From positions 1-64,000 of the IMG/VR virus record IMGVR_UViG_3300005563_000029: 64,000 bases of DNA; one strand, 5' to 3'. How positions within the stretch are numbered: the first letter of the stretch is position 1; each line of letters begins with the position of its first letter. The position numbers and the translations under genes were made by a program. This document shows, one piece after another, positions 1 to 64,000 of this stretch. The notes below the pieces were generated by a model. That model was not told the DNA's origin. It saw only the letters and a program-made list of their open reading frames with translations, and did no database searches. Source of the stretch: a virus.

Positions 1-111
1 ACACCAGGATCATGGCCTGAACTGCATCTAAGGCCTCAAGCCCCTTCCGTGGCGGCGAAAGTGTGCACGGTTGTGCGCACGTCGCCGCCGAACGATCATC
101 ACAGCAGCCGT

Positions 112-549
112 CTAGACGGCCCGGCGGCTGTCACGGCGCCGCCGGATTTCACGCCCATGGTTGATCGGAATCGTCTTCAGCGGGATCTCGACGGTGTCGG
201 CCATGTCGACCTCCTGGTACTCCAGTACGGCTGCGTCCAACAGTCGCTGCGCACGGCTGCTGGCCTTCCAGATCGCCAGGGCGTACTTGGTGTTCTCGGT
301 CAGCAGCCACGCAACCGTTGCGATGAAACCGCACAGAGCCCCCAGCCCCACAGCGGCCATCTCCACCCCTGACACGACCATGTTGTCGCTGGTGGTGCGG
401 CGTGCGATGTCGGTGATGAACGCCGCCATATACACGAAGGCAGCGGCGAACGCGCCCCCAGTGCAGCGCCGCCGTAATTTCCCGAGCGGCTCGGGATCCT
501 CCTCCGAGCTGCCGTCGATCTGCTTCCGGGAGAGGCGATGAGTGCGCAT
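112..549 (-). CDS. small two-TM membrane protein, unknown function
   Basis: 145-residue protein not recognised as a family. The ATG at 549 is chosen over an upstream start because a perfect AGGAGG lies 10 nt before it. A basic, polar N-terminus (about 28 residues) is followed by two hydrophobic stretches (about 29-48 and 56-83) and a charged C-terminal tail with an Arg-rich end, so it is most likely an inner-membrane protein with both termini cytoplasmic. It is transcribed divergently from the winged-helix regulator at 846. No catalytic motif is visible. Confidence 0.6.
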   Translation of the reverse strand: MRTHRLSRKQIDGSSEEDPEPLGKLRRRCTGGAFAAAFVYMAAFITDIARRTTSDNMVVSGVEMAAVGLGALCGFIATVAWLLTENTKYALAIWKASSRAQRLLDAAVLEYQEVDMADTVEIPLKTIPINHGREIRRRRDSRRAV

Positions 550-845
550 GGAACGATGACCTCCTGACGGCGTGTCTGTACTGAGCGACCCGCCGTCCCG
601 CTCGCCAGCCCCTGCCACGGTGACGTGATCGGCGCGTATCCCTGCACGCTACGTCGCTGTGAGCCCTCTGTGAACAGAAATACAACCTGAAGTTGGATCA
701 TACTCAACACAAACCGGGGCGAACGTGCGTCCCTCGTTTGGGTGAACCCTGCGATGCGGTGTTTTGATCATGCATCGCCCCGCGCAACTGGATAAGTTGT
801 CGAACTACGCGCCAGTGGCGCCATGGTGGCGGGGAGGAGGCTGAC
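550..845. promoter_or_regulatory. divergent intergenic region with inverted repeat
   Basis: A 296-bp gene-free stretch between the membrane protein (minus) and the regulator (plus). It must hold both promoters. An inverted repeat, CAACT-GGATA-AGTTG, at 785-799 lies about 45 bp before the regulator start and could be its operator. No confident -35/-10 pair was found. Confidence 0.35.
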
Positions 846-1673
846 ATGCAGTGGGATCTTGCCCACCATCGGGGTGCCGCGTTCCCGTCGCTGATCCTGC
901 GCCCCGTCGGGGTGTACCCGATCCTGACGTCACTGTGCCAGGATCCGCACCTGCGTCCGCAGGACCTGAAGAACTATCTGGCGGAGGCGAACTTGGCAGA
1001 CGCGCCGCTGGTGGGGATGCGTGACCTGTCGGAGGGGATAAGCGGTCTGCTGCGGCACCTGCGGGAGCAGGGGCTGGTTGTGCGGTGCGTGTACCACGGG
1101 CCCGGTTCTCACACCCGCTACGAGATCACCAGGCTCGGCGCCGAGCTGGTCGGTGCGCTCGGCCCGCTGACGGCATGGGCTATGGAGGACTTCGGCTTCT
1201 TGGTGGCGGCGACACGGGTCCGGCTGGGCCTGCCGCCGCTGGACGGGCCGGTGCCGGAGTCTATGCGCGAGGAGCATCGGGCGACGGGCATGGCAATCGG
1301 TCTACTGGCCGGCATGTGGTCGAATCCGCTGATGGTGTACGTGGACAGCGCCGGCTGCGACGGCATCGGGCCGTTGGATCTCGAGGCCAGGATCAATGCC
1401 GACCTGGAGGCGACGGCTGGCCCGGAGCGGGTGGTGCGGACGCTGGCCCGGCCTATGCTGCACGACACACTTAATCGCCTGGTAGCGAAGGGTCTAATCG
1501 TATGGCAGGCAGTCGAGCCGCCGCGGGTGCGGTACCGCCTGTCGCCGCACGGCCGCGGGTTGATGGACGCTTGGTGGCAGATCGCGGACGAGTGGGGCAT
1601 CGCACGCATCCCGGAGCTGTTCCCGATCGTGCGGGCCACCTCGGGGTGGTTCGTGCAGCAGCCTGAGGAATGA
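846..1673 (+). CDS. tandem winged-helix (HxlR-like) transcriptional regulator
   Basis: 275 residues, start supported by GGGGAGGAGG just upstream. Two winged-helix-like halves can be seen. Residues about 15-105 have the HxlR pattern: a 'LRPVGVYPIL' helix, a recognition region with 'SGLLRHLREQGLVVR' and a wing ending 'YEITRLGAEL'. Residues about 195-260 repeat it with 'LNRLVAKGLIVWQ' and 'YRLSPHGRGL'. HxlR/MarR-like proteins are DNA-binding, often autoregulated; a duplicated-domain form is less usual and may bind as a pseudo-dimer. No effector domain is evident. The assignment rests on motif resemblance only. Confidence 0.6.
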   Translation: MQWDLAHHRGAAFPSLILRPVGVYPILTSLCQDPHLRPQDLKNYLAEANLADAPLVGMRDLSEGISGLLRHLREQGLVVRCVYHGPGSHTRYEITRLGAELVGALGPLTAWAMEDFGFLVAATRVRLGLPPLDGPVPESMREEHRATGMAIGLLAGMWSNPLMVYVDSAGCDGIGPLDLEARINADLEATAGPERVVRTLARPMLHDTLNRLVAKGLIVWQAVEPPRVRYRLSPHGRGLMDAWWQIADEWGIARIPELFPIVRATSGWFVQQPEE

Positions 1674-1694
1674 GACGCGTGGCAGGCGAGAGTG

Positions 1695-2654
1695 CTACAC
1701 AGCCACCTGCCGGCCGTCGCGCCACTGCGTGAGCACGGCCTCGTGCCCCACCTGCTCGCCGGTGTCCGGGTCCAACCGGAACCGGCCGAACACGGTCTGC
1801 GTGTCCATCGCCGCCAGCGTCTGCCACAGCGGCCCTGCCTCGGCGGAACCGCACGCGCGGACCGCAGCCTCGGCGATGACGCCGGCCGCATACGCCTGCA
1901 CACCCGGGTAGTCCGGCGCGGCGCCGAACCTGACGCGCCACCGGTCTGTGAAGTTCAACTTCTCCCGGCTGGCATCGGGCGCCCACTGCCCGATCCCGAA
2001 CACGCCGTTCGGGTTGGGGACGTCCTCGGCGAACTGTGTCACGCCGGCCGCGACCGAGCACAGAAACCGCGGAGGGTTCTGCATCGACTGCGCGGATTGA
2101 ACGGTGGCGACGTCATCTTCGTATACCCCGGCGCAGAGGAGGTCCCACGTTCCCGTGGGCGGCGAATCGGGGTTGAGTACCTCGACGGTCAGGCCAGCCG
2201 TGTACGCCGCGTCTCGGGCGCCGGTGACGATGTGGCGACCGAACGTTCCACGGCCGGCACTAGTGAACAGCGGGGCATGTTCTGCAGCGGCGAGATACGC
2301 GACGAACGGGACGGCGTAGCGGCGGGCCGGGGTGAGGACGTTGACGACACGACCGGGCTGGTTCAGGCTGCCGCCCGAACCGCCGTGGTTGAACAGTAGT
2401 CGCCCGGCCACCGCAGCGATCGGGATTGCGGCACGCATCAGCACCGTGGAATACGGCCCGAACAGCAGTTCCGTATGGGCTGCCACGATGGGTAGCTTCT
2501 CGGCCAGGACCGCCCGGTCGCTTTCGTCGTCGACCACGGTCAGATCAACGCCGGCGTCGTCCGCCCACAACCTGAGCCCCCACGCGGCCTGCTGCCCGAA
2601 CTGTGCGAACCGCCCCGTCAGCGACAGGCAGGCGCCGGCGGTCAGGCAGGTCAC
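1695..2654 (-). CDS. solute-binding-protein-like cytoplasmic sensor (Peripla_BP_6 type)
   Basis: 319 residues from a GTG that overlaps the stop of the upstream GntR gene (GTGA), so the two are translationally coupled. The sequence begins directly at the first strand of a branched-chain amino-acid (LivK/AmiC-type) binding fold ('ACLSLTGRFA' with a GLRLW helix, then 'LLFGPYST', 'GTFGRH', 'YPGVQAYAAG'). There is no signal peptide or lipobox and no permease or ATPase gene nearby. AmiC of Pseudomonas shows that such folds can act as cytoplasmic ligand sensors. Here the likely role, by inference, is to sense a small molecule and modulate the coupled GntR repressor. Confidence 0.65.
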   Translation of the reverse strand: MTCLTAGACLSLTGRFAQFGQQAAWGLRLWADDAGVDLTVVDDESDRAVLAEKLPIVAAHTELLFGPYSTVLMRAAIPIAAVAGRLLFNHGGSGGSLNQPGRVVNVLTPARRYAVPFVAYLAAAEHAPLFTSAGRGTFGRHIVTGARDAAYTAGLTVEVLNPDSPPTGTWDLLCAGVYEDDVATVQSAQSMQNPPRFLCSVAAGVTQFAEDVPNPNGVFGIGQWAPDASREKLNFTDRWRVRFGAAPDYPGVQAYAAGVIAEAAVRACGSAEAGPLWQTLAAMDTQTVFGRFRLDPDTGEQVGHEAVLTQWRDGRQVAV

Positions 2655-3409
2655 CGCAACTCCACCCGAAACCGCCACGTGTGCCGGGACGCGTCGGCGA
2701 TCTCCTCCTGCACGTATACCGGCCGGCCATGCACGTCCTCGAACGTGGTGGTGGTGTGAACCACCGTGATGCCGCGGGCCAGGCCCAGCAGGTCCCGTTC
2801 CTCGTCGGTGGGGTTGCGGCCTTCCAGATCAACCCAGGATGTGGCGAGCGGTCCGCGCAGGTCCTCCACGACCCGGGCGGTGCCGCCGCGGATCCGGGGC
2901 AGCTGCGCCAGCGGTGTCCCGGCTGCCCACGTGGCAGGGAACCAGCTGCGTACCAGCCGAACTGGCACGTCATCGGCGAACATCCGGACCAGCCGCATTA
3001 CCGTGTAGTCGCCGTCGTCGAGTCGGAGTTCGTCCGCAACGGGGCCGGGTGCGGCTACGCCATTTTGGACGTCGAGGATTTCTTGGCGCCCGATGATGCC
3101 GTGCTCGGCGACGGTGGCGTTGAATCCGGGCCGGTCAGCGTCGCGGTGGCGTCGCCAGTCGGCGGCGACGATGGCGATGCGTACCGACGGCACGGTGCGC
3201 ACGTGCGGCACCGCGCCTTGGCGCATGACGATTAGCCCGTCGGCGTGGAGTTTCTCCAGTGCTCGGCGAACCGTGATGCGGCTCGTGCCGTACTGGCGGC
3301 AGAGGTCGTGTGCGGATGGTAGTGGCGCGCCGGGGGCGTAGTGCCTGTCGAGGATGGCAGTGCGCAAATCGGCGGCGATTCGTTCCCGTGGTGGCGTCAC
3401 GGTGCTCAT
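2651..3409 (-). CDS. GntR-family regulator, HutC/UTRA subfamily
   Basis: 252 residues from ATG 3409; an alternative ATG at 3430 would add 7 residues and overlap the operator. Residues about 5-70 form the GntR winged helix ('LRTAILDRHYAPGAPLPSAHDLCRQYG', 'SRITVRRALEKLHADGLI' split here), and about 95-250 a UTRA effector domain ('VMRLVRMFADDVPVRLVRSW', 'YVQEEIADA'). It is likely a repressor of itself and of the divergent small gene at 3511, acting on the GTACCCAGGT sites at 3433 and 3483. It overlaps the sensor gene downstream by 4 nt. Confidence 0.85.
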   Translation of the reverse strand: MSTVTPPRERIAADLRTAILDRHYAPGAPLPSAHDLCRQYGTSRITVRRALEKLHADGLIVMRQGAVPHVRTVPSVRIAIVAADWRRHRDADRPGFNATVAEHGIIGRQEILDVQNGVAAPGPVADELRLDDGDYTVMRLVRMFADDVPVRLVRSWFPATWAAGTPLAQLPRIRGGTARVVEDLRGPLATSWVDLEGRNPTDEERDLLGLARGITVVHTTTTFEDVHGRPVYVQEEIADASRHTWRFRVELR

Positions 3410-3431
3410 GCCCACACAGTAGCGCGACATG

Positions 3432-3492
3432 AGTACCCAGGTACTTGACCGGCGGTGGGCGCGGGAATATCGTCCAACTTGGGTACCCAGGT
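3432..3492. promoter_or_regulatory. paired operator sites between gntR and the divergent gene
   Basis: The decamer GTACCCAGGT occurs at 3433-3442 and again at 3483-3492, exactly 50 bp (about five helical turns) apart. The first is the core of a palindrome, AGTACC-CA-GGTACT (3432-3445); the second abuts the palindrome TGGGTACCCA (3480-3489). The placement between divergent starts (3409 minus, 3511 plus) fits GntR-type cooperative repression. Confidence 0.6.
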
Positions 3493-3510
3493 CAACGGAT
3501 CGGAGCGGCT

Positions 3511-3828
3511 ATGCAGGTCAGTCAACGAGCCGAAACGGCCGCCTCGGCGGCGCCCAAGCCGCCGTCCGCCTGCCGCTGCGGCGGTACCGGCGTCTACACC
3601 GTCGACATCACGCTCGCTGACGCCGTCGTCTCCGATCAGCGCATCTGCGTCGAACACGGCCTGCGGCCGAAGACCCGCGTCTACGACTCCACCAAGGGCT
3701 GCGTGGGTGAGGTCATGGAGGTCGTGAAGCACATCAACGGCTACTCCGTATGGCTACGCCCGACGGACGGCGGCACCGAATGGAAGACGACCGTAGGCGC
3801 GCTTCAGCCGCTGCAGGCGACTCCATGA
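3511..3828 (+). CDS. small conserved-type protein, unknown
   Basis: 105 residues from ATG 3511, preceded by a GGAG about 7 nt upstream. An early Ala/Pro-rich stretch leads to a CxC motif and a C-terminal half with 'GCVGEVMEVVKHINGYSVWLRPTDGGTEW', here noted as a VGEVM...LRP...GGTEW pattern I recall from short Streptomyces hypothetical proteins. Function unknown. It lies divergent from the GntR gene and overlaps the next gene by ATGA, so it is probably repressed by GntR and coupled to 3825-4124. Confidence 0.6.
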   Translation: MQVSQRAETAASAAPKPPSACRCGGTGVYTVDITLADAVVSDQRICVEHGLRPKTRVYDSTKGCVGEVMEVVKHINGYSVWLRPTDGGTEWKTTVGALQPLQATP

Positions 3829-4124
3829 CCGTCCGCACCCGCTACGCCGGTAGCGTCACCGTCCACGCCGGCACCCGCGACGAACTCGCCGCCGTCGCCG
3901 ATGCCTACGCTCGCGGCGACCGCACGCGCCCCCACGGCTACGACCCCGACTTGTTCCGGCGTGTCGCCTCGTACCTGCGCAACGGCTGCCGTGTGTACGA
4001 CCTCGGCGCCATCCGGTTCTACTGCGACCGTGCAGACGGGACGCCGTTCCGGGGCCCCTTCGCGCCCGACCCGGATCCGGCGTGGAAGGAAAGCCAACGC
4101 GAGCCCGACACGGCCTGGGCATGA
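3825..4124 (+). CDS. small protein, unknown
   Basis: 99 residues; ATG 3825 overlaps the preceding stop (ATGA), which fixes the start. Acidic and basic residues are mixed, there are two cysteines (in 'NGCRVYD' and 'RFYCDR'), and no membrane segment. Unrecognised. It is the second and last gene of the GntR-controlled plus-strand pair and ends 6 bp before a strong terminator stem. Confidence 0.55.
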   Translation: MTVRTRYAGSVTVHAGTRDELAAVADAYARGDRTRPHGYDPDLFRRVASYLRNGCRVYDLGAIRFYCDRADGTPFRGPFAPDPDPAWKESQREPDTAWA

Positions 4125-4129
4125 CGAAA

Positions 4130-4169
4130 CGGCCCCGCCCTCCGCGGACGAACCGGGAGGGCGGGGCCG
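4130..4169. terminator. bidirectional terminator hairpin
   Basis: Perfect 14-bp stem: CGGCCCCGCCCTCC (4130-4143) pairs with 4156-4169 around a 12-nt loop. It lies between convergent genes (plus gene ending 4124, collagen-like gene ending 4186), so it can stop both transcripts. It marks the end of the phage late transcription unit. Confidence 0.8.
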
Positions 4170-4185
4170 AAAGTTTGAGCCGGTA

Positions 4186-4992
4186 CTACAGGAATAGTGA
4201 GCGCTTCTCCGGCGGCCACACAAGCACCGCCGACAGAAGCAGCACTGGCCACGTCCGCGTGGGCTGCGACGCGCCGCCGTTGGCGATGCCGGTCTGTCGT
4301 GCAGCGGGCGCAGCGGAGGATGCAGTACTCGGCGGCGGCGACGCTGGGGCCTGCTCGCATACCACCGCGTCATGCCCGTTGATCTTCTCCGGGGTTGGCT
4401 GGTAACCGCTCGGGCATACAGGGCCGGGGCTGCCGGGTGCGCCGGAAGCACCGCTGGCGCCACTTGGCCCCGGTGGCCCGGAAGGACCGCTTGGACCCGG
4501 ACTTCCCGGCTCGCCTGCGCTCCCCGACGGGCCGACCTCGCCGCCTGGACCCGTCGGGCCCGGTGAACCCGGAGCACCCGAGGCGCCGACCGCCCCCGAC
4601 GGCCCGGCCGGCCCGGTTGCGCCGGGACTTCCCGGGGATCCCGCAGGTCCAGGCGGCCCGCTGGGCCCGACACCACCCTGCTTCCCTTCGGGACCTTGAG
4701 CGCCGGCCACGCCGGGCGGACCAACCTGCGCGATGATCTGCGCGGGCGCAGGCTGCGATGGCTGAATGCCGTGCTGCTTCAACTGGGTCTGCGCGTCGGC
4801 GAGGTTCGACGACAGCAGTGTGACCGCCTTCGACTGCTGCGACTGCTGTGCTCGCAGTTCGTCCAACTGGTTCGAGGCAGCCCCGAGCTTGGCGAGCATG
4901 AACACCAGGACCGCAACCACGACGGCGGCGAGCAGCGCTAGCGCGGCGGTCCACCAGTGTCGCCGTAAGGACTCTTGCAGCAAGTGCATCAC
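4186..4992 (-). CDS. collagen-like membrane-anchored protein
   Basis: 268 residues (GTG 4992, or ATG 4989 in the same frame). One membrane helix at about 15-36, then a Gln/Leu-rich, coiled-coil-like segment at about 41-75, then about 34 uninterrupted Gly-X-Y triplets (91-191). After it come a Cys193 ... Cys212 pair in 'CPSGYQPT' and 'VVCEQ', a Pro/Ala-rich linker and a weakly hydrophobic C-terminus. Collagen triplets form trimeric stalks in phage fibres and bacterial surface proteins; the coiled coil would register the trimer. It is the last gene of the late operon, after the lysis genes, separated from them by the TnpB element. Possible roles are a surface or receptor stalk or a lysogenic-conversion protein. 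Confidence 0.75.
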
Positions 4993-5040
4993 TCCAACAC
5001 GTGCCAGTGATGGTCCTGCGCTACTCGGGGCAATGCGAAA

Positions 5041-6349
5041 GCCTCCTGCTCTTCAGGGTGAAAAGCAGCTGAGAATCGCACTGTTTCAGTCCTTCCTGTA
5101 TGCGGATTCTGATAAACTGCAAGACGTGACGCAGCAGGTCAAGCGGGCTTTCAAGTACCGCTTCTACCCCACTGAGGAGCAGGCGGACGTACTCGTCCGC
5201 ACCTTCGGTTGCGTCCGATTCGTGTACAACAAAGCACTGCAGGAGCGTTCGGACGCTTGGCGTGAACGACAGCAGCGCACCTCGTTCATTCAGACGTCGG
5301 CGGCGCTAACGGCGTGGAAGCGCACTGAAGAGATGGCGTTCCTGAACGAGGTGTCGTCGATTCCACTGCAGCAAGCATTGCGGCACCAGCAGGCGGCGTT
5401 TACCAACTTCTTTGCCAAAAGGGCCCGGTATCCGCGGTTTAAGGATCGCAAGAAATCTCGAGCCTCGGCTACCTACACCCGCTCGGCGTTTCGGATCCGC
5501 AACGGCCGTCTGTTTCTCGCAAAGATGGCCGAATCGTTGAACATCGTGTGGTCGCGCCCGCTACCTGAGGGTGCCGAACCGACGTCGGTTACCGTGGTGA
5601 AGGATCCGGCTGGCCGCTGGCACGTATCAATTCTGTGCGAGGATCGGGTTGAACCCGCAACCAGCACTCATGCCACAGTCGGGATCGATGTTGGCCTCGA
5701 CAGCCTGGCAACCCTCTCAACGGGGGAGAAGGTCGTCAACCCGCGCCACGAGCGTCGCGACCGGGCCCGCTTGGCCAAGGCGCAGCGGGAGCTATCTCGC
5801 AAGAAACCCGACTCTGCAAACCGCGCCAAGGCAAGGGTGAAGGTCGCCCGGGTTCATGCCCGGATCGTCGACCGTCGCCGGAACTACTTGCATAAGCTGA
5901 CCACTCGACTCGTTCGTGAGAACCAAACGATCGTGATCGAGGATTTGTGTGTCCGCAACATGGTTAAGAACCATAGTCTCGCCCGCGCCATATCGGACGC
6001 ATCGTGGGGCGAGTTCCGATCGACGTTGGAGTACAAGTGTGCTTGGTACGGCCGGGAGTTGGTGGTGATCGATCGCTGGTTCCCGTCGAGCAAGCTGTGC
6101 TCGGCATGCGGGTGCCTGCAAGGCAAGATGCCGCTGAAGGTCCGGGAGTGGACGTGCCCGTGCGGCGCCGTTCATGACCGGGACGTGAACGCAGCGAAGA
6201 ACATTCTGGCCGCGGGGCTCGCGGTTACGGCCTGTGGAGCCGGCGTAAGACCCCAGCCGATTCGTCGGGGCGGGCAGTTGGCGTTGAAGCAGGAAGACCA
6301 GCTGGCGACGGCTGGAATGTCCTCCCCGAAGGGAGGGATGGATGTCAAT
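5041..6349 (+). mobile_element. solo TnpB insertion element (IS200/IS605, IS1341-like group)
   Basis: The element contains only tnpB; no Y1 transposase tnpA is present. The left end carries an imperfect hairpin at 5046-5068 (CTGCT and TCA pairing around GGG). The right end has a perfect stem-loop CCTCCC-CGAA-GGGAGG at 6321-6336 followed by TCAA at 6345-6348, resembling known IS200/605 right cleavage sites. TnpB elements express a guide (omega) RNA from this end, so the region before 6348 is the candidate scaffold. Exact borders are estimated. It would need a tnpA in trans to move. Confidence 0.6.
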
Positions 6350-6352
6350 TGA
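5126..6352 (+). CDS. tnpB: TnpB, RNA-guided nuclease of IS200/IS605 family
   Basis: 408 residues from GTG 5126; the frame is open far upstream but that part has no TnpB homology. N-terminal OrfB helix-turn-helix ('KRAFKYRFYPT', about 6-16), then the OrfB_IS605 core. The RuvC-like catalytic triad is complete: D188 in 'GIDVGLD', E272 in 'IVIEDL', D353 in 'HDRDVNAAKN'. Zinc finger C325-x2-C328 and C344-x-C346. Length is normal for TnpB (about 400). Family role: an omega-RNA-guided DNA endonuclease ancestral to Cas12 that helps retain the element after excision. The 3' end overlaps the right-end hairpin. Confidence 0.92.
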   Translation: MTQQVKRAFKYRFYPTEEQADVLVRTFGCVRFVYNKALQERSDAWRERQQRTSFIQTSAALTAWKRTEEMAFLNEVSSIPLQQALRHQQAAFTNFFAKRARYPRFKDRKKSRASATYTRSAFRIRNGRLFLAKMAESLNIVWSRPLPEGAEPTSVTVVKDPAGRWHVSILCEDRVEPATSTHATVGIDVGLDSLATLSTGEKVVNPRHERRDRARLAKAQRELSRKKPDSANRAKARVKVARVHARIVDRRRNYLHKLTTRLVRENQTIVIEDLCVRNMVKNHSLARAISDASWGEFRSTLEYKCAWYGRELVVIDRWFPSSKLCSACGCLQGKMPLKVREWTCPCGAVHDRDVNAAKNILAAGLAVTACGAGVRPQPIRRGGQLALKQEDQLATAGMSSPKGGMDVN

Positions 6353-6411
6353 TCCCTTTCGTTTGCCGCCCGCCTGGGTGCCTGTTGCCGGTGCTGACAG
6401 CGCTGGGATAA

Positions 6412-6813
6412 CTACCGGATCCCCTTTGATTGCCCCAGGACGGTCACGATCACTGTGGCGACTGCCGCCAGCGCGGCAATCAGGCCGACTGCCTTCTGCC
6501 AGGTGAGTTCGGAGCGGCGGTCTCGGTCGCGCCGTAGCTCATCGATGTCGCCCTCGACGTCTTCGACGCGCTTGTCACAGGTGGCCCGGTAGGTGTCCAA
6601 CTGGCGCTCCAGCCGGCCGAACCTCTCGGCGGATTCCTGCTCGTGGCGCCGCAGCTGCTCGCTGAGGGCACGGTGTTCGGCGTCCCAGAGTTTCACCGGC
6701 AGCATTTCCGCGGCCAGGGAGGTGAGGCGGTCGGCCTGGGCCCGATCTTCAGCTTCCAGCCGCTTCATAGCGCGGCTGATCTCGCCGGGAGTCATCGGGT
6801 CGGTGTCGGTCAC
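6412..6813 (-). CDS. putative second holin / membrane protein with coiled coil
   Basis: 133 residues, GTG start with GGGAGG upstream. Residues about 10-100 are charged and helical with heptad-like spacing ('LERQLDTYRATCDKRVEDVE'), followed by a basic patch and a single membrane segment (about 106-125). Membrane proteins of this shape commonly sit next to the lysin in actinophages and are called holins or LysZ-like proteins; that role is an inference from position (directly after the GH25 lysin). It is the last lysis gene before the TnpB insertion. Confidence 0.6.
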   Translation of the reverse strand: MTDTDPMTPGEISRAMKRLEAEDRAQADRLTSLAAEMLPVKLWDAEHRALSEQLRRHEQESAERFGRLERQLDTYRATCDKRVEDVEGDIDELRRDRDRRSELTWQKAVGLIAALAAVATVIVTVLGQSKGIR

Positions 6814-6857
6814 GGCGCGGCCTCCCGCAGCGTAGGCGGGACAGTGCGGGTCAGCGA

Positions 6858-7952
6858 TCAGCTCTTAACAGGCGCAGGGGCTGAGGTCTGCGCCAGCGCC
6901 TGGGTTTTCGTCCCGAGCGTGACCGTCAGCGTGTTTACCACCGCTTCCGCAAGCTGGGTGGCGATCTGGTCGGCGGGCAGGTCCGCCGCGATCGCCCGCT
7001 CGATCTCAGTCTTGACCAGCGTCGCCACCGAGGCGGCAAGCGCGTCGAGATCTACTGGCTGGAACCGGGGCCGGTGGAACAGGTCGTTGACCTGGCCGCG
7101 CATCTGCTCCAGGCCGCCGGTCGGGTCGTTTGTAGCAACCCACGCGCCGTGCGCCAGCTGGCCGAACGGAACGTTCTTCACCACTTGCGGCTTGCCGTTG
7201 ACCATGACGGTGACGGATTCGCGGCCGTAGTCGTAGGTGGCCGCTGCGGTCGCCGCTGGCAGCTTCGCCAGCATCGCGTTGACGAGCAGGTCGGCGTCCG
7301 CCTGAGTCAGGGGCATGTCGCCACCTCCGAGAATCTGCTGAAGCTCCGCGAGCGTGCCGCGGAACGCGTTGTAGTCCAGGTCCATCCCGCCGTCGGATGC
7401 CTGGCTCGTGAACTGGTAGATCAGCGGTGTCACGCCGCCGTAAGGGAGCCAGCCGGCCGCGCCGCCGCCCGGGTATAGCGCCGCTGGGGTGCCGGAGCCG
7501 CCCGGGTACGACGACGACACCAGGTACACGTCGCGGCTCACCAGCCCAGACAGCGACGGCGAATCCCACTGCTGGTGCAGCCACCTGGGGATGTACGCCA
7601 GGCGCAGGTTCAAGCCGGCGGCGTGTGCGGCGTCGATCCACGCCAGAGCCTGAGCAAGTGTCGGCGTGTAGTTGCCGGTCGGTTCGACGTCGAGCATCCC
7701 CGGCAGCGCCTTGTCGCCGACGTGCGCCAGGCAGTGCGCGACCTGCGCATGCACGTCCTCGCCGGATAGGAAGTGATACCAGGCGAAGGTCTTGCCGAGA
7801 GCAGCGGCCTGCCTGCGCCAGCCGTCGTAGTCGGCGTCGGTGTAGTACGTGCCCTCCGTGGTCTTTGCGATGACGAACGCGGCGGCGGCGAGTCGGGACA
7901 GGTCCAGGCCGTGCTGGAACGACGAGATGTCGGTGCCGAAGATCGTGGTCAC
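6858..7952 (-). CDS. endolysin, GH25 muramidase
   Basis: 364 residues from GTG 7952, which overlaps the stop of the small holin (GTGA) and has an AAGGGGG site. Residues 1-210 are a glycoside hydrolase family 25 (Chalaropsis-type) lysozyme: 'GTDISSFQ' with D8, 'FAWYHF', and the catalytic D88-x-E90 in 'LDVEPTG'; 'DLDYNAF' closes the barrel. The C-terminal 150 residues are a less conserved helical region that may bind the cell wall or mediate oligomerisation. It cleaves the muramyl beta-1,4 bond of peptidoglycan at the end of the lytic cycle. There is no signal peptide, so export depends on the adjacent holin. Confidence 0.9.
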   Translation of the reverse strand: MTTIFGTDISSFQHGLDLSRLAAAAFVIAKTTEGTYYTDADYDGWRRQAAALGKTFAWYHFLSGEDVHAQVAHCLAHVGDKALPGMLDVEPTGNYTPTLAQALAWIDAAHAAGLNLRLAYIPRWLHQQWDSPSLSGLVSRDVYLVSSSYPGGSGTPAALYPGGGAAGWLPYGGVTPLIYQFTSQASDGGMDLDYNAFRGTLAELQQILGGGDMPLTQADADLLVNAMLAKLPAATAAATYDYGRESVTVMVNGKPQVVKNVPFGQLAHGAWVATNDPTGGLEQMRGQVNDLFHRPRFQPVDLDALAASVATLVKTEIERAIAADLPADQIATQLAEAVVNTLTVTLGTKTQALAQTSAPAPVKS

Positions 7953-8170
7953 GGGATCCCCCTTCGTTCCGCGCCTAGCGCGTCCAGCCGCTCATGCAGT
8001 CCGGAGATCAGCGCATGTGTGGCGGCGTGCTGCTTCGCCAACACCTCGCGATGTCGGCGCAGGTGGATACGGACCCGCAACACCGCCGCACTGGCGCAGA
8101 TCGCGGAGGCGACCAGGTTCGGCCATACCGGACCCCAAAACTCCAAGTTGAGCCAGGTAAGCAGACTCAA
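7949..8170 (-). CDS. small holin-like membrane protein
   Basis: 73 residues from TTG 8170, chosen for the AGGGGG site 5 nt upstream; the open frame before it crosses a terminator hairpin. One hydrophobic helix (about 3-30, 'LTWLNLEFWGPVWPNLVASA') is followed by a basic, helical, charged tail. It overlaps the lysin start by 4 nt, so the pair is translationally coupled. Size, topology and location fit a class III-like or single-span actinophage holin. Confidence 0.6.
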   Translation of the reverse strand: MSLLTWLNLEFWGPVWPNLVASAICASAAVLRVRIHLRRHREVLAKQHAATHALISGLHERLDALGAERRGIP

Positions 8171-8210
8171 GCCGGCCCCCTGCCATGAGAAGTCCGGTGC
8201 TGGGGACGAC

Positions 8211-8240
8211 GAAGCCCCCGCCGAAGACGGCGGGGGCTTC
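8211..8240. terminator. intrinsic terminator hairpin upstream of lysis genes
   Basis: Perfect 13-bp stem (GAAGCCCCCGCCG at 8211-8223 with 8228-8240) and a 4-nt loop; no U-run, as is common in actinobacteria. It lies 16 bp after the 67-aa gene at 8256 and before the holin, so it closes that gene's transcript or attenuates late read-through into lysis. Confidence 0.75.
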
Positions 8241-8255
8241 AAAGCGCGTTGTTGT

Positions 8256-8459
8256 CTACGGGATCCAGCGCTTGCGAGGGACCGGAGCGAAGTGCTTTCG
8301 GACGGCAGTAGACAGAGACCGCCACAGGCGCACCATCCAGCGCGCACACTTACGCGGCAGCCGGTGCACCCCGTGCACGGTGAACAGTCGCTTCACGCCG
8401 AAGCACATCATTACTCCGCCGCAAGCCTGCAGGATGCCCCAATACGGGTACCCGATCAT
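8256..8459 (-). CDS. small basic protein, moron-like, unknown
   Basis: 67 residues from ATG 8459, with AAGGGGGA 3 nt before. The first third is hydrophobic and Gly/Cys-rich ('YWGILQACGGVMMCF'), the rest strongly basic and Arg/Lys-rich ('RLPRKCARWMVRLWRSL'), suggesting a membrane-associated or nucleic-acid-binding peptide. It has its own AT-rich promoter-like region (8460-8623) and its own terminator (8211-8240) inside the late operon, which is the layout of a phage moron gene expressed in lysogens. Unrecognised family. Confidence 0.5.
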   Translation of the reverse strand: MIGYPYWGILQACGGVMMCFGVKRLFTVHGVHRLPRKCARWMVRLWRSLSTAVRKHFAPVPRKRWIP

Positions 8460-8549
8460 GATTCCCCCTTGGCTGAGCCGCGACCAGGTTTTGCGGACTC
8501 GCACATACGATTATGCATAGGATTAAAGGGGGTGTTAGCCGAAAACTCC

Positions 8550-8575
8550 GCATATAAATCGTCGAACAAGGTCAA
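8550..8575 (-). promoter_or_regulatory. candidate minus-strand promoter for the 67-aa gene
   Basis: In a 164-bp AT-rich gap in otherwise GC-rich DNA, minus-strand TTGACC (complement of 8570-8575) is followed about 14-16 nt later by TATATG/TATGCG-like sequence (8550-8556). The spacing is slightly short, so this is only a candidate. Confidence 0.35.
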
Positions 8576-8623
8576 GATATGCGCCTGACACAACGGCTAC
8601 GGCGGTACTCGCGCACCGTGTAT

Positions 8624-9109
8624 TCACCGCGGACCCGGTCTCATGTCGCCCTTCACCAGGTCCCAGGAGTCGCGAAGCTCGCGCTGGACCACCCACGCCG
8701 GGTAGCTGATCTCATGGATCCCGTAGTGAGGGTGACGGTGGTGAATGTCGCAGATCACGAGCATGTTCGACTCTGAGTCCAGCCATGCCCGCAGGTGCTC
8801 GTTGTCCGCCGCGCCCATCTCGGGGAAGTCCGCGTAGATCTTCGCCGGATCCACGGCGCCGGCCAGCGCCCACTCCACGCGCCAGTGATGCGTCTCCATC
8901 TGAACTGCGCCATGCAGATTCGCCACAGGGTCTTGGAGTGTTGAGTAGCGGACGCCGCAGATCCAGCACGGCTCGTCAAGTTCGACAATCAGGTGGTGAT
9001 GGACACGGGCGTACTCGGCGGACGCCTTACGCGGATCGTGGTCCGGGTACGCGATCGTCTCCATGAGACGCCGGTTCACGGCATGCTGACGCACCTGCTC
9101 GGCAGACAC
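8624..9109 (-). CDS. HNH-type endonuclease (phage)
   Basis: 161 residues. It has a zinc knuckle C48-x2-C51 ('CWICG'), a paired-His catalytic strand 'METHHWRVEWAL' (H74, H75), and a second metal cluster C120...H123-H124...H132 ('VICDIHHRHPHYGIHE'). This order is that of HNH nucleases found in actinophage genomes. Phage HNH proteins can assist terminase in cos cleavage or act as homing nucleases. Here it lies between the tail fibre genes and lysis genes, far from the terminase, which favours a homing or accessory role. No intron or intein associated with it is seen. Confidence 0.7.
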   Translation of the reverse strand: MSAEQVRQHAVNRRLMETIAYPDHDPRKASAEYARVHHHLIVELDEPCWICGVRYSTLQDPVANLHGAVQMETHHWRVEWALAGAVDPAKIYADFPEMGAADNEHLRAWLDSESNMLVICDIHHRHPHYGIHEISYPAWVVQRELRDSWDLVKGDMRPGPR

Positions 9110-9134
9110 GGCGAACTCCTCAACGCCCTGCCGA

Positions 9135-9602
9135 TCAGGACGTGGACTCGTAGGTGATTGTGGTCTGGAACTGCGTGTTGGCGCCAGTGAACGTCACGGG
9201 CGTCGTCGCGCCCAAGAAGTTGGCGTTCGCGGCGAGCACGCCGTTCACGACTGTTGGGGTCGACTGCAGAACGACCGCGTTGGCGGTGTAGAAGATGCCG
9301 CCGTTGTTCTGCGCGCTGATCACGCCGGAGTGGGCGAACGCCCCGGCAGAGACGCCTGTGACGGCGGCGGTGAACGGCAGCGAGAACGAGTAGAACCCGG
9401 TGCCGTAGGTCGAGGTCGATCCGGTCTGAATGAAGATCTTTGCGGTGACGATTCGGCCGACCTTGGAGTAATAGCCGATCCGGACCCCGTTACCGATCGC
9501 CGGGGCGGTCCCGGAGGAGGTCCAGGCCGGCGTGTACTGCGTCCACGCGCCCTGCCACTGCGTGGTCTGTGCGAGTAGCAGCAGTTCGATAGTTGACGCC
9601 AC
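9135..9602 (-). CDS. minor tail / appendage protein
   Basis: 155 residues from GTG 9602 with GGAGG upstream. Beta-rich, with the 'YYSKVGRIVTAKIF...GTGFYSFSLPF' pattern that I recall from the C-terminal domains of actinophage minor tail proteins and fibre tips. It begins with 'STIELLLLAQTTQWQGAW', which resembles the pairing peptide that follows a tail fibre. It is downstream of the Kelch adhesin and is probably part of the same distal tail structure. Confidence 0.6.
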   Translation of the reverse strand: MASTIELLLLAQTTQWQGAWTQYTPAWTSSGTAPAIGNGVRIGYYSKVGRIVTAKIFIQTGSTSTYGTGFYSFSLPFTAAVTGVSAGAFAHSGVISAQNNGGIFYTANAVVLQSTPTVVNGVLAANANFLGATTPVTFTGANTQFQTTITYESTS

Positions 9603-9649
9603 GAACCACCCTCCGAAACGGTGAAGAAGCGGTGCGGCGGCCAGGAGGC

Positions 9650-11959
9650 TCAGGCGAGTGGGGTGACACCCAGCGGTGCGCTTATAGCGGCAGGCCACGA
9701 GCCGGTGTAGTTGATTTGGGAGACCTCGGCCAGCATCGGCCCGGACACGTCCTGGATGGTCGCGTACAGGTACAGAACCGCGGTCGCCGGCGGGGTACCG
9801 GATTCGACGACGATGATGCTGGCGAAGGCAGCGCTGGCCGGGATACCGCCGGTGCTGGTGGTGACCAACTGTGTCCATGTCGTGGCCGGCACCGAGGTGA
9901 CGGTGCCGGTGACTCTGCTCAGGAACGCCCCGGACGAGTCGTGCCAGTTGATGTTGACGGCGCAACTGGCGTATCCGGTCGGCGAGTACAGCCACGCCGA
10001 GGCCGTGTAGTCGTGGCTCTGCAAGACCGCGACCTGGTCGGACTCGATGAAGGACAACGCATCAGTCCCCGACGGGGTGAGCAGCCCCGCGGCTGGCAGA
10101 TTCCCGCGGGTGTGCGCCGTGGACTGCGTGAGGGTGCCGCCGGTCACGGTCCACGGCGTGGTGCCGTTTGTGAACGTCGAGTTGATGTTCAGTACCGGGC
10201 CCGGTTGCGCGGTCGCCTCCAGGACGCCGAGTAGTGTGCCGTCCGGCGTGGTGGTGTTGACCATCATGGTGTGGCTGGCGCCAGAATCCGACAGCAGATG
10301 TATGGGCTGCCCGGACGCGACCTGGTTGTAGATCGTGATCGGTACGGCGTTACCAGACGTGTCCGGAGTCCACGACGATCCGCCGCTGCTGGCGCGGGAC
10401 TGTACCGTAGGGTTCCCAGGGAATGCCTGGAACTGCGACGGCATCCTCAGGTAGTCGTTCAGGTCGCCGCCCGCTTGCCGCATCAGGATGTGGTAAGTGG
10501 CGCCGTTTGTGAGCCCCGATGCGGGCAGTGGCACCGAGATCTGCGGAACTTGGTACTGCGGGGCGGTGGCGTAGGACGTGGAGTACAGGCTGAAAACCTG
10601 CCACTGGCCTGGACCGATGAGGAACTCGGCGTTGCCGCCGGGCCCGGCGAGAGTAATCAGCGACCAGACGCCTGGGCCGTTCGGCCCGAACGACAGGTTC
10701 TGGATCTCCGTGCCGAGACTGACACCGTTGTAGCCGCCGATGACGGTCAATCCCTCGGCGTTCCAAACCAGGTAGCCGCTGTTCTGGTTGCCCACCCCAT
10801 ACGGCATCGGCGGCCCCGACTGCCACGGATTGAGGGACCCGTCAGCATTGATGACTGCGTAGTAGAGGGCTGTTGACGCCGACGTGATCGAAACGGTTGG
10901 GTAGCCGCCGACAACCACCAAGTAGTTCCCGATGATCGTGACGAATGCGCCCTTCAGCGCGACCGGCAGCGGCGGCCCGGTGTTCCACGACGAAATCTGC
11001 CCGTTGGAGATCGTCGACCAGTACACGGTGGACAGTACGGAGGGTGTGCCGTTTTGGCCACCAACCACATAGACAGCGGTGTCCGTGGCGGCGCCGAAGG
11101 CACCCGCAACGGCCTGCGGTAACGCCGTCTGCTGCGACCACGCCGACACCTGCCCGGTTGTCGGATTCCATCCGGCCGAATACACCGACGAAACCAGGCC
11201 CGAAAACGTGGTGGTCGCGCCACCTGCGGTAATGAGTGTCGTCGAGTTCGCCATCAGCGCCGTCAACGCCAACGGCTCAGGCAGCGACGGCTGGGACACG
11301 GCAGCCCCCAGGATCGATCCGCCGTCCCACGGCGCCGTATACACATTCGCCGCGCCGCCGGTGCCGATACTGCCGCCGACCATAACCATGTAGTTACCGG
11401 AGGCGATCGCGACCGGGTTGACGATGGCGCCTGATGAGGTCGGGGCCGGGGGTGTCCAGTTGTAGCTGATGCCTTCGCCGAACATCAGCGCATTGAACTG
11501 TGGGGTCGCTAGCGGCGCAGACGCGGGCGTGGACAGCTGCAAGGCGCTTGACGGGCCCGCCACGCCAGCAACCGCCGCCAACTGCGTGATCCATGCGGCC
11601 GGGATCCGGGTGGTGGCGATTGGGGCGCCTGGGCTGCCTGCCGAGTCCAGGCACAGTGACACAATCAGATCCGCGCCAGCCCCGACCGGCAGCGCTGGAA
11701 CCGAGACCCTCCCGATAGCGGTGCTGGACATGGTGAACGGCTGGTCGTAGTCGGTGCCATCGAGGTGGTAGCGCCAGAACGAGATCGGGGTGGTGTCACC
11801 GAGCCCCGGCCCGTTCGGGGTCAGGATCTGCGTGCCGGCGTAGATGGGCGTGACGCCGTGGCTGCCTAGGAACTGGTTGATCTGCGCTGAGGCGTCCACG
11901 GCGCTGATGTCGCCGAGGACACCGTTACGGGCGGCGCTGTAGTTGGGTACGCCAGCCAC
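9650..11959 (-). CDS. minor tail adhesin with Kelch-like beta-propeller
   Basis: 769 residues. The N-terminal segment 'SAQINQFLGSHGVTPIYAGTQ' is shared with the gene before it (11959-12684), suggesting a common tail-docking module. Residues about 190-440 contain repeated strands with a diglycine and aromatic signature ('YMVMVGGS', 'YVVGGQNG', 'LVVVGGYP', 'TVIGGYNG'), typical of Kelch/galactose-oxidase propellers. The C-terminal part resembles a carbohydrate-binding jelly roll ('NSTFTNGTTPWTVTGGTL'). Propeller plus CBM fits a receptor-binding protein that recognises cell-wall glycans. It overlaps its upstream neighbour by one base. Confidence 0.75.
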   Translation of the reverse strand: MAGVPNYSAARNGVLGDISAVDASAQINQFLGSHGVTPIYAGTQILTPNGPGLGDTTPISFWRYHLDGTDYDQPFTMSSTAIGRVSVPALPVGAGADLIVSLCLDSAGSPGAPIATTRIPAAWITQLAAVAGVAGPSSALQLSTPASAPLATPQFNALMFGEGISYNWTPPAPTSSGAIVNPVAIASGNYMVMVGGSIGTGGAANVYTAPWDGGSILGAAVSQPSLPEPLALTALMANSTTLITAGGATTTFSGLVSSVYSAGWNPTTGQVSAWSQQTALPQAVAGAFGAATDTAVYVVGGQNGTPSVLSTVYWSTISNGQISSWNTGPPLPVALKGAFVTIIGNYLVVVGGYPTVSITSASTALYYAVINADGSLNPWQSGPPMPYGVGNQNSGYLVWNAEGLTVIGGYNGVSLGTEIQNLSFGPNGPGVWSLITLAGPGGNAEFLIGPGQWQVFSLYSTSYATAPQYQVPQISVPLPASGLTNGATYHILMRQAGGDLNDYLRMPSQFQAFPGNPTVQSRASSGGSSWTPDTSGNAVPITIYNQVASGQPIHLLSDSGASHTMMVNTTTPDGTLLGVLEATAQPGPVLNINSTFTNGTTPWTVTGGTLTQSTAHTRGNLPAAGLLTPSGTDALSFIESDQVAVLQSHDYTASAWLYSPTGYASCAVNINWHDSSGAFLSRVTGTVTSVPATTWTQLVTTSTGGIPASAAFASIIVVESGTPPATAVLYLYATIQDVSGPMLAEVSQINYTGSWPAAISAPLGVTPLA

Positions 11960-12684
11960 TAGGCCACCCCTATCAGCTGCGTTCCCGAATACGACAAGGT
12001 GCGCGAGGATTGGATGTACCCGGAGGCCTGCGCGGCCGTGTACTCCTGCATCGACGTCAGCTGATTGCCCGTGTAGCCCATTGCCGTCCAGCGGGATCCA
12101 GCATCCTCGAAAGTGTGCGTGAGGCTACCGGTCGCGGTCTGATCAAACACCTGGTACAGCAGCCCGTAGGTTTGTGCCGACCATGCGGTGCCGTTGGTGG
12201 AGGTTGACGCGCCGGACGTCTGGTTGCTCTTGGACCAGGAGTAGAGGTTGCTGACGTTTCCGACGGCCGTGGTGACGATCCAGTATGTGGTGGAGGCGGT
12301 GATGGTCGCGGGCAGCGGAATCGATAGGGGCACAGGGCTTCCGGTGAGGAATTCCTTCGGGACAGCCACCGACACCAGCGCCGAGCCGGCCGGGGCACCC
12401 GCGGAGTTCGCGTACAGCCCCACCGTCATCTGCGCCGGGCTGCCGGTTACCGCCAGCGTTAGCACCACGCGCCCGACCGCGGTCTGACCGACGGCGCTGC
12501 TGAACGACTGCGCGATCCACAGGCTGTTGGAGTTGACGGAACCAGACCCGGCGGTGCTCTGTGCCGCCCTCTGCGTCGCCGCATACAAGTATGTGACTGC
12601 GTGGGCGCCGAGGAACTGGTTAACCTGGCCCGCCTGTGCACTCTGCCCGGCGGTAGCGCCGAGCCACGACGGGATCCCGGTCAC
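11959..12684 (-). CDS. minor tail protein, paralogue of the adhesin N-terminus
   Basis: 241 residues. Begins 'GIPSWLGATAGQSAQAGQ' then 'VNQFLGAHAVTYLYAATQ', aligning with the first 45 residues of the adhesin at 9650-11959. The central beta region includes 'GRVVLTLAVTGSPAQMTVGLY' (written here as one of several repeating strands). It probably forms a fibre or collar using the same docking peptide. The shared N-terminus indicates duplication within the tail module. No enzymatic motif. Confidence 0.65.
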   Translation of the reverse strand: MTGIPSWLGATAGQSAQAGQVNQFLGAHAVTYLYAATQRAAQSTAGSGSVNSNSLWIAQSFSSAVGQTAVGRVVLTLAVTGSPAQMTVGLYANSAGAPAGSALVSVAVPKEFLTGSPVPLSIPLPATITASTTYWIVTTAVGNVSNLYSWSKSNQTSGASTSTNGTAWSAQTYGLLYQVFDQTATGSLTHTFEDAGSRWTAMGYTGNQLTSMQEYTAAQASGYIQSSRTLSYSGTQLIGVA

Positions 12685-12694
12685 GCGCTACTCC

Positions 12695-13231
12695 TCACGG
12701 CCCGAACGTCAACGACAGCTGACAGATGAGGCTGTCCGTAGTGGGGACCGTGACCGCAGGCGAAAACGCCCAGTGATCCATCATGAAACCACTGCCCGAC
12801 ACCGCAGTCGCGCCTGCGAACACGCCGGCCTCAGTAACGGTCCAGGTTGAGGCGGGCGGCGAGAAATAGAACAGCCACGTCGTCTGTGCCGCGACGAGAG
12901 AGGATGCAGGCGATGCGGCGTTGCCGCCGACGGGCTGCCGACCGAGTTCGGAAAAGAGGGCGGTATCACTTTTGGCGACCGCGCCTACCCCGGACCCGAC
13001 TGCCCCGTACAGCGGAGTCAGGTACGTCGGAGATGTCGCACCCAGGTTCGCGGCCTGGTCCTGCATGCCCGACCACATCAGCGCTGCGGCGATCTGCGTG
13101 AAGCCCTGCGTGCACACGATGTTCTCGCCGACGCGCTCATCCCGGACTTGTCCGTCCGCGCCCTTCACGGTCAGCGTGAACAGGCCGTGGATCTCGATGA
13201 ATGACGACCGCGGGTTGTGAATTACTGCCAC
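12695..13231 (-). CDS. minor tail protein
   Basis: 178 residues from GTG 13231, overlapping the upstream stop by 10 nt. Contains the 'ENIVCTQGFTQIAAALMW' motif and a C-terminal beta-rich half with 'TWTVTEAGVFAG', a pattern seen in phage tail-fibre and baseplate wedge proteins of actinophages. Probable structural component between baseplate hub and adhesins. No catalytic motif is visible. Confidence 0.6.
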   Translation of the reverse strand: MAVIHNPRSSFIEIHGLFTLTVKGADGQVRDERVGENIVCTQGFTQIAAALMWSGMQDQAANLGATSPTYLTPLYGAVGSGVGAVAKSDTALFSELGRQPVGGNAASPASSLVAAQTTWLFYFSPPASTWTVTEAGVFAGATAVSGSGFMMDHWAFSPAVTVPTTDSLICQLSLTFGP

Positions 13232-13443
13232 GTGACGGATCCCCAATAGCCTGCATCCCACCCGGCTGTCGGTGAGTGCGCTGCGGTTCCGAAGTCTGCT
13301 AGCGCCGTAACGGAGTCGTCGACTTCGGAGATCACGCCGAATAGCGTCGCATTGTCGCCCGTGGTGGCTCCGGAGTTGATCTGTGCCTGGTTCATCGTCT
13401 GCAGCACGTCGGTCAACGTGTAGGGCCGAATCACGCCCGGCAT
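13222..13443 (-). CDS. small tail-associated protein
   Basis: 73 residues from ATG 13443, which overlaps the stop of the hub gene (TAATG). Starts 'PGVIRPYTLTDVLQTMNQ', helical, then Thr/Ala-rich and ends 'WDAGYWGSVTWQ'. Not recognised. Tight overlaps on both sides place it in the tail-tip cassette, where it could be a small linker or chaperone. Confidence 0.6.
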   Translation of the reverse strand: MPGVIRPYTLTDVLQTMNQAQINSGATTGDNATLFGVISEVDDSVTALADFGTAAHSPTAGWDAGYWGSVTWQ

Positions 13444-14846
13444 TAGAGACGCACCCCCGTGATGTTCATGGTGCGGTAGCCGCCGCGACCGAAGGTCACA
13501 GTGTTCGAGATGCACAGGAACGTTGCGCCCAGCAGCCCCCATATGAGCGTGTTCTGGGTGTCGGGGATCAGGTATGACGTCAGCGTGAAGGTCTGGCCGG
13601 CCCGTACCCAGCCGAAGAACTCCTCGGCGGTGTTGAAGGTGATCCGCTCCGCCGCGAACGCGTACTCGGTTTTCTCCCGCTGGGCCCGAGCCAGCGCCAT
13701 AGACGTCGTCGACAGCGACGAGTCGGAGATGTACTCCTCGAAGATCCCGTTGTTGGGGCCGGTGTATTCCAGTTGCGACTGCACATCGGAGGCCTGCGCG
13801 ATCACCGGGACCTGGTAGGAGTACCAGATCTGGATCACGTAGCCGTTAGCCGGAGCCGGATTGTTGACCAGGAACCATTGCCCCCAGGCGTTCTGTTCGA
13901 TCGCCCACTCGCCCGGTGCGCGTGTTGTGGTGCCACCGGCGAGGATCACAACCTGCGTGGAGACGCCGTTCACGTAGAGCTGCGGGCTGCCGGTGACGGT
14001 GTACCGCAGCGGCCACGCGGTTTGCACGCCGTTGCCGAGCCACTGATCGGTGGGGTCGCCATCCAGGTTGGGGCTGACGGTCTGCGACGCGCCCTGTACC
14101 AAGATCTTGTTGCGGATTGAGGTGCCGTCCCAGCCGTAGGAGAACTGGGTGTCGAGCGCGACGTGGCCCTCGGTTGCTGACCCGGAACCGGATGCAGTCG
14201 GTGCCGTGTTGAATGCGACACCGCTGGATATCGCGGTGGTGGCGTCGAAGAAGTGCAACTTCAGGTTTTGATCCACGTACCAGCCGTAAGGCGTAGAGAT
14301 CGACGCCAGCTGCGCCAGCGACCGCCACGCCGATGAAAGGGTCTGATACGGCAGGTTCACCTGTGTCAGCACCGGACCCGGCGCCACGTACCCGCCGGAA
14401 GCTGTCGTTGTGGCGCTAATGCCGCAGTTGGCCTGCGACGTCAGCTTCGCCACGGTTACGTCGATCGACAACCCGTTGAAGGTTCCGTGGACAATGACGT
14501 TGTCGGCGTAGAACGTGTAGTCCACGCACCTCAAAATCCACTCGTTGCGGTTGGGTCCAGTAACAACAAGCGTCGGTTCGGTGACGACCCCTGCGAACAG
14601 GGTTTGCCCGATGGTGTTGTCTACGAGCGAAATCTGCGACAGCGCCAGGATCCAGACGCTGGGCCGCGCCAAGCTCTGCCAGTCCTCGACTAGCGGGATG
14701 GTGGCGGTGTCGCCTTGCCGGCCAAAACTCTGCGTGATCGTCATCTGTGACGAGGAGCCTGCATATGCGAGGTACTGGGTGTAGTCGGTGGGGGTGCCGT
14801 TGGGTGCCGTGATGATCAGGCTTAGGTTGGGCAACGGCAGCGACAC
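13443..14846 (-). CDS. tail baseplate hub / minor tail protein
   Basis: 467 residues, GTG with a GGGGGG site. Lies directly after the tape measure. Beta-rich; N-terminal 'DYTQYLAYAGSSSQMTITQSF' resembles the hub domain of siphovirus distal-tail/Tal-type proteins, and 'YGWYVDQNLKLHFFDA' followed by 'IRNKILVQGA' is the recurring phage hub pattern (domain analogous to T4 gp27). No lytic domain is fused. It probably caps the tail tube and holds the fibres encoded downstream. Confidence 0.7.
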   Translation of the reverse strand: MSLPLPNLSLIITAPNGTPTDYTQYLAYAGSSSQMTITQSFGRQGDTATIPLVEDWQSLARPSVWILALSQISLVDNTIGQTLFAGVVTEPTLVVTGPNRNEWILRCVDYTFYADNVIVHGTFNGLSIDVTVAKLTSQANCGISATTTASGGYVAPGPVLTQVNLPYQTLSSAWRSLAQLASISTPYGWYVDQNLKLHFFDATTAISSGVAFNTAPTASGSGSATEGHVALDTQFSYGWDGTSIRNKILVQGASQTVSPNLDGDPTDQWLGNGVQTAWPLRYTVTGSPQLYVNGVSTQVVILAGGTTTRAPGEWAIEQNAWGQWFLVNNPAPANGYVIQIWYSYQVPVIAQASDVQSQLEYTGPNNGIFEEYISDSSLSTTSMALARAQREKTEYAFAAERITFNTAEEFFGWVRAGQTFTLTSYLIPDTQNTLIWGLLGATFLCISNTVTFGRGGYRTMNITGVRL

Positions 14847-14887
14847 GGCACCCCCCGAGGCTCAGCGGACGAGGTGTCGTGCAGCGG

Positions 14888-17800
14888 CTACATGGCCACG
14901 CGCAGTCCCCCGGTCGGGAGGATCCGGGCGACTGCCCCGCTGACTTTCTGCGCGAGCAACTCCATGTCGGCGTTGCCCATGATGTGCGCGCCGTTGAAGT
15001 CGTTGTAGACGTTGACTGTTGTGCCGGCGGCTCCGCCAGTCGCAGTTCCGGCGCCGGTTGCGGGGATGGCTGGCAGGGCTGGGGCTGCGGAGGCCTGGAT
15101 GGTGGTGGTCAGGCCTTGCAGCTTGGCTTTGACGGCCGGGATTTCTTGGTCGAGGCCTGCGACGAGTCCCTGGATGATCAAGCGGCCGTTGCCGGTGAGG
15201 AGGATCTTGTCCTTCTCGGGCGGGCCCTTCCAGGAGGTGATGTCGCCGACCAGCCCGGTCAGGCTGTCCTTGACGGAGCCGAACATGGATTCGATGCCGC
15301 CTATCAGGCCCTTGATAAGGCTGACGCCGGCGTTCCACAGCGTGGAGCTGAGGTCGCCCAGGGCGGAAGTGATCTTGCCTGGAAGGTCCTTGAACCACTG
15401 CAGGATCGCCGCGCCCTCCTGGACCTCCGAGTTGTAGACGCCGCGTATCCAGCGACCGAAGTCGCCTGCGAGCCCGGAGAAATACGAGGTGATGGCGGAC
15501 GCGACTCGGCCGGGTAGCCCTGCGAACCACGAGACGGCGGAGGCGACTCCGTGCCCCACAGCGGATGCCACAGACGCCAACCAAGACGCGAATTTCCCCG
15601 GTAGCGACCCGAACCAGCTCAGGATGGACTCGACCGCGTGAACGGCATCCGAGAAATACCGCTTTATGGTGTCCCAATGCTGATACACCTGGACGGCGAT
15701 GATCCCGATCGGGCCCGTAACGATCTGAACGATCAACGCCCAGTGATCCTTGACGAAGTTGATCGTGTCGGAGACGGCGCTCTTCAGCCAGTTCCACACG
15801 GCCTCGACGATGTTTCGGAAAGCCTGGAAATGCGTATAGGCGTAGATCACGCCGGCGGCCAACGCGGCGATCGCGCCAACCACCAGGATGATCGGGTTGG
15901 CGTCCATCACCGCGTTAAAGGCAATCTGTGCCGCCATCCAGGCTTTCGTCGCCAGCAGCACAGCCGTTTGAGCTGCCTTAACGATTAGATACTTCGCTGC
16001 CGTACCTACTGCTGCCAGCCCGCTGCGGAACATCGAGGTCGAATTGGCGTCGGTGGCAATAGTCGAAGCCTCCGTTGATGCAGTCGCGGTGTCCTCGGAC
16101 GCGGCCAGGCCGTCCTGCGACGCCGCCGCAGCATCAGCCGAAGCAGCATTAGCGTCCTGGGCGCCGGAGGCACCACCGAAAAGGTCGATGACCTTTGAAA
16201 CCGCCGTGCTGACAGCACCAACGGCGCTCGAGATCGCCTTGTAGGCCTTCACCGCCAAATTGATGGACCCGACCAGCAGCCCAAGCCCAGCGACCGCCCC
16301 CAGGATGATCATTGTCAGCTTCTGGTGCCCCTGGATCCACGACTCGATCGGAACGAGAATCGCAGTGATCTTCTTCAACAGCTCCGTGACCGCAGGCAAC
16401 AGGGCCGTGCCAATCCTGATTCCGGTCGCCTCAACCTGGTCTTTCGCCTGAAGCAGCTGTTGGTTGAAGTTCTTCTGAATCTCCGACCAGCCATCAACGC
16501 TCGAGCCGGCGCCCTTTGCCGCGTCCTGAACCTTGCCCACGTTCGCCTGGAACTTGCCCATGTTGTTGCCGCCCAGCATCAGGGCGGTGTTCAGGCCAGT
16601 CGCGCCGCCCATCATCTTCGACAGCGCCGCGTTATACGTCTGCGCCGCCGGGCTCCCGGACGCGAGGAGATCGTTGAACTGGTGCGTCTTGTTCGCGGTG
16701 GTCGCGAACTGCTGCATCAGGTGCGCCGACACCGGGTCAAGCCCTTGCAGGTCCACCTTCCACTGCTTGGCAGTGACCGATCCATCCAGGTACGACTTCG
16801 CGAGCTTCTGCAGACTCGCCGGCATCTGTGCGATCTGCGCGTTGGCGTTCTTCGCAGCCTCAGTCGAGTTCTGAAACGCCGTCTGCACCACCAAACCGGC
16901 AGGGCCCATATGCGCAGTGATCGCGCTCGTCAGCTCGTTAATCGTGCCGGTCAGGCCGACCTTGCCGAGATTCTTCGACACGTTGTTCGCGTTCAGGCCC
17001 ATGGCCTGCATTTCCTTGACCGCGACAGCGTTCGGGTTCTGCAGCGACCGGATGGTGTTCGCCAGGTTCTGCGACGCCTGCTGCGCCGACATGCCCTGGC
17101 CCGTCATCGTCGCCAGGGCGCCGCCGATCTGGTCGAACCCGAGCTTCGCCGTCGAAGCCAACGGCAGCACGGCCGACAACGAGGCCGCCAAAGCCTCCGT
17201 GGTGGTCTTGCCGTTCTGGACCACCGCGATCATCTGGTCCATGACCGCGTTCGCGGCCTGCTGCCCCTTAGCGTTGTTCTCGACCTTGATGCCGTAGTCG
17301 GTCAGGATCGTCGACAAGGCGTTGCTGACCGTGCCGAGGTCGGCGTTCTCCGCCTTCGCGCCCTGCGCCGCAGCCTGCAACGCCTGCAAACCGCCGTGCG
17401 CCACATCGAAACCGGCCGAGCCCAGCATGTACAGGCCGTTGGTCAGTTCCTTGGTGGCGGTGCCGGTACTACCGGACAGGTTCAGAATCCCCTGCCTGGC
17501 CTTCTCAAGCTCGGCTGCGGACTCGCCGCCCGACGTCGTCAAAACCGTCGTCGAATCCTGGAAGTTGGCTGCACCCTTAGCGAACAGGGCACCGGCCAGC
17601 ACAACCCCGAGGCCGACCTTGCCCATCGCCGCCGAAGCCGATCCGAGCTTCGCGCCCAGCGCCCCCGTCTTCTTCGTGGAGTCGTCGTTGGCCTTGGTCT
17701 GGGCCTCGGTGATTGCCTTCTGGTCGGCCTCTGCATCCCGCAGCGCCTTCGTGGCCTTCGCTGTCTCCTTCTGCGACGCTGCGAGCTTGTCCGCGGCGGC

Positions 17801-18148
17801 GACCTGCCGCTGCATCGCCTCCGTATCGCCGTCGGCCGCGGCCTTCGCCTGCTCCTGCGCCTCCAGCAGAGCCTTCTCAGAGTCCGCCTGCGCCTTGTTT
17901 GCCGCATCAAGCCGGATGGAGGCCGCCTCGGCCTTCGCTGTCGCCAAACTCAGCGCATCGGCGCCGGACGCGGTCTGCAGCAGCGACTCGTCGATCTTCG
18001 CGCCGGACACCTCGGCGGAGTCTGCGGCCCCCTTGAACGTCGCCGCCAACTCGTCCAGCTTCTTCTGGACGTTGTCGTAGATCTCGGAGGCTTTGTCCCG
18101 GGCCTCAAGAACAGCAAGAACCGTGAAAGCCTCAGCTCCCAGCCCCAC
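14888..18148 (-). CDS. tail tape measure protein (TP901 family)
   Basis: 1086 residues, the longest tail gene, GTG with GAGGGGG. N-terminal 170 residues are an Ala/Lys/Gln-rich coiled coil; about 190-400 is the TP901 core ('FQDSTTVLTTSGGESA', 'GFDQIGGALATMTGQGMSAQQA'). Several hydrophobic segments lie at about 610-640 and 760-800. The C-terminal 'WKGPPEKDKILLTGNGRLI' motif is common in actinophage tape measures. Length sets the tail at roughly 160 nm (using about 1.5 angstrom per residue). It overlaps gpT by 17 nt. No peptidase or transglycosylase domain was seen. Confidence 0.92.
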   Translation of the reverse strand: MGLGAEAFTVLAVLEARDKASEIYDNVQKKLDELAATFKGAADSAEVSGAKIDESLLQTASGADALSLATAKAEAASIRLDAANKAQADSEKALLEAQEQAKAAADGDTEAMQRQVAAADKLAASQKETAKATKALRDAEADQKAITEAQTKANDDSTKKTGALGAKLGSASAAMGKVGLGVVLAGALFAKGAANFQDSTTVLTTSGGESAAELEKARQGILNLSGSTGTATKELTNGLYMLGSAGFDVAHGGLQALQAAAQGAKAENADLGTVSNALSTILTDYGIKVENNAKGQQAANAVMDQMIAVVQNGKTTTEALAASLSAVLPLASTAKLGFDQIGGALATMTGQGMSAQQASQNLANTIRSLQNPNAVAVKEMQAMGLNANNVSKNLGKVGLTGTINELTSAITAHMGPAGLVVQTAFQNSTEAAKNANAQIAQMPASLQKLAKSYLDGSVTAKQWKVDLQGLDPVSAHLMQQFATTANKTHQFNDLLASGSPAAQTYNAALSKMMGGATGLNTALMLGGNNMGKFQANVGKVQDAAKGAGSSVDGWSEIQKNFNQQLLQAKDQVEATGIRIGTALLPAVTELLKKITAILVPIESWIQGHQKLTMIILGAVAGLGLLVGSINLAVKAYKAISSAVGAVSTAVSKVIDLFGGASGAQDANAASADAAAASQDGLAASEDTATASTEASTIATDANSTSMFRSGLAAVGTAAKYLIVKAAQTAVLLATKAWMAAQIAFNAVMDANPIILVVGAIAALAAGVIYAYTHFQAFRNIVEAVWNWLKSAVSDTINFVKDHWALIVQIVTGPIGIIAVQVYQHWDTIKRYFSDAVHAVESILSWFGSLPGKFASWLASVASAVGHGVASAVSWFAGLPGRVASAITSYFSGLAGDFGRWIRGVYNSEVQEGAAILQWFKDLPGKITSALGDLSSTLWNAGVSLIKGLIGGIESMFGSVKDSLTGLVGDITSWKGPPEKDKILLTGNGRLIIQGLVAGLDQEIPAVKAKLQGLTTTIQASAAPALPAIPATGAGTATGGAAGTTVNVYNDFNGAHIMGNADMELLAQKVSGAVARILPTGGLRVAM

Positions 18149-18326
18149 GAGCAGACCCCCTCGCGGCAGCCTGCTGTGCCTGCTCTTGACGGACGATCAA
18201 CTCGATGAAAAGGACATACTCATCAACCTCACGCCATGGGCGTGTCTCCAAGTCCTCCCGGCGCAGCCCCAGCCGCTGCCAGAATTGCTGCTCCATCGCG
18301 AACATCTGTAACGACGGCGGACCCAC
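18132..18326 (-). CDS. tail assembly chaperone gpT-like part (likely made by frameshift)
   Basis: 64-codon segment with 'WQRLGLRREDLETRPWREVDEY', the characteristic gpT ending ('RPWxEVDEYVLF'). No ribosome site precedes its internal starts. Its frame overlaps the end of the gpG gene and is open back to about 18398. Relative to gpG it is in the +1 (equivalently -2) frame, so a G-T fusion would need a +1 or -2 slip between about 18398 and 18330. It lies directly before the tape measure, the invariant location of G/T chaperones. Confidence 0.65.
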   Translation of the reverse strand: MGPPSLQMFAMEQQFWQRLGLRREDLETRPWREVDEYVLFIELIVRQEQAQQAAARGSARGAGS

Positions 18327-18741
18327 CGTCCCCGACCGGATCGCCGATGACGCCAGGCTCAGGAAACCGAACCTTGTCGGCCGCCTCCCGGGGGCCGTTC
18401 AGGTCGTCCACGACCTCCCACACCTGGTCAAACACAGGCCCAGGCAGGCGGGCGATGTTGTCCCGCTTCACATTCGACGGCGACAGTGCCCACACCTCGC
18501 CGTTGTCGTCGTCGAGGTTCCAGGCAACGATGGACGCCTCGACCATGGCGTTGTGGAACGCGGCAGTGTCCAGCGTGATCGTGCCGGCACCCGACATGTC
18601 CACACGCGGCGTCGACGCCAGCGCCTTCTCGGCACGCTGCTTGTCGATGATCGACAGGCACTTGCGGACCTCGATCCAGTAGCCGCCGCCGACGTCGATC
18701 TTCTCTGTGCCGGAGTACGCGGAAAGGAACCCCACGGGCAC
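18229..18741 (-). CDS. tail assembly chaperone gpG-like
   Basis: 170 residues. N-terminal half 'GGGYWIEVRKCLSIIDKQRAEKAL' and 'FHNAMVEASIVAWNLDDDNG' match the actinophage gpG pattern in which acidic and Trp motifs precede a proline-rich tail. Gene order (tail tube, gpG, gpT, tape measure) supports this. It coats the tape measure during tail assembly and is absent from the virion. Its last 35 codons overlap the gpT frame. Confidence 0.75.
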   Translation of the reverse strand: MPVGFLSAYSGTEKIDVGGGYWIEVRKCLSIIDKQRAEKALASTPRVDMSGAGTITLDTAAFHNAMVEASIVAWNLDDDNGEVWALSPSNVKRDNIARLPGPVFDQVWEVVDDLNGPREAADKVRFPEPGVIGDPVGDGGSAVVTDVRDGAAILAAAGAAPGGLGDTPMA

Positions 18742-18818
18742 CTCGTTTCAGGGAATGAAAAACGCCCCGCGGCGGACTGCCGGGAGCGAGAATGACGGAG
18801 AGGCCTACCGACGCGGAG

Positions 18819-20042
18819 TCAGTAGGCGAGGTAGACGTTGTTCAGCACGACCGCGTTGATCGTGTACTGCGACCCGCCGGTCAGCGCGCGCGACGCCTCG
18901 TAGGTAAGCGTCGACATAACCACGTCGTCGAACTTCACGTCGGAGCCGAACTTGCTCAGCACCACCTGCGGCTGGTTGATAGTGATCGAGCCGCCATTCG
19001 TCGGATGCGCCAGCGTGAAGGAGTACGCGCCGAGCGTCTGGTTCGCCATCCGGCTGAAGTCCCCGTAGGTCGAGTCATCCAGCGACGACCACACCAGGTC
19101 GATCGCGCCGGACGTGTGCAGACTTACCGGCGTCAGGAAACTCGGCCCGTGCTGGCCGGAGTAGGTGTACGTCTCCTTGACCGCGTTGTCGATGCTGACC
19201 GTCGTGTTGGTGACGTCGTTGCGGGTGCCGCCGAAAACCGTCAGCGCCGCCTCGGTGAAGACGTATGGCAGCTCGTTCGCCACGCTCGGCGAAGTCGGCG
19301 AGTCCAGGACAGCGACCGACCGGCCCATCATGTCCGCCGAGATTTCCACCGCAGTGTTCCCCACTGGCGCCTTCAGGTCGAACTTGTTCACCCGGCAGCC
19401 AGCGAACTGCAAGCTCTGGTAGCCGCCGATGATCTTCTCGACAGTCAGCGACGGCAACGAGTTTGCCTGGTTGATCGTGTGCGTGAACGGGGCCACCACC
19501 ACGTTCACGGCGACGCCGTTCGCATGGTTGTAAGTCCAGTTCGAGTCGACCGTGCCGGCCGTGCCAACAAGCGTTGCGATCTTCCGGCACTCAGTCGTAG
19601 TCGGGGTTCCCGGCGCGTTCACATCCACCTGGATGATCGAGCCGACGGCATAGCCGGAGGCGGATGCCAACGAGATGTTGTTCGTGTTGGCGGTGATGCC
19701 GGACGCCAGCGTCGTCGCGGACGTCGGCGTCGAACCCGTCACGCCGTACCCGGGCGCCGCGTCCTGCCCGATAGACGCCACCAGCAGTTCCATCGCATTC
19801 GACGGAAAGATCGGGCCAGTGACTGCGCCGGCGAACTTCGCCTCGCCCTGCAGGTTGTAGATCTGCTTGTCCCGCAGACCCTGCATCAGCGTCGGCGAAA
19901 ACCAGCCCGGATCCTCATCCATCGTGTTCGCCGACATCGGCAGATACGCCGACGAAACTGCAGGGGTGCCGAAGGTCGCCTCTTTCGCGATCCCGGTAGC
20001 GGAGAGCGACCCAGGCCGCTCGGTGATCGTCGGGAAAGCCAC
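18819..20042 (-). CDS. major tail tube protein
   Basis: 407 residues. Position (after connectors, before the chaperones) and composition (beta-rich, Thr/Ser/Asn-rich) mark the siphovirus tail tube. N-terminal 'GIAKEATFGTPAVSSAYLPMS' is the common actinophage major tail motif; 'FKLKAPVG'-like 'KFDLKAPVGNTAVEISADMMG' follows mid-protein. A Thr-rich insertion (about 100-190, 'TSATTLASGITANTNN') is likely an Ig-like surface domain. It polymerises as hexameric rings along the tail. Confidence 0.8.
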   Translation of the reverse strand: MAFPTITERPGSLSATGIAKEATFGTPAVSSAYLPMSANTMDEDPGWFSPTLMQGLRDKQIYNLQGEAKFAGAVTGPIFPSNAMELLVASIGQDAAPGYGVTGSTPTSATTLASGITANTNNISLASASGYAVGSIIQVDVNAPGTPTTTECRKIATLVGTAGTVDSNWTYNHANGVAVNVVVAPFTHTINQANSLPSLTVEKIIGGYQSLQFAGCRVNKFDLKAPVGNTAVEISADMMGRSVAVLDSPTSPSVANELPYVFTEAALTVFGGTRNDVTNTTVSIDNAVKETYTYSGQHGPSFLTPVSLHTSGAIDLVWSSLDDSTYGDFSRMANQTLGAYSFTLAHPTNGGSITINQPQVVLSKFGSDVKFDDVVMSTLTYEASRALTGGSQYTINAVVLNNVYLAY

Positions 20043-20147
20043 GGTTCCTCCAAGCGGCGCGGATCAGCGCATGACGAAGCAGGCCGTCACCGAGCGGCGG
20101 CAGCCGAGAAGAGGGAAGAGAGGAAGGAGAAGCGGCCGAAACGAGGC

Positions 20148-20402
20148 CTACGCGGACACGTCCGGCTTCGCAGCCGTCTTGCGCGGCTTCGGCTGGGAAA
20201 CCTCCGCCGGCGCAGGCTCGGGATCCGCGGCAGAAGCATCCGCCGTCGCACCGGCCGGGGCGTCATCCACGTGCTCGAAGTCGGGGCGGCCGGCCACAAC
20301 CTCGGCGGCGACACCCGTCAGAACGTCACCCGGCTGAACCTCACCCAGCCACGGCAGCGCCACAAACGACAGGGGCTGCTGGCCACGGAAGATCTCACTC
20401 AC
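20148..20402 (-). CDS. small phage protein, disordered acidic/proline-rich tail
   Basis: 84 residues; ATG overlaps the preceding stop (ATGA at 20399). The N-terminal 45 residues are folded-looking ('SFVALPWLGEVQPGDVLTG'); the rest is Ala/Pro/Glu-rich and ends with a basic motif 'KPRKTAAK'. Unrecognised. It sits between the head-tail connector and the tail tube, so it may be a completion or assembly factor. Confidence 0.6.
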   Translation of the reverse strand: MSEIFRGQQPLSFVALPWLGEVQPGDVLTGVAAEVVAGRPDFEHVDDAPAGATADASAADPEPAPAEVSQPKPRKTAAKPDVSA

Positions 20403-20866
20403 TGTGGGCCTCCAAAGACACCGCTCATGATGGTGGAGAACGAATCCCGCAGCTCCGGGAGCAGCGGCTCGACCGCGCGCGACGCGAAATGATTCGATCG
20501 GGTGCCAGGGTGGTTCACCCGCTTAGCGAAAACCTGGCCGGCCGCGGCGGTAGTGAACGCCAGAGCCCGCTTGTTACGCGGCACGATCATGTGGGGTCGG
20601 GTGCCGTCCACCACGAACGGCACATACGGCAGCGGCGACCCGAACTGAATCACCACAGACCCGGCCCGCGACGTGGTGCGCTGGGTGATTGAACCCTTCA
20701 ACTTCCCGGCGTTCCTGCCCTGGCCAATCGGAGCCTTGTTCTTGATCGCGGTACGGACCAGCGGGCGCGTCACGTTCGCCCACCGCGCGGCCCCGATCTT
20801 CCACGCCGCGTCGCCGCCGAGCCGCGGCGGAGGCTCTGTGAACGTAAAACTCATGAAGCTGCTCAC
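20399..20866 (-). CDS. HK97 gp10-like head-tail connector
   Basis: 155 residues (ATG 20854 is an alternative start). The central 'APIGQGRNAGKLKGSITQRT' and 'PYVPFVVDGTRPHMIVPRNKRAL' match the HK97 gp10/tail-terminator-like family: a basic strand, a GTxPH turn and an R-rich loop. Such proteins join capsid adaptor and tail. It overlaps the next gene by 4 nt on each side, part of the connector cassette. Confidence 0.8.
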   Translation of the reverse strand: MSSFMSFTFTEPPPRLGGDAAWKIGAARWANVTRPLVRTAIKNKAPIGQGRNAGKLKGSITQRTTSRAGSVVIQFGSPLPYVPFVVDGTRPHMIVPRNKRALAFTTAAAGQVFAKRVNHPGTRSNHFASRAVEPLLPELRDSFSTIMSGVFGGPQ

Positions 20867-21372
20867 GCATGCACCGCCTCGTAAATGTCCACGCCGAGGC
20901 GAGCCGAGTAATACAGCATCTGCATCGACGCCGGCACGTGCTCCGGCGGGTACTCCAACTCGAAGTCCTCGCCGGTGTTCAAGATCTGCGACGACCCGTC
21001 CGGGATCACCTCCGGGTTCGTGCCGATCGTGTTGCCCAGCGGATCGATGAACGTTGGGATCTCTGTCTTCCAGTACGCCGCCATCACCGTGTCGACGATC
21101 GTGGGGAATTCCAGATCGTTGGTCTCCGGGTCAGGTGTCGTCTCGTATGCGAGGTAGACGTCGACCACCCACTGCAGACGCTTGAAGCCAGCGCGGCGTG
21201 GAGCGGTCTGCCGGTTGGCACGGAGGCGGGCACCCTGCACGATCGCGACCGGGCCGTCCAGGTCGCTCAACGTCGGCGGCGTCACGTAAGCCACGAGCGG
21301 TGCTGTCGCGCCGGGGATCAGCAGGCCGTCGATGATGTGCTTGCAATACAGTTGCACCGATGTCAGGGGCAT
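20863..21372 (-). CDS. tail completion / neck protein
   Basis: 169 residues. 'VQGARLRANRQTAPRRAGFKR' followed by 'VDVYLAYETTPDPE' and 'FPTIVDTVMAAYW' is an alpha/beta pattern seen in siphovirus tail-terminator proteins that cap the tail tube before head joining. No catalytic motif. Coupled to gp10-like protein by ATGA. Function assigned mainly from gene order. Confidence 0.6.
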   Translation of the reverse strand: MPLTSVQLYCKHIIDGLLIPGATAPLVAYVTPPTLSDLDGPVAIVQGARLRANRQTAPRRAGFKRLQWVVDVYLAYETTPDPETNDLEFPTIVDTVMAAYWKTEIPTFIDPLGNTIGTNPEVIPDGSSQILNTGEDFELEYPPEHVPASMQMLYYSARLGVDIYEAVHA

Positions 21373-21425
21373 GATTCACCCCCAAACAGTCAGAGCACAG
21401 GGGCCGGTACTGCAGCGGGAGCAGG

Positions 21426-21560
21426 TCAAAAGCCCTTACGGAGGTTCGCACCGTGCGTGCGGGCACGCCTGCCAACCCGGATGTCCTTCGCCTTCTTCGC
21501 CTTCGCCGTCCGCGTCGAAGCCTTACGAACCCGGCCGTGATACGCAGCGTGCCGAACCAT
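21426..21560 (-). CDS. 44-aa highly basic protein
   Basis: ATG 21560 is set by a GAGGGAG site 7 nt upstream. Of 44 residues about 15 are Lys or Arg ('KASTRTAKAKKAKDIRVGRRAR'), with almost no acidic residues, suggesting nucleic-acid binding or a scaffold plug. It sits between two connector genes. Unrecognised. Small basic genes in this place occur in some actinophages. Confidence 0.5.
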   Translation of the reverse strand: MVRHAAYHGRVRKASTRTAKAKKAKDIRVGRRARTHGANLRKGF

Positions 21561-21576
21561 CGTGGAACTCCCTCGG

Positions 21577-22518
21577 CTAGACGATCCTGCGAAACGGTTC
21601 GAGCAGCAGCTCCCAATGAGTCTGCAACTCCTCAACACTGGTGCCGCTCGACTGCTCCGAACCCGGCAGCGTCTGAATCGTGATCGCCGTAATCCCCGAC
21701 GTCAGCGCCTGCGTCATCGCCGCCATCACAGTCGCCCACATCACATTCGCCGGCAGCGCCGACACCACCACACCCTGCGTGTGCTGATACGTCAGCGGCG
21801 ACGTCAACGTCACCGTGCCCGGCCCCGTCTGCGCCGTCCCCACCCCGTTCGGCAACGGTAACGGCGAATCCGCCGACACCGACAACACCGACACCGGCTC
21901 AGTCTGCCCGCCGTCATACACGAAACCCGACGCGCCGGCCCAGCCAGTCACATCGTCCACATACAGCGTCTGCGCGTTCTGCGCCGCCGTCGCAGTCAAC
22001 GACGTATGCGGCCAGCCGTTCGTGTACGACACCAGCAGCCGCAGATAGTTGCGCCCGCAACCGCGGGCCAGAACCCCCGGCGCCAACAGAATCGACGACC
22101 CGCCGTCCGGCCCGTCGGCCGCGGCCGTGTCCGTGGCCACGTTGATCAGCGGATGCTCGATCTCGTACTGCGACGACGGCACCTGAGTCCACTGCCGCGG
22201 GAACAGCCGGTTCGGCGACGTCTGCACCGCCAGCACTTGCGTCACCGGCCAGCGGCGCATAACCAGCTGGCCGATGTCGGTGTTGGGCTGAAAACCGACG
22301 CGCAGACCCGGGCCGGTCAACTCCTCGGTGTTGATCGTGGAGCGGAGAGGCTGGTTGGCGTAGGTGTCGATCATGGAGGTCGCCCGCCACGCGACGTTCG
22401 TGGCCTCCGCCTCGACCTCCTTCTGGGAGGCCTTCGGATTCGGGATCAATCGCCAGCTCACACCCGTGGGTGCGGAGAAGAGCATAGGGACGTTGACATA
22501 GGGCGTGCCTAGACCCAC
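21577..22518 (-). CDS. head-to-tail adaptor protein (gp6-like)
   Basis: 313 residues, the first connector after the capsid. N-terminal helical part (about 25-60, 'EVEAEATNVAWRATSMIDTYA') is like the HK97 gp6/gp15 adaptor; the later half holds beta segments with 'TLYVDDVTGWAGASGFVYD' that resemble an inserted hedgehog/Ig-like domain. 'YLRLLVSYTNGWPHT' is common in actinophage head-tail connectors. Fits the ring that docks under the portal. Confidence 0.7.
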   Translation of the reverse strand: MGLGTPYVNVPMLFSAPTGVSWRLIPNPKASQKEVEAEATNVAWRATSMIDTYANQPLRSTINTEELTGPGLRVGFQPNTDIGQLVMRRWPVTQVLAVQTSPNRLFPRQWTQVPSSQYEIEHPLINVATDTAAADGPDGGSSILLAPGVLARGCGRNYLRLLVSYTNGWPHTSLTATAAQNAQTLYVDDVTGWAGASGFVYDGGQTEPVSVLSVSADSPLPLPNGVGTAQTGPGTVTLTSPLTYQHTQGVVVSALPANVMWATVMAAMTQALTSGITAITIQTLPGSEQSSGTSVEELQTHWELLLEPFRRIV

Positions 22519-22573
22519 GGTGCCACCCCCTCAACGCTTTAAGCTGGCGCTGAACGCGAGAACGGCAGAGAGG

Positions 22574-23020
22574 TCAGGACTCGTCGGAAGTTGCGGACTT
22601 TGCCGTCCTGCCGCCGCGGCCCCGAGTGGACGACGACTTCGCCGCAGTCTCGGCCGGAGGCTTCGGCTCGGACTCGCCCTTCGGCTGCGCCGGTTCCGTG
22701 TCGGTTGCCACACCGGACGGAACCTCGGTAGCCGGCGGTGCCACGCCCAGCGCCTGCGCCAGCAGCGACGTCACCGCGCCCTGGCCCTCGCTCATCCGCC
22801 GCAACTCCGCCAACAGCGTCGCCGGATCCCGCAGCCGATCCAACTCCTCCGCGGCCAGCCGCAACGCCCGCTCGTCCTCAGACTCCCAGCCTGGCCGGCC
22901 ATGAAGCTTCGCGTACATCGCATCCGGCAGACCATCGAACGCGCCGGTCGCGTCAGGAGTGAACGAACCAAACTCCGGGTCGTCGACCTGTGTCGCGCCC
23001 GTCTTGCTGTAGAGGCGCAT
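22574..23020 (-). CDS. phage protein, unknown, disordered C-terminus
   Basis: 148 residues, ATG with AAGGAG upstream. An acidic helical middle ('LRLAAEELDRLRDPATLLAEL') leads to a long Pro/Ala/Lys/Glu-rich tail ending in Arg/Gly-rich and Lys/Ser-rich sequence. No family recognised. Lies between the decoration-like protein and the adaptor; could be an assembly or capsid-cementing factor. Confidence 0.55.
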   Translation of the reverse strand: MRLYSKTGATQVDDPEFGSFTPDATGAFDGLPDAMYAKLHGRPGWESEDERALRLAAEELDRLRDPATLLAELRRMSEGQGAVTSLLAQALGVAPPATEVPSGVATDTEPAQPKGESEPKPPAETAAKSSSTRGRGGRTAKSATSDES

Positions 23021-23058
23021 GGCGCTCCTTCAGGTAGGGAAGCCGGTCGGCTTCGGAA

Positions 23059-23757
23059 TCAGGTGACGATGACGAGCGGCGTTGTGCCGACCGTCGTCGG
23101 CGTTGCGATCGTCGCCGGCGCCGTAGTAGTCAGAGCACTGCCCGACGTCTGCGACAGCACCTTCAGCCCCGACACCACCGCCCCCGACGCCACAGCGTTC
23201 ACCGATGCGCCAACCAGCGAAGGCGGAGTAGTTGCCGTCACCATGCACGCCGCGTAGTAGATGCCGGTCGTCGTTACCGCATACGGCGACGCCAGCGCCA
23301 CGGTCTTCGCCGTGGACGCAGCCCACGCTGCGTTCGCCTGGTCCGCAGTCTGCGCCAGCAGCGCCGGAGTTCCGGCCGTCGAATACAGCGCGAACCACCA
23401 GTGCGTCGGCGTACCAGCCGCCGTCGAGCCGGAGGTGAACGTCAGGTTCGTTACCGTGTCGCCCGCGTACAGCAGGATCGCGGTCGACGTCATCACGCCC
23501 GTCGCCAGCGCCGACAAGTCCGTGCCTGCCTGGCTGCGGTGGATGTTCGACCGCATGAACGCCGGCGCGCCGGACAGGTAGTACTCCAGTTGGCTCATGT
23601 ACGCCTGCTGGGCCTGGGGAACGTCGGTCGGGGACACGCCCGCAGCCAGCCCAGTGATCTTGTTGGACCCCATGGCGATCGCACCCTGCATGGTGCCGCC
23701 GGTGATGGGCAGAGTGTCGGCGTAGGCGGCGATCACGCCGTCGTTCGGGTTGGACAT
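23059..23757 (-). CDS. head or fibre surface protein
   Basis: 232 residues from ATG 23757 with GGGAG upstream. The N-terminal 'TMQGAIAMGSNKITGLAAG' is the beta-helix motif common at the start of phage tail fibres; the rest is a Thr/Ser/Ala-rich beta protein. It is placed directly after the major capsid gene, so it may form capsid fibres or decoration rather than tail fibres. Undetermined. Confidence 0.55.
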   Translation of the reverse strand: MSNPNDGVIAAYADTLPITGGTMQGAIAMGSNKITGLAAGVSPTDVPQAQQAYMSQLEYYLSGAPAFMRSNIHRSQAGTDLSALATGVMTSTAILLYAGDTVTNLTFTSGSTAAGTPTHWWFALYSTAGTPALLAQTADQANAAWAASTAKTVALASPYAVTTTGIYYAACMVTATTPPSLVGASVNAVASGAVVSGLKVLSQTSGSALTTTAPATIATPTTVGTTPLVIVT

Positions 23758-23792
23758 CAACGCTCCCGGAACGTCCTGGGGGTGGGCATGCG

Positions 23793-23822
23793 AAAGGCCG
23801 AGGCGGGAGAGCCTCGGCCTTT
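23793..23822. terminator. hairpin after the major capsid gene
   Basis: Perfect 12-bp stem AAAGGCCGAGGC (23793-23804) with 23811-23822, loop GGGAGA; reading minus, it ends in a TTT. It lies 33 bp after the capsid gene stop and before the next late gene, so it probably isolates or attenuates the capsid transcript. The minus-strand sequence continues TTTCGCATGCCC, a trailer shared with other hairpins here. Confidence 0.75.
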
Positions 23823-23854
23823 GTGGAGAGAAACAGCCAGCCTGACGTGGCGTT

Positions 23855-25342
23855 TTACGCCACGTTGGACAAGATGCCTGCGGCCAGAGGCGCCCTGTTC
23901 AAGAAGGCCCCGACCGAGCGGATCTCAAATTCCTTACGCGGCCCGCCGCCCGCGGTGTTCGCAACCCGGGAGATCCCGTAGTCGAACTGCGCGGTGTCCC
24001 GCAGCGCCCTGTACTCCAGCACCGTGGAGATGTTCGCCTGCGGGAACGGAACCCTGTCGCTGCGAGCGATGATGGTGCCGGGCGGCAGCGACACGTGGAC
24101 CTCGATCGGCACGGTGACGCCGCCGGCGGGGGCGTTGACGATCTCGCCGACCCGACCGCCCGCGGTCACGGAGATACGGCCGGATGCGTCGGTGTTCAGG
24201 AACGTGGTCGCGGAGCTGGAGCCGAGGACGAGGTTGGCGATCTCCTGTGCCTGCGCGGCGTTCATCATCAGCGCGGTAGGGGAGCACTTGACCTGGTTCC
24301 ACAGCGGCAGGAACAGCTTGTTCTCGATCTCGTTGACCGAGCCGCCGGACAGGGTGAGAGCGGCGCCGTCGAGGCTGCTGAACACAGCCGGGTTGGTGGT
24401 GGCGGTGCCAGGCTGCACCCACTGGCCGGTCGAGGAGTAGTCGCCGGTGAGGGACGCCATGAACCCGTCGTAGTCGTTGGCGTTGGCGGATCCGTTGTCG
24501 GCGGCACCGTTGTAGGTGGGGACCGCGTTGGCGGTGCCCTTCCAGGAGGTGGACAGGTCCGGCAGGGTCGTCGGCAGCGCGTTGTTCGACGAGATCGTCG
24601 AAGTGATCGTTGCGGTGTTGACGGTGGTGGTCGTGTAGTAGTACCAGGTGGTGCCGTCTGCGGAGTAGAACCAGTCGTAGCAGACGGCGCCGCGGACGGC
24701 GGGCACCGTGGCGGTGATGCTGTTGGTGCTGCCGGATCCGAAGGTGGTGGTCGCGGCGGCGCCCTGGCTGTTGCCGGAGCCGTAGTAGTAGCCGGAGCCG
24801 GTGCGGGCGGCGACGCCGATGTGGGGGGTGACGGCACCGATGGTGCCGCCGGTGGCGTGCTGGGTGAGTGTCGGTGCGGTGGTTGCGGCGAGGGCGAAGC
24901 TCTGGGCGCCGAGCAGCTTCCGGTCGTCGCCGATGAGGACCTGGTTGAGGACGTTGAAGGTGGCGACCGCATACGGGTCGGCGTATCCCTTGGCGAGGTC
25001 GAACGCGTCCTGGGTGACGAGGCCGGCGAGGCCGGTGGGCTTGTACTTGGCCTGGAAGTCCTGCTCGCTGAACACGGCTTCGTTGGCGGCGTAGTCGAAG
25101 CCCATGGAGGGGTCGGGCTGCGAGTTCGTCAGGTTCATGATCGCGCGCCAGACGGCCATCGGGTTGCCGTCGGGGCTCTGCTTGCGCGCGACGTGGTCCC
25201 GGAACGGGGTGACGACCGGGATGAGGGTGACGAGTTCGGACAGGTCGTAGCTGTAGATGCCGGTCGACTCGAGGATGCCGGTGGTCTGCGCCTTGGTGAT
25301 GGCGGCCAGGGTTTCCTCGGTGACGTCTTGCATGGTGCTCAA
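23855..25342 (-). CDS. major capsid protein (HK97 fold)
   Basis: 495 residues from TTG 25342, preceded by an AGAGG site; ATG 25333 or 25363 are alternatives. Long, dense late gene downstream of scaffold and protease. Mid-region about 150-300 is Thr/Ser/Gly-rich and probably an inserted I-type domain. The C-terminal core has 'VGEIVNAPAGGVTVPIEVHV' and 'GGGPRKEFEIRSVGAFLNRAP', consistent with the P-domain of HK97-like capsids. Residues 27-33 are TGIYSYD, encoded by a 21-bp stretch identical to one in the portal gene. It is bracketed by two terminator-like hairpins. Confidence 0.85.
   Translation of the reverse strand: MSTMQDVTEETLAAITKAQTTGILESTGIYSYDLSELVTLIPVVTPFRDHVARKQSPDGNPMAVWRAIMNLTNSQPDPSMGFDYAANEAVFSEQDFQAKYKPTGLAGLVTQDAFDLAKGYADPYAVATFNVLNQVLIGDDRKLLGAQSFALAATTAPTLTQHATGGTIGAVTPHIGVAARTGSGYYYGSGNSQGAAATTTFGSGSTNSITATVPAVRGAVCYDWFYSADGTTWYYYTTTTVNTATITSTISSNNALPTTLPDLSTSWKGTANAVPTYNGAADNGSANANDYDGFMASLTGDYSSTGQWVQPGTATTNPAVFSSLDGAALTLSGGSVNEIENKLFLPLWNQVKCSPTALMMNAAQAQEIANLVLGSSSATTFLNTDASGRISVTAGGRVGEIVNAPAGGVTVPIEVHVSLPPGTIIARSDRVPFPQANISTVLEYRALRDTAQFDYGISRVANTAGGGPRKEFEIRSVGAFLNRAPLAAGILSNVA
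25244..25264 (-). repeat. 21-bp perfect repeat, capsid copy
   Basis: Identical over all 21 bases to 29524-29544, same strand and same reading frame, coding TGIYSYD with the same seven codons. The flanking codons differ, so the match is limited to the heptapeptide. Confidence 0.85.
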
Positions 25343-25368
25343 GGCGCTACCTCTTTCGGGCATGCGAA

Positions 25369-25399
25369 AGCCCCCGGCGCCGTGGGCGTCTCGGGGGCT
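25369..25399. terminator. hairpin before the major capsid gene
   Basis: Eight-base arms AGCCCCCG (25369-25376) and CGGGGGCT (25392-25399) with a 15-nt loop, in the 88-bp gap between scaffold and capsid genes. It is weaker than the others but followed on the minus strand by CTTTCGCATGCCC, the shared trailer. Probably an attenuator or processing stem. Confidence 0.5.
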
Positions 25400-25430
25400 G
25401 GGGTTTGTGGAGGAGGTGGTGCTCGCGGGG

Positions 25431-27431
25431 TCAGCCGCGCCGGGCTTCCTGCTGCATCTGCTGGAAGCGGGCGATGGCCATCTCCTGCATCTGGTCGCCG
25501 AGCTGCTTCTTCTCTCGGGCGTCGTCGGATGCGTTGAAGCGGGCCTTCAGGAGTGCGCCCTGGCTAATGTCGGTGGTGACTCCGCGGTCCTGTCCGCGCA
25601 TCTGGTGCTGCGGAGGGATGGCGCCGTTGCTGGCGATGGCCATGACGGCGGGGGCGTTCTCGAGGATGGCCAGCCGCTCTTCGTAGTTGGCGGCCTGCTT
25701 GGTCAGCGCCTCGGTGAGTGCCTGGTTCTGCTCCTCCAGCGCCCGCTTCTGGTCTTCCAGCCCCTTGACGACGTCCGCCTGTCCGGCGCTGTAGTCGTCG
25801 AGGGCTGCCTTGACCATTGCCTGGACGTCGCTGCTCTTGAGCATCGTGGTCGGCACGGTGTCGGTGTTTTCGGTGGCCTTGGCGACGTTCGAATCGTCGT
25901 CAGCCTGTACGGCGTCGGCGGGGGTGCCGACGGTGGCGGCCGGTGCGGGCGCCAGGTCTGTGGGGGTGGTGCCGTCGTCGCCTGCGTCTGCGGCGGCCAT
26001 GGCTGCGTTGTCTGCGGGGGTGCCGTCGCCGTCGTCGGTTCCGGCGTCGGTGCCGGTTTCCGTGGCGGCCGGGGCCTTTGCGGACGTGAGCCGGGTGACG
26101 TCGCCGGGGTCAACGGTGCCGACGAGGTTGCCGTCGGCGTCGTAGATGGCCATCTGCTCCGGCTTGTCGGCCTTCTTGGCTGGCACGTCGTCGGCCTTGG
26201 TCATTTCGGTGACGGCCTGGCCGGCGACGGGCTTGGGTTCGGCCTGCGCGGTTCCCATGGCCGGCTCCTGGCCGGATGCGGCGGTGACAGTCTCGGTCGG
26301 GGTGGGAGTGTCCATGTTCGGCTCCTCGTTGGCGGTCTTGGTGACCGGCATCCCGGCCTCGGTGGGTTCGGACGCAGCGGGTGCCTTCGGAAGCGAGGCC
26401 AGGACCTGCTGTAGGGACTGGAGCGCGGCTCGCAGCGCGGCTTCGTTGGCGGACGACAGGGTCCGGCCGGCCTTGGTGAGCGGCGCGAACGCTTCGACGG
26501 TTTCGAGCGGTGCGGTGTCGAAGTTGCCGAGTGCCTTGCCGAGCATTTCCATCTCGGCGGTGCCGCAGTCGGCTTCGGCCTGCTCGTCGACTGCGAAGGG
26601 GGCGAGAACGCTGATGGCGTAGTCGATGGCGCAGGCAGCGTCGGACAGGTCCATGGCGTGCTCGGCGTCGTCGGGGTCGACGGTGACGGCTTCGAGGTTT
26701 TCCCGGTCGGCCATGGCTTCGAGGGCGGAGCGGGCGCGGGCGAGGAGTGCGGTCCATTTGCGGGCGGTGGCGGCGTCGATTGCTTCCCAGGCGGGGGAGC
26801 CGGGGTCGGCGGGGTCGCCGGGCGCGTCCATTTCGGGTTCGGCGAGGATCACGGTGGGGTCCATGCCGTCGTCGTCCATCTCCATCGCACCCATGTCCTT
26901 CTCCACGTCGATCTTGAACTTCTTGGCGGCTGCCCGAATCTTCGGCATGGCCTTGTCGCCGAACGGGGACTGCGGCGCGCGAGACAGGGCGTTGCGGACG
27001 TGCGCCTCGTCGTAGATGGGGAAATGCCGCAGCGACCGGGGAACGGTCTTGCCGGACTCGTCCTTCTCGCCGCCAGGTTCGACGTAGGCGAAGTCGGAAT
27101 CGGGCCGGTCGTTCATGGTCGCGGTGGAGGCTTCGGCCTTTTCGACGTCCGCGGCCGGCGCCGACTCGGCCTTCCGAACCGCAGCAGCGTGGATCATCTC
27201 GGCGATCGCGGCAGGGCTGCCGGTCATGGTCACCGTCTCCTGGGGCTTGGGTTCGGGTTCGGCCTTGGTGATCAGCGAGCGCACGTAGTCGGCGTTGAGG
27301 AGCCCAGCGGCGGAGCCGTCCTGTTTGGCGATGAGGAACGGGATGCCGTTCGCGCCTTTGCCGACCAGGTCCACGCGGGGGACGTCGGCGTCGTAGAGCT
27401 CGGTCATGCCTTCGGGGATGGGTTCGGCCAC
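25431..27431 (-). CDS. scaffolding-like prohead protein
   Basis: 666 residues, GTG with AGGAG. Begins 'DVPRVDLVGKGANGIPF', a common opening in actinophage prohead proteins. About 105-165 is a conserved small domain ('AYVEPGGEKDESGKTVPRSL', 'FPIYDEAHVRNAL'), also found in other phage capsid-assembly proteins. The middle is acidic and Ala/Thr-rich, the last 150 residues a coiled coil ('LEDQKRALEEQNQALTEALT'). Highly acidic and disordered, as expected for an internal scaffold removed at maturation. It follows the XkdF-like protease and precedes the capsid gene. Confidence 0.7.
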   Translation of the reverse strand: MAEPIPEGMTELYDADVPRVDLVGKGANGIPFLIAKQDGSAAGLLNADYVRSLITKAEPEPKPQETVTMTGSPAAIAEMIHAAAVRKAESAPAADVEKAEASTATMNDRPDSDFAYVEPGGEKDESGKTVPRSLRHFPIYDEAHVRNALSRAPQSPFGDKAMPKIRAAAKKFKIDVEKDMGAMEMDDDGMDPTVILAEPEMDAPGDPADPGSPAWEAIDAATARKWTALLARARSALEAMADRENLEAVTVDPDDAEHAMDLSDAACAIDYAISVLAPFAVDEQAEADCGTAEMEMLGKALGNFDTAPLETVEAFAPLTKAGRTLSSANEAALRAALQSLQQVLASLPKAPAASEPTEAGMPVTKTANEEPNMDTPTPTETVTAASGQEPAMGTAQAEPKPVAGQAVTEMTKADDVPAKKADKPEQMAIYDADGNLVGTVDPGDVTRLTSAKAPAATETGTDAGTDDGDGTPADNAAMAAADAGDDGTTPTDLAPAPAATVGTPADAVQADDDSNVAKATENTDTVPTTMLKSSDVQAMVKAALDDYSAGQADVVKGLEDQKRALEEQNQALTEALTKQAANYEERLAILENAPAVMAIASNGAIPPQHQMRGQDRGVTTDISQGALLKARFNASDDAREKKQLGDQMQEMAIARFQQMQQEARRG

Positions 27432-27441
27432 GACTCAGCTC

Positions 27442-28002
27442 CTATGGCGTGCCGGCACGGTTGGGGTCCCGGCGTTTCGCCCCGCCTTGCGGAGACAGGC
27501 CGCCGATCTTGCCCTGCTTGTAGAGGGACCAGCCTTCGTCGTTGACGAGGACACCGAGGGTCCAGTCGCCCTTCCGGATGATCAGGTCGTCGTTGATGAC
27601 CCACGGGATCGGGTTCCGGTAGATCCCTGACTCGACGGTCTTTGCGATGCCCTCGGTGCCGTCGGTATGGAACAGCCCGTTCTGGTGGCCGCCGAGCATG
27701 AATGACCAGGCGGCTTTTTCCAGCTCCCGCGGGGTGAAGTAGTCCAGGCCGCCGTCGGCGCCTCTCTGGATCCGTGGGTCGGGGCCGGCTTGGTAGGCGA
27801 CGCCGTACAGGAACTGGTCTTCGGGCCCGTCTTGTGGCTCGTCTTCGCCGAGGGTTCCGGTGATGGTTCGCAGGATGTTCGACGCGGCCATGATGAGGCT
27901 GATGCCGGATGCGTCAGCTGCGGCCTGCAACCGGGCGATGGTGATGTGGGCCGGGTCGCCGTGGTCGTTGTCGAATTCACCGCACCCGCAGTCAAGACAC
28001 AC
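27442..28002 (-). CDS. XkdF-like prohead protease / phage serine protease
   Basis: 186 residues, GTG with GGGGGC. The N-terminal 'CLDCGCGE' cysteines are likely a zinc or redox motif. From about 68 the XkdF domain can be read: 'FLYGVAYQAGPDP', 'FTPRELEKAAWSFML', 'HTDGTEGIAKTVESG', 'GDWTLGVLVNDEGW', 'KIGGLSPQGGAKRR'. XkdF is annotated as a putative phage serine protease. Gene order (portal, protease, scaffold, capsid) supports a maturation role. The active-site residues are not certain from sequence alone. Confidence 0.75.
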   Translation of the reverse strand: MCLDCGCGEFDNDHGDPAHITIARLQAAADASGISLIMAASNILRTITGTLGEDEPQDGPEDQFLYGVAYQAGPDPRIQRGADGGLDYFTPRELEKAAWSFMLGGHQNGLFHTDGTEGIAKTVESGIYRNPIPWVINDDLIIRKGDWTLGVLVNDEGWSLYKQGKIGGLSPQGGAKRRDPNRAGTP

Positions 28003-28011
28003 GATCGCCCC

Positions 28012-31000
28012 CTATTTCCCCAGGTCAGGAACTACTGCGCACCGGCAGTGAACGTGTTGCGGGGCCTGAGATGCGCCGCTGGGGTACGCCTGCCCGAGCG
28101 GAACAGGTCCGGCGGCAGCGTTTGCCAGGCACAGCGCGCACACTTTGCTGCTGGCGTCGAGGACCCAACGTCCGTAGGCGACGCCGCGTTTGGCGTAGGT
28201 GAACATCGCCGCGGTAGACGACCCGCGGGTGATTTCGGTGACGGCGGCAGCCATGGCCAGGGACGTGTTTGCGAGCGCTGCCCGCAGGGCTTGGCCGGCG
28301 GCGGTGCTGCCGTCGCCGCGTATCGCCGCGTCGGCGAGGGCTTTGGCCATGCGGTCTAGGCGGGTAGCGGCCATGTGTTGGACGGTGGCGTTGACGGTGC
28401 CGAGTAGGGCGCCAAGGGTTGCCGCCTGGCCGAGTTTCTCGATCACCGCGTTGGCGGTGCTGGTGTCGCCGGGGTTCCAGCCGCCGAGGCCGGGGCTGTG
28501 GTTGTCGAGGACGGCGATGGCGGATGCCATGCCGACCAGGTAGCCGTCGGTGAGGGTGCCGCCGACGGCGTCGCTGAGGCGGCTTTCCAGGTCGAGGTTT
28601 TGCGCGGCCAGGTGTACCGCGGCGGCGGCGATGAGAACCGCGCGGTCGGCGTCTGCGCTGCTGGCTTCGGGGTGGGCTGCGAGGAATCCGGCTGCGACGG
28701 CGGTGGCTCGGGTGGACGGCAGGATTGCTAGGGCTGCCGCGGCGATGATTGCCGCCCAGTGGTCGGCGGCGCGGCGGTCGTGTTCCCAGCCGGGCCATTG
28801 CGGCGCCCCCTCGTCGGGGGCGTCATCTTTTGGGCTGGCCGCCTTGGTGATGTTGGCGTCGAGTGCAGCCTGTACCTGGTTGAGGTCGGCGGCGAGTTCG
28901 GGCCTTACCGCAGAATTGTCTGCGAGATGGTCCGGGTCAAACCAGGCCACGACCTCTACCTGGTCGCCGTCGGGGTCGTCGGGGTTGGAAGCCCAGTCGC
29001 GGTCGAAGATGTCGATGAGGTTCTCGGACTCGACCGTGTAGACGAAGCCGCGGTAGATGTTGTTGCTACTGGCCCATTCGCCGGTGAAGCTGCCGTCGGG
29101 CAGGTCCAGGCCGGTTTCCTCGCACCACTCGCGGACTGCGGCTTCGAGTGGGGACTCGGAGCCTTCGATGTGACCGCCGGGGAACTCGAGGAATCCGCCG
29201 GCTGGGTCGTCATCGGTGAGGGCCCGCTGCAGCATCAGAACTCGGTCGGTGTCTGCGGCCCGGACTGCGAGTCCTGCGACGGCGATCTGCCCGGCGGCTT
29301 TGCGCCAGGCGAGGCGGCCATCATCGTTGAGGCGGTGTGCGGTGACGGGGTCTACGACGTCTGCGAACTGGAAGTCGCGCCATTTCCGGCCGGGGCGCCT
29401 GGTCTGCTTGGCGTGGCGCCGGAACGCCGCATACTCGGCGTCAGCAGCCTTTGTAACGACTGAAGCGGCGATCTCGTCGTCGTCTTCGCCTTCCGGAATA
29501 GCGGCGGGGCTACTGCCGGGCCCGTCGTAGCTGTAGATGCCGGTTGCGGCGGTGATCCCGGCGGTAACGCCTTCCTTGCCGACCTGCTCCGCCTCGGGCG
29601 GCTTCGGCGGGGCGGGAGGCAATGCGGCCGTGCCGTACAGTTGCTCGGCGAGCGGCGCGGCTTCGATCGGCGGCACCGGTACGACGCCCTGGACGGGACG
29701 GAACACCTGCCGGGAATGCACCGCGTTCTGCATTGGTGCAGCAGTACCCGGGTCGATCTGGCCGGCGACATTGTCGAGGGCGGACAGCGGGATGGGGCCA
29801 CCGCGGGTGGTGAAGACGTACCGCGGCACGGCGTAGGTGCCTGCTTCGGTGAGTCCGTATCGGAGCTGCCGGATCTCGGAGGCGCCGATAGCTCCCATCT
29901 CCACGTAGATCTTGTCGGCCTGCGCGGTCTGAAGCCGGTCGTCCTGCTCCTCGCCGAGGTCGAATTGGTGCTTGATCGGCAGGTGCAGGTCGTTGCGTAG
30001 GAACCCGGTGATGATGCCGCTGATGTGCTTGGCGAGCGGCACGTCGCCGATGCGGTGCTGAACGTCGGACTGGGTCTCACCTGAAGACTTGTTGATCTCC
30101 TGGGTGAAGCCCATGTCCGACGGCACCACGTGGTACGCCGCGAGCGTCTTACGCATCAGGTGCAGGCTGAACGCGTCACTGAACTCGCGCTGCCCGGTGA
30201 ATTCGATGTGGGAGCCGCCGGGGATCCACTTGATCTGGGACTTGGCGGCCTGGTCGCCGAGGATGAACGCGTCCCAGTAGGTCTGGAACTGCTCGATCTG
30301 CTGCGGGGACCAGGTTTCCGGCGCGGAGGCGAACGCGGCCGGGATGTTGCCTTCGGTGAAGTACTGGAGGAAGAACGCCTGAAACCGCAGGTCGGTGTTG
30401 GCGTTGAGGATGATCGTCTCAAGGGGCGCCTGGCCATATGGCGACCGGGAGACCTTGCGGACCGGCTTGTAGATCAGGTCGCGGGTGGTGAGCCAGTTCC
30501 ACGGCAGGCCGTTGGCGTATTGGACGTAGGCCTCGGCGGGGAACGTCGGGACGTTGCCCCAGTAGTCCTGCAGCGGCGCGATCATGGTGCCGTCGATGAC
30601 GCGGAGCCCGACGGTCTGGCCGGTCCGGTTCCGGATCCGCCACAGCGCGCCGGCGTCGTAGGCGAGGATGTCGTACAGGTACGCGGACAACCAGGAGGAG
30701 AAGTCGTTCTCCCGGTCCGGGGATTCCAGGATTTTCGTGCCGATCGCGACGGCGTCGGCGACGTCGCCTTCGTAGCCGTCGGCTGCGACGAGGGACCATT
30801 CCAGGGACCGGATCGATTCGATGCGGTGCCAGATCGCCATTTGCGCGACGTCGTAGGCGTCGATGAGGCTGCGCAGCGTGTCGAATGGGATCCGTTCGTG
30901 TGCCCGCGGCCGGGCGTTGATGTTGTAGCCGGTGACGAAGTCGCGGGTGCGGGGGTTGCGGCTGTACCCGTCGTAGGGGCCGATGGGTTCGCCGGGCGAG

Positions 31001-31137
31001 AACGGGTTGGCCGGGGTCATGCCGGCGGCTTGCTCGCCGATCTGGAATGCCGCCGGCTCGGTGGGGCCGAACACCTTCCGCAGGTGCTGGAGCCGTTCGC
31101 GCATTCCCATCGAGGCCGCCCCGCCTCCCTGCGTCAC
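28012..31137 (-). CDS. portal protein fused to Nudix hydrolase and MuF-like domains
   Basis: 1041 residues; GTG overlaps the terminase stop (GTGA), and internal ATG 31110 is an alternative. Residues about 55-460: portal ('VTGYNINARPRAHE', 'LRSLIDAYDVAQMAIWHRI', 'YVQYANGLPWNWLTTRDLIY'). About 490-610 is a linker with TGIYSYD at 532-538. About 615-740: Nudix fold with a complete Nudix box, G655-x5-E661-x7-R669-E-x2-E673-E674-x-G676-L677. About 785-1041: MuF-like head-morphogenesis domain with C1000-x2-C1003 and a terminal HxHCRC motif. Portal-MuF fusions exist in actinophages; the Nudix insert is unusual. It may hydrolyse a nucleoside-diphosphate derivative in the host cell or be injected. Confidence 0.85.
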   Translation of the reverse strand: MTQGGGAASMGMRERLQHLRKVFGPTEPAAFQIGEQAAGMTPANPFSPGEPIGPYDGYSRNPRTRDFVTGYNINARPRAHERIPFDTLRSLIDAYDVAQMAIWHRIESIRSLEWSLVAADGYEGDVADAVAIGTKILESPDRENDFSSWLSAYLYDILAYDAGALWRIRNRTGQTVGLRVIDGTMIAPLQDYWGNVPTFPAEAYVQYANGLPWNWLTTRDLIYKPVRKVSRSPYGQAPLETIILNANTDLRFQAFFLQYFTEGNIPAAFASAPETWSPQQIEQFQTYWDAFILGDQAAKSQIKWIPGGSHIEFTGQREFSDAFSLHLMRKTLAAYHVVPSDMGFTQEINKSSGETQSDVQHRIGDVPLAKHISGIITGFLRNDLHLPIKHQFDLGEEQDDRLQTAQADKIYVEMGAIGASEIRQLRYGLTEAGTYAVPRYVFTTRGGPIPLSALDNVAGQIDPGTAAPMQNAVHSRQVFRPVQGVVPVPPIEAAPLAEQLYGTAALPPAPPKPPEAEQVGKEGVTAGITAATGIYSYDGPGSSPAAIPEGEDDDEIAASVVTKAADAEYAAFRRHAKQTRRPGRKWRDFQFADVVDPVTAHRLNDDGRLAWRKAAGQIAVAGLAVRAADTDRVLMLQRALTDDDPAGGFLEFPGGHIEGSESPLEAAVREWCEETGLDLPDGSFTGEWASSNNIYRGFVYTVESENLIDIFDRDWASNPDDPDGDQVEVVAWFDPDHLADNSAVRPELAADLNQVQAALDANITKAASPKDDAPDEGAPQWPGWEHDRRAADHWAAIIAAAALAILPSTRATAVAAGFLAAHPEASSADADRAVLIAAAAVHLAAQNLDLESRLSDAVGGTLTDGYLVGMASAIAVLDNHSPGLGGWNPGDTSTANAVIEKLGQAATLGALLGTVNATVQHMAATRLDRMAKALADAAIRGDGSTAAGQALRAALANTSLAMAAAVTEITRGSSTAAMFTYAKRGVAYGRWVLDASSKVCALCLANAAAGPVPLGQAYPSGASQAPQHVHCRCAVVPDLGK
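29524..29544 (-). repeat. 21-bp perfect repeat, portal copy
   Basis: Partner of 25244-25264; encodes TGIYSYD (residues 532-538) in the linker just before the Nudix domain. Confidence 0.85.
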
Positions 31138-33590
31138 ATGCCGTTGTGGGCGCGGTATGCGGCGTTGCGTGCGGCCTGGCGGGCCGCGACCGGGTCAATC
31201 GGCGCCGCTTCGGGTGTGACGGCTTCGATATTTGCCGGCGCCGGCGCTGCGCGGTCGGACATGCTCGGCACCGCGGCTGCCGTCACGCCCTCTTCGGCTT
31301 TGCGCTTCACGTAGTCGATCCACGCCTGGGCGCCGGTGCCGTCCAGGAGCATCTGCGCCAGGGCCTGGCTGGTGGAGTCGACCTGGTCGTCGTGGGCCGC
31401 GTTCGGGAACCCTGCGGCCTCGTCGATGAGCGAGTCGGGGTCCACGTCAGGAAGCGCAACCTGCGGGGCCGGCATCCATACGTTTCCCGCCTCGATGAAC
31501 GGTGCGACCGCGTTGGCGCGGGCGTACTTGGATTCGGTGGGCGTGATCGCGACAATGCCGGGGATTTTCGACTTCAGGGTGTCGATGACGGCGGTGCCGT
31601 TGGCCTTGTCCTCGACGTACTTCGCGTTCGCCTGCGGCCAGCGGGCGGTAAGCGCCGCAAACGCGGTAAGCGTCTCGGTGAACGTCAGCCTCTTGTGGAT
31701 CTTATCGAGGAGGTAGACGTTGGCACCGCGGCGAGCCCACACGGTGCCGACCACGAAGTCGGATCCTTTGGTGTCCTTGAACGAGCAGTCCCAGGACTGG
31801 ATGACCTCGTCTGCTTCGACCCGGTAGGAGCCCTCGTCGTCGAGGGTCCACAGCATCTGTTCGTAGAAGCGCCACCACGGGCGGCGCCACACGTTGCCGG
31901 ACGACGGCGACGGTTTGCCCTGGTACAGGGCGTTGAAGACACGGGATCCGGCCTGGATCCGGATCGCTTCCCATTCGGCTTCGGTGCGTCCGCGGGCCGA
32001 TGTGAGCCACTGGCCCGGTTCGCGCCCGAGCGGGTCGGATTCGCCCTTGGCGGGGTCGTGGTCGGCGAGGGCCGGGATGTTGATGACGCGCCAGCGGTGC
32101 CCGTCTTCGGCGGCGATGAGACGACCGGCGAGGTCGTCTTCGTGCCAGCGAGTGTTATGGCTCACCAGGCCGTTGGCGATGAAGTTTTCCGTGCGATCGA
32201 CTTGGAGGTCGTACACGTCTTCGCGACCGCACGAATCCACCGCCACAACTTCGTCAGGCGTGACGCTCCAAGTAGTCAGCGGCAGCCCGGAGGATTGCGG
32301 GTGACTTCCCGTAGCCGACGGCAAGGTTGCAGTCGTTGCAGAGTAGTCCGCGCACCTTCCCGGTCTCGTGGTCGTGGTCGACGCACAGCTTCCCGTTCCA
32401 GTGGGCTCGGGTGTTGCTGTCAGATGGCGGCTGCCTGCAGATGGCGCAGTTCCCACCCTGATTGTCGATGAGGAAATCAACCTCATCATCGGTAAGTCGG
32501 TAGCGATGCTTGAGATGAGCCCTGCGACGCGCTGCGGCATTGACTGAGGGTGGGCGGTAGCCGGATGCCCACCGGGCTTTGTTGTAGTGGGAGTTGCACA
32601 TCCCCTTGCATCGTGCGGGCAAGTCGCATTCGTCATTGGAGCAAACGACCCCGCGCCACTTCCCCCAGTAGCCGTCAGGATACGTACTCCCGGACGGATT
32701 TGATCCGTTCGCAGCCATGACTCGTTCCCGTTCGCATCGATGGTTAGGAACGGATGCCGGGCGTTGGCTCGAACAACTCGTCCTGATTTCATTCTAATGC
32801 AAAAGAGATCATCGGGCCCTTGATTGGCCCAATTCACCACGGTTGACGTGGCGAGCCTGCCACCTTCGTAGGTGGCCACCTCGTCGCCAGGGCGAACGTC
32901 GCGCAACGGCTTCTCGGTACCGTCCGCCAGGAGCACTGGGGTATCCCCGGCCATACACAAAATCACGGTGACGGGGGCACCGGGGGCGAGTCGGGCCTGC
33001 CCGACGGACTGCCACCAGTCCCATACGCGATCCCGGTAGTAGGCGGAGTCGGCCTGGTCCTTGCTGGCGAACGGGTCGTCGATGACCAGCGCTTCTAGTG
33101 GCCGCCCGGTTAGCCCGCCGCCGATACCGACGCAGATAACCCCGCCGCGGTGTCCGTCGAGTTGCCAGCGCTTCGCGGACCCGTAGTCGCGTGCGATTCG
33201 CAGGCCGAGGTCAAGTGTGTCCTCGTCGCCGTTGTTGTTGGTGATCCAGTTACGGACTTCACGGCCGAAGGACTCGGCCAAAGGTTGCGAGTAGGAGACG
33301 ATCCCGATTCGCAGCTCGCGGTGCCGGGCCAGTGCCCAAAGGGTGCCGACCTTGGTAACCCGGCTGCTTTTGCCCTCCTGCGGGGGCATGGAGACGAGCA
33401 GCCGCGCGTTGGGGGTGGAGTACGCCCAATCAATGGCCTCGTCAATGATGTCGAGGGCCGGGGTTTGAACGGTGGAGTGGTCAACCAACGCGGCTAGTTC
33501 GCCAACCGTCTGCCACTCGGGTTCAGGTTCCGCCTTGGGCTCAAAGGCGCGTGCGGCGTACTCCCAGGGGCTTACGGTGGTGGCCGTCAT
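31134..33590 (-). CDS. terL: terminase large subunit with intein
   Basis: 818-residue open frame, ATG with GAGGTGAG. N-extein 1-211: ATPase with Walker A-like 'MPPQEGKS' (68-75) and Walker B 'ALVIDDP' (167-173). Intein 212-479 (C1 ... HN), then C-extein from T480: 'TRWHEDDLAG', nuclease domain with 'SWDCSFKDTKGSDFVVG' and 'EDKANGTAVID', 'AAHDDQVDS' at the end. Splicing would restore 'VTVIL-TRWHEDD', the conserved coupling motif, giving about 550 residues, normal for TerL. Packages DNA through the portal encoded next. The intein is described separately. Confidence 0.9.
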   Translation of the reverse strand: MTATTVSPWEYAARAFEPKAEPEPEWQTVGELAALVDHSTVQTPALDIIDEAIDWAYSTPNARLLVSMPPQEGKSSRVTKVGTLWALARHRELRIGIVSYSQPLAESFGREVRNWITNNNGDEDTLDLGLRIARDYGSAKRWQLDGHRGGVICVGIGGGLTGRPLEALVIDDPFASKDQADSAYYRDRVWDWWQSVGQARLAPGAPVTVILCMAGDTPVLLADGTEKPLRDVRPGDEVATYEGGRLATSTVVNWANQGPDDLFCIRMKSGRVVRANARHPFLTIDANGNESWLRTDQIRPGVRILTATGGSGAGSFAPMTNATCPHDARGCATPTTTKPGGHPATAHPQSMPQRVAGLISSIATDLPMMRLISSSTIRVGTAPSAGSRHLTATPEPTGTGSCASTTTTRPGRCADYSATTATLPSATGSHPQSSGLPLTTWSVTPDEVVAVDSCGREDVYDLQVDRTENFIANGLVSHNTRWHEDDLAGRLIAAEDGHRWRVINIPALADHDPAKGESDPLGREPGQWLTSARGRTEAEWEAIRIQAGSRVFNALYQGKPSPSSGNVWRRPWWRFYEQMLWTLDDEGSYRVEADEVIQSWDCSFKDTKGSDFVVGTVWARRGANVYLLDKIHKRLTFTETLTAFAALTARWPQANAKYVEDKANGTAVIDTLKSKIPGIVAITPTESKYARANAVAPFIEAGNVWMPAPQVALPDVDPDSLIDEAAGFPNAAHDDQVDSTSQALAQMLLDGTGAQAWIDYVKRKAEEGVTAAAVPSMSDRAAPAPANIEAVTPEAAPIDPVAARQAARNAAYRAHNGM
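32154..32957 (-). other. intein in the terminase large subunit
   Basis: 268 residues. C1 in 'CMAGDTPVLLADG' (block A), block B 'RANARHPFLTID' with the conserved His, block F 'DVYDLQVDRTENFIANGLV', block G 'SHN' with penultimate His, and Thr as +1 residue. Splice residues look intact. The middle of the intein in this frame (about 310-440 of the precursor) is low-complexity sequence without endonuclease motifs; it is the shadow of the Endo VII gene read in another frame. The intein therefore has an unusual, non-functional-looking linker where a homing domain usually lies. Confidence 0.88.
32254..32718 (-). CDS. endonuclease VII-like homing nuclease nested out of frame in the intein
   Basis: 154 residues. 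N-terminal zinc cluster C26-x4-C31-x5-C37-x3-C41-x2-H44; Endo VII (pfam02945-like) core 'LTDDEVDFLIDNQGGNCAIC', catalytic 'VDHDHETG' (D114-H-D-H117), and C127-x2-C130 in 'LLCNDCNL'. It lies wholly within the intein but in the -1 frame relative to TerL, from its own ATG inside block B to a TGA overlapping 'SVTPD'. A weak GGGAA/ACGAG site precedes it. Codon third positions are visibly less GC-biased than in the flanking extein, suggesting a different origin. No shift-prone heptamer was seen. Confidence 0.85.
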   Translation of the reverse strand: MAANGSNPSGSTYPDGYWGKWRGVVCSNDECDLPARCKGMCNSHYNKARWASGYRPPSVNAAARRRAHLKHRYRLTDDEVDFLIDNQGGNCAICRQPPSDSNTRAHWNGKLCVDHDHETGKVRGLLCNDCNLAVGYGKSPAILRAAADYLERHA

Positions 33591-33607
33591 GGCTCACCTC
33601 GGTCCGG

Positions 33608-34252
33608 TCAGGCTGCCTCGTTCTGCTGCTTGGCGGTGATCTGCCGTAGCCGTAGCGGTACGACCTTCAGTGCTGCCCTCTGTTGTTCGGGGGTCAGGTC
33701 CAGGTCGCCGAGGATCGCTTTGATGGCCTCTGCAAGAAGCTGACCTTGCTGTTCGGCGAGCTTGACGTACCGTTCCTCGATGCCGCAGCGGATCGCTACG
33801 TCGCACACCCGCACGAGGCGGTCGCGTTCCTGCTGGTACAACTTCAGCCACATGTGGGCTTCGGCTTCTTGGGTGGTGCCGCCGTCCTGGCCGCCTTCTT
33901 TGATGCGGGTGGTGCCCCAGATCAGCTCGTGTTCTTCAAGTTCGGAGACTTTCTGGGACAGGTATTCGACGTGGCCGGCGGTACGGCAGACCTCGTTAAG
34001 GAGCGCTTCGGTGGCGGTGGTCTCGATGGGCCGGCCGTAGGCTTCCATGCAGCGCCGCGCCTCCCTCTCCGCGATGCGAAGCTTGGCGGCGCGGACAGCT
34101 TGGGGTGCTCGGCCGCCATGGCTGGCGCAGACCTTCTGCTCGTCCTTGGGTGCCTTCTTGCACGGCGAGCCGTCTCTCTTGTGGCCTGAGCATGCCAAGT
34201 TGCCGTGGTATGTGAGGTGCTGCTGGCCGCACTTGGCACATTCCGGCTGCAT
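33608..34252 (-). CDS. terS: terminase small subunit
   Basis: 214 residues from ATG 34252 (GTG 34258 is possible). A zinc-ribbon-like N-terminus has C8-x2-C11 (numbering from GTG), then 'ACSGHKRDGSPCKKAP' and 'CASHGGRAPQ', typical of actinophage TerS. Next come a helical region ('RIAEREARRCMEAYG', 'TATEALLNEV') and a C-terminal coiled coil. It recognises the packaging site and hands DNA to TerL, which follows 18 bp downstream. Confidence 0.85.
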   Translation of the reverse strand: MQPECAKCGQQHLTYHGNLACSGHKRDGSPCKKAPKDEQKVCASHGGRAPQAVRAAKLRIAEREARRCMEAYGRPIETTATEALLNEVCRTAGHVEYLSQKVSELEEHELIWGTTRIKEGGQDGGTTQEAEAHMWLKLYQQERDRLVRVCDVAIRCGIEERYVKLAEQQGQLLAEAIKAILGDLDLTPEQQRAALKVVPLRLRQITAKQQNEAA

Positions 34253-34262
34253 GTTCACCTCA

Positions 34263-34589
34263 CTACGGGCTGATGGTGAGCGTTCCTACCGGCTCGGTCG
34301 GGACCTCGGGGTTGTCGAGGATCTGTATCCACACCGTGTACTCACCTTCGGTGAGGCTGACGCCGCCGTTGGTGGGTCCGACGAGGCATTGCGCGAAGTA
34401 GGCGCCGTTTCCTGCGACCGCCCACGATCCGCTGTGCCAGTCGCTGGTGCCGGGCACGTTGTCCGGTGGCTTGGGCATGAACGCCATCTTCACCGTGTCT
34501 GCGGTGGGGTTGTAGGCGCTGCCATCGGGCAGGGTGGCCAGTACCCGAACTTGGCAGTAGCGGGTGGACAGCACGGACTGGGTGGCCAC
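34263..34589 (-). CDS. phage structural-type protein, unknown
   Basis: 108 residues, GTG with GGGAGG. Beta-rich with 'CQVRVLATLPDGSAYNPTADTVKMAF' pattern (strand-rich, immunoglobulin-like) and ends 'GTLTISP'. It resembles short neck or decoration proteins found upstream of terminase in some actinophages, but no specific family is assigned. Confidence 0.55.
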   Translation of the reverse strand: MATQSVLSTRYCQVRVLATLPDGSAYNPTADTVKMAFMPKPPDNVPGTSDWHSGSWAVAGNGAYFAQCLVGPTNGGVSLTEGEYTVWIQILDNPEVPTEPVGTLTISP

Positions 34590-34604
34590 CGGCGTCCTCC
34601 CGTC

Positions 34605-34853
34605 TCAGGTGACGACGGGGGTGCCGAACTGCCAGGCGCTGCCGGGGGTACCGAGGCGCCACAGGGTTTCGTGGGGGCCGAAGCTTCCGAGTGGTGCGGC
34701 TGCCCAGCGTGCCCGGTGAATGTACGGGTAGGTGGCGCGGCGGGCAGGCGCCGTATGCGCCGGGATCCAAACGGGAACCGGGACCGGCGGCGGAGGAACC
34801 GTGATGAAGCGTCCGCGGCGTGTCTGCTGCGGGATGCGCCACCGCCGCGACAT
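34605..34853 (-). CDS. small proline/arginine-rich phage protein
   Basis: 82 residues, ATG with GGAG. Rich in Pro, Arg and Trp ('VPPPPVPVPVWIP', 'RARWAAAPLGSFGP'), no acidic clusters. Unrecognised. Overlap-free but 3 bp from its upstream neighbour; likely a structural or assembly peptide. Confidence 0.5.
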   Translation of the reverse strand: MSRRWRIPQQTRRGRFITVPPPPVPVPVWIPAHTAPARRATYPYIHRARWAAAPLGSFGPHETLWRLGTPGSAWQFGTPVVT

Positions 34854-34856
34854 CGG

Positions 34857-35357
34857 CTACTCCTCGTGCTCGACAGCCATCGTAATCAGATGGCCGGTGG
34901 GCAACGCGTTGCCGACGTTGATAAAGCCCATGCCGTTGCCGGCGCCAAGTCCGACGATCCACTCTTCCATCAGCTCGGCGGGCAGGTCGACGCCGGACTG
35001 CGTGTTGAAGGACACCTCGTAGAAGTACGGCCCAGTCCAGGTGGCGGTGGGCACGGCACTCCATGCCACGTCCAGGCCAGCGATGTTCGACGTCTGCACC
35101 GAGTTGGGGTCGAGCGCGGCAGGGGCATGCGTGGCCGAGGCGGTTCCTCGGTTTGTGGTTCGCACCAGCGCGACGGTGATCTGCTGGCTAGTGGGAACGG
35201 ACGCGCCGGCCCGCACGCCAAGGGTAATGCGCCGCATCTTGTAGCCGGAGTTGGCAGATGCGGCAAGGTTCGCGAACAGGGAGTTGGCGGTGGCGCCGGT
35301 CGGGGCCGTCGCCGGGAGTGCGGTGGCGGATTCGACGGTGGACATGAAGCGGGCCAT
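34857..35357 (-). CDS. phage structural-type protein, beta-rich
   Basis: 166 residues, ATG with AGGAAGG. Alternating Ala/Thr/Val strands, 'KMRRITLGVRAGASVPTSQQ', and 'FYEVSFNTQSGVDLPAELM'. No enzymatic motif. Position upstream of the terminases with other beta-rich genes suggests an accessory virion or receptor protein. Confidence 0.55.
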   Translation of the reverse strand: MARFMSTVESATALPATAPTGATANSLFANLAASANSGYKMRRITLGVRAGASVPTSQQITVALVRTTNRGTASATHAPAALDPNSVQTSNIAGLDVAWSAVPTATWTGPYFYEVSFNTQSGVDLPAELMEEWIVGLGAGNGMGFINVGNALPTGHLITMAVEHEE

Positions 35358-35373
35358 CGACGCCGCCTTCCTG

Positions 35374-36060
35374 CTAAAAGAAGCCCTGATTGGGGGTGGT
35401 GATCTGGGGCGTCCAGCCGCCGCCCGCTGCCGCCTTGAAGGTGAGCAGCAGTTCTTGGGCGTCGAGCCACGTGACGGTGGACCAGGACACGGCGGTGGAT
35501 GCCGGGCCTGCGGCGCCGAGGTCGAGGTTGTCGCCGATGTAGGACCAGCAGGCGTAGGTGCCGGGGACGGCGCCTTGGGATTGCACGTTGCTCCAGCCGT
35601 TGGTCCAGGCCGGTGCTGTCGGGGCGATGGTGTTGGGGGTGGAGGAGTGCAGCAGTCCGCAGGCGATGCCGAGGTCGTGGGCTTCAGCGGTGGTGACGGT
35701 GACTGCGGTGGTGGAGGACACGCCGGCGCCTGAGTGGGTGGAGGTGGAGGCTACGTCCAAGGGCGTGGCCGTGTTACCGCTGTATTCGAGCAGCCCGGCG
35801 GTGATGTAGTCGCTGACCGACGGGGTGAACGTCACCGAGCTTGGCTCGGATGCGCCCGCGATCTTCCACCAGGTGTAGGCGCCGTTTCCGTCGATGACGG
35901 ACGGGCCAGCGGTCCAGCCGGTGCCGCCGTTGGTGACAGTGGCGTCGGAGTTGGCCCAGGCGATGAGGAGGTTGCCGGTGGTGGGTGCGGCACCGAGGGC
36001 GATGGTGAGGCTGGTGGAGTTCACGCCGTCGGCCGCGTTCTGGACCCGCGCGAACCCCAT
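35374..36060 (-). CDS. phage structural-type protein, beta-rich
   Basis: 228 residues. N-terminal 'NSTSLTIALGAAPTTGNLLIAWANS' is a recognisable surface-protein strand repeat ('...NLLIAW...') seen in phage and bacterial surface proteins; 'VTFTPSVSDYITAGLLEYSG' continues the fold. Thr/Ser/Ala-rich, no catalytic residues. Probably a virion decoration or adhesion protein. Confidence 0.55.
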   Translation of the reverse strand: MGFARVQNAADGVNSTSLTIALGAAPTTGNLLIAWANSDATVTNGGTGWTAGPSVIDGNGAYTWWKIAGASEPSSVTFTPSVSDYITAGLLEYSGNTATPLDVASTSTHSGAGVSSTTAVTVTTAEAHDLGIACGLLHSSTPNTIAPTAPAWTNGWSNVQSQGAVPGTYACWSYIGDNLDLGAAGPASTAVSWSTVTWLDAQELLLTFKAAAGGGWTPQITTPNQGFF

Positions 36061-36063
36061 GGT

Positions 36064-36357
36064 CTAGTCCGCGGTGAGGGCCAGGCCTTGGACCTGGGAC
36101 CAGTTGGTGATGCCGTCGGCGGCGAGTGTGGCTGCGGTGACGGTGTCGCCGCCGGGGATGTCGAGTTCGACGGTGCCGCCTGCGGTGAGGGTGATGGTGA
36201 GGTGGCCGGTGGCGGTGCTGCCGGAGGTGGTAATGGCGTCGGTATTGAACGCGCCGGTACCGGGGTCGTAGTGGATGACCGCCGTGTACGTTTTGCCGGT
36301 CGAGTCGGGGCAGGTGAGGGTGATCGTTCCGGGTGGGGCGGCGCTGCTGGCGCTCAA
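36064..36357 (-). CDS. phage protein, beta-rich, unknown
   Basis: 97 residues from TTG 36357, overlapping the upstream stop (TTGA). Strand-rich with 'HLTITLTAGGTVELDIPGGDT' and one cysteine. The gene lies in a series of overlapping genes, which supports it as real despite the rare start. Function unknown. Confidence 0.55.
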   Translation of the reverse strand: MSASSAAPPGTITLTCPDSTGKTYTAVIHYDPGTGAFNTDAITTSGSTATGHLTITLTAGGTVELDIPGGDTVTAATLAADGITNWSQVQGLALTAD

Positions 36358-36620
36358 GTGGTTCTCCTGTTGGCGGGGTTCCGGCGGGGCCGGCCGTTGC
36401 GGCGTAGACCGAGACGGCGGCGGTCGTCTTCGCTTACCGCGTTGGCCGCGGACCTGTAGGTGCCCGATTCGGGGTCGACAAGCCCGAGGACGTCGGCACG
36501 GTCGGCGCCGGTAGAGCGGCGCCCGGCTGGGGTGTCGGCATGTGCGGCAACCTGGATGGTGACCGGGGCAAGGAGGTCAACGTCGGGTTTCTGTTCGGAG
36601 GCGGCCCCGGTGAGAGTCAT
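36354..36620 (-). CDS. small phage protein, unknown
   Basis: 88 residues from ATG 36620, overlapping the hydrolase stop (ATGA). N-terminal 'TLTGAASEQKPDVDLLAPVTIQVAAHADTP' (summarised: acidic then Ala/Val-rich), C-terminal Arg/Asn-rich tail ending 'PRRNPANRRTT', perhaps DNA-binding. Unrecognised. Confidence 0.55.
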   Translation of the reverse strand: MTLTGAASEQKPDVDLLAPVTIQVAAHADTPAGRRSTGADRADVLGLVDPESGTYRSAANAVSEDDRRRLGLRRNGRPRRNPANRRTT

Positions 36621-37162
36621 GCCGGGTACGTCCAGGGCTGCATGACGGGCCTGCGTGCGAGGTTGGCCGGGGTGACCTCTGTGGTTGTCGCCGCGCCGCC
36701 GCGCCAGTCGAGACCTGCGGCCTGACCTGCCAGTGAGACCAGTTGTGAACACACCACTTCGCCGTCGCCGGACGCCCGCTTCAGCAGCCAGCGCCAATGC
36801 CACCCGAGCGATTCGAGTCCGTCTTCGACAATCTGCAGGTCTCCGTAGGCCTTGCCGATCATCGCTTTGGCGGTCGCCACGACAACGGTCCGCTGCGCGA
36901 CGGTCATGTCCTCTGCGGAGTTGATCGCGATGCGGCAGCCGTAGTACTCAGACAGGTGTCCGAGCCGGACACCGCCGGGTTCGGCCTCGATAATGGCGCC
37001 GTCCTCAAGGGCGATCCCCGCGTGATCAAAAGGGCTATGTGTCGCGCGTCGTATGACCCACGGAACGAACCCGTGGGTCTTCACCACGAAGTACCGCCCG
37101 GCCGCTGGCCACGGTGAGGCTGAAGCCTCGTCGCGCTTGAAGGTGGTCTCGGACGGCGACAT
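36617..37162 (-). CDS. NlpC/P60-like cysteine hydrolase (permuted YiiX type)
   Basis: 181 residues from ATG 37162 with AGGGGAG. Pattern of circularly permuted NlpC/P60 papain-like enzymes: 'SPFDHAGIALEDG' contributes the histidine near the N-terminal side and 'GDGEVVCSQLVSL' the catalytic cysteine. A glycine-rich 'EAEPGGVRLGHL' lies between. Family members cut peptides or act as amidases on cell wall; phage forms occur in tail or lysis modules. It overlaps both neighbours and has no signal peptide, so it is probably virion-borne or cytoplasmic. Confidence 0.65.
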   Translation of the reverse strand: MSPSETTFKRDEASASPWPAAGRYFVVKTHGFVPWVIRRATHSPFDHAGIALEDGAIIEAEPGGVRLGHLSEYYGCRIAINSAEDMTVAQRTVVVATAKAMIGKAYGDLQIVEDGLESLGWHWRWLLKRASGDGEVVCSQLVSLAGQAAGLDWRGGAATTTEVTPANLARRPVMQPWTYPA

Positions 37163-37173
37163 CGGCGCTCCCC

Positions 37174-37362
37174 TCAGCCCTGCGGTCCGCGCATGTTGGC
37201 GGTCAGTACCTGGGCGGTGAGGTAGAGGGCCTGCTGCTCGGTGAACCCGGCCTGCACGTAGGACGCGAACATCTCGTGGGTCGCCGTGGCGGCCATCGCC
37301 AGCACGGACAGCGGGTCCTGGATCTCGCTGCCCGCTGTCTCGCCGGTGGTGTCGTCGTTCAC
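37174..37362 (-). CDS. 62-aa phage protein, unknown
   Basis: GTG 37362 overlaps the upstream stop (GTGA). Acidic N-terminus then an amphipathic helix ('AGFTEQQALYLTAQVLTANM'). Ends 11 bp before the hydrolase. Unrecognised; a small helical assembly or chaperone peptide is possible. Confidence 0.55.
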   Translation of the reverse strand: MNDDTTGETAGSEIQDPLSVLAMAATATHEMFASYVQAGFTEQQALYLTAQVLTANMRGPQG

Positions 37363-37841
37363 TTGGTCGCCTGCGCAATCCGCATCTCAACGACCTCGTA
37401 ACGGAACACGCCGGTACGGACGCCGTCGTCGTTATCGAACGTCGGGTGTACGGGCTGGCCGTCTTGGAGCGGCTGCCCGTCGGTGTTCACCAGCATGGTG
37501 AGATCAGCAGTAACGGGCTCGCCGTTCCACTGTGCGCCGCCGAGGTCGATACGGATCCCAGTGGTGCAGACTAGTTCGGCGCCGGTGCCGTAGTCGAAGG
37601 CGCGCATGCCGTGCGTGTACAGCGGGGTGCCGTCGGGTCGGGGCGCGGGCCATTCGATGATGAGGCGCCCGGCGGTGGCCGGCTGCTGGAACAGTTCACG
37701 AACGGCGTCGAGGCGCTGCAGGTTGCGTCCGGGGCAGTCGTCGCTGACGATGACGGGCCGGACGGTGATCGGCTCAAGCTGGTGACAGGTGCAGTGCTCG
37801 CCGTGCCAGGTGCCGATGTGGACGTCGACCGTGCGGGCCAT
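37359..37841 (-). CDS. phage protein, unknown
   Basis: 160 residues; ATG overlaps the upstream stop (TGATG). N-terminal 'IGTWHGEHCTCHQLEP' has a His/Cys cluster that could bind a metal. Mixed alpha/beta thereafter ('RAFDYGTGAELVCTTGIRIDLGG'). Not recognised. Part of the gene series before the terminases. Confidence 0.5.
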   Translation of the reverse strand: MARTVDVHIGTWHGEHCTCHQLEPITVRPVIVSDDCPGRNLQRLDAVRELFQQPATAGRLIIEWPAPRPDGTPLYTHGMRAFDYGTGAELVCTTGIRIDLGGAQWNGEPVTADLTMLVNTDGQPLQDGQPVHPTFDNDDGVRTGVFRYEVVEMRIAQATK

Positions 37842-38116
37842 CAGCCGGTCGTGGTCTCCGCAGCCGGCGCCGTAGCGTCCCCGGCGACCGCGGTCTCGCC
37901 AACCGACGCCACGTCCTGCACGGCCTCGTTAACGACCGGCTCCTCCGCGGCGACCGCGTCTCGCGCGACCTGCTCGGCGTCGCTCTTTACGATCGTCAGC
38001 AGTTCCTCGAATCGCGCCTTGATAGGCGCGGCGAGCTTGTGGCCGTCTGCTTCAAGCTCGCCGAGGAGCGTGTGTAGTTCGTCGATGACGGCGTGGAACG
38101 CCTTTGCCGCGCCCAC
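37841..38116 (-). CDS. small acidic phage protein
   Basis: 91 residues, GTG. Helical ('FHAVIDELHTLLGELEADGH') with an Ala/Val/Glu-rich tail; no cysteine. No ribosome site is clear. Unrecognised; could be a structural or disordered scaffold-like protein. Confidence 0.45.
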   Translation of the reverse strand: MGAAKAFHAVIDELHTLLGELEADGHKLAAPIKARFEELLTIVKSDAEQVARDAVAAEEPVVNEAVQDVASVGETAVAGDATAPAAETTTG

Positions 38117-38118
38117 GG

Positions 38119-38691
38119 TCAGGCCGGCGGGTTGTCGTCGCGCGGGACCGGCGTGCCGAACACGGCGCCGACGCTGGTCACCGCACCCGGGTCGATTCGC
38201 ACGGTCACCGGCGGCAGCGCCTTGCCGTTCACGTCGGTGATGTTGAGGGTGAGGTCGCCGGCCTGTCCGACGTGCGAGCGCAGGTTCGCCGTCAGGGTGT
38301 CGTCGGCGACGGCCAGCTCGCCAAGGTCGGTGTTGTCCTCGACCCAGGTGAACGGGGCCACGAACTCGCCGTTGGGGTCGGAGAAGTCCGAGGGGACTGC
38401 GACTTTCTCGTTGTCGAAGCCGGTCAGGGTGATGGTGACCATGTCGTCGTCGGGCATCGTGAACATGGGGGATCCTTCCGTCGTGCGAGGTACGGGGGTG
38501 CCGAAGATGGCTTCGACGGTGACGATGAGGGCTGGCCGGGCTAGCCAGGCTTCGAAGAGGTCGGCGATGCTGACGACGTGCCGCGCGATGGTACGCAGGT
38601 CGCGGGTGGGCAGGTCGTCGGCGCCTGCGGTGAAAACGGTGGCGGCGGCTTCGAGTGCTGCGGCGCGGCGCCAGGCCCGTTCGGTGGTCAC
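38119..38691 (-). CDS. phage protein with internal FGTPVPR repeat
   Basis: 190 residues, GTG with GGAGG. First 60 residues are helical, the rest beta-rich ('VTITLTGFDNEKVAVPSDFS'). The heptapeptide FGTPVPR occurs twice (about 63-69 and 178-184) with different codons, which may mark a fused duplicate or a cleavage/interaction peptide. A second start at Met76 could make the later domain alone. Unrecognised. Confidence 0.5.
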   Translation of the reverse strand: MTTERAWRRAAALEAAATVFTAGADDLPTRDLRTIARHVVSIADLFEAWLARPALIVTVEAIFGTPVPRTTEGSPMFTMPDDDMVTITLTGFDNEKVAVPSDFSDPNGEFVAPFTWVEDNTDLGELAVADDTLTANLRSHVGQAGDLTLNITDVNGKALPPVTVRIDPGAVTSVGAVFGTPVPRDDNPPA

Positions 38692-38724
38692 TGCTGAGGT
38701 CCTCCTCGCAGTGCGGTATGCGAA

Positions 38725-38750
38725 GGCGCCGCGGGGTTAGTCGCGGCGCC
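38725..38750. terminator. hairpin terminator
   Basis: Perfect 9-bp stem GGCGCCGCG (38725-38733) with 38742-38750, loop GGGTTAGT, between two minus-strand late genes. A variant of the shared ATGCGAAG trailer lies beside it (38716-38725). Confidence 0.6.
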
Positions 38751-38758
38751 GGTGTTGT

Positions 38759-39130
38759 CTATTCGTCGCGTCCGTAGGCCTGGTCGCGTGCGCGGCGCAG
38801 AGTCTTGATGAGGGCGTTGATCTCGGAGCGGGAGAGGGACGGCGAATAAGCCTCAGGCATCCAGCCCTCTTCCCAGTGCGTGGTGTCGCCCTGTTCGGCT
38901 TCGCGGAGCCGGTCGCCCATCTGGGTCCACGCTGCGACCGGTGCCTGGAGGGATACCTGGACGTTGCCGCTGCGGTCGTGTCCGGCTGCGTGCCAGCGGA
39001 CGTTGAGGATTGGCTCGTACCAGGCGTTGTTGCCGTCCATCCCGCTGCTTGCGGGGCTGTCGGACTCGGCCGTGTCAACGTAGCCGCGGTGTTCAATCTC
39101 GCTGGGGTAGTTGATCTGTGTTTTCGGCAT
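38759..39130 (-). CDS. phage protein, unknown
   Basis: 123 residues from ATG 39130 with GGAG upstream. Mixed sequence with 'DGNNAWYEPILNVRWHAAG' and 'LREAEQGDTTHWEEGWMP'; C-terminal helix with basic end. Not recognised. It is followed by a terminator, so it is the last gene of its transcript. Confidence 0.5.
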   Translation of the reverse strand: MPKTQINYPSEIEHRGYVDTAESDSPASSGMDGNNAWYEPILNVRWHAAGHDRSGNVQVSLQAPVAAWTQMGDRLREAEQGDTTHWEEGWMPEAYSPSLSRSEINALIKTLRRARDQAYGRDE

Positions 39131-39205
39131 CACGCCATCTCCATCACGGAGTAGCCGCCCTACGAAACGGGGCGGACGTTTATACGACGCATCACGCGCC
39201 AGCGC

Positions 39206-39394
39206 TCAACCCTGAACCAGGGCGAGAAGTTCATCTACATCGACGGGCTGCGACTCACGGTGCACCTCGAACTCGTCGCGGTAGATCCGCCAGTGCCGGG
39301 GGCAGTCCTCAAAGCCTTCGATACGGCCGTCGCCCCACTCGTCGAGGAAGATCGCGCAGGTGCAGTAGTCCGGCGTCAACGGCGCGGGATCCAC
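39206..39394 (-). CDS. 62-aa phage protein, unknown
   Basis: GTG 39394. Two cysteines in 'DYCTCAIF', a further one in 'EDCPRHW', so a metal-binding possibility. Overlaps the 3' end of the membrane peptide gene by 19 nt. Unrecognised. Confidence 0.5.
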   Translation of the reverse strand: MDPAPLTPDYCTCAIFLDEWGDGRIEGFEDCPRHWRIYRDEFEVHRESQPVDVDELLALVQG

Positions 39395-39540
39395 GAGTTC
39401 GCCCCGGACAGGTGCAGCGCGAGAAAGAACGAGCCAAGGAGCAGCAGCGCGGTCGGCGAGAACCAGGCGCTGGTGTGGCCGCCGGAGCCTTGCTCGATAA
39501 AGCCGATACCGTAGGCGATGGCGGCGAGGAGTCCAAACAT
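39376..39540 (-). CDS. 54-aa two-TM membrane peptide
   Basis: ATG 39540. Hydrophobic segments at about 2-14 and 28-44 ('FSPTALLLLGSFFLALHL') with a short polar loop containing 'EQGSGGHTSAW'. The pattern (MFGLLAAIAYGIGF...HTSAWFSPT) recurs in short proteins of Streptomyces phages. Function unknown. Co-transcribed with its neighbours. Confidence 0.55.
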   Translation of the reverse strand: MFGLLAAIAYGIGFIEQGSGGHTSAWFSPTALLLLGSFFLALHLSGANSWIPRR

Positions 39541-39544
39541 CAGG

Positions 39545-39973
39545 TCACCAGCTTCCGGACCAGTCGCCGGGGCCGTCCCACATCGCCTCAACGACCTCGC
39601 GGGTGCGGTGTTCGTCGCAGAGGTGCTTGAGGAAGTGGCACGGAGGGATTTCGGCGCCGGCTTTCGTCGGCACGTCGCACACGCCGTCTTCAGTCGGGGC
39701 GGCGCAGCCACCCCAGTTGCTGAACTTGACGTCCAGGTGCAGCTTGGCGAGTAGCCGGGTCCGCATGTGTGCGTAGGCCTGGGCTTTGGTGTCGTGGCCG
39801 ATACTTTCCCAGGCGGGACTGTGGTCGCGGTCGGCGTGCGGGGTCTGCAGCATCTCCAGCCACGCCTCGGCGCAGCATTCGGCGTATCTGCCTAGGCGCC
39901 GGTTACCGCCGGTGTAGATCCATTTGCCGGTGCGGGGGCCGCGGTCGATCTGCTGGACCAGGTGGTGCTGCAC
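39545..39973 (-). CDS. phage protein, Cys/His-rich, unknown
   Basis: 142 residues, GTG with GGGAGG. Has 'AECCAEAWLEML', 'GGCAAPTEDGVCDVP' and 'PCHFLKHLCDEH', so several metal-binding Cys/His possibilities, but no standard finger pattern. Unrecognised; could be a small nucleic-acid-binding protein. Confidence 0.5.
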   Translation of the reverse strand: MQHHLVQQIDRGPRTGKWIYTGGNRRLGRYAECCAEAWLEMLQTPHADRDHSPAWESIGHDTKAQAYAHMRTRLLAKLHLDVKFSNWGGCAAPTEDGVCDVPTKAGAEIPPCHFLKHLCDEHRTREVVEAMWDGPGDWSGSW

Positions 39974-39982
39974 GGCACCTCC

Positions 39983-40285
39983 CTACGCGTCCGACCAGAT
40001 CCCGGACTGGACCCAGCCGTGCCGGCCACAACAGTCGGGCCAGAACAGCGACGGCTCCAGGTGTAGCGGCTCACGCTCGATGAGTTCGTGACCGCCTGTG
40101 CCGGCGCCGCGCCACCTGTTGTAGGTGCTGCACCAGTGCCAGAACCACGGCTTGGTCTCGCCTTCGGGCCAGCCGAAGTACAGGTCGTCGGTGAGCTTGG
40201 TAACGGCGAAGTGGGACCAGTTTGACGGGGGATCGTTACGGTTGGCCCGGACGGCGTCGTCTGGCCACATCCGTTGACCCGTCAC
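39983..40285 (-). CDS. phage protein, unknown
   Basis: 100 residues, GTG with GAGGGGG. Rich in Trp, His and Pro ('GWPEGETKPWFWHWCSTYNRW'), with cysteines at 'CSTY', 'DCCGRH'. Unrecognised. It is the first gene of the late transcription unit, immediately after hairpin 40308-40332, so it probably lies just downstream of the late promoter. Confidence 0.5.
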   Translation of the reverse strand: MTGQRMWPDDAVRANRNDPPSNWSHFAVTKLTDDLYFGWPEGETKPWFWHWCSTYNRWRGAGTGGHELIEREPLHLEPSLFWPDCCGRHGWVQSGIWSDA

Positions 40286-40307
40286 GGCACCCCCTCAGGA
40301 TGCACGA

Positions 40308-40332
40308 AAGCCCACCGGGAACCAGTGGGCTT
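40308..40332. terminator. hairpin terminator upstream of late region
   Basis: Arms AAGCCCAC (40308-40315) and GTGGGCTT (40325-40332) with a 9-nt loop that itself has short GG/CC pairing. It lies between the excisionase-like gene (ends 40387) and the first late gene (starts 40285), so it likely ends the 41336-40387 transcript. Confidence 0.6.
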
Positions 40333-40386
40333 GTGAATTCAGGCACGGTGAACTTGCGACGATCATCCGACATGCTTTCGCGCTAG

Positions 40387-40629
40387 TCAAGCTGCGGGTT
40401 TCCCGTGGCGCTTCCGCCACGCTTCACGCTCAGTCTCCAGCACCGTCCGCTCGTCCACGTACCGCCACGGCGTGGACTTCTGACGCCCGGCCCGACCCAC
40501 GTCTACGGGCTCGATAAGCCCCGCAGCAGCCCAGCGTTCCACGGTGCGTACCGATACGTGCGCGCTGGTCGCAGCATCGGCAATCGGCAGCAGCCGGCAT
40601 AAGGCGTCGTAGTCTGCCTGCTCGCTCAT
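40387..40629 (-). CDS. helix-turn-helix, excisionase-like protein
   Basis: 80 residues from ATG 40629, overlapping the upstream stop (ATGA). Pattern 'LLPIADAATSAHVSVRTVERWAAAGLI' is a MerR/AlpA-type helix-turn-helix (IADAA ... SVRTVERWA), with a basic C-terminus. Such proteins act as excisionases or as regulators of integrative elements. Followed by a terminator. No integrase is next to it. Confidence 0.65.
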   Translation of the reverse strand: MSEQADYDALCRLLPIADAATSAHVSVRTVERWAAAGLIEPVDVGRAGRQKSTPWRYVDERTVLETEREAWRKRHGKPAA

Positions 40630-41336
40630 GCCGCGTCCTTCAAGTCCGAGGCGGTGACGGTAACCAAGTTCTGATACTCGGACTCGGTCCACAGTCGGCC
40701 GCAGCCGCCGAGTCGAGGGGAGCACTCAACATAGGACGACCCGTCATCACGACGCAGCGCCAGCAGGTCACAGCTGGGGCAGCGCACCGGGTATTTGTGG
40801 ACGAGCTTGTCCCGACCGGTGAACTTCATGGCCTTGCGGTGCCAGTCCAGAATGGCGGTGCCGGGGGAAATGTCGGGGTCGGTGGCGTCCGGATGCGAAA
40901 TCAGTAGCCAGTCAACGGACACGACGAGTACGTCAATGGCGCGGTTGAGGATGATCGGCTCGAACGTTGCGGCGCGGTCAGACCAGCCCCGCAAAGAGCG
41001 CATCGCGTCTTCGATGTCGGCGACGCCGCCAACAATGAGGTCGGTCATCAACCGGGCGGACTGTCCTGGCCACGCAGGCGCCGAGGAGGTGGTGACGCGT
41101 TCGGTGGTCGTGGTTTTGGGTGTGGCATTTAGTGCTTCCAGGTGGATGGCGGCAACGAGCTCGGGGAGTCCGTCGAGCGCGGTTAGAACGCGGAATCGGC
41201 AGTGGTCGCACCAGTAGGGGTTGCCGTACCAGGGGCGGATGTCGTGTGGAATCTGGGTTTTGGTGCTTTCGGCTTCGGCTCGGCGCCAGCTGATGTTGCA
41301 GGGGCCTGCACAGGCGAAGGGGTCTTTGTTCACCGC
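40626..41336 (-). CDS. zinc-finger protein, unknown
   Basis: 236 residues from GTG 41336 with GGGAG. N-terminal cluster 'CAGPCNISW' and 'WCDHCRFRVLTAL', and a C-terminal ribbon 'RCPSCDLLALRR' ... 'ECSPRLGGCGRLW'. Two helical middle segments. Its family is not certain, but paired zinc ribbons of this sort occur in actinophage and ICE proteins. Overlaps the HTH gene by 4 nt, so the two act together. Confidence 0.55.
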   Translation of the reverse strand, partial: AVNKDPFACAGPCNISWRRAEAESTKTQIPHDIRPWYGNPYWCDHCRFRVLTALDGLPELVAAIHLEALNATPKTTTTERVTTSSAPAWPGQSARLMTDLIVGGVADIEDAMRSLRGWSDRAATFEPIILNRAIDVLVVSVDWLLISHPDATDPDISPGTAILDWHRKAMKFTGRDKLVHKYPVRCPSCDLLALRRDDGSSYVECSPRLGGCGRLWTESEYQNLVTVTASDLKDAA

Positions 41337-41454
41337 GACTCCCGAGTGATCGTCTACTCTTTGGGGTGCGGTGGTTGTGAGTCGCGTGTTGCCAGTGGTG
41401 GATGGCGGCCCGTGCTGGTTACGCGGTTTCACCGAGTGTAAGGGCAGGGCGTGT

Positions 41455-41487
41455 AAAGGCCCGCACCATGCGATGGTGCGGGCCTTT
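41455..41487. terminator. strong bidirectional terminator, end of transfer operon
   Basis: Perfect 15-bp stem AAAGGCCCGCACCAT (41455-41469) with 41473-41487, loop GCG; the A- and T-rich ends flank it on both sides. It lies 18 bp after the last gene of the long minus-strand operon and separates it from the zinc-finger/HTH pair. Confidence 0.85.
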
Positions 41488-41504
41488 CGTTTGCGCCGGG
41501 TCGG

Positions 41505-41621
41505 CTAACGCGTCTTACGTAGCCGTTCGTTGCCGGCCAACAGGTCGGGCTGCTTCTCGTTCTGCTTCTCGTTGTTCTTCGGGTCTTGTCCGCGTGCAGA
41601 GTTGGGTGTTCTGTCTGGCAC
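41505..41621 (-). CDS. 38-aa protein, last gene of transfer operon
   Basis: Begins with GTG 41621, preceded by an excellent AAGGAGGAA site 3 nt upstream, and stops at TAG before the terminator. Highly polar: Asn/Gln/Glu/Lys-rich (the 'KNNEKQNEK' centre) with 'LLAGNERLRKTR' at the end. Too short for family recognition. The strong ribosome site argues that it is expressed; it could be a small regulator or part of the RapZ-like gene's transcript. Confidence 0.55.
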   Translation of the reverse strand: MPDRTPNSARGQDPKNNEKQNEKQPDLLAGNERLRKTR

Positions 41622-41654
41622 GGCTTCCTCCTTTTCGTGGACGGATACGGCGGG

Positions 41655-41882
41655 CTAGCCGCGCTGGCGTCCCCGCTTCATCATGTCGTTCCAGCCGTCC
41701 AGGCCTTCGTCGAGCTGCTTGCGGCAGTCGTCGGCCTGGAAGGACTGGCCGCGCTTCTCGTGGTATTTGATGCCGAGGGCGCCGGCTTCGGCTCTGCCCG
41801 CGAGCCACAGCGCCTTGCTCTGCTCGTCCTCGGTGAGCTTGCCGAATGCGTCGGCGTCGCTCATGTTCTTGTTCCTGGCCAT
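41655..41882 (-). CDS. 75-aa polar protein, ICE-type, unknown
   Basis: ATG 41882 with AAGG upstream. 'KNMSDADAFGKLTEDEQSKALWL' then a basic C-terminus. No membrane segment. Short proteins like this are frequent near transfer genes of Streptomyces plasmids. Unrecognised function. Confidence 0.55.
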   Translation of the reverse strand: MARNKNMSDADAFGKLTEDEQSKALWLAGRAEAGALGIKYHEKRGQSFQADDCRKQLDEGLDGWNDMMKRGRQRG

Positions 41883-41972
41883 GGTGGTGCCTTTCTGCTT
41901 CGGTGCCGAGTCGGCTTGCCCGATCGGTCGGCGCCGGCGGCGAGTTCGATGTTCGCCGCCGACACCCACCTG

Positions 41973-42431
41973 TCAGACAGGGCCGTCCTCGGTGTTCTTC
42001 GACGACGGCTGCACGGGCTTGCCGATGTCGCGGTGTTCGACGTCGGCGCCGTGGCCCTGCGCGCGGAGCCGCCGGGCGATCTCCTCGGCGATGGCGACGG
42101 AGCGGTGCCGTCCGCCCATGCAGATGATCAGCGCGTCCTGGCGGTGGCCGGTGGTGCGGGTCCAGGTGTAGGCGGCGAGGATCCGGCCGACGGTGTCGTC
42201 GATGATCTGCTGGGCGCCGGGCGTGTTCAGGACGTGGTCGCGGACTTTCGCGTCGAGCCCGGTCAGCTTGATCATGCCGGGGTCGTCGGCGGGGTTCCGC
42301 AGCGCGGTGCGCAGGTCGACCAGGATCGTCGGGGCGGTGCACTCAGGCAGCGGACCGTGCAGGACGCCGGCGGTGGTGATGACGGTGCGGATCATGTCGG
42401 TGTCGACGGGCAGGGTCGGGTTCGACATCAT
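41973..42431 (-). CDS. RapZ C-terminal domain-like protein
   Basis: 152 residues, ATG 42431 with AGGAG. The second half has 'ALIICMGGRHRSVAIAEEIARRL' and 'VEHRDIGKP', the signature of the RapZ C-terminal (RNase-adapter/phosphosugar-sensing) domain, with 'VDLRTALRNPADDPGMIKLTG' before it. Single-domain versions without the P-loop half are found in actinobacterial integrative and conjugative elements. Role unknown; it could bind a nucleotide or sugar phosphate. It is encoded after the FtsK/DUF2637 genes. Confidence 0.75.
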   Translation of the reverse strand: MMSNPTLPVDTDMIRTVITTAGVLHGPLPECTAPTILVDLRTALRNPADDPGMIKLTGLDAKVRDHVLNTPGAQQIIDDTVGRILAAYTWTRTTGHRQDALIICMGGRHRSVAIAEEIARRLRAQGHGADVEHRDIGKPVQPSSKNTEDGPV

Positions 42432-42533
42432 GGTGGTGTCTCCTACGGGTGTAGTCCGTTGGGGGATTGGGTCGGTCGCCTGGCAGGGCGGCCGGCCCTT
42501 CTTTGTGCTCTGAGAATCAGTATGCTGCGATGC

Positions 42534-42551
42534 GCGATAGATCGCTATAAT
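42534..42551. promoter_or_regulatory. palindrome next to a TATAAT box
   Basis: GCGAT-AG-ATCGC (42534-42545) directly abuts TATAAT (42546-42551, plus strand) in an AT-rich gap of 161 bp between minus-strand genes. On the minus strand it reads ATTATAGCGAT. A promoter or operator for the RapZ-like gene, or an antisense promoter, is possible. Confidence 0.3.
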
Positions 42552-42592
42552 TTGCAGGGGTTTCCTGTTGCCTTACGCGCTGAGGTGGCTTG

Positions 42593-43162
42593 CTAGGACT
42601 GTTTCCTGCTTCGGGAGCTTGATTTCCGCCAGCCCAGCAGCTCCTCGGCGTGGCGGTCGGCGCGACGACCGGCGGCCTGAGCGTTCCGCAGCGCCTTCTG
42701 ATACTCCGCCTCGGCTTTGCGTAGCCGCCGCTCCGGGTTAGCTGACTCCGAACCGGCGAAGGTGCCGTCGGGGTTCTGCAGGAACCGCTCTCTGATCGGC
42801 TCTGCTTTAGGCTGCCGCGCCGATGGCGCGGAAGCTGTACTTCGGCGTCTCGTGGTGCCGGGCTTCGATGCCTGGGACGGCTTCGAAGGCTGAGAGGCTG
42901 TGCGGTAGCCAACGGTCTTCTTTGGCCGTGTGTGCTTCTTCTTCTGCGGGGCCTTCGTCTCCACCACGCGTCCGTCGGCCTCGATACGCATGTAGCGGGT
43001 CCGGACGCGCCCGGTCAGCCCGTCTCGTTCCTTCACCGGGAAGGTCTTGCTGAACGTGAGCCCGAGCAGCTTCTTCAGCTCGCCCTTCGTCGGGCCGTTG
43101 TGGCCGAACAGGACGCGCCACAACAGGCCGGGCTTGTGGCTGCCCTTCTTGCGGGCGGCCAT
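42593..43162 (-). CDS. basic protein of transfer module, unknown
   Basis: 189 residues; ATG overlaps the translocase stop (TAATG). Strongly basic: Lys/Arg/Ser-rich middle, N-terminal 'HKPGLLWRVLFGHNGPTKGEL' suggests a DNA-binding or membrane-proximal part. Coupled to the FtsK-like gene, so probably an accessory to DNA transfer. Confidence 0.6.
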   Translation of the reverse strand: MAARKKGSHKPGLLWRVLFGHNGPTKGELKKLLGLTFSKTFPVKERDGLTGRVRTRYMRIEADGRVVETKAPQKKKHTRPKKTVGYRTASQPSKPSQASKPGTTRRRSTASAPSARQPKAEPIRERFLQNPDGTFAGSESANPERRLRKAEAEYQKALRNAQAAGRRADRHAEELLGWRKSSSRSRKQS

Positions 43163-45381
43163 TAGGCATCCTTCCTGACGGGTTCGTCAACCATGTCGAT
43201 GCGCCACCAGCGCTCAGCCCGACCGTCCTTCACCGAGGTGATGAACCCACGGTCGTTCCACGCGCGCAGCCGGGTGCGGACGTTCGACTCGGAGGTGAAC
43301 CCGTCAAGCTGCTTCGCGGCCAGCTCCATCGCGGTGGCGCCTTCGCTGCCGTACTCGCCTAGCAGGTTCCACAGAGCGAGGTGCTTCAACTCGACTGCCT
43401 CGTTGGTGTTCGGGTAGGTCGTAACGAGCCGCAGATCGGGGCGGCGCCCTTCGACCTGCACCGAGTCAACGACGCGGCTCGTGCGGTAGCCGCCACCGCC
43501 ACCGGAAGGCGGCGGGTCGAACATTTCCAGCGGATCCTGCCCGGCGGCGATTGCCTCGTCGAACGCGTTCATGCCGGCCTCGAAGTCTTCTGCAGCCATG
43601 GAGTCCAGCCGCTCCACGCGCCCTTCGTAGCGAGCCACGTAGTCGGCTGCGGTTTCGACATCCACGAACGGCGGCTTGCGATGGTAGGGCCTGGGGTAGG
43701 TCAGCGACTTCACCAGGAACTTCCCGACGCCGTCGAGCTGGTCCACTCGGAAGCCGTCCTTCTCGGCGGTGGCACCGAACTGCATGCGGCTGACTTCCTT
43801 CTCGCCACGGAACGCCGTGTGCTCGCCGAACTGGTGCCGGGCGTCGGTGTTGGGGCCGAACACCGGGCCGGACGGGACCTGTGTCGCAACGGCGTAGGTG
43901 ACCTTCGATGCGGCGACCAGCGCCAGGTTCGACTTCAGGATCGGGGGCGCCAGCTTCGGGTAGCGCAGTGTCAGCTCGGCAAGCTCGTCGATGATCACCA
44001 CGATGCGCGGTCCTTCGGCCAGGTCCCACTCGTCGATGCCGCGCTCGCGCATGCGGCGGCCCCGTCCGGCGGCGATTGCTTTTACCCCGTATTGGATTCG
44101 CAGTCCGTCAATCGGGTCGGTGGCGAGGCGGTACATCACCGGCTCGAACATTCCCAGGCCTGGAGCACCGTCTTTGCAGTCGATGCCGATGCGCACGATC
44201 GGGCATTCGAGTGTTTTCACGATCAGGTAGCGCAGATACGCGGACTTGCCCATGCGGGTGCGGCCGGTGATGAGCTTGTGTTCGCGGAAGTCGGTTTCGG
44301 TTTTCCGGCCGGCTTCGTCAATGGCGCTGAGGAACGGCTTCTCGACGGTGGTCGCCATGGCGCCGTCCCACGGGTAGTCCTCGTCGGTGCGGTCGGGACC
44401 GTCGTAGACGGTGATCACACCCTTGGCGCCGTGGGTGGGTTCGATCTCGATACGGCGTGCGCGGGCGTTGCTTTTGATCACCTCGTGCTTCTTCGCCAAC
44501 TGTTCGGGTGAGAGGGTTCCGGCGGGTAGTTCGAACGGGAGCCGCCAGGTGTCTTCGGCGACCTTCATCGGCGAACCAAACCACGTGCCGTTGATCTTCA
44601 TGGCTTCCAGTGCCTGCCGCAGCCGGTGCTCATATGGGTTCGACGGCATGCGGTTGTCCGGCAGGGCGAACGGCGGGATCACCGGCAACGACATCCCGGC
44701 ACCCGGCATCGGGCCCGGGTTGGAGGCGGCAGCGAAGTCGATGACTGCGCGCACTGCCCGGTGCCGGGCGTACTGCTGCCACGCCCACTTGCCGCCGTAG
44801 ACGGCGGCAGCGGATCCGGCAGCGAGCATGCAGCCGATGCCGGAGAACCCGGCGCCGACTGCCGCTCCGCCGGAGAACGCTGCCGCCCCGATGCCGAGCA
44901 GCGTCCGGGTGCCGCCACGGTCTGCGGGCTCGACGTCGGCATCGCGGGCCACGAGATTGCCGGCCATGGTTCCGAACGCACCGAAGGCCATGAATACTGC
45001 GCCAGCGGTGGTGAACCCGGCAGACATGAGGGCGTGCAGTGGTTCGGAGTGGGCCCAGAACCCGAGCCCGGACCAGGATGCGATGGCGACGCCGGGCCAG
45101 ACGTGGGTCCAACCAGGCCATGCGGCGATGGCGGATCGGGACGTCGGCCGCGGCAGATCGGAGGCGAGGAGCGCGTTGAGGGTGAGCTGGCCGTGTCGGC
45201 TCAGATCGTTGTAGTTGTAGCCGCCCTGCTGGCCCGGGAACACAGCTGAAGGCCAGGTGAGACCGCCTTCGTCGGGCATGTCGGGAGCCATCTGGGAATT
45301 GAGCCGATCCGGCATGAGGTGGCCGCCCCACCGGCCGTCATCCGGTGAAACGACGATCTCGTCGGTGTCATGTCGTGTCAT
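43162..45381 (-). CDS. FtsK/SpoIIIE-family DNA translocase (TraB-like)
   Basis: 739 residues from ATG 45381, overlapping the upstream stop (TGATG). N-terminal third has several hydrophobic segments ('GWTHVWPGVAIASW', 'FMAFGAFGTMAGNL', 'AAVYGGKW'). ATPase: Walker A GRTRMGKS at 373-380, Walker B IVVIIDELAE at 460-469. The C-terminal 80 residues form a winged helix ('VELKHLALWNLL' ... 'RLRAWNDRGFITSV'), comparable to FtsK-gamma or the TraB clt-binding domain. Streptomyces TraB proteins move double-stranded plasmid DNA between mycelial compartments; size and organisation fit that group better than chromosomal FtsK. Confidence 0.88.
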   Translation of the reverse strand: MTRHDTDEIVVSPDDGRWGGHLMPDRLNSQMAPDMPDEGGLTWPSAVFPGQQGGYNYNDLSRHGQLTLNALLASDLPRPTSRSAIAAWPGWTHVWPGVAIASWSGLGFWAHSEPLHALMSAGFTTAGAVFMAFGAFGTMAGNLVARDADVEPADRGGTRTLLGIGAAAFSGGAAVGAGFSGIGCMLAAGSAAAVYGGKWAWQQYARHRAVRAVIDFAAASNPGPMPGAGMSLPVIPPFALPDNRMPSNPYEHRLRQALEAMKINGTWFGSPMKVAEDTWRLPFELPAGTLSPEQLAKKHEVIKSNARARRIEIEPTHGAKGVITVYDGPDRTDEDYPWDGAMATTVEKPFLSAIDEAGRKTETDFREHKLITGRTRMGKSAYLRYLIVKTLECPIVRIGIDCKDGAPGLGMFEPVMYRLATDPIDGLRIQYGVKAIAAGRGRRMRERGIDEWDLAEGPRIVVIIDELAELTLRYPKLAPPILKSNLALVAASKVTYAVATQVPSGPVFGPNTDARHQFGEHTAFRGEKEVSRMQFGATAEKDGFRVDQLDGVGKFLVKSLTYPRPYHRKPPFVDVETAADYVARYEGRVERLDSMAAEDFEAGMNAFDEAIAAGQDPLEMFDPPPSGGGGGYRTSRVVDSVQVEGRRPDLRLVTTYPNTNEAVELKHLALWNLLGEYGSEGATAMELAAKQLDGFTSESNVRTRLRAWNDRGFITSVKDGRAERWWRIDMVDEPVRKDA

Positions 45382-46436
45382 CAGAAGGACACCTCGGCGT
45401 GGCTGGGCTCGCGGCCGGCCGGGTTGTCGTCTTCGGTTTCGCCGCCTTCCAGGAGCTTCTCGACGGCGGCGCGGATGTTCCGTTCGGACCGCGGAGAGCC
45501 GGGGATCTTGAGGTCGGGGTGGGCATTGCGGAGCAGGCTCGCAAGGACCGGCGCCGTGGGTGCTTCGCCGTGCTTGTCGGAGTAGCGCTGCCACAGCGGC
45601 AATGCCAGCTTCGCCCAGTCGGTGGCAGAGGGGCGCCCGCTGCCGTCGGTCGTTGTCGTCGCACCGTCCCGCTTGCCGTTGCCGCTTGCCGCTGCCGGGG
45701 CGGGCTCATTGCCGCTGCCGTCGGCAGGCATTGCCGCGGCGGTTGCCGTTGCCACTTCCTCCAACGCCGTTGCCGCTGCCGGGGCGGGTTCGGCTGCTGC
45801 CTTCTTCGGTGCCGCGGGCTTCGGTGCCGCTGCCGGTGCCGTCCGGGTGTCGGTGAGTTGCCGTAGCAGCCACGGCCCGACGAAGCCCATCGCCATCAGA
45901 AGGAACGGCCCGACGGCGGAGAAGCCGGCGAGCTGGTACCGGTGGACGTAGATCGACGGTCCGCAGTTGAGCGCGAACATGATCAGCGCGCAGATGATCG
46001 ACAGTGCGTGGACGCGCCACAGTTCGGACTCGGACATGCCGCGGTACGACAGCCATGTCGCGGCGACGATCATGCCGGTGGCGGTGAGGTCGACGGCGGG
46101 GCCGGTGAGGTAGGCGATGCGCCAGTCGATGCCGAGGCTCTTGCCGAGGTCGCCGACGTTGCCGAACGAGAACAGGAACGTCAGCAGCGGCACGACGGCC
46201 ATGACGAACAGGACGATGCCGACGATGATGCGCTCGACGCGGTCGGGCTGCTTGGACTCGTCGGCGGTCTTGGAATTGCGGTTTCTGGCTTTAGGCTGTG
46301 CGGTGTTCACGTCGATCCCTGAAATCGCGTGTGACACAGCAGCCCGGCGGTTTGTGCTGGCCGCCGGGTTTTGCTGAGGCCCCAACCTCGCGTCCACTTT
46401 ATCCGGATCGCCGGGGGTATCAAAGTTCGAATTCAC
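45381..46436 (-). CDS. DUF2637 / SpdB2-like membrane protein
   Basis: 351 residues from GTG 46436, overlapping the previous stop (GTGA). Four hydrophobic segments in the first 200 residues ('GIVLFVMAVVPLLTFLFSFG', 'GPAVDLTATGMIVAATW', 'ALSIICALIMFALNCGPSIY', 'VGPFLLMAMGFVGPWLL'), an Ala/Pro-rich linker, and a helical C-terminus with 'DWAKLALPLWQRYSD' and a short winged-helix-like tail. DUF2637 proteins are the spread (Spd) membrane proteins of Streptomyces conjugative plasmids. Encoded directly before the TraB-like ATPase. Confidence 0.8.
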   Translation of the reverse strand: MNSNFDTPGDPDKVDARLGPQQNPAASTNRRAAVSHAISGIDVNTAQPKARNRNSKTADESKQPDRVERIIVGIVLFVMAVVPLLTFLFSFGNVGDLGKSLGIDWRIAYLTGPAVDLTATGMIVAATWLSYRGMSESELWRVHALSIICALIMFALNCGPSIYVHRYQLAGFSAVGPFLLMAMGFVGPWLLRQLTDTRTAPAAAPKPAAPKKAAAEPAPAAATALEEVATATAAAMPADGSGNEPAPAAASGNGKRDGATTTTDGSGRPSATDWAKLALPLWQRYSDKHGEAPTAPVLASLLRNAHPDLKIPGSPRSERNIRAAVEKLLEGGETEDDNPAGREPSHAEVSF

Positions 46437-46726
46437 GGTGTGGCTCTCCGGATCAGTTCGGGCGCGCCTCGGGTGATGTACGAGGCGGTCGCGGTGACGG
46501 CGGCAAAGATCAGCAGCAGTGCGTAGGGGGCGCCGGTAGCGGGCCAGGTAAGCAGCCACAGCCCGAGGCCAGATGCAGCGGTGCGGCGTCCGTAGCGTGC
46601 GTATAGGTGGGTGAGGCGCAGGGTTTCGGTGTCGGGCGCGGTGGTAGCGCAGGCGAGGAACGCGAAGGTTCCAGCGCCGGCGGCGCAGGCTCCGAGGAGC
46701 AGCAGGGCGCAGGTGATAGTGGTCAT
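46433..46726 (-). CDS. small membrane protein of transfer module
   Basis: 97 residues from ATG 46726. Two hydrophobic segments ('TTITCALLLLGACAAGAGTF' and 'YALLLIFAAVTATASYI') and Arg-rich loops. Overlaps the DUF2637 gene start by 4 nt. Likely an Spd-type spread factor. Not recognised more precisely. Confidence 0.6.
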   Translation of the reverse strand: MTTITCALLLLGACAAGAGTFAFLACATTAPDTETLRLTHLYARYGRRTAASGLGLWLLTWPATGAPYALLLIFAAVTATASYITRGAPELIRRATP

Positions 46727-46756
46727 GGCGGTGGTACTCCTCTCGACTTGCTGGAA

Positions 46757-46802
46757 CCCGGCCGTCACACTGAGGTTGGGGACTCGGAGTGTGACGGCCG
46801 GG
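46757..46802. terminator. long-stem hairpin within the operon
   Basis: Perfect 15-bp stem CCCGGCCGTCACACT (46757-46771) with 46788-46802 and a 16-nt loop, in the 165-bp gap after the 75-aa gene. It probably attenuates transcription into the Spd/TraB genes or protects the 3' end of the upstream message. Confidence 0.7.
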
Positions 46803-46891
46803 GCTTGTGGGTCAGCGCCGCCTGGGCTGGCTGGCGGGCTTGACTTGGACGGCCCGGACAGAAGGACTAGCGGGCCGGTGCTTGCCGAGCG

Positions 46892-47119
46892 TCAGAACCA
46901 GCGGCGCTTCGCAGCCTTGGCCGTTTCACGGGCCTGCTCGTCGAGGTAGTCCTGGTCGCCCTTGCGCTGCTGCGTCCAGCCGTGGATGAACTCGTGGTCG
47001 ACGCGGCCGAACGGTCCGCGGCGTGCGTTCTCGACGCCGTCCTGGGTTTCCTTGCGGTGGGCCTCGGCGCGGTTCTTCGCTTCGGTGGCGGCTTGCTGGC
47101 GGGCCTGTGAGCGGGACAT
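46892..47119 (-). CDS. 75-aa charged protein, unknown
   Basis: ATG 47119 with AAAGGAA. Very polar ('RQQAATEAKNRAEAHRKETQ', 'TQQRKGDQDYLDEQARETAK'), likely helical. Unrecognised. Lies between two hairpins (46757-46802, 47141-47158). Confidence 0.55.
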   Translation of the reverse strand: MSRSQARQQAATEAKNRAEAHRKETQDGVENARRGPFGRVDHEFIHGWTQQRKGDQDYLDEQARETAKAAKRRWF

Positions 47120-47140
47120 TGTTCCGGTTCCTTTCGTCTG

Positions 47141-47158
47141 GCCCGGCGGGTGCCGGGC
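47141..47158. terminator. short hairpin
   Basis: GCCCGGC (47141-47147) pairs with GCCGGGC (47152-47158), loop GGGT, in the gap between two small genes. Modest stem; could be an attenuator. Confidence 0.4.
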
Positions 47159-47165
47159 TGGTGGT

Positions 47166-47366
47166 TCAGCTGTGCTTCGCGAACGAGGCGGCGGCGCGCT
47201 GGTAGAAGGCGAGGGTCTCCGAGTCGGTGTTGGTCTTGGTGGGCTCCTCGCCGTTGCGGTCGAGCTGGCCGGTGTAGCCGGAGGCGCGTTCGGTCTGGAA
47301 GTTCTTGTCGGCGTTGGCCGGCTTTTCCTTGCTGATGGTCAGTTGCGGGGTCCGCGTCAGGGTCAT
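47166..47366 (-). CDS. 66-aa polar protein, unknown
   Basis: ATG 47366. Polar, rich in Thr, Glu, Asn and Lys ('SKEKPANADKNFQTERASG'). No recognised family. Part of the small-gene string of the transfer operon. Confidence 0.5.
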   Translation of the reverse strand: MTLTRTPQLTISKEKPANADKNFQTERASGYTGQLDRNGEEPTKTNTDSETLAFYQRAAASFAKHS

Positions 47367-47387
47367 GTCGTTGTCCTCTCGTGTCGG

Positions 47388-47627
47388 TCAGTGCCCGAGC
47401 GGGTTCGCCGGGGCGTGGTCGGTGTGGTCGGTGACGCCGGGGTTTTCGGCGTGGTGGGCCATGGCGGTGAAGATCGGCTGCCACTGGCTGGTGTCGACCG
47501 GGATCCAGTCCGGTGCCACGACGGCCGGGGTGTCGCCGATCGCGTCCTGCACGGTGCGGCTGGTGGTGGCGGTGTAGGCCTCGTGTAGCGGGTTCGGGCC
47601 GGCGTCGAGGCGGCGGAAAAGGTTCAC
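47388..47627 (-). CDS. 79-aa protein, unknown
   Basis: GTG 47627 overlaps the preceding stop (GTGA), which supports the start over longer frames. Contains 'NLFRRLDAGPNPLHEAYTAT' and 'TSQWQPIFTAMAHHAENPG'. Unrecognised. Confidence 0.55.
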   Translation of the reverse strand: MNLFRRLDAGPNPLHEAYTATTSRTVQDAIGDTPAVVAPDWIPVDTSQWQPIFTAMAHHAENPGVTDHTDHAPANPLGH

Positions 47628-48094
47628 TGCATCGCCTCCTCGATCAGCGCCGCGTGCTGCGCGTCGAGGTCGCCTGCCATGGCCCGGATCCGGTCGTCGT
47701 CCAGGTCGCTCATGGGCGGCGGCGCGGTCGGCGGCTGGTCGCCATCCCAGCCGAGCCACACTCCACCGGCATCGCCGTCGTCATCGTTGTGGGCCGGGCA
47801 CAGGTGGCAGGGCCGGTCTTCCTCGTTGAGGACCTCGTGAGACTTGTCGGCAATCAGGCTGTAGCCGATCCCAGCCAAAACCAGCGGCACGGTGGCGAAC
47901 GCCGCAACGGGACGCACGGCTGCGATCACGTTGAGAACGGAAGTAGCGACGACGACCTTGGCGACGCTGACGCGGTGGTACCAGCCGAGCATGATGCGGC
48001 GTGCAGCACGGCGCTGTTCGAGCCACGCGGCGGCGGTGAGTTCGGCGGAGTAGATCCGGGCGCCGAGGTACTGCGCCACCATGAGGGGGTTCAT
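47624..48094 (-). CDS. membrane protein of transfer operon, unknown
   Basis: 156 residues from ATG 48094, overlapping the preceding stop. Two hydrophobic stretches (about 44-62 and 65-82, 'VVVATSVLNVIAAV' and 'FATVPLVLAGIGYSLI'); then an acidic tail with a C-x2-C pair in 'PCHLCPAH'. The tail ends in helical 'AMAGDLDAQHAALIEEAMQ'. Unrecognised. Confidence 0.6.
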   Translation of the reverse strand: MNPLMVAQYLGARIYSAELTAAAWLEQRRAARRIMLGWYHRVSVAKVVVATSVLNVIAAVRPVAAFATVPLVLAGIGYSLIADKSHEVLNEEDRPCHLCPAHNDDDGDAGGVWLGWDGDQPPTAPPPMSDLDDDRIRAMAGDLDAQHAALIEEAMQ

Positions 48095-48687
48095 GGCCGC
48101 CCCGCCTCTCCGTCTTCGCCCCGGTACGGCCCGAACACGTCGGCGTACCGCCAGTCGGCACGCTCCTCGACGCCGGGCCGGTACATGGTGACTTCGATTG
48201 CGCCGTCGGTTCCGGCTGGGACCTCGCGCATCGCCCAGGTGTGGGTGATGCACAGGCAGTCGGCCGCCTCGGCGGTTCCGGCGCCGCCGTCGTAACGGCC
48301 GTGCCTGATCACTGCGACGTGGGCGTGCCACACGTCCTCGACGCCCCAGTCGGCCATGTCGGCGAAGTCGAGTTCGCTGTTGTAGATCTCGCCGTACAGG
48401 CTGTCGAACAGGGCGTGCGGGTCGTCGTGGGTTTCGGTGATGGCGTGGACGGCGGCCATGAATGAGGCGGGGTCGTGGTGGCCGATCGCGACGAGAGTGT
48501 CGTCGTCGCCGCAGCCGCTGATGGTGATGCCGGCGTGGGTGTGGCCGGTGGCGGCGAGCAGGGCGCGGGCGGTGTTCTCGGGCACGGGGCGCGGCGTGTG
48601 GTCGAGTCCGGCGGCGGCGGTGATGCGGGCCTGTTGGGCGGCGTGGCGTGCCGCCATGGCTTCTTCGATGCTGTCGTAGTTGATCAC
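48091..48687 (-). CDS. protein of transfer operon, unknown
   Basis: 198 residues from GTG 48687 (GTGA overlap). N-terminal helical 'DSIEEAMAARHAAQQARIT', then 'GITISGCGDDDTLVAIGHHD' and 'DDPHALFDSLYGEIYNSELD'. Acidic overall, several His/Cys. No family recognised. Coupled to both neighbours. Confidence 0.55.
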   Translation of the reverse strand: MINYDSIEEAMAARHAAQQARITAAAGLDHTPRPVPENTARALLAATGHTHAGITISGCGDDDTLVAIGHHDPASFMAAVHAITETHDDPHALFDSLYGEIYNSELDFADMADWGVEDVWHAHVAVIRHGRYDGGAGTAEAADCLCITHTWAMREVPAGTDGAIEVTMYRPGVEERADWRYADVFGPYRGEDGEAGRP

Positions 48688-48881
48688 GGCCGGGTCTCCT
48701 CTCCGGTGTTGCTGTGGGTGGCGATCCATCGCCGCGCGAACTTCCCAAGCTGCGGAATCTCCGCTGCGGCTTCCCGTGCGGCGGTTTCGGCGTCGTAGTC
48801 TTCGAGGTCGAAGACGTGCTCGCGCAGCCCGGCCAGCAGTACGGCGTCGTAGGCGTCGCCTGCGGTAATGGATTGGGTCAT
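48684..48881 (-). CDS. 65-aa acidic protein, unknown
   Basis: ATG 48881 overlaps the ATPase-like gene's stop (ATGA). 'AGDAYDAVLLAGLREHVFDL' then an acidic helix with 'EDYDAETAAREAAAEIPQL'. Unrecognised. Confidence 0.5.
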   Translation of the reverse strand: MTQSITAGDAYDAVLLAGLREHVFDLEDYDAETAAREAAAEIPQLGKFARRWIATHSNTGEETRP

Positions 48882-49309
48882 CTCGACCACTCCACATTCA
48901 GCTCAAACCAGACGATCTTGCCTGCGCGGGTTTTGGTCTCGCCCCACCTGGTCGCCAGCGTGGACACGATCAGCAGTCCGCGGCCGTGCTCGTCGTCAGC
49001 CAAGTCCGAAACCGGGATGGCCAGGTCAGGATCAGAAACAGTGACCCGCAGGTGCCCGTGCCACCAGGCGGCGGTGACGGTGACGTCGTCGACGCCGGCG
49101 TTGTGCACAAGTGCGTTAGTGACGACTTCCGACACCAGCAGCACCGCGTTCTCGGCGGTATCGCCGTGCACGTCCCACTGCGCGAGGGTCTTGCCCAGCC
49201 ATGCGCGGGCCTCGGCCACGGACGTTAAGGCGCGGGGCACGATGGTGTCGGCAAAGCTCGGTGCGTCGGTCACAGGGTGGTCCAGACGGGTCATGGTGGC
49301 GACGGTCAT
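48878..49309 (-). CDS. RsbW/SpoIIAB-like anti-sigma ATPase (HATPase_c_2)
   Basis: 143 residues from ATG 49309. The GHKL fold is readable: N box 'LLVSEVVTNALVHN' with Glu and Asn, then 'GHLRVTVSDPDLAIP' (G1-like D-x-G variant), and 'DDEHGRGLLIVSTLATRWG' (G2 box). Length and composition match short Streptomyces serine-protein-kinase/anti-sigma proteins. The family binds ATP and controls sigma or anti-anti-sigma factors. In a mobile element it may tune host sigma activity; no partner gene is seen. Confidence 0.85.
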   Translation of the reverse strand: MTVATMTRLDHPVTDAPSFADTIVPRALTSVAEARAWLGKTLAQWDVHGDTAENAVLLVSEVVTNALVHNAGVDDVTVTAAWWHGHLRVTVSDPDLAIPVSDLADDEHGRGLLIVSTLATRWGETKTRAGKIVWFELNVEWSR

Positions 49310-49314
49310 GGGGA

Positions 49315-49677
49315 TCAGCCCCTGTCGAGGGTGTCGGTAACGGGCACGATGAGGCGGCCGTTCTGGCGGGCCCAGGCGTGGGCGCGTTGTTCGGCGGTGG
49401 AGACAGCGGCGCACCGCGGCGGGGCCTGTATCTGCCAGGTGACGCCGGCGCCGAACGCTTGGAACGCCCAGACGGTGCCGTCGGAGGCGGTGTGCGGGCC
49501 GGGCATGTCGTGGGTTTCGGCGATACGGGCCACGTCCTCAGCGCTTCCGGCCTTGATGATGACCGGCAGGTAGTCCCACACGGGCAGGGTCGCGTCGTAC
49601 TCGATCCAGTCCCGCAGTGCAGTCAGCCCTTTGACGGCGGCGGCGTGACGGGCAATCCGGTCGGTGTGCTCGTTCAC
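49315..49677 (-). CDS. protein of transfer operon, unknown
   Basis: 120 residues from GTG 49677 (GTGA overlap with the upstream stop). Helical N-terminus, then 'ALRDWIEYDATLPVWDYLPV' and 'SDGTVWAFQAFGAGVTWQI'. Ends 6 bp before the anti-sigma-like gene. Unrecognised. Confidence 0.55.
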   Translation of the reverse strand: MNEHTDRIARHAAAVKGLTALRDWIEYDATLPVWDYLPVIIKAGSAEDVARIAETHDMPGPHTASDGTVWAFQAFGAGVTWQIQAPPRCAAVSTAEQRAHAWARQNGRLIVPVTDTLDRG

Positions 49678-50261
49678 TGGGTCACCGCGCAGTTCTCGGC
49701 GTGGACGGTGGCGAGCCCGGTGACGTCGGCCCGGCCGCGGGTCAGGTCGCGGATGGTGGCGGCGGGGCTGTACACGAGCACGTGGAACCGGCCGCAGCGG
49801 GAGCAGGCCACGTCCAGGCAGTTGTGGTTTGGGTCGTGGATGACGGCCACGGTGGTGCGGTCCGTGCCCGGGATGATCGCGAGAATGTTCTCGGCGGTGA
49901 CCGGCTTGCGGGCCGCGGTGAGGGCTTCGGCGGGGATCCACACGCTATTCCCGGTGACGCGCAGCACCAGCCAATACCCGAACATGTGGCCGTGGAACTC
50001 CATGCCGGCGACGACACCGCCGGCGCCCGGGTGCTCGGGCGCGTCCGGGCGGACACGGACCTTGTCGCCGTCTGCGAACAGCGGCGTGCCGTGCGGCAGA
50101 ATCGTCAGCGCGTCCTCGGCAGCGAACCAGGCGACGCCGTCGGCGCAGTCGATGATGTAGTCGTGGCCGTTGCCGGCGCCGACGTACTCACGGACGGTGC
50201 CGACGCGGGCCAAGCTGGCGCGGGTATAGACGACGCGGTCTTCAGGGTTGAAGGCGGTCAT
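49674..50261 (-). CDS. protein of transfer operon, unknown
   Basis: 195 residues from ATG 50261 overlapping the previous stop (TGATGA). Two SH3-like beta stretches ('EDRVVYTRASLARVGTVREY', 'GDKVRVRPDAPEHPG'), and a C-x2-C in 'VACSRCGRFHVLVY'. May be an RNA- or DNA-associated protein. Unrecognised. Confidence 0.55.
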   Translation of the reverse strand: MTAFNPEDRVVYTRASLARVGTVREYVGAGNGHDYIIDCADGVAWFAAEDALTILPHGTPLFADGDKVRVRPDAPEHPGAGGVVAGMEFHGHMFGYWLVLRVTGNSVWIPAEALTAARKPVTAENILAIIPGTDRTTVAVIHDPNHNCLDVACSRCGRFHVLVYSPAATIRDLTRGRADVTGLATVHAENCAVTQ

Positions 50262-50506
50262 CACGACTCACCCGCCTCATCGGCCGACGCCTCAGCCAGG
50301 GTGAGAAAGCCTGCGGCCACGAAGACCCGCGTGTCGGGCTTGTCGTCGAACACGACCGCGTAGCCGTCGGCGGGCTCGGCGTTGAAAGGGCCGGTGCCGT
50401 ATGCGGAAAACACGACCGTCGCCTGCGCCTGCTGCGTGGTCTGCTCCTGGGCGTTGCCGAACACCCAGGTGACGGTGACGCGGTCGTCGGGCTGGAATTT
50501 GCTCAC
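50261..50506 (-). CDS. 81-aa protein with SH3-like start, unknown
   Basis: GTG 50506 (GTGA overlap). Starts 'KFQPDDRVTVTWVFGNAQ', similar in form to the next gene's opening ('FNPEDRVVYTRA'), so the two may be related. Small, neutral, no cysteine. Unrecognised. Confidence 0.55.
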   Translation of the reverse strand: MSKFQPDDRVTVTWVFGNAQEQTTQQAQATVVFSAYGTGPFNAEPADGYAVVFDDKPDTRVFVAAGFLTLAEASADEAGES

Positions 50507-50748
50507 CGTTCGACTCCTTCCGCGAGAATCGCGCGCAGCTGGTTCAGGTCGATGGGGGCGGGGCGGGTCGAGTACGCGGGCGGCGCGACAGCGGGTGCCG
50601 TCGGCAGTCCGTGCGTGTCGGCGAACGCCTCACGGGCGGCGGTGGTGCGGGCGGCGTGCCCGGACGCGACCACGGCCACGGCGTAGACCAGCGCGACACA
50701 CGCGGCCATCAGTGCGGCGAAGCCGGTCAGGATCCACAGGTCCGTCAT
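50503..50748 (-). CDS. single-TM small protein
   Basis: 81 residues from ATG 50748, overlapping the previous stop. N-terminal membrane helix (about 4-27, 'LWILTGFAALMAACVALVYA') and a soluble tail with 'LNQLRAILAEGVER'. Likely N-out anchored. Unrecognised. Confidence 0.55.
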   Translation of the reverse strand: MTDLWILTGFAALMAACVALVYAVAVVASGHAARTTAAREAFADTHGLPTAPAVAPPAYSTRPAPIDLNQLRAILAEGVER

Positions 50749-51230
50749 CGCGCACCTGCCGCCATGAGCAGGGCGGTGACGAACAGCCACAGGAGGTGCC
50801 AACTCTGGTCCAGGGCATACGCCCCGGTACCGAGGTGAGGCTGGTCGCCGTGGCCTTCGCGCGGTGCGCCCAGGTTGAAGAAGCCGCCCTTGCCGACCCG
50901 GCCGGCCAGCCACCGCAGGGTGCTGCGCCGGTCGGCCCAGTAGTGCGAGGCGGCGTCAACGCCGATAGCGGCGACCCACCAGCCGGGTCGGATCGGCAGG
51001 CCCGTCACAGCGAACGCCGCCAGGAGCGCGGCGAGCTTTGTCACGGTCAGCGTCGCCACGTGCTTGGCACATGCGGCACGGGCTCCCCAGCCTGCGCCGC
51101 CCTTAGTCAAGGCCTGGGTGTGGGTCTGGATCCAGTGATCGCCGAACTCGTGTGCGGCGTACAACGCCGCGGAAGACACTGCGAACACGGCGGCGGCGGT
51201 CAGGTTCGTGGTTGCGTCCATAACGCCCAT
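50745..51230 (-). CDS. multi-TM protein, possibly DUF3307-like
   Basis: 161 residues from ATG 51230, overlapping the previous stop (TAATG). Contains 'HEFGDHWIQTHTQALTKG' with a His-rich loop and 'HYWADRRSTLRWLAGRVGKGG', plus at least three hydrophobic segments ('TAAAVFAVSSAALYA', 'LTVTKLAALLAAFAV', 'LLWLFVTALLM'). The DUF3307 resemblance (DHW/QT pattern) is tentative. Common in Streptomyces plasmid and ICE clusters. Confidence 0.55.
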   Translation of the reverse strand: MGVMDATTNLTAAAVFAVSSAALYAAHEFGDHWIQTHTQALTKGGAGWGARAACAKHVATLTVTKLAALLAAFAVTGLPIRPGWWVAAIGVDAASHYWADRRSTLRWLAGRVGKGGFFNLGAPREGHGDQPHLGTGAYALDQSWHLLWLFVTALLMAAGAR

Positions 51231-51403
51231 TACGCACCCGCCTTGGTAACGTTCCGCGTTTCTGCGGATTGCTTGGCCGCGATGGCGGCGCGAACGCGGT
51301 CGTTGAACGTGGCGGCCTGCTGCCCGTTGGCGCCGATCAGCGTGGCCATGAGGGCCGCGTTTGCCGGTGCGGTCGCGGAGGCGGTGACGATGCGGGCGTT
51401 CAC
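51230..51403 (-). CDS. 57-aa protein, unknown
   Basis: GTG 51403 (GTGA overlap). Ala-rich helix 'ATAPANAALMATLIGANGQQ' and a basic end. No family. Its tight overlap on both sides argues it is translated. Confidence 0.5.
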   Translation of the reverse strand: MNARIVTASATAPANAALMATLIGANGQQAATFNDRVRAAIAAKQSAETRNVTKAGA

Positions 51404-51615
51404 GACGCACCCCGCACGAGCGTCAGCTTCGCAACGTCCACCTGCGACGGGATCGCGGACAGGACGAACGGGTCCGGGTTGACCTCGACCGTCGCGACGT
51501 CGATGCCGTCGGGGTCGGTCCACAGGGCGGTGATAGTGCCGGTGGCGAGGGTGCGTCCGCCGTTGGTGAAGAAGCTGACGCGGTCGCCGTCGCGGAAGGT
51601 GTGGATGGCGGTCAT
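51400..51615 (-). CDS. 71-aa protein, unknown
   Basis: ATG 51615 overlaps the previous stop (ATGA). 'FRDGDRVSFFTNGGRTLATGTITALW' shows a small beta-barrel pattern (summarised as GDRVxFFTNGGR). Unrecognised. Confidence 0.55.
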   Translation of the reverse strand: MTAIHTFRDGDRVSFFTNGGRTLATGTITALWTDPDGIDVATVEVNPDPFVLSAIPSQVDVAKLTLVRGAS

Positions 51616-51914
51616 CGCACGCCTCCACGCTTAACCGTGGCAACCAGCGCCAGCAGCGCCGTGCCGAGCCGCTCCGCGTCTTCCACGGATAGGTACGCCG
51701 CGCCCATGTTGGGTAGGTCGACGAACACGTCCGCGCCTTCCTCGGGGCAGTAGCCGATACCGAGGGTCGCCCAGGCGGTCGTGCCGGAGCTGCGGCCATC
51801 GGTGGTGAAGTCGAGGTGGATGTTGGGGCCGCGACAGACGTTCGGTTCGTCGTCGTGCGCCCTGCACCACTCGGGGTGCGGCGTCGCGGTCTGCGGCGCG
51901 AGAAGCGTGGTCAT
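51612..51914 (-). CDS. 100-aa protein, unknown
   Basis: ATG 51914. Contains 'PHPEWCRAHDDEPNVCRGP' (two Cys, His) and 'LGIGYCPEEGADVFVDLP'. This pattern recurs in short Streptomyces proteins of unknown function. Part of the transfer operon. Confidence 0.55.
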   Translation of the reverse strand: MTTLLAPQTATPHPEWCRAHDDEPNVCRGPNIHLDFTTDGRSSGTTAWATLGIGYCPEEGADVFVDLPNMGAAYLSVEDAERLGTALLALVATVKRGGVR

Positions 51915-51943
51915 CAGCGTTGGCCCCTCGTCGTTGGGGAGGT

Positions 51944-52204
51944 CTAGGCCGCGGCCGGCACGGCGTGTGCGGGCTCGGGGTCGCTGTTGTGGTTGGCGCT
52001 GTCCCTCAGGAGCCTCGCGTTGGCGAGGGAGCTGCGGGGGACCAGGAACATTCCGTTGTTCGTGTCGCTGCGCCAGGCGTAGAGCTTCTCGCCGTGGATC
52101 CAGCGCAGGACGGTGGTGTCCGCGACGCCGAGAGCGAATGCGATCTCGCTGACTCGGTAGTGCGGTTCGTCGAGGCCCTCGATGGGGCGCGGTGTGCGTG
52201 CCAT
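51944..52204 (-). CDS. AlpA/HTH_17-like DNA-binding protein, first gene of transfer operon
   Basis: 86 residues from ATG 52204 with AGGAGAA. 'YRVSEIAFALGVADTTVLRWIHG' is a helix-turn-helix of AlpA/excisionase type, with a beta wing 'KLYAWRSDTNNGMFLVP'. The family acts as a small regulator or excisionase. As the first gene it may regulate the operon. Lies 60 bp after the operator site at 52269. Confidence 0.65.
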   Translation of the reverse strand: MARTPRPIEGLDEPHYRVSEIAFALGVADTTVLRWIHGEKLYAWRSDTNNGMFLVPRSSLANARLLRDSANHNSDPEPAHAVPAAA

Positions 52205-52268
52205 GGGCTTCTCCTGCAAGTCCTGCATCTCGTCCGGTTGGCGGGTGGTGCTTCTCCCACAGCATCGC

Positions 52269-52290
52269 TAACCTATGCAGTACAAGTCAA
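52269..52290 (-). promoter_or_regulatory. promoter and operator of the transfer operon
   Basis: A minus-strand -35-like TTGACT (complement of 52285-52290) overlaps the TAACCTATGCAG motif (52269-52280) that recurs before the GntR gene (53182-53192, 10 of 11 bases of AACCTATGnAG). A -10 is not clear (GATGCT about 18 nt on). A repressor bound here would block the promoter. Confidence 0.5.
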
Positions 52291-52342
52291 GCGATCTGGT
52301 TAATAGATCTTGAAACTCGTACACGCCGCCGGGCATGCAAAA

Positions 52343-52370
52343 GCCCTGCTCCGGCGAACCGAAGCAGGGC
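52343..52370. terminator. terminator after the GntR gene
   Basis: Stem GCCCTGCT (52343-52350) with AGCAGGGC (52363-52370), one inner mismatch then CGG/CCG around a CGAA loop. Sits 23 bp after the GntR gene stop on the minus strand. Carries the shared GCATGCAAAAG trailer variant at 52333-52343. Confidence 0.7.
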
Positions 52371-52392
52371 CTGAAGGGGTGAAGCGCAGGTG

Positions 52393-53148
52393 CTAGGCGT
52401 CCCAGTCGAATTGGAGAACGAACATGGTGGGGTTCATAACCATCTCGTTTACCTCGGTAACACGGCCGGTGTCTGTAAAGGCTGTCCGTGCGGCGCAGAG
52501 CACGTAGGGCACTCGGTGCAGCTCAAGACGCTCGCTCTCGACGTCCGTAGCTTCGCGGGACCAGACCTGCATGCTAAAGGCCGCAACTTCAAAGCCCAGG
52601 TCGCGAAGGCGTCCATAGGTTCCGCCTGGACCTGTATCGGGCTCCATGATTCGACTACCACGAACGATGTCGGCGGGCAGGTAGGAATCGGCAAGCAAGG
52701 CGGCCTGCCCATCGACGAGGTAACGCCGCGATCGCATGCCGGCGTCGGCGGTATCAAGAACCCTTGCAACGCGCTCTGGCGGATCCGCGTAGCCGATCTT
52801 CAGCTGATCGCTCGCGAATTCGCGACCTTCAATGTCGTACTCCCACATCGACTTGCTGTGCTTCCATGCGGAACCGCGGGTCGTCTCAACGCGGACGATC
52901 GGCTTGAAGTCGCGAAGCCGCTGGTACTCGCGTACATCGCGCACGAAAACACCACTGCCCTTGCGGGACTCGGTAAGACCTTCAGCGTCAAGCAGCGCCA
53001 AAGCGCGCCGAACCATGCCGCGGGACAGGTCCCACTGGTCAATAAGGTCGGACTCACTAGGGAGCTTGGCGCCAACAGCGTATTCGCCAGCAAGGATCTT
53101 GCTGCGGAGGTCTTCCGCAAGCTGCCGGTACCTCGGCCCCTCGGCCAC
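52393..53148 (-). CDS. GntR-family regulator, KorSA/HutC-like (UTRA)
   Basis: 251 residues from GTG 53148 with GGGAG; an ATG at 53172 is possible. GntR winged helix (about 1-72: 'RQLAEDLRSKILAGEYAVG', 'DLSRGMVRRALALLDAEGL') and a UTRA domain ('GYADPPERVARVLDTAD', 'RRYLVDGQAALLADSYL', 'TEVNEMVMNPTMFVLQFDWDA'). It resembles KorSA-type repressors of pSAM2-like elements. It is likely to repress itself and the transfer operon through the AACCTATGnAG sites. Terminated by the hairpin at 52343-52370. Confidence 0.85.
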   Translation of the reverse strand: MAEGPRYRQLAEDLRSKILAGEYAVGAKLPSESDLIDQWDLSRGMVRRALALLDAEGLTESRKGSGVFVRDVREYQRLRDFKPIVRVETTRGSAWKHSKSMWEYDIEGREFASDQLKIGYADPPERVARVLDTADAGMRSRRYLVDGQAALLADSYLPADIVRGSRIMEPDTGPGGTYGRLRDLGFEVAAFSMQVWSREATDVESERLELHRVPYVLCAARTAFTDTGRVTEVNEMVMNPTMFVLQFDWDA

Positions 53149-53181
53149 CGAACCACTCCCACCTCTATGCATAAGATCAAC

Positions 53182-53199
53182 AACCTATGTAGAGAGGTT
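53182..53199 (-). promoter_or_regulatory. operator before the GntR gene
   Basis: Inverted repeat AACCT-8 nt-AGGTT at 53182-53199, with AACCTATGnAG shared with the operator of the transfer operon at 52270-52280. It lies about 30 bp before the GntR start, in keeping with autoregulation. Confidence 0.55.
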
Positions 53200-53277
53200 A
53201 GCAAGACCGCTGTACAGGTTGCCAGGTGGCAGGGCCGAATGCGGCATCCAGCCAGCGGTACCTCGCCGCTGGTCGAG

Positions 53278-53535
53278 TCACCCCAGCCACGTGATCTGGG
53301 TGACGTGGACCTCGGCAAGATGCTCCAGGATCACGAAGGTAATGAAGCCGCGGCCTTCAGCAAAGGAGACGATGCGCTGCACGTGGTGCGAGTCCGTCGA
53401 CTCGTCCGGCCGTCGCTGGAAGTTCCATGGGTCGGCGCTGACCAACACGACCGTCTCTACCAGATCATCAATCGCCTCGTAGGGGATCAAAATCAGCTGC
53501 GCCTGGGCGGCGGGGCTGAACTCAGAGTTGTACAC
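53278..53535 (-). CDS. RelE/ParE-like toxin
   Basis: 85 residues. RelE-type layout: 'EFSPAAQAQLILIPYEAI' start, 'SADPWNF' turn with the family's DP, 'VQRIVSFAEGRGFITFVILE' strands and 'VHVTQITWLG' end. RelE toxins cleave mRNA at ribosomes; catalytic residues vary. It is 6 bp downstream of the DUF6247-type antitoxin. A toxin-antitoxin pair fits plasmid or prophage maintenance. Confidence 0.7.
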   Translation of the reverse strand: MYNSEFSPAAQAQLILIPYEAIDDLVETVVLVSADPWNFQRRPDESTDSHHVQRIVSFAEGRGFITFVILEHLAEVHVTQITWLG

Positions 53536-53541
53536 CGCAGG

Positions 53542-53928
53542 TCAGCGAAACACCATCACGGACCGAAGCTTGTCCAACTGAACCTTCGAGGCGCCCTTTG
53601 CTTCAAGGATCGCCAGCACCTCGTTTGGGTCGGCTCGCTCACTGTCCGGGACGCCGTTGCGGGCGTAGTCGTCCCACTTCGCCAGGAAAGCCCTGTGCTT
53701 CACCGGGTCACACCAGACCGCGGCCTCAAGTCGCCAGCGCTTCAGCATTTCGTTCAGCGGGGCGAGACTGTCGGACTCCTTGGCTTCGGCAACCGCCCGG
53801 TCAAGGGCCGAATTGAACCGCTCAAGCAATCCTGGTTCAGCAGCGTTGACCAGCACTGCCCGGATCGCAGCCGGCGTGGCTGCAGGTACAGACATCACCT
53901 TCGGACTGTGGATCGGCTGGGCTGACAT
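53542..53928 (-). CDS. DUF6247-like antitoxin
   Basis: 128 residues from ATG 53928. Helical: 'TPAAIRAVLVNAAEPGLLERF' and 'ALDRAVAEAKESDSLAPLNE' then 'MLKRWRLEAAVWCDPVKHRAF' in a style I recall as DUF6247, which accompanies RelE-like toxins in Streptomyces. Precedes the toxin gene and lacks a clear DNA-binding motif at the N-terminus. Family assignment is from memory of the pattern. Confidence 0.6.
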   Translation of the reverse strand: MSAQPIHSPKVMSVPAATPAAIRAVLVNAAEPGLLERFNSALDRAVAEAKESDSLAPLNEMLKRWRLEAAVWCDPVKHRAFLAKWDDYARNGVPDSERADPNEVLAILEAKGASKVQLDKLRSVMVFR

Positions 53929-54055
53929 GCGTCCAACGTTACGACGCCACGCCACATCTGTCAGCATCACCTGGTGCTTTGGTGGGTGCACTTTTCTGCA
54001 CGAGCTGCTGGTGAAGTCCAGCTTCTGTGCGCCGGCAACGGACGGGATCCCGGCC

Positions 54056-54451
54056 CTAGCCACAAGCCGCCCCTGCCTGCGCCTGAACCCGCTTCAGCGG
54101 CGCCGCGGGAACGGCGTTGACGTCGTAACCCGGATTGTCGGCCAGCCAAGCTGCCTGCGTGCAGAACCCCGGGTCCTTCGAGGTCTCCGCCGCGAGGTTG
54201 CTGAACGCGAGCGTGCAGTTCTGCAAGTTCACCCCGCCGAGTTGCTGTGCCGTCGCGGGCTGGCCCGGAACGATCACGCGTTCGATGATGTCGCCTTGCG
54301 ACTTCAGGTTGCATGTGGCCGGCGGCTGCGAACTGCTGGTGTCGTCGACCGCGGCCTGACTGGTCGGCGCTGCGGCGGGGCTGCTGGTGCTGCTGGAACA
54401 GCCAGCCAGCAGCAATACGGCACCTGCAACGGCAAGAACGGATGTGCGCAC
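54056..54451 (-). CDS. lipoprotein, unknown
   Basis: 131 residues, GTG with GGGGGG. Signal peptide with lipobox 'LLLAGC' (Cys18) then Ser/Thr/Ala-rich linker and a folded C-terminus with four cysteines ('ATCNLKSQ', 'QNCTLAF', 'GFCTQAA', 'GAACG'). Surface-exposed; a lysogenic-conversion or exclusion role is possible for a phage-borne lipoprotein, without direct evidence. Confidence 0.75.
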   Translation of the reverse strand: MRTSVLAVAGAVLLLAGCSSSTSSPAAAPTSQAAVDDTSSSQPPATCNLKSQGDIIERVIVPGQPATAQQLGGVNLQNCTLAFSNLAAETSKDPGFCTQAAWLADNPGYDVNAVPAAPLKRVQAQAGAACG

Positions 54452-54502
54452 GGATCCCCCCAGGGCGTGTGTGTCGTGCAGAACGAGAAGGTGAAGAACG
54501 AG

Positions 54503-54733
54503 CTACAGCCCGAACGCCTGCTTCACCTGGGCCCGCTGCTTGCCGGACAAGCCGCGGTTCACCACGTACCGGCGGCCGTCGGTGGTGGCAACGGTGACAC
54601 GGCCGAGCTGGCGGCTCACTGCGGAGATCTGCGTCCGCAGCACCACGACCTCGGCCGGTCCGAGGTGGACTCCGGTGCGCTTCAAGACCACGGCTTGGTC
54701 GTTGAATCTCGCCACGTTGTAGGCGTCGGCCAT
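54503..54733 (-). CDS. PH-like small protein, unknown
   Basis: 76 residues from ATG 54733. Beta-strand-rich with 'VVLKRTGVHLGPAEVVVLRTQISAV' (split: strands) then 'RVTVATTDGRRYVVNRG' and a C-terminal helix 'GKQRAQVKQAF'. Resembles short bacterial PH or DUF4429-like domains. No membrane segment. Confidence 0.5.
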   Translation of the reverse strand: MADAYNVARFNDQAVVLKRTGVHLGPAEVVVLRTQISAVSRQLGRVTVATTDGRRYVVNRGLSGKQRAQVKQAFGL

Positions 54734-55054
54734 GTGGTTCCCCCTCGGGCGGTGTGCCGGTGGCACGTCAGGCGATCAGCTTATGAACGGCCGCCGGGGG
54801 CGTCACTGGGCGTGTCCGGATCGTTGCTGATCAGTTCTCGGATTCGCTGGGTGGGGGACGGGCGATGGTCAAGGGGTCGCAAAGGCGCTCCGGGGCAGGT
54901 CAGAGTCGGTGGTTTAGGACATGAAGGGCTGCCGAAGTCGCTAAGATATATCAGTACACAAACGCCAAAACCGGGCCCGAAGGCCCGGTCTCGGAACGGC
55001 GAGTTCGCAGCTCGCCGTGAAGCTCTCCCGCCCCATCACAAGCAAGGAGTTCGC
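54734..55054. promoter_or_regulatory. leader region of the early replication operon
   Basis: A 321-bp region without a gene. It holds the palindrome GATATATC (54945-54952) beside TAAGATATA, a -10-like element, and two consecutive hairpins: CCGGGCC-CGAA-GGCCCGG (54971-54988) and CGGCGAG/CTCGCCG with a 7-nt loop (54997-55017). Also an inverted GATCAGC/GCTGATC pair (about 54773 and 54827). This looks like a promoter with a structured untranslated leader. Confidence 0.45.
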
Positions 55055-55111
55055 GTGACGCGTCTCTACACAATAGCCCATATCACCGCCCCTATGGGGA
55101 GGAACCGGTGA
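55055..55111 (+). CDS. 18-aa leader peptide coupled to the replication gene
   Basis: GTG 55055 is preceded by AAGGAG; the frame ends in TGA that overlaps the next start (GTGA at 55108-55111). Peptide 'TRLYTIAHITAPMGRNR' after the start. A short, well-positioned reading frame with translation coupling could regulate expression of the initiator. Unrecognised. Confidence 0.45.
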   Translation: MTRLYTIAHITAPMGRNR

Positions 55112-56124
55112 TCACGGCCTCACCCATTCCCGAGGGCGTTGGCTGGGGCCCCGCCGTGCACTCCACGTCTCGCGACGTTCGTATCTCGCGCCGCGCGCTG
55201 GGGACTCTGGTGGAGTTGCTCAGCTACCCGCCGGGCTGGGACATGAACGCCGACAAGCTCGCCAAGCTCGGGCGTGAGGGTCGCGAAGCCACGCGCAAGG
55301 CAATGCGGGAGCTTGAGGATGCCGGCTACGTGATCCACCTGGTGTACCGGGGGACCGGCGGACGGATGCTGACTGCTTCGTTCGCAGGCAACACGCCGGA
55401 AGTTGCCAGGTCTTTGGCGGACGCCTGGTTGGAGGAGAACGCCCATCTCAACGCAAAGCAAAAGCCCAGCTCGCACCGAGGTACGGCAGACCGGGCGTCG
55501 GTAGACCAGGCGTCGGGTAACCGGGCGTCGGCTGACCGGACGTCGGTGGATCGGGCGTCTTCTATAAGACAGACAGAAGAAACTGACAGAAAGACTGACT
55601 CCAAGACAGACGAGAACACTGTGCGGGTTGCGGCTTCGCCGCAACCGAAGAGTTTTGGGTCAGAAGCGATCAACGACGGAACGGCAGCTGCGGCAGGCGG
55701 CGCCTCCGGCGGGGGCACCGCTGGCGCGGCGCCGACACAACTGATTGTTGTTGAAGAAGATTCGAACGACCTCGAACGACGGACCGCCGCTGTGGACCGT
55801 CGTCTTGCCTGCAACCGGTACATCGAACTGGTCTGGCACCTCAGCGACGAGGCTGTAACCGGCGTCATCGAGGAGCTTTTCAACACCAAGCCTCGAATGT
55901 GGCGCTGGGCACACAACGCCATGTGCGAGCACTACGGCTTGCCGCGGATCAAGAGCGAGTACGACGACTACGAGGCTCCGCCGACGCCAAAGCATGCGCG
56001 CATGGTGTACGAGAAGGCGCTGCGCCTGTCGTCGAAGAACTCTGACTGGGAGGACATCCTGGTTGATCCGCTTAACACCCTGAACCGCCCCGATCGGCCG
56101 CCGTCGTGGGCCGGCGCGGCCTAA
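55108..56124 (+). CDS. replication initiator-like winged-helix protein with internal repeats
   Basis: 338 residues, GTG with GGGGAGG. Winged helix (about 20-90: 'DVRISRRALGTLVELLSYPP', 'KLAKLGREGREATRKAMREL', 'AGYVIHLVYR'), as in phage replisome organisers. Middle 125-150: five 5-residue repeats ('RASVD', 'QASGN', 'RASAD', 'RTSVD') made by 15-bp DNA repeats, then an acidic linker. C-terminal half ('RYIELVWHLSDEAVTGVIEEL', 'RPPSWAGAA') is conserved-looking and could contact a helicase or primase. First gene of the early operon; it probably starts element replication. Confidence 0.65.
   Translation: MITASPIPEGVGWGPAVHSTSRDVRISRRALGTLVELLSYPPGWDMNADKLAKLGREGREATRKAMRELEDAGYVIHLVYRGTGGRMLTASFAGNTPEVARSLADAWLEENAHLNAKQKPSSHRGTADRASVDQASGNRASADRTSVDRASSIRQTEETDRKTDSKTDENTVRVAASPQPKSFGSEAINDGTAAAAGGASGGGTAGAAPTQLIVVEEDSNDLERRTAAVDRRLACNRYIELVWHLSDEAVTGVIEELFNTKPRMWRWAHNAMCEHYGLPRIKSEYDDYEAPPTPKHARMVYEKALRLSSKNSDWEDILVDPLNTLNRPDRPPSWAGAA
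55480..55554 (+). repeat. iteron-like 15-bp repeats inside the replication gene
   Basis: Five tandem 15-bp units (55480, 55495, 55510, 55525, 55540), consensus GCGTCGGnnGACCGG with changes, plus the start of a sixth at 55555. They are followed by a sequence about 56% A+T (55555-55620) in GC-rich surroundings. Layout equals the lambda O gene: iterons and an unwinding region within the initiator coding sequence. Confidence 0.6.
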
Positions 56125-56137
56125 CCGAAGGAGCGCT

Positions 56138-57037
56138 ATGTTCGACCTCGATTCTGACTACGAACCCGCGCCCGATCCCGGGCCGGCACTGTTTCCCGAA
56201 CCGAAACGGGACTACACGCTGCTCAGCCTGGATTCGCTGCCCGAGCCCGTCTGGGCCGATGTCGCATCCGAGTACCCGCTGCCAATGCGATGGCCCGTAG
56301 GTCGTGAAGAGGTCTACCGCCTGTATGGACCACACGGCGTCCTGCTGTACGTCGGACGATCCGTTCAGACCGGCGTCCGGCTGGAAACTCACGAAGCGAC
56401 GAAGCCGTGGTGGCCGCTGGTTGAAAACGTCACCATCCAACGGGAGTTCCCACTTGGCTCGTTTGAGATGGAGGAGTACAACGCGATCCTTACCGAGTTC
56501 CCGGTGTTCAACATCGATGGCGTTCCGTGGCGCAAGATCAAGCTGTCGGGGCGCCCGGTTGAGATGGACCGGCTGCGCAACCGGGTGCTGATTGCAAACG
56601 CCGTGAAGTGCCTGGATGACGATGCGGTCGAAGGTCGGCTTGCGGTTCTTCGCATAGCCCAGCCCGAGATGTTCGATGCCTACGACGACGACCCGCACGT
56701 GATGAAGTTCCGGTGGGCACCCGGGGAGTGGGACAGGACCACGCTCATCAAGGCCGAGGAGCGGTACTTCGAGGCGTTCGTTGCTGCCTACCGAGGCACG
56801 GACTGGCCTCGGTGGGGTATTGGCTCGACAATCCCCATTGACCGGCGCCGACTGGAATGGGTGCTGAAGTCGCCTCGGCCGCCGCTTTGGTGGGGTCGGG
56901 ATTGGTGGGGAACTGGGCCGGCTGGTGTGGTGCCGCCATATGCCGAGCCTGGAGACTTCCATGAGTTCCGTGATGAAACCTACGGTGTTGGCGATCTTGC
57001 CATGGCTGTTCAGTCCGCAGTCGGCCAGGAGGCCTAG
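56138..57037 (+). CDS. GIY-YIG-like nuclease
   Basis: 299 residues, 13 bp after the initiator. Residues about 55-125 show the GIY-YIG pattern: 'EEVYRLYGPHGVLLYVG' (variant YxxY/YVG), 'GVRLETHEATKPWW', and a Glu in 'EMEEYNAIL' as metal ligand. The rest is unassigned, with Trp-rich 'PPLWWGRDWWGTGPAG'. GIY-YIG enzymes cut DNA with one metal; phage versions include homing and repair nucleases. No intron is seen nearby. Confidence 0.65.
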   Translation: MFDLDSDYEPAPDPGPALFPEPKRDYTLLSLDSLPEPVWADVASEYPLPMRWPVGREEVYRLYGPHGVLLYVGRSVQTGVRLETHEATKPWWPLVENVTIQREFPLGSFEMEEYNAILTEFPVFNIDGVPWRKIKLSGRPVEMDRLRNRVLIANAVKCLDDDAVEGRLAVLRIAQPEMFDAYDDDPHVMKFRWAPGEWDRTTLIKAEERYFEAFVAAYRGTDWPRWGIGSTIPIDRRRLEWVLKSPRPPLWWGRDWWGTGPAGVVPPYAEPGDFHEFRDETYGVGDLAMAVQSAVGQEA

Positions 57038-57039
57038 CC

Positions 57040-57882
57040 GTGCCGTTCACCACCGACCCGTCCCGCTGGTACTACAGCGGCGAGCACCGCAGCACCTACA
57101 CCGACAAGCTTCAGCCCGGCGACATCATCGTCGCGAAACGCCGCCCGTACCGGATCCGCGAGATCAAGCCGCGCCCGCACGTCAACTGGGGCGAGGAGTA
57201 CCTGGCCGCGTGGGAGAAGTCCGGCCAGCCGGACCCGGAAACGTGGTGGCACCGGCCGTTCGTGTTGGTGCTGACCGAGGAGGACAAGCCGAACTCGAAG
57301 CGGGAGTTCCACTGCGAGGCTGCCGGGTCGCAGTACTGGACGGTGCTGCCGGAGCACTACGCCGTGTGCCGGCTGTGCGGGGAGCTGCCGCCGTGTAGGG
57401 ACGTCCACACCGATGCGGTGGTGGAGCACGCAACGGCGAAGATGAACGAGGCGATGCAGATCCTGCCCGGCGCCTGCCATGCCTGCCGCGAGCAGATTAG
57501 GCCGCGTCAGGGTTCGATCCGTTTCGAGGGCGAGAACCTGATCCGCCCGGACCTCGGGAACAACTCCGCGGTGTTTCACACCCGGCGGCAATGCTTCGGT
57601 GCGGCGTTCGACTACGACAAGAAGTGGGCTGTGGCCGAGCCGGGCCGGCGGGGGAAGCTGCACTGTGTCGGGCTGGTCGTTCACCACTTTGACGGCTCCA
57701 ACGAGTGCTCTCTTGGAGTGGGCTGCGCGGGCCCGATGGACGCGCTGGGGGAGTGGATGCGGCACCGCGGCGGCGAGACGTGGCACAGCGCTGGCCGCGG
57801 CTACGCGGACGACTGCTGGTGCACGTCCGGTGGGGAACGGCCCGCTTCGGTGGTCGTGGCCGACGACAAGACGCTGTTCTGA
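57040..57882 (+). CDS. phage protein, Cys-rich, unknown
   Basis: 280 residues, GTG. N-terminal 'PGDIIVAKRRPYRIREIKPR' looks like an SH3-like stretch; then 'CRLCGELPPCRD' and 'GACHACREQIRPRQG' hint at zinc knuckles, with later Cys/His pairs ('LHCVGLVVHHFD', 'DDCWCTSGG'). No family recognised. Co-transcribed with the GIY-YIG gene. Confidence 0.5.
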   Translation: MPFTTDPSRWYYSGEHRSTYTDKLQPGDIIVAKRRPYRIREIKPRPHVNWGEEYLAAWEKSGQPDPETWWHRPFVLVLTEEDKPNSKREFHCEAAGSQYWTVLPEHYAVCRLCGELPPCRDVHTDAVVEHATAKMNEAMQILPGACHACREQIRPRQGSIRFEGENLIRPDLGNNSAVFHTRRQCFGAAFDYDKKWAVAEPGRRGKLHCVGLVVHHFDGSNECSLGVGCAGPMDALGEWMRHRGGETWHSAGRGYADDCWCTSGGERPASVVVADDKTLF

Positions 57883-57957
57883 CCTGCTGTCGCGCTCAGT
57901 TTTAACGCCCAGCCCCAGCACCCCGAACGCAAGGCACCATTGACTGAAGGAGGAGCC

Positions 57958-58479
57958 ATGGCTCGCGGAAAGTACGCGGTGAAGTCCGCGCAGAACCGTG
58001 CCGAGAACGCCGGGCTGCGCGCCGAGCACCTGAAGCAGGACCTGGACGACGAACGCAAGCAGCACGCGGTTGAGGTGTCCGCACTGAAGGCGACGGTCGA
58101 GAAGCTGTCGGCACAGCTGACTGGCGCCGTCGCGGATCTGGCGGCCGAGGAGGTGCGGCGCGTCGAAGCCAACTGCGCCGAGCAGATCCGGGCCGAACGC
58201 GACCGGCACCGCGATGCCGCGTTGGAGTCGTTCCGCCGTATCGGCAAGGCGATCGTGTTCCACGCGCCGAGCAACACCTGGCACATCCCGGGCGATGACG
58301 TTCGGGTACTAATCGGGGAGCTGGCGAAGCTGTTCGATGTTCCGGCAGGCGAGGCCGATGAGGCTGCTGCCCGCCAGGCCGGCGCGGGCACGACACGGGA
58401 TCAGCGGCGTGCGGATGCGAAGCGGCACAAGGCTTCGGCGACGGGCCAGCAGTACGTGGTGCTGCGGGGTGTGCGGTGA
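57958..58479 (+). CDS. coiled-coil protein, unknown
   Basis: 173 residues from ATG 57958 with GGAGGAG. Residues about 15-90 form a heptad-rich, charged helix ('HLKQDLDDERKQHAVEVSAL'), followed by 'RIGKAIVFHAPSNTWHIPGDD' and a basic end. Overlaps the next gene. A scaffold or replication accessory is possible. Unrecognised. Confidence 0.55.
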   Translation: MARGKYAVKSAQNRAENAGLRAEHLKQDLDDERKQHAVEVSALKATVEKLSAQLTGAVADLAAEEVRRVEANCAEQIRAERDRHRDAALESFRRIGKAIVFHAPSNTWHIPGDDVRVLIGELAKLFDVPAGEADEAAARQAGAGTTRDQRRADAKRHKASATGQQYVVLRGVR

Positions 58480-58901
58480 GCCTGAAGGATCAGCCCATCG
58501 AGCGTTTTGTGATACGCGACGGCGGCGTGTGCGGGCTGTGCGGTGTTGTCGTGAACTCTGGCGAGGCCACCCGGGACCATGTGATCCCTGCGAGCCTGGG
58601 CGGTGCCAGGTCACGCCACAACCTGCGGCTGGCCCACAGGGTGTGCAACGAGGCCCGTGCGGATGCTTTCCCGAGTGGGGAGTTCCGGGGCATTTCCGAG
58701 GAGACGCAGCGCATCGTGTGGCGGCGCGACCGCGGCCGGTGCCACAGCTGCCGTGCAACGGAAGGGCTGCTGTTCCACCGCCCGCTCGGTCGTCATGCGG
58801 TCCGGCCGTGGTTGGTGCTGGTCTTGTGCACAACCTGTGCGGCGGCGCGGCGGAAGACACGGAACCAGCGGAAGCTCACCACCATCATCAAGGAGAACTG
58901 A
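58476..58901 (+). CDS. HNH endonuclease-like protein
   Basis: 141 residues from GTG 58476 (GTGA overlap). 'VCGLCGVVVNSGEATRDHVIP' has C-x2-C and the DH of an HNH motif, then 'GGARSRHNLRLAHRVCNEARAD' with N-R-x-C-N, matching the HNH order (CxxC ... DHVxP ... N ... CN). A second C-x2-C pair lies in 'RCHSCRATEG' and 'LCTTCAA'. Likely DNA-cutting; role in packaging or homing unknown. Confidence 0.75.
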   Translation: MSLKDQPIERFVIRDGGVCGLCGVVVNSGEATRDHVIPASLGGARSRHNLRLAHRVCNEARADAFPSGEFRGISEETQRIVWRRDRGRCHSCRATEGLLFHRPLGRHAVRPWLVLVLCTTCAAARRKTRNQRKLTTIIKEN

Positions 58902-58902
58902 C

Positions 58903-59739
58903 ATGGCCCCCTGGCACACCTACAACGACGCGAACCACGTCTACGAGAACGAAGACGCCGTGGCGGTCCTCGACGGCCGCGAAATTCTGGGCGAGTGGGT
59001 GCTGACCCACCCCACGCGAGGCCAGGCGATGATCCGCCTGTGGGAGAACGGCGAGGACGTGCACGTCTGGCACGGCGAAGGCGTCGGCTTCGACCACTGC
59101 CCGGACCAGGCCGACTCGTATCCCGGCGGCTGGGCGTACATCAGGGACGAGCTGCTGCCCGAGCTGGTCGGCGAGGGCTACGCGGTGGACGCGGCGCTGG
59201 TGTCGGAGAGCCTGACGGATGAGCAGCCGACCATCATCGGCGCAGGCAGCCCCGAGACGTCCGCACTCACCCACTGCCCGGAGTGCGGCTCGGCAGAGTG
59301 GCTCGACGACGGCCGCCGCGGCTGGAACGCGGTTGACGTCGAGTGCGAGGTCTGCGCGGGCACCTACGATGACGGGCCCGATGATACGGATGAACCGGTG
59401 ATTGCCGAGCCGACGCCGTGGTGGGAACTGTCCGGCATTGAGCGTGCGATCGCCAAGTACAAGCAGTGCGAGGAACCCGGCGACTGCGACCACGACCACG
59501 ACGACGCGATCGAGTACTTCCGCGAGCAGGAGCTGAACGGGCTGCGGGAGCGCGCGGAGAAGGCCGAGGCCAAGGCGGCTGATCTCAACGCCATGTTGGC
59601 GCTGTACGTGACCCGCTTCGGCAACCACGTGTTTTCGCAGGCGGACATGGCCCGCGCCGGTGTGCTGCTCATGACCGACGCCGAGCTGGCCGAACTTGCG
59701 CAATCGTCGGTACACAGCGAAGGAAGCGACGATGCCTGA
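58903..59739 (+). CDS. phage protein with zinc ribbon, unknown
   Basis: 278 residues from ATG 58903 with AAGGAGA. A C-x2-C...C-x2-C ribbon ('HCPECGSAEWLDDG', 'VECEVCAGTYDDG') in mid-protein, an acidic C-terminal coiled coil ('LNGLRERAEKAEAKAADLNA') and a hydrophobic patch. No family recognised. Confidence 0.5.
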   Translation: MAPWHTYNDANHVYENEDAVAVLDGREILGEWVLTHPTRGQAMIRLWENGEDVHVWHGEGVGFDHCPDQADSYPGGWAYIRDELLPELVGEGYAVDAALVSESLTDEQPTIIGAGSPETSALTHCPECGSAEWLDDGRRGWNAVDVECEVCAGTYDDGPDDTDEPVIAEPTPWWELSGIERAIAKYKQCEEPGDCDHDHDDAIEYFREQELNGLRERAEKAEAKAADLNAMLALYVTRFGNHVFSQADMARAGVLLMTDAELAELAQSSVHSEGSDDA

Positions 59740-60118
59740 GCAGACCTCAACCCTGCCGTTCACGGCGGACGGCACCACCGTCCACGCCCGCGCCACCACG
59801 TACTCCGTCAGTTGCCTGCCGGACGACCCGGTTGATGGCAACTCCTGGGAGATTGCGGTTGAGTTCCGCGGCGGCGTCACTATCGACGGCGAGCCGCGCC
59901 CGCTGGACAGGCAGTGGGCTGTGATCTTCCGTGGCCTCTGGCACCTCAGCCATGACGGGACTTGGGATCTACGGGGCGACCAGTCCGACGACGAGTGGCT
60001 CGCTACACACCGTTTCGATCTGGAGACGGCGCTGCGGGTGGCGGCCGAGCAGGCGCCGCTGGTGAAGGTGAGCGGGATGACGGCGGCGGATCTGTTGGCG
60101 TGGAGGGCTGAGCAGTGA
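59732..60118 (+). CDS. phage protein, unknown
   Basis: 128 residues from ATG 59732 (overlaps the previous stop). 'GNSWEIAVEFRGGVTIDGEPRPL' and 'WAVIFRGLWHLSHDGTWDL' look like a beta-barrel domain; the C-terminus is helical. Unrecognised. Coupled to the RHH gene by GTGA. Confidence 0.5.
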   Translation: MPEQTSTLPFTADGTTVHARATTYSVSCLPDDPVDGNSWEIAVEFRGGVTIDGEPRPLDRQWAVIFRGLWHLSHDGTWDLRGDQSDDEWLATHRFDLETALRVAAEQAPLVKVSGMTAADLLAWRAEQ

Positions 60119-60336
60119 GCGACAGGGCAATGACGCTTCGCCTGCCCGCGGACCTGGCCGAAGAACTTGATCTCGTCTGCGCCGTGGATGACGTCCCAGT
60201 GGCCGAAGCCGTTCGTACCGCGATTGCCGAGCACATCAAGAAGCGCGTACAGGAGCCGCACTTTCAGCTCTGCCTGCGGGCCCAGATCGAGCGGATGCAG
60301 CAGATGGCGACGAGCGGGGAGGGCGACGATGCCTGA
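60115..60336 (+). CDS. ribbon-helix-helix (Arc/MetJ-like) protein
   Basis: 73 residues, GTG overlapping the preceding stop. 'AMTLRLPADLAEELDLVCAV' then 'VPVAEAVRTAIAEHIKKRV' is the RHH strand-helix-helix layout with helical C-terminal extension. Family binds DNA as a dimer; could regulate early genes or be an antitoxin. No toxin partner is adjacent. Confidence 0.7.
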   Translation: MSDRAMTLRLPADLAEELDLVCAVDDVPVAEAVRTAIAEHIKKRVQEPHFQLCLRAQIERMQQMATSGEGDDA

Positions 60337-61138
60337 CGACCTGCCCCGCCTGCGTTCCCACGACGACCTCACCACCCGCATCTGGCGCGACAAGCGCTGC
60401 AATTCCGGCACCCGCGAGCTGCTGCTGGCGATCGCGTGGATCCTGGGCCGCGACCCCGACTACGGCACGCTCCCGAACTGCGAGCGTGGCTCATACCTGT
60501 GGCGGCAACTGCGGGTTATGCTCGGCCCGGACGAGCGGCGCCGACGACAGCCCCGCTACAAGGCTCTGGTGGCCGATGACGCCCCCCGGTACGTGCCGCC
60601 GAACACATGGGGCGACCGGTTCTGTGAGGCGCCCCGAGTCCGCCCGTACCGGCCGCGCAACACCGGCAACGGGATCGTGTCGCCGACGTGCCTGATCAAG
60701 CATCCGCACGCGGGGGAGTGCCGATTCACGGTGGTCCACAGCGAAGCGTCCGCCGCCGCGATCTCGAAGCTCGCACCAGAGTCGTCTAACACCTGCGACG
60801 CCCCGGCGAAGCTGGACTTCCACCTCATCGAGCGCGACCCGCTGACCGGCTGGCACATCGGCCATGACTTTTGCGGGCGGCACCGGGACCAGTACGAGCG
60901 GGTGAAGACGCAGCTTGCTGCCGCACCTGAGGCGCCGGAGCCGATACCGAACGTCGGCGGCCTGCTGCCGTGCTACTTCAAGGCCGACTGGGCGCGGGTG
61001 TACGCGGAGATGCGGCCGGGATGGACGGTGCCGGAGTACGGGATCGCGGCGGACGACTGGCCTGGCGTGGTCAGCGGCGGGGCGGCACCGCGGTATCCGA
61101 GGCTGCGGCTGATCGTGGGGGAGATGGCTGATGTGTAA
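60329..61138 (+). CDS. phage protein, unknown
   Basis: 269 residues from ATG 60329 (overlap). Contains 'GTRELLLAIAWILGRDPDYG' and 'SPTCLIKHPHAGECRFTVVH' plus 'GHDFCGRHRDQYERV', a Cys/His cluster that may bind zinc. Unrecognised. Early operon. Confidence 0.5.
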   Translation: MPDDLPRLRSHDDLTTRIWRDKRCNSGTRELLLAIAWILGRDPDYGTLPNCERGSYLWRQLRVMLGPDERRRRQPRYKALVADDAPRYVPPNTWGDRFCEAPRVRPYRPRNTGNGIVSPTCLIKHPHAGECRFTVVHSEASAAAISKLAPESSNTCDAPAKLDFHLIERDPLTGWHIGHDFCGRHRDQYERVKTQLAAAPEAPEPIPNVGGLLPCYFKADWARVYAEMRPGWTVPEYGIAADDWPGVVSGGAAPRYPRLRLIVGEMADV

Positions 61139-61724
61139 GCAGATGAGGAAACCCAAGGCTCGGCTGGGACGCACCAAAGCGGCCGGCACTGGCGCCTGTA
61201 CGGCTCGGTGTAGCTGCGGATGGCGGTTCGAGGCGCCGACTGAGGACCTACTTCTTTCGAGCTGGCGAAGCCACACAGAGCGGGAGTTCTGGCTGCATCG
61301 GGGAACAGCGAAAACCCGAGGCGCCACATGCGGACATCCGAGCACTGTGGCCTGCCGCGAGACTACGACCGGCGATCTTGTGGCGTGGCTATGTACCGGC
61401 TGCGACAAGCAACTGCCGGCCGGGTGGAGAACGGAGGGCGACGTAAAGCGCGGGCGGATGCAGTGCAAGGACATTCCGAACGATCTGGTGATCCAGGCCA
61501 TTGCCAACACTGCCCGGGAGGCCCGCGGCGGTAGCTGGCGAATGTGGTGGGACGTGCTGCCGGCGTTCGACCGGTTGATGCCGGACGTTCCACGTGGCCT
61601 GCTGTTCGCGAAGATCGATCGCATGGCGGGTGCAGGCCTGGTTCATGCTTGTGTTCACCGGCCGTACAACGGCGACCAGTGCCGTGGCGACGTGCACCTG
61701 CCGAGCGAATGCCGAGGCTGCTGA
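61131..61724 (+). CDS. phage protein with zinc motifs, unknown
   Basis: 197 residues. 'GACTARCSCGWRFEAPTEDL' (CxCG) and 'ATCGHPSTVACRETTTGDLVAW' and 'CTGCDKQL' suggest two metal sites. C-terminal 'WRMWWDVLPAFDRLMPDVPR'. No family. Overlaps the next gene by TGATG. Confidence 0.5.
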   Translation: MCKQMRKPKARLGRTKAAGTGACTARCSCGWRFEAPTEDLLLSSWRSHTEREFWLHRGTAKTRGATCGHPSTVACRETTTGDLVAWLCTGCDKQLPAGWRTEGDVKRGRMQCKDIPNDLVIQAIANTAREARGGSWRMWWDVLPAFDRLMPDVPRGLLFAKIDRMAGAGLVHACVHRPYNGDQCRGDVHLPSECRGC

Positions 61725-62053
61725 TGCCTGAGCTGACTGACGACCGGATCGATCTGCTGGCCCTGTTCGCCGCCTCCGATGGTCCCGAGGTGTTGGGCTT
61801 GCTTGTGGTGGTGCTGTCGTCGCCGCCGGAGACATCGTGGTGGCGCCCGTGGCGTCACTGGCGCGCGGAGATGGCGTGGGTGGACCGCAACAAGGAGATT
61901 GCGGCCGAAGCCGCCGTGCTGGCCGACAGGGGGCTTCTGCGGTGCGTGCGGAGCCACCGGTGGTCGGAGTTGAAGAGCGTGTACGAGATCACCGATGCCG
62001 GGCGGGCGGCGAGTGAAGCTGCCGCAATCGGCGTTACGGAAGGAGCGTCATGA
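61724..62053 (+). CDS. phage protein, possible winged helix, unknown
   Basis: 109 residues. Helical N-terminus with a hydrophobic stretch 'EVLGLLVVVLSSPPETSWW', later 'AVLADRGLLRCVRSHRWSEL' and 'YEITDAGRAAS', which recalls a winged-helix ending. Coupled to the next gene by ATGA. Tentative. Confidence 0.5.
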   Translation: MPELTDDRIDLLALFAASDGPEVLGLLVVVLSSPPETSWWRPWRHWRAEMAWVDRNKEIAAEAAVLADRGLLRCVRSHRWSELKSVYEITDAGRAASEAAAIGVTEGAS

Positions 62054-62556
62054 ACGAGAAGACGAAGCCGATCAGCGCCAGCGACGCCTACGCCGGCACC
62101 GGCAGCAACGAGGAGCTGTGGCCCATCCTGGCCAGCCACGGCGCCGTCACCGACCCGAACGACATACGCGACAGCTACCTGGCGACGGTGCCGATCAACT
62201 GGCGGAACGCGGCCTGCAAGGACGTGGCCGACCGGTACCAGGACGCGAAGACGCGGGCTGAGGAAGCTGAGGCCGATGTGGAGCGGTTGCGTGCGCACCT
62301 GGAGGTTTCGTTTGGCGCGAGCGAAGCCCTGTGCGAGAACGCCAACAATCTCGACAGCAAGGTGCGGCGGCTTCGCGCTCAGCTGGCCGAGGCGACGGCG
62401 CTGCTCGGTCACTTCGTCGACCATGAGGATCAGCCGTGCGAGTTGAACCACCACGGCGCCTGCAAGGCGCACGGCGGGTCCGAGCTGAGGCCGTGCGATG
62501 TCGCGGTCGGGCGGGAGTTGTTGGGACGGCTCCGCGGGGGCGGTAAGGCGCGGTGA
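62050..62556 (+). CDS. coiled-coil phage protein, unknown
   Basis: 168 residues. N-terminal globular part, then heptads 'DAKTRAEEAEADVERLRAHL' and 'NLDSKVRRLRAQLAEATALL', and a His/Cys end 'CELNHHGACKAHGG'. Unrecognised. Early operon. Confidence 0.55.
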   Translation: MNEKTKPISASDAYAGTGSNEELWPILASHGAVTDPNDIRDSYLATVPINWRNAACKDVADRYQDAKTRAEEAEADVERLRAHLEVSFGASEALCENANNLDSKVRRLRAQLAEATALLGHFVDHEDQPCELNHHGACKAHGGSELRPCDVAVGRELLGRLRGGGKAR

Positions 62557-62789
62557 GCGCACGTCGTGCCCGTCGGGTCGCGCGTCGCGAGTGCGAGATC
62601 CTCGGCGCGATCGCCAGCGAGGCGGACGGTGCGTCGATAGACGTGATCTCCGAGAAGCTCGGCCGTGACCGTGACGACGTGTACGGGCATCTCGTGTGGA
62701 TTGAACACCACGGTCAGGTCATCAGCGAGCTGGTGGGTCAAGGCGAGTCCAGCTACCGCGTGTACTGGCTTCCGGGGTGGAAGCGGTGA
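62553..62789 (+). CDS. winged-helix DNA-binding protein
   Basis: 78 residues, GTG (GTGA overlap). 'ECEILGAIASEADGASIDVIS' with 'EKLGRDRDDVYGHLVWIEHH' and wing 'GQGESSYRVYW' form a compact winged helix of MarR/ArsR size. Putative regulator of the early or late switch. Confidence 0.6.
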   Translation: MSARRARRVARRECEILGAIASEADGASIDVISEKLGRDRDDVYGHLVWIEHHGQVISELVGQGESSYRVYWLPGWKR

Positions 62790-63058
62790 CCGACCCGGAC
62801 GCCGCCCTCAGCGTGTCTCTCGCGGCCGTCAGCGCCCGCCTGGGCGCCGGCTACGTTGCGGCTGTTCGCCAGTTCCGCGCGCGGCTGGAAGAGGTCTACA
62901 GCGCCGCCTACGCCGACTGGGACAGGCTTATGGACGGGCCGAGTGGGGCCGCAGGTGGAGGGCTGATCAGTTCTTGTCGAGTGCCCGTGTCTGGGCCGCG
63001 GCCTCGGCAAAGAAATCGACCTCGGTTTCCATGCGGTCCAAGCAGTTCGTTGCCTTGA
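62786..63058 (+). CDS. small protein, uncertain
   Basis: 90 residues from GTG 62786, overlapping the preceding stop. The first 60 residues are helical and acidic ('VSLAAVSARLGAGYVAAVRQ', 'EEVYSAAYADWDRL') and look coding; the last 30 lie over the opposite-strand gene (62967-63182) and have shadow-like composition. Possibly a genuine short gene ending in convergent overlap. Confidence 0.4.
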   Translation: MTDPDAALSVSLAAVSARLGAGYVAAVRQFRARLEEVYSAAYADWDRLMDGPSGAAGGGLISSCRVPVSGPRPRQRNRPRFPCGPSSSLP

Positions 63059-63182
63059 TCCGCTCGTCCACCGTGAGGCGCGGCCATGCTTCCTGCACGC
63101 GCAGGCGCATGACGGCGAGGGTGAAGTTCAAACCATGAGGCAACTGGGCACCGGACGGTTCGTCCGTGGAGTCGTCAGGCAT
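62967..63182 (-). CDS. 71-aa protein, unknown
   Basis: ATG 63182 overlaps the upstream HTH stop. Helical 'GLNFTLAVMRLRVQEAWPRL' and 'TNCLDRMETEVDFFAEAA'. Unrecognised. Co-transcribed with the HTH gene. Confidence 0.5.
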   Translation of the reverse strand: MPDDSTDEPSGAQLPHGLNFTLAVMRLRVQEAWPRLTVDERIKATNCLDRMETEVDFFAEAAAQTRALDKN

Positions 63183-63426
63183 CCGGCTTGTCCTTGATGG
63201 TCCGCACGGTTGGTGTGCGTCCCCGACCTCGGATCTGCACGCCCCGCTTGATCAGGATCCTGCGCACCTGCTCGTGACTGAGCTTGGTCGTATGCGCGAT
63301 GTCGCGCAGGCTTTCCTGGTTCTCTTCGTAGGCCTTGACGATTAGGTCTTCTTTGCGGGCGCGGGCGTTGGCCTCGCGGGCGGTTTCTTCGGCGAGCTTG
63401 GCCATCACGTCCTCCACGGCGCTCAT
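63175..63426 (-). CDS. helix-turn-helix regulator
   Basis: 83 residues. Long charged N-terminal helix, then 'NQESLRDIAHTTKLSHEQVRRIL' (helix-turn-helix, sigma-70 region 4/homeodomain-like), ending in a basic 'GVQIRGRGRTPTV'. Divergent from the gene at 63550 and flanked by operator-like repeats, so it is a good candidate for the repressor of that promoter. Confidence 0.6.
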   Translation of the reverse strand: MSAVEDVMAKLAEETAREANARARKEDLIVKAYEENQESLRDIAHTTKLSHEQVRRILIKRGVQIRGRGRTPTVRTIKDKPDA

Positions 63427-63462
63427 GATCGCAGATCGTCTGGTGGTTCCGTGGCCAATCTT

Positions 63463-63528
63463 AAGTCACATCCGTTGACTTTGGAAGGCGCGAGTGAGAT
63501 GCTGGACCTATAGTCACAGGATGTGACT
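63463..63528 (+). promoter_or_regulatory. promoter with operator repeats before the gene at 63550
   Basis: -35 TTGACT (63475-63480), 17-nt spacer, -10-like GATGCT (63498-63503). A palindrome AGTCACA-GGA-TGTGACT (63512-63528) covers the start region, and a matching half-site AAGTCACATCC (63463-63473) abuts the -35. This arrangement is that of a repressor-controlled promoter. Confidence 0.6.
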
Positions 63529-63549
63529 TTAGGGGGAGAGGGAGAAGCG

Positions 63550-64000
63550 ATGACCACCGCGACCGCCGACCGCACCAAGCTCCAGGCCAAGATCGAGCGC
63601 GTCCGCGCCATCGTCGACCACCCCCGCACCAACGAACACCTGCGCGCCGTCGCCAAGCACAAGCTCGACAAGCTCATGTCCCAGCTCGACGAGGCCCCGC
63701 ACGCCGGCTACCGGCTGCCCGACGGCTGGTTCGGCGCCAAGTACGACCCGAGCCGGTCCCTCACCGACATCGCCAAAATGATCCGCGAGGAGATCAAGCT
63801 CCTGCGCAAGATCGGCAACCTGGAGTCTGACGGCGCCGTTGCCATCCCCAGCCCCATCGCCGACATGGCCGCCGACATCAAGGTCAGCGTGCGGCAGCCG
63901 CACTACGGATCCATCGTGGTCACCCTGAAGGGCGTTCCGCAGGAGTGGGGCTGGATGCGCGGTGCCGATCCCCGCGACTTCTGGCAGCAGGAGCGTTGGA
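63550..64000 (+). CDS. phage/plasmid protein, incomplete, unknown
   Basis: At least 150 residues from ATG 63550 with GGGAGA upstream; runs off the window. Helical, charged start ('TKLQAKIERVRAIVDHP', 'VAKHKLDKLMSQLDEAP'), then 'GYRLPDGWFGAKYDPSRSLT' and 'IREEIKLLRKIGNLESDG', 'HYGSIVVTLKGVPQEWGW'. No family recognised. Promoter is operator-controlled. Confidence 0.7.
   Translation, partial: MTTATADRTKLQAKIERVRAIVDHPRTNEHLRAVAKHKLDKLMSQLDEAPHAGYRLPDGWFGAKYDPSRSLTDIAKMIREEIKLLRKIGNLESDGAVAIPSPIADMAADIKVSVRQPHYGSIVVTLKGVPQEWGWMRGADPRDFWQQERW

Follow-up and report, generated by a model that had tools for sequence, protein, structure and literature searches.

Genomic Context of the Putative Initiator Gene

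The window analyzed here is a stretch of 64,000 bp, positions 1 to 64,000 of the IMG/VR virus record IMGVR_UViG_3300005563_000029. This record is a 133,834-bp contig in which bases 1–120 and 133715–133834 are identical, and it is therefore probably a complete circular assembly. The structural genes point leftward and occupy its first 36 kb. A rightward run of genes spans approximately 55–80 kb. A leftward operon extending from 133 to 81 kb encodes an integrase, a recombination-directionality-like factor, an SNF2 helicase, methyltransferases, RusA, and ParB-like proteins, together with a second initiator and a DnaB-type helicase.

The rightward run begins with a putative replication initiator gene of 338 codons (55108–56124, + strand), recognized from its open reading frame, PHROG matches, and tblastn. 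Its GTG start is directly preceded by GGGGAGG. The upstream neighbors lie on the minus strand, in agreement with the initial annotation, which described this gene as the first of an operon. A scan for sigma-70-type promoters identified none near the gene. The four genes on its 3′ side encode a GIY-YIG-like protein, two proteins of unknown function, and an HNH protein. No helicase or helicase loader gene adjoins it, and no IstB/DnaC match was found in the record. A divergent GntR/UTRA regulator gene (52393–53172, − strand; Pfam GntR E = 7e-17, UTRA E = 2e-11) possibly controls the initiator module. In a Streptomyces albidoflavus plasmid, a GntR gene (34% identity over 101 aa) is located 5′ of a related initiator gene and dnaB.

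Another GntR/UTRA-type regulator gene (2651–3430, − strand) falls in the same PHROG (10724) as that at 52393–53172. A gene for a Peripla_BP_6 periplasmic binding protein-like product (1695–2678, − strand) lies beside HxlR-type and GntR-type regulator genes. At 53278–54063 (− strand), a DUF6247 gene is followed by a small ORF, possibly forming a toxin–antitoxin-like pair. A tRNA-Arg (tcg) is predicted at 38580–38673 (+ strand) inside the leftward gene block. Farther along the record, 74460–75317 (+ strand) encodes a Ku-type DNA end-binding protein (Pfam Ku E = 4e-43).

Domain Organization of the Predicted Protein

The predicted protein consists of three parts. An N-terminal winged-helix DNA-binding domain (NTD; residues ~1–111, 55108–55440) is delineated by AlphaFold2 and by alignment with 13 phage and plasmid relatives. 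In the full-length model, residues 21–110 have block-mean pLDDT values of 83–96, with helices at residues 28–39, 48–54, and 59–72 and strands at 75–81 and 87–93; the winged helix proposed in the initial annotation thus holds as a structure prediction. A linker predicted to be disordered follows (residues ~122–217, 55471–55758; pLDDT ~38–49) and contains the tandem array described below. The C-terminal part (residues 219–338, 55762–56121) is predicted to be helical, with helices at 219–244, 251–260, 262–276, and 294–310 modeled at low to moderate confidence. It has no Pfam match and belongs to no recognized family.

The protein matches PHROGs 1456 (E = 7e-14), 37920 (E = 8e-9), and 4707 (“replication initiation protein,” E = 1e-8), and tblastn retrieves phage genes annotated as RepA-like replication initiators. 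The Pfam HTH_36 profile gives E = 0.12 and 12.6 bits, below the threshold (cut-off 25). No match at E ≤ 1 was obtained for Phage_rep_O (PF04492) or, searching the whole record, for RepA_N (PF06970). A fold search of the PDB with the NTD returned only generic winged helices, with ArsR/MarR-like regulators and the DnaD NTD among them, all with E > 0.05. A sequence search of the PDB with the protein gave nothing useful, and a fold search against viral models returned phage proteins of the same kind as these initiators.

A Tandem Array and an A-Rich Segment inside the Gene

The segment 55486–55560, within the linker-coding part of the gene, consists of five 15-bp units on the + strand, which we call iterons: GCAGACCGGGCGTCG (55486–55500), GTAGACCAGGCGTCG (55501–55515), GGTAACCGGGCGTCG (55516–55530), GCTGACCGGACGTCG (55531–55545), and GTGGATCGGGCGTCT (55546–55560). 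They encode the peptide ADRAS-VDQAS-GNRAS-ADRTS-VDRAS. Tandem Repeats Finder (TRF) describes the array with a period of 15, 5.1 copies, 77% matches, and a score of 87. It is the sole case with a score of at least 70 in the 133,834-bp record, and the best score among 12 first-order Markov shuffles of the record was 74. Four of the five units contain the half-site pair CGG-N4-CC[G/A], which the fifth, more degenerate unit lacks. On the + strand of the record, this pair recurs at least three times at exact 15-bp spacing in the array only. The A-tract of the units is degenerate (CAGA, TAGA, GTAA, and CTGA). Stop codons occur in the +1 frame of the array, so that the frame in use is fixed.

The 60 bp directly 3′ of the array (55561–55620) are A-rich and purine-biased and form a candidate DNA-unwinding element (DUE). 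Their G+C content is 42–43%, compared with 64% for the whole gene, which places them in the bottom 1% of all 60-nt windows of the gene. Both the five tandem units within coding sequence and the A+T-richer stretch behind them had been reported in the initial annotation, and both are confirmed here.

Related Initiators and Their Linkers

Scans of genomes and viral contigs with the whole protein alone yielded no relatives, nor did a nucleotide search of phages. Relatives were found via small alignments, the 14-sequence alignment being too diverse for scanning. In the alignment with 13 relatives, identity over the domain is 25–40%. Via L010, a Prescottella plasmid protein with a related domain, the NTD is connected with initiators of Arthrobacter, Microbacterium, and Gordonia phages, and also with those of Staphylococcus, Streptococcus, Lactobacillus (LL-H), and Lactococcus (TP901-1) phages. 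On sequence comparison, it belongs, together with TP901-1 Rep, to the HTH_36-like group of PHROGs 1456, 37920, and 4707; homologous winged-helix NTDs also occur in BeatusComedenti gp41, VanLee gp45, and PaV-LD ORF005R. TP901-1 Rep is annotated as “replication protein, experimental,” and we take the TP901-1 origin repeats to be located in rep. Its C-terminus is DnaB_2/DnaD-like, whereas the C-terminal part of our predicted protein is an orphan. Related initiators are encoded by phages and plasmids of Actinobacteria, Firmicutes, Bacteroides, and cyanobacteria. Their genes adjoin those for SSB, a primase/helicase, DnaB, or a DnaC/AAA loader, a replication neighborhood that differs from that of the window's gene, which has neither helicase nor loader next door. 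In an initiator of a Streptomyces zaomyceticus plasmid (L009, 2641–4179), the winged-helix domain is tandemly duplicated (354-bp repeat, 91% matches).

Like the gene in the window, many of these relatives carry an array of 14- to 16-bp units directly behind the DNA-binding domain, and an A-rich dip usually comes next. In 49 representatives, we measured periodicity at 23 lags (8–30) in the sequence following the winged helix, over a maximum of 270 nt. The best lag was 14, 15, 16, or 30 nt, four of the 23 lags tried, in 26 representatives, and 15 nt in 16 of the 49. In 14 of the 24 members that carry an array, the window's gene among them, the 60 nt that come next belong to the lowest tenth of the gene in G+C content, and this position is at or near the G+C minimum of the gene in many relatives. 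About half of the representatives have no such array, above all the Gilgamesh-like branch of Streptomyces phages and plasmids, in which the domain is kept and no array directly follows it. The initial annotation had named absence of the repeats from a conserved gene as an argument against an origin; by that measure the outcome is mixed, as this branch shows such a pattern and roughly half of the representatives carry the array. The closest relative, L023 (52–55% identity over the domain), has a degenerate array (GAAAACCACGGGCCG / GTTAACCACGGGCCG) in the same shifted frame as the array in the window, and its contig also has a DnaB gene at a distance of about 3 kb. None of the relatives found was close enough to follow repeat number over short times.

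From 23 relatives, with the window's gene and its closest relative left out, we learned the motif nCGnCGGAAAAnCCG. It ranks copies of the array 48th, 177th, 748th, and 1617th of 267,640 sites, at exact 15-bp spacing. RepA_N iterons have been reported to be direct repeats in which inverted repeats converge toward a poly-A tract (PMC7145576). The family motif, CGG-AAAAn-CCG, fits this form; the copies in the window keep the CGG/CC[G/A] pair without the A-tract. Elsewhere in the record, a lone match to the window's iteron, GGAGACCAGGCGTCG (79531–79545, + strand), scores about as well as the copies of the array. We did not treat it as a second binding cluster, because it stands alone and 2 of 12 shuffles also produced sites with scores of 17.5 or more.

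The predicted protein might instead be a transcription regulator and the array its operator, with no connection to replication. Its winged helix is generic, with ArsR/MarR-like regulators among the PDB matches as well as the DnaD NTD, and the gene is the first of its operon with a GntR gene nearby. However, an operator array 380 bp inside a gene would be unusual, and the nearest homologs are annotated as replication initiators and lie beside replication genes. We therefore regard a purely regulatory role as very improbable.

The Repeats Appear to Be Kept as DNA Rather than as Peptide

Copy-to-copy DNA identity in the array exceeds that obtained by synonymous shuffling of the gene's own codons (P = 0.025). 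In the same test, 48 unselected relatives combined gave P = 2.6e-7 and the 23 array-bearing relatives, a selected set, P = 2e-12; these values are optimistic, as the relatives share ancestry and are not fully independent. Recent slippage could also raise the DNA identity between copies.

Comparison of reading frames bears on the same question. The unit GGTAGACCRGGCGTC of the window encodes a VDRAS-type peptide, while the units GGAGAACCAGGCGTC of L024 (also found as L051, Jiangella asiatica) and GGTTTTCCGGGCGTC of L025 encode GEPGV and GFPGV, respectively. The register match between the window's unit and those of the relatives is supported by a permutation test (P = 0.004). Read in the frame of the relatives, this unit of the window would encode GRPGV, but two stop codons fall across the array, which indicates that the array left that frame some time ago. 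Its flanks are in the usual frame, with the winged helix before and “IRQTE” after (IRRTE in L024). Copies in two frames also occur within single genes: the first unit of L024 is 14 nt long and stands in a different frame, and the last copy in L030 encodes ENQAS. The unit of L014 is 14 bp long (97% over 3.4 copies), so that the frame changes from copy to copy; the unit of L008 is also 14 bp long, and copies in L015 are spaced at 16 bp. Because the unit is read in other frames in the relatives and the periods include 14 and 16 bp, selection seems to act on the DNA. Such frame shifts, as judged from the sequences, are possible for binding sites and not for peptide repeats.

One could suppose that the repeat matters at the protein level only, as a flexible five-residue linker repeat that slippage has spread, the DNA itself playing no role. 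The linker is indeed predicted to be disordered, a 15-bp unit preserves the frame, and most array-bearing relatives have 15-bp periods, which give peptide repeats too. Nearly identical DNA units in different frames, both across relatives and within one gene, the 14- and 16-bp periods, the synonymous-shuffle results, and the stop codons of the window's array in the relatives' frame all argue against this, and we consider it improbable. The initial annotation's statement that the repeats force a five-residue peptide repeat is likewise too simple, since nearly the same DNA stands in another frame in relatives. The repeats thus appear to be kept for their DNA rather than for the encoded peptide, and the locus offers a clear case of a coding stretch that seems to be maintained as DNA whatever the frame.

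A Candidate In-Gene Origin Compared with Known Systems

An iteron layout inside the initiator gene is already known from some plasmids and phages. In lambda, iterons with 18-bp units lie inside the O gene beside an AT-rich region. The initial annotation had proposed a lambda-O-like origin for this locus. The anatomy of the family and the DNA-level conservation of its repeats lend good support to an initiator with in-gene iterons beside an AT-rich element, a layout that the window shares with ori-lambda in its sequence anatomy. The likeness to lambda O is an analogy only: there is no Phage_rep_O homology, the units are 15 bp long, and no P-like loader gene is adjacent.

The RepA_N initiators of pSK41 and pTZ2162 and the RepA of PLE also have a winged-helix NTD. 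In pSK41, as in the window, the iterons lie in the rep gene between the NTD and the C-terminal domain (CTD); the NTD of its Rep binds four boxes located centrally in rep, and the linker encoded there is dispensable (PMC5703833). RepA_N iterons form an inverted repeat around an A-tract, whereas those of the window are G+C-rich with a degenerate A-tract; moreover, the window contains no PF06970 match, and the PLE origin is noncoding. The staphylococcal hybrid initiator of pPR9, which supports autonomous replication, combines an HTH_36-type (PF13730) NTD related to a phage replication protein with a pSK41-like CTD (PMC5703833), unlike the orphan CTD of the window's protein. SPP1 oriL, within gene 38, comprises direct repeats and an AT-rich DUE (PMC6316719). 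The resemblance to the window is in layout. SPP1 differs in having its loader (gp39) and helicase (gp40), and in that its initiator gp38 serves a further origin as well. For RepA proteins of mycobacterial prophages, a 2020 study could go no further than suggesting an origin upstream of or within repA (PMC7157519).

The reading that we favor, and hold to be reasonably probable, is an in-gene iteron origin whose units bind the winged-helix NTD of the protein encoded around them. By analogy with pSK41 (PMC5703833) and SPP1 oriL (PMC6316719), we infer binding, opening, recruitment, and replication at the array as follows. Several protein molecules would bind the five 15-bp sites through their NTDs, the helix would open in the A-rich stretch directly 3′ of the array, and the C-terminal part would bring in host or phage replication proteins. 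For the most part, the linker peptide would be carried along by the DNA array as a passenger. On our best reading, the locus would work like ori-lambda, pSK41 RepA_N, or SPP1 oriL, while the protein would be a member of the HTH_36/PHROG 1456 group and not of the lambda O or RepA_N families. The gene would then be another case of the known layout, of interest for its frame-independent iterons. If this reading is true, it points to the origin of a large phage that is G+C-rich and of actinobacterial type. It also suggests a simple rule for finding origins in many other phages: where an HTH_36-type initiator gene has encoded its winged helix, repeats of 14–16 bp and an A-rich dip should come next.

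A Second Initiator Gene Adjacent to a DnaB-Type Helicase Gene

The second initiator gene (106858–108234, − strand) matches PHROGs 3171 (E = 7e-43) and 8064 (E = 2e-36) and encodes an O-like C-terminus. It lies close upstream of the DnaB-type gene (105309–106244, − strand; DnaB_C match 105339–106043). Since the phage has this second, helicase-linked initiator, the module in the window might serve as an accessory origin, or simply as a cluster of binding sites, and not as the working origin of the phage. Lytic replication could thus start at the second initiator beside DnaB (105–108 kb), the array being a genuine binding-site cluster that is accessory (e.g., for lysogenic or plasmid-like maintenance), regulatory, or vestigial. 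Besides the matches just cited, this would accord with the company of the second initiator in its leftward operon (RusA, ParB, the SNF2 helicase, the recombination-directionality-like factor, and the integrase), with the lack of a helicase or loader gene beside the window's initiator gene, and with the occurrence of a PHROG 3171 initiator in none of ten related records. Yet repeats in the linker of the second initiator are weak and nonsignificant (lag test, P = 0.24 by shuffling and 0.54 by synonymous shuffling), and we rejected it as a rival iteron array. The array and A-rich dip in the window look complete, and SPP1 shows that one phage can have two origins (PMC6316719). We consider an accessory, regulatory, or vestigial array rather unlikely.

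The in-gene origin that we favor may be extended, tentatively, to the whole family. In its phage and plasmid members, the linker joining the DNA-binding and recruitment domains would be encoded by an iteron origin selected as DNA in any frame, with the linker peptide a by-product that changes at each frame shift of the array, and the present phage would carry it as a second, independent initiator–origin module beside the O-like/DnaB module.

Also on the minus strand, 126316–128235 encodes a protein with matches to exonuclease and to P-loop ATPase families and with a LAGLIDADG domain at residues 410–470, possibly reflecting an intein.
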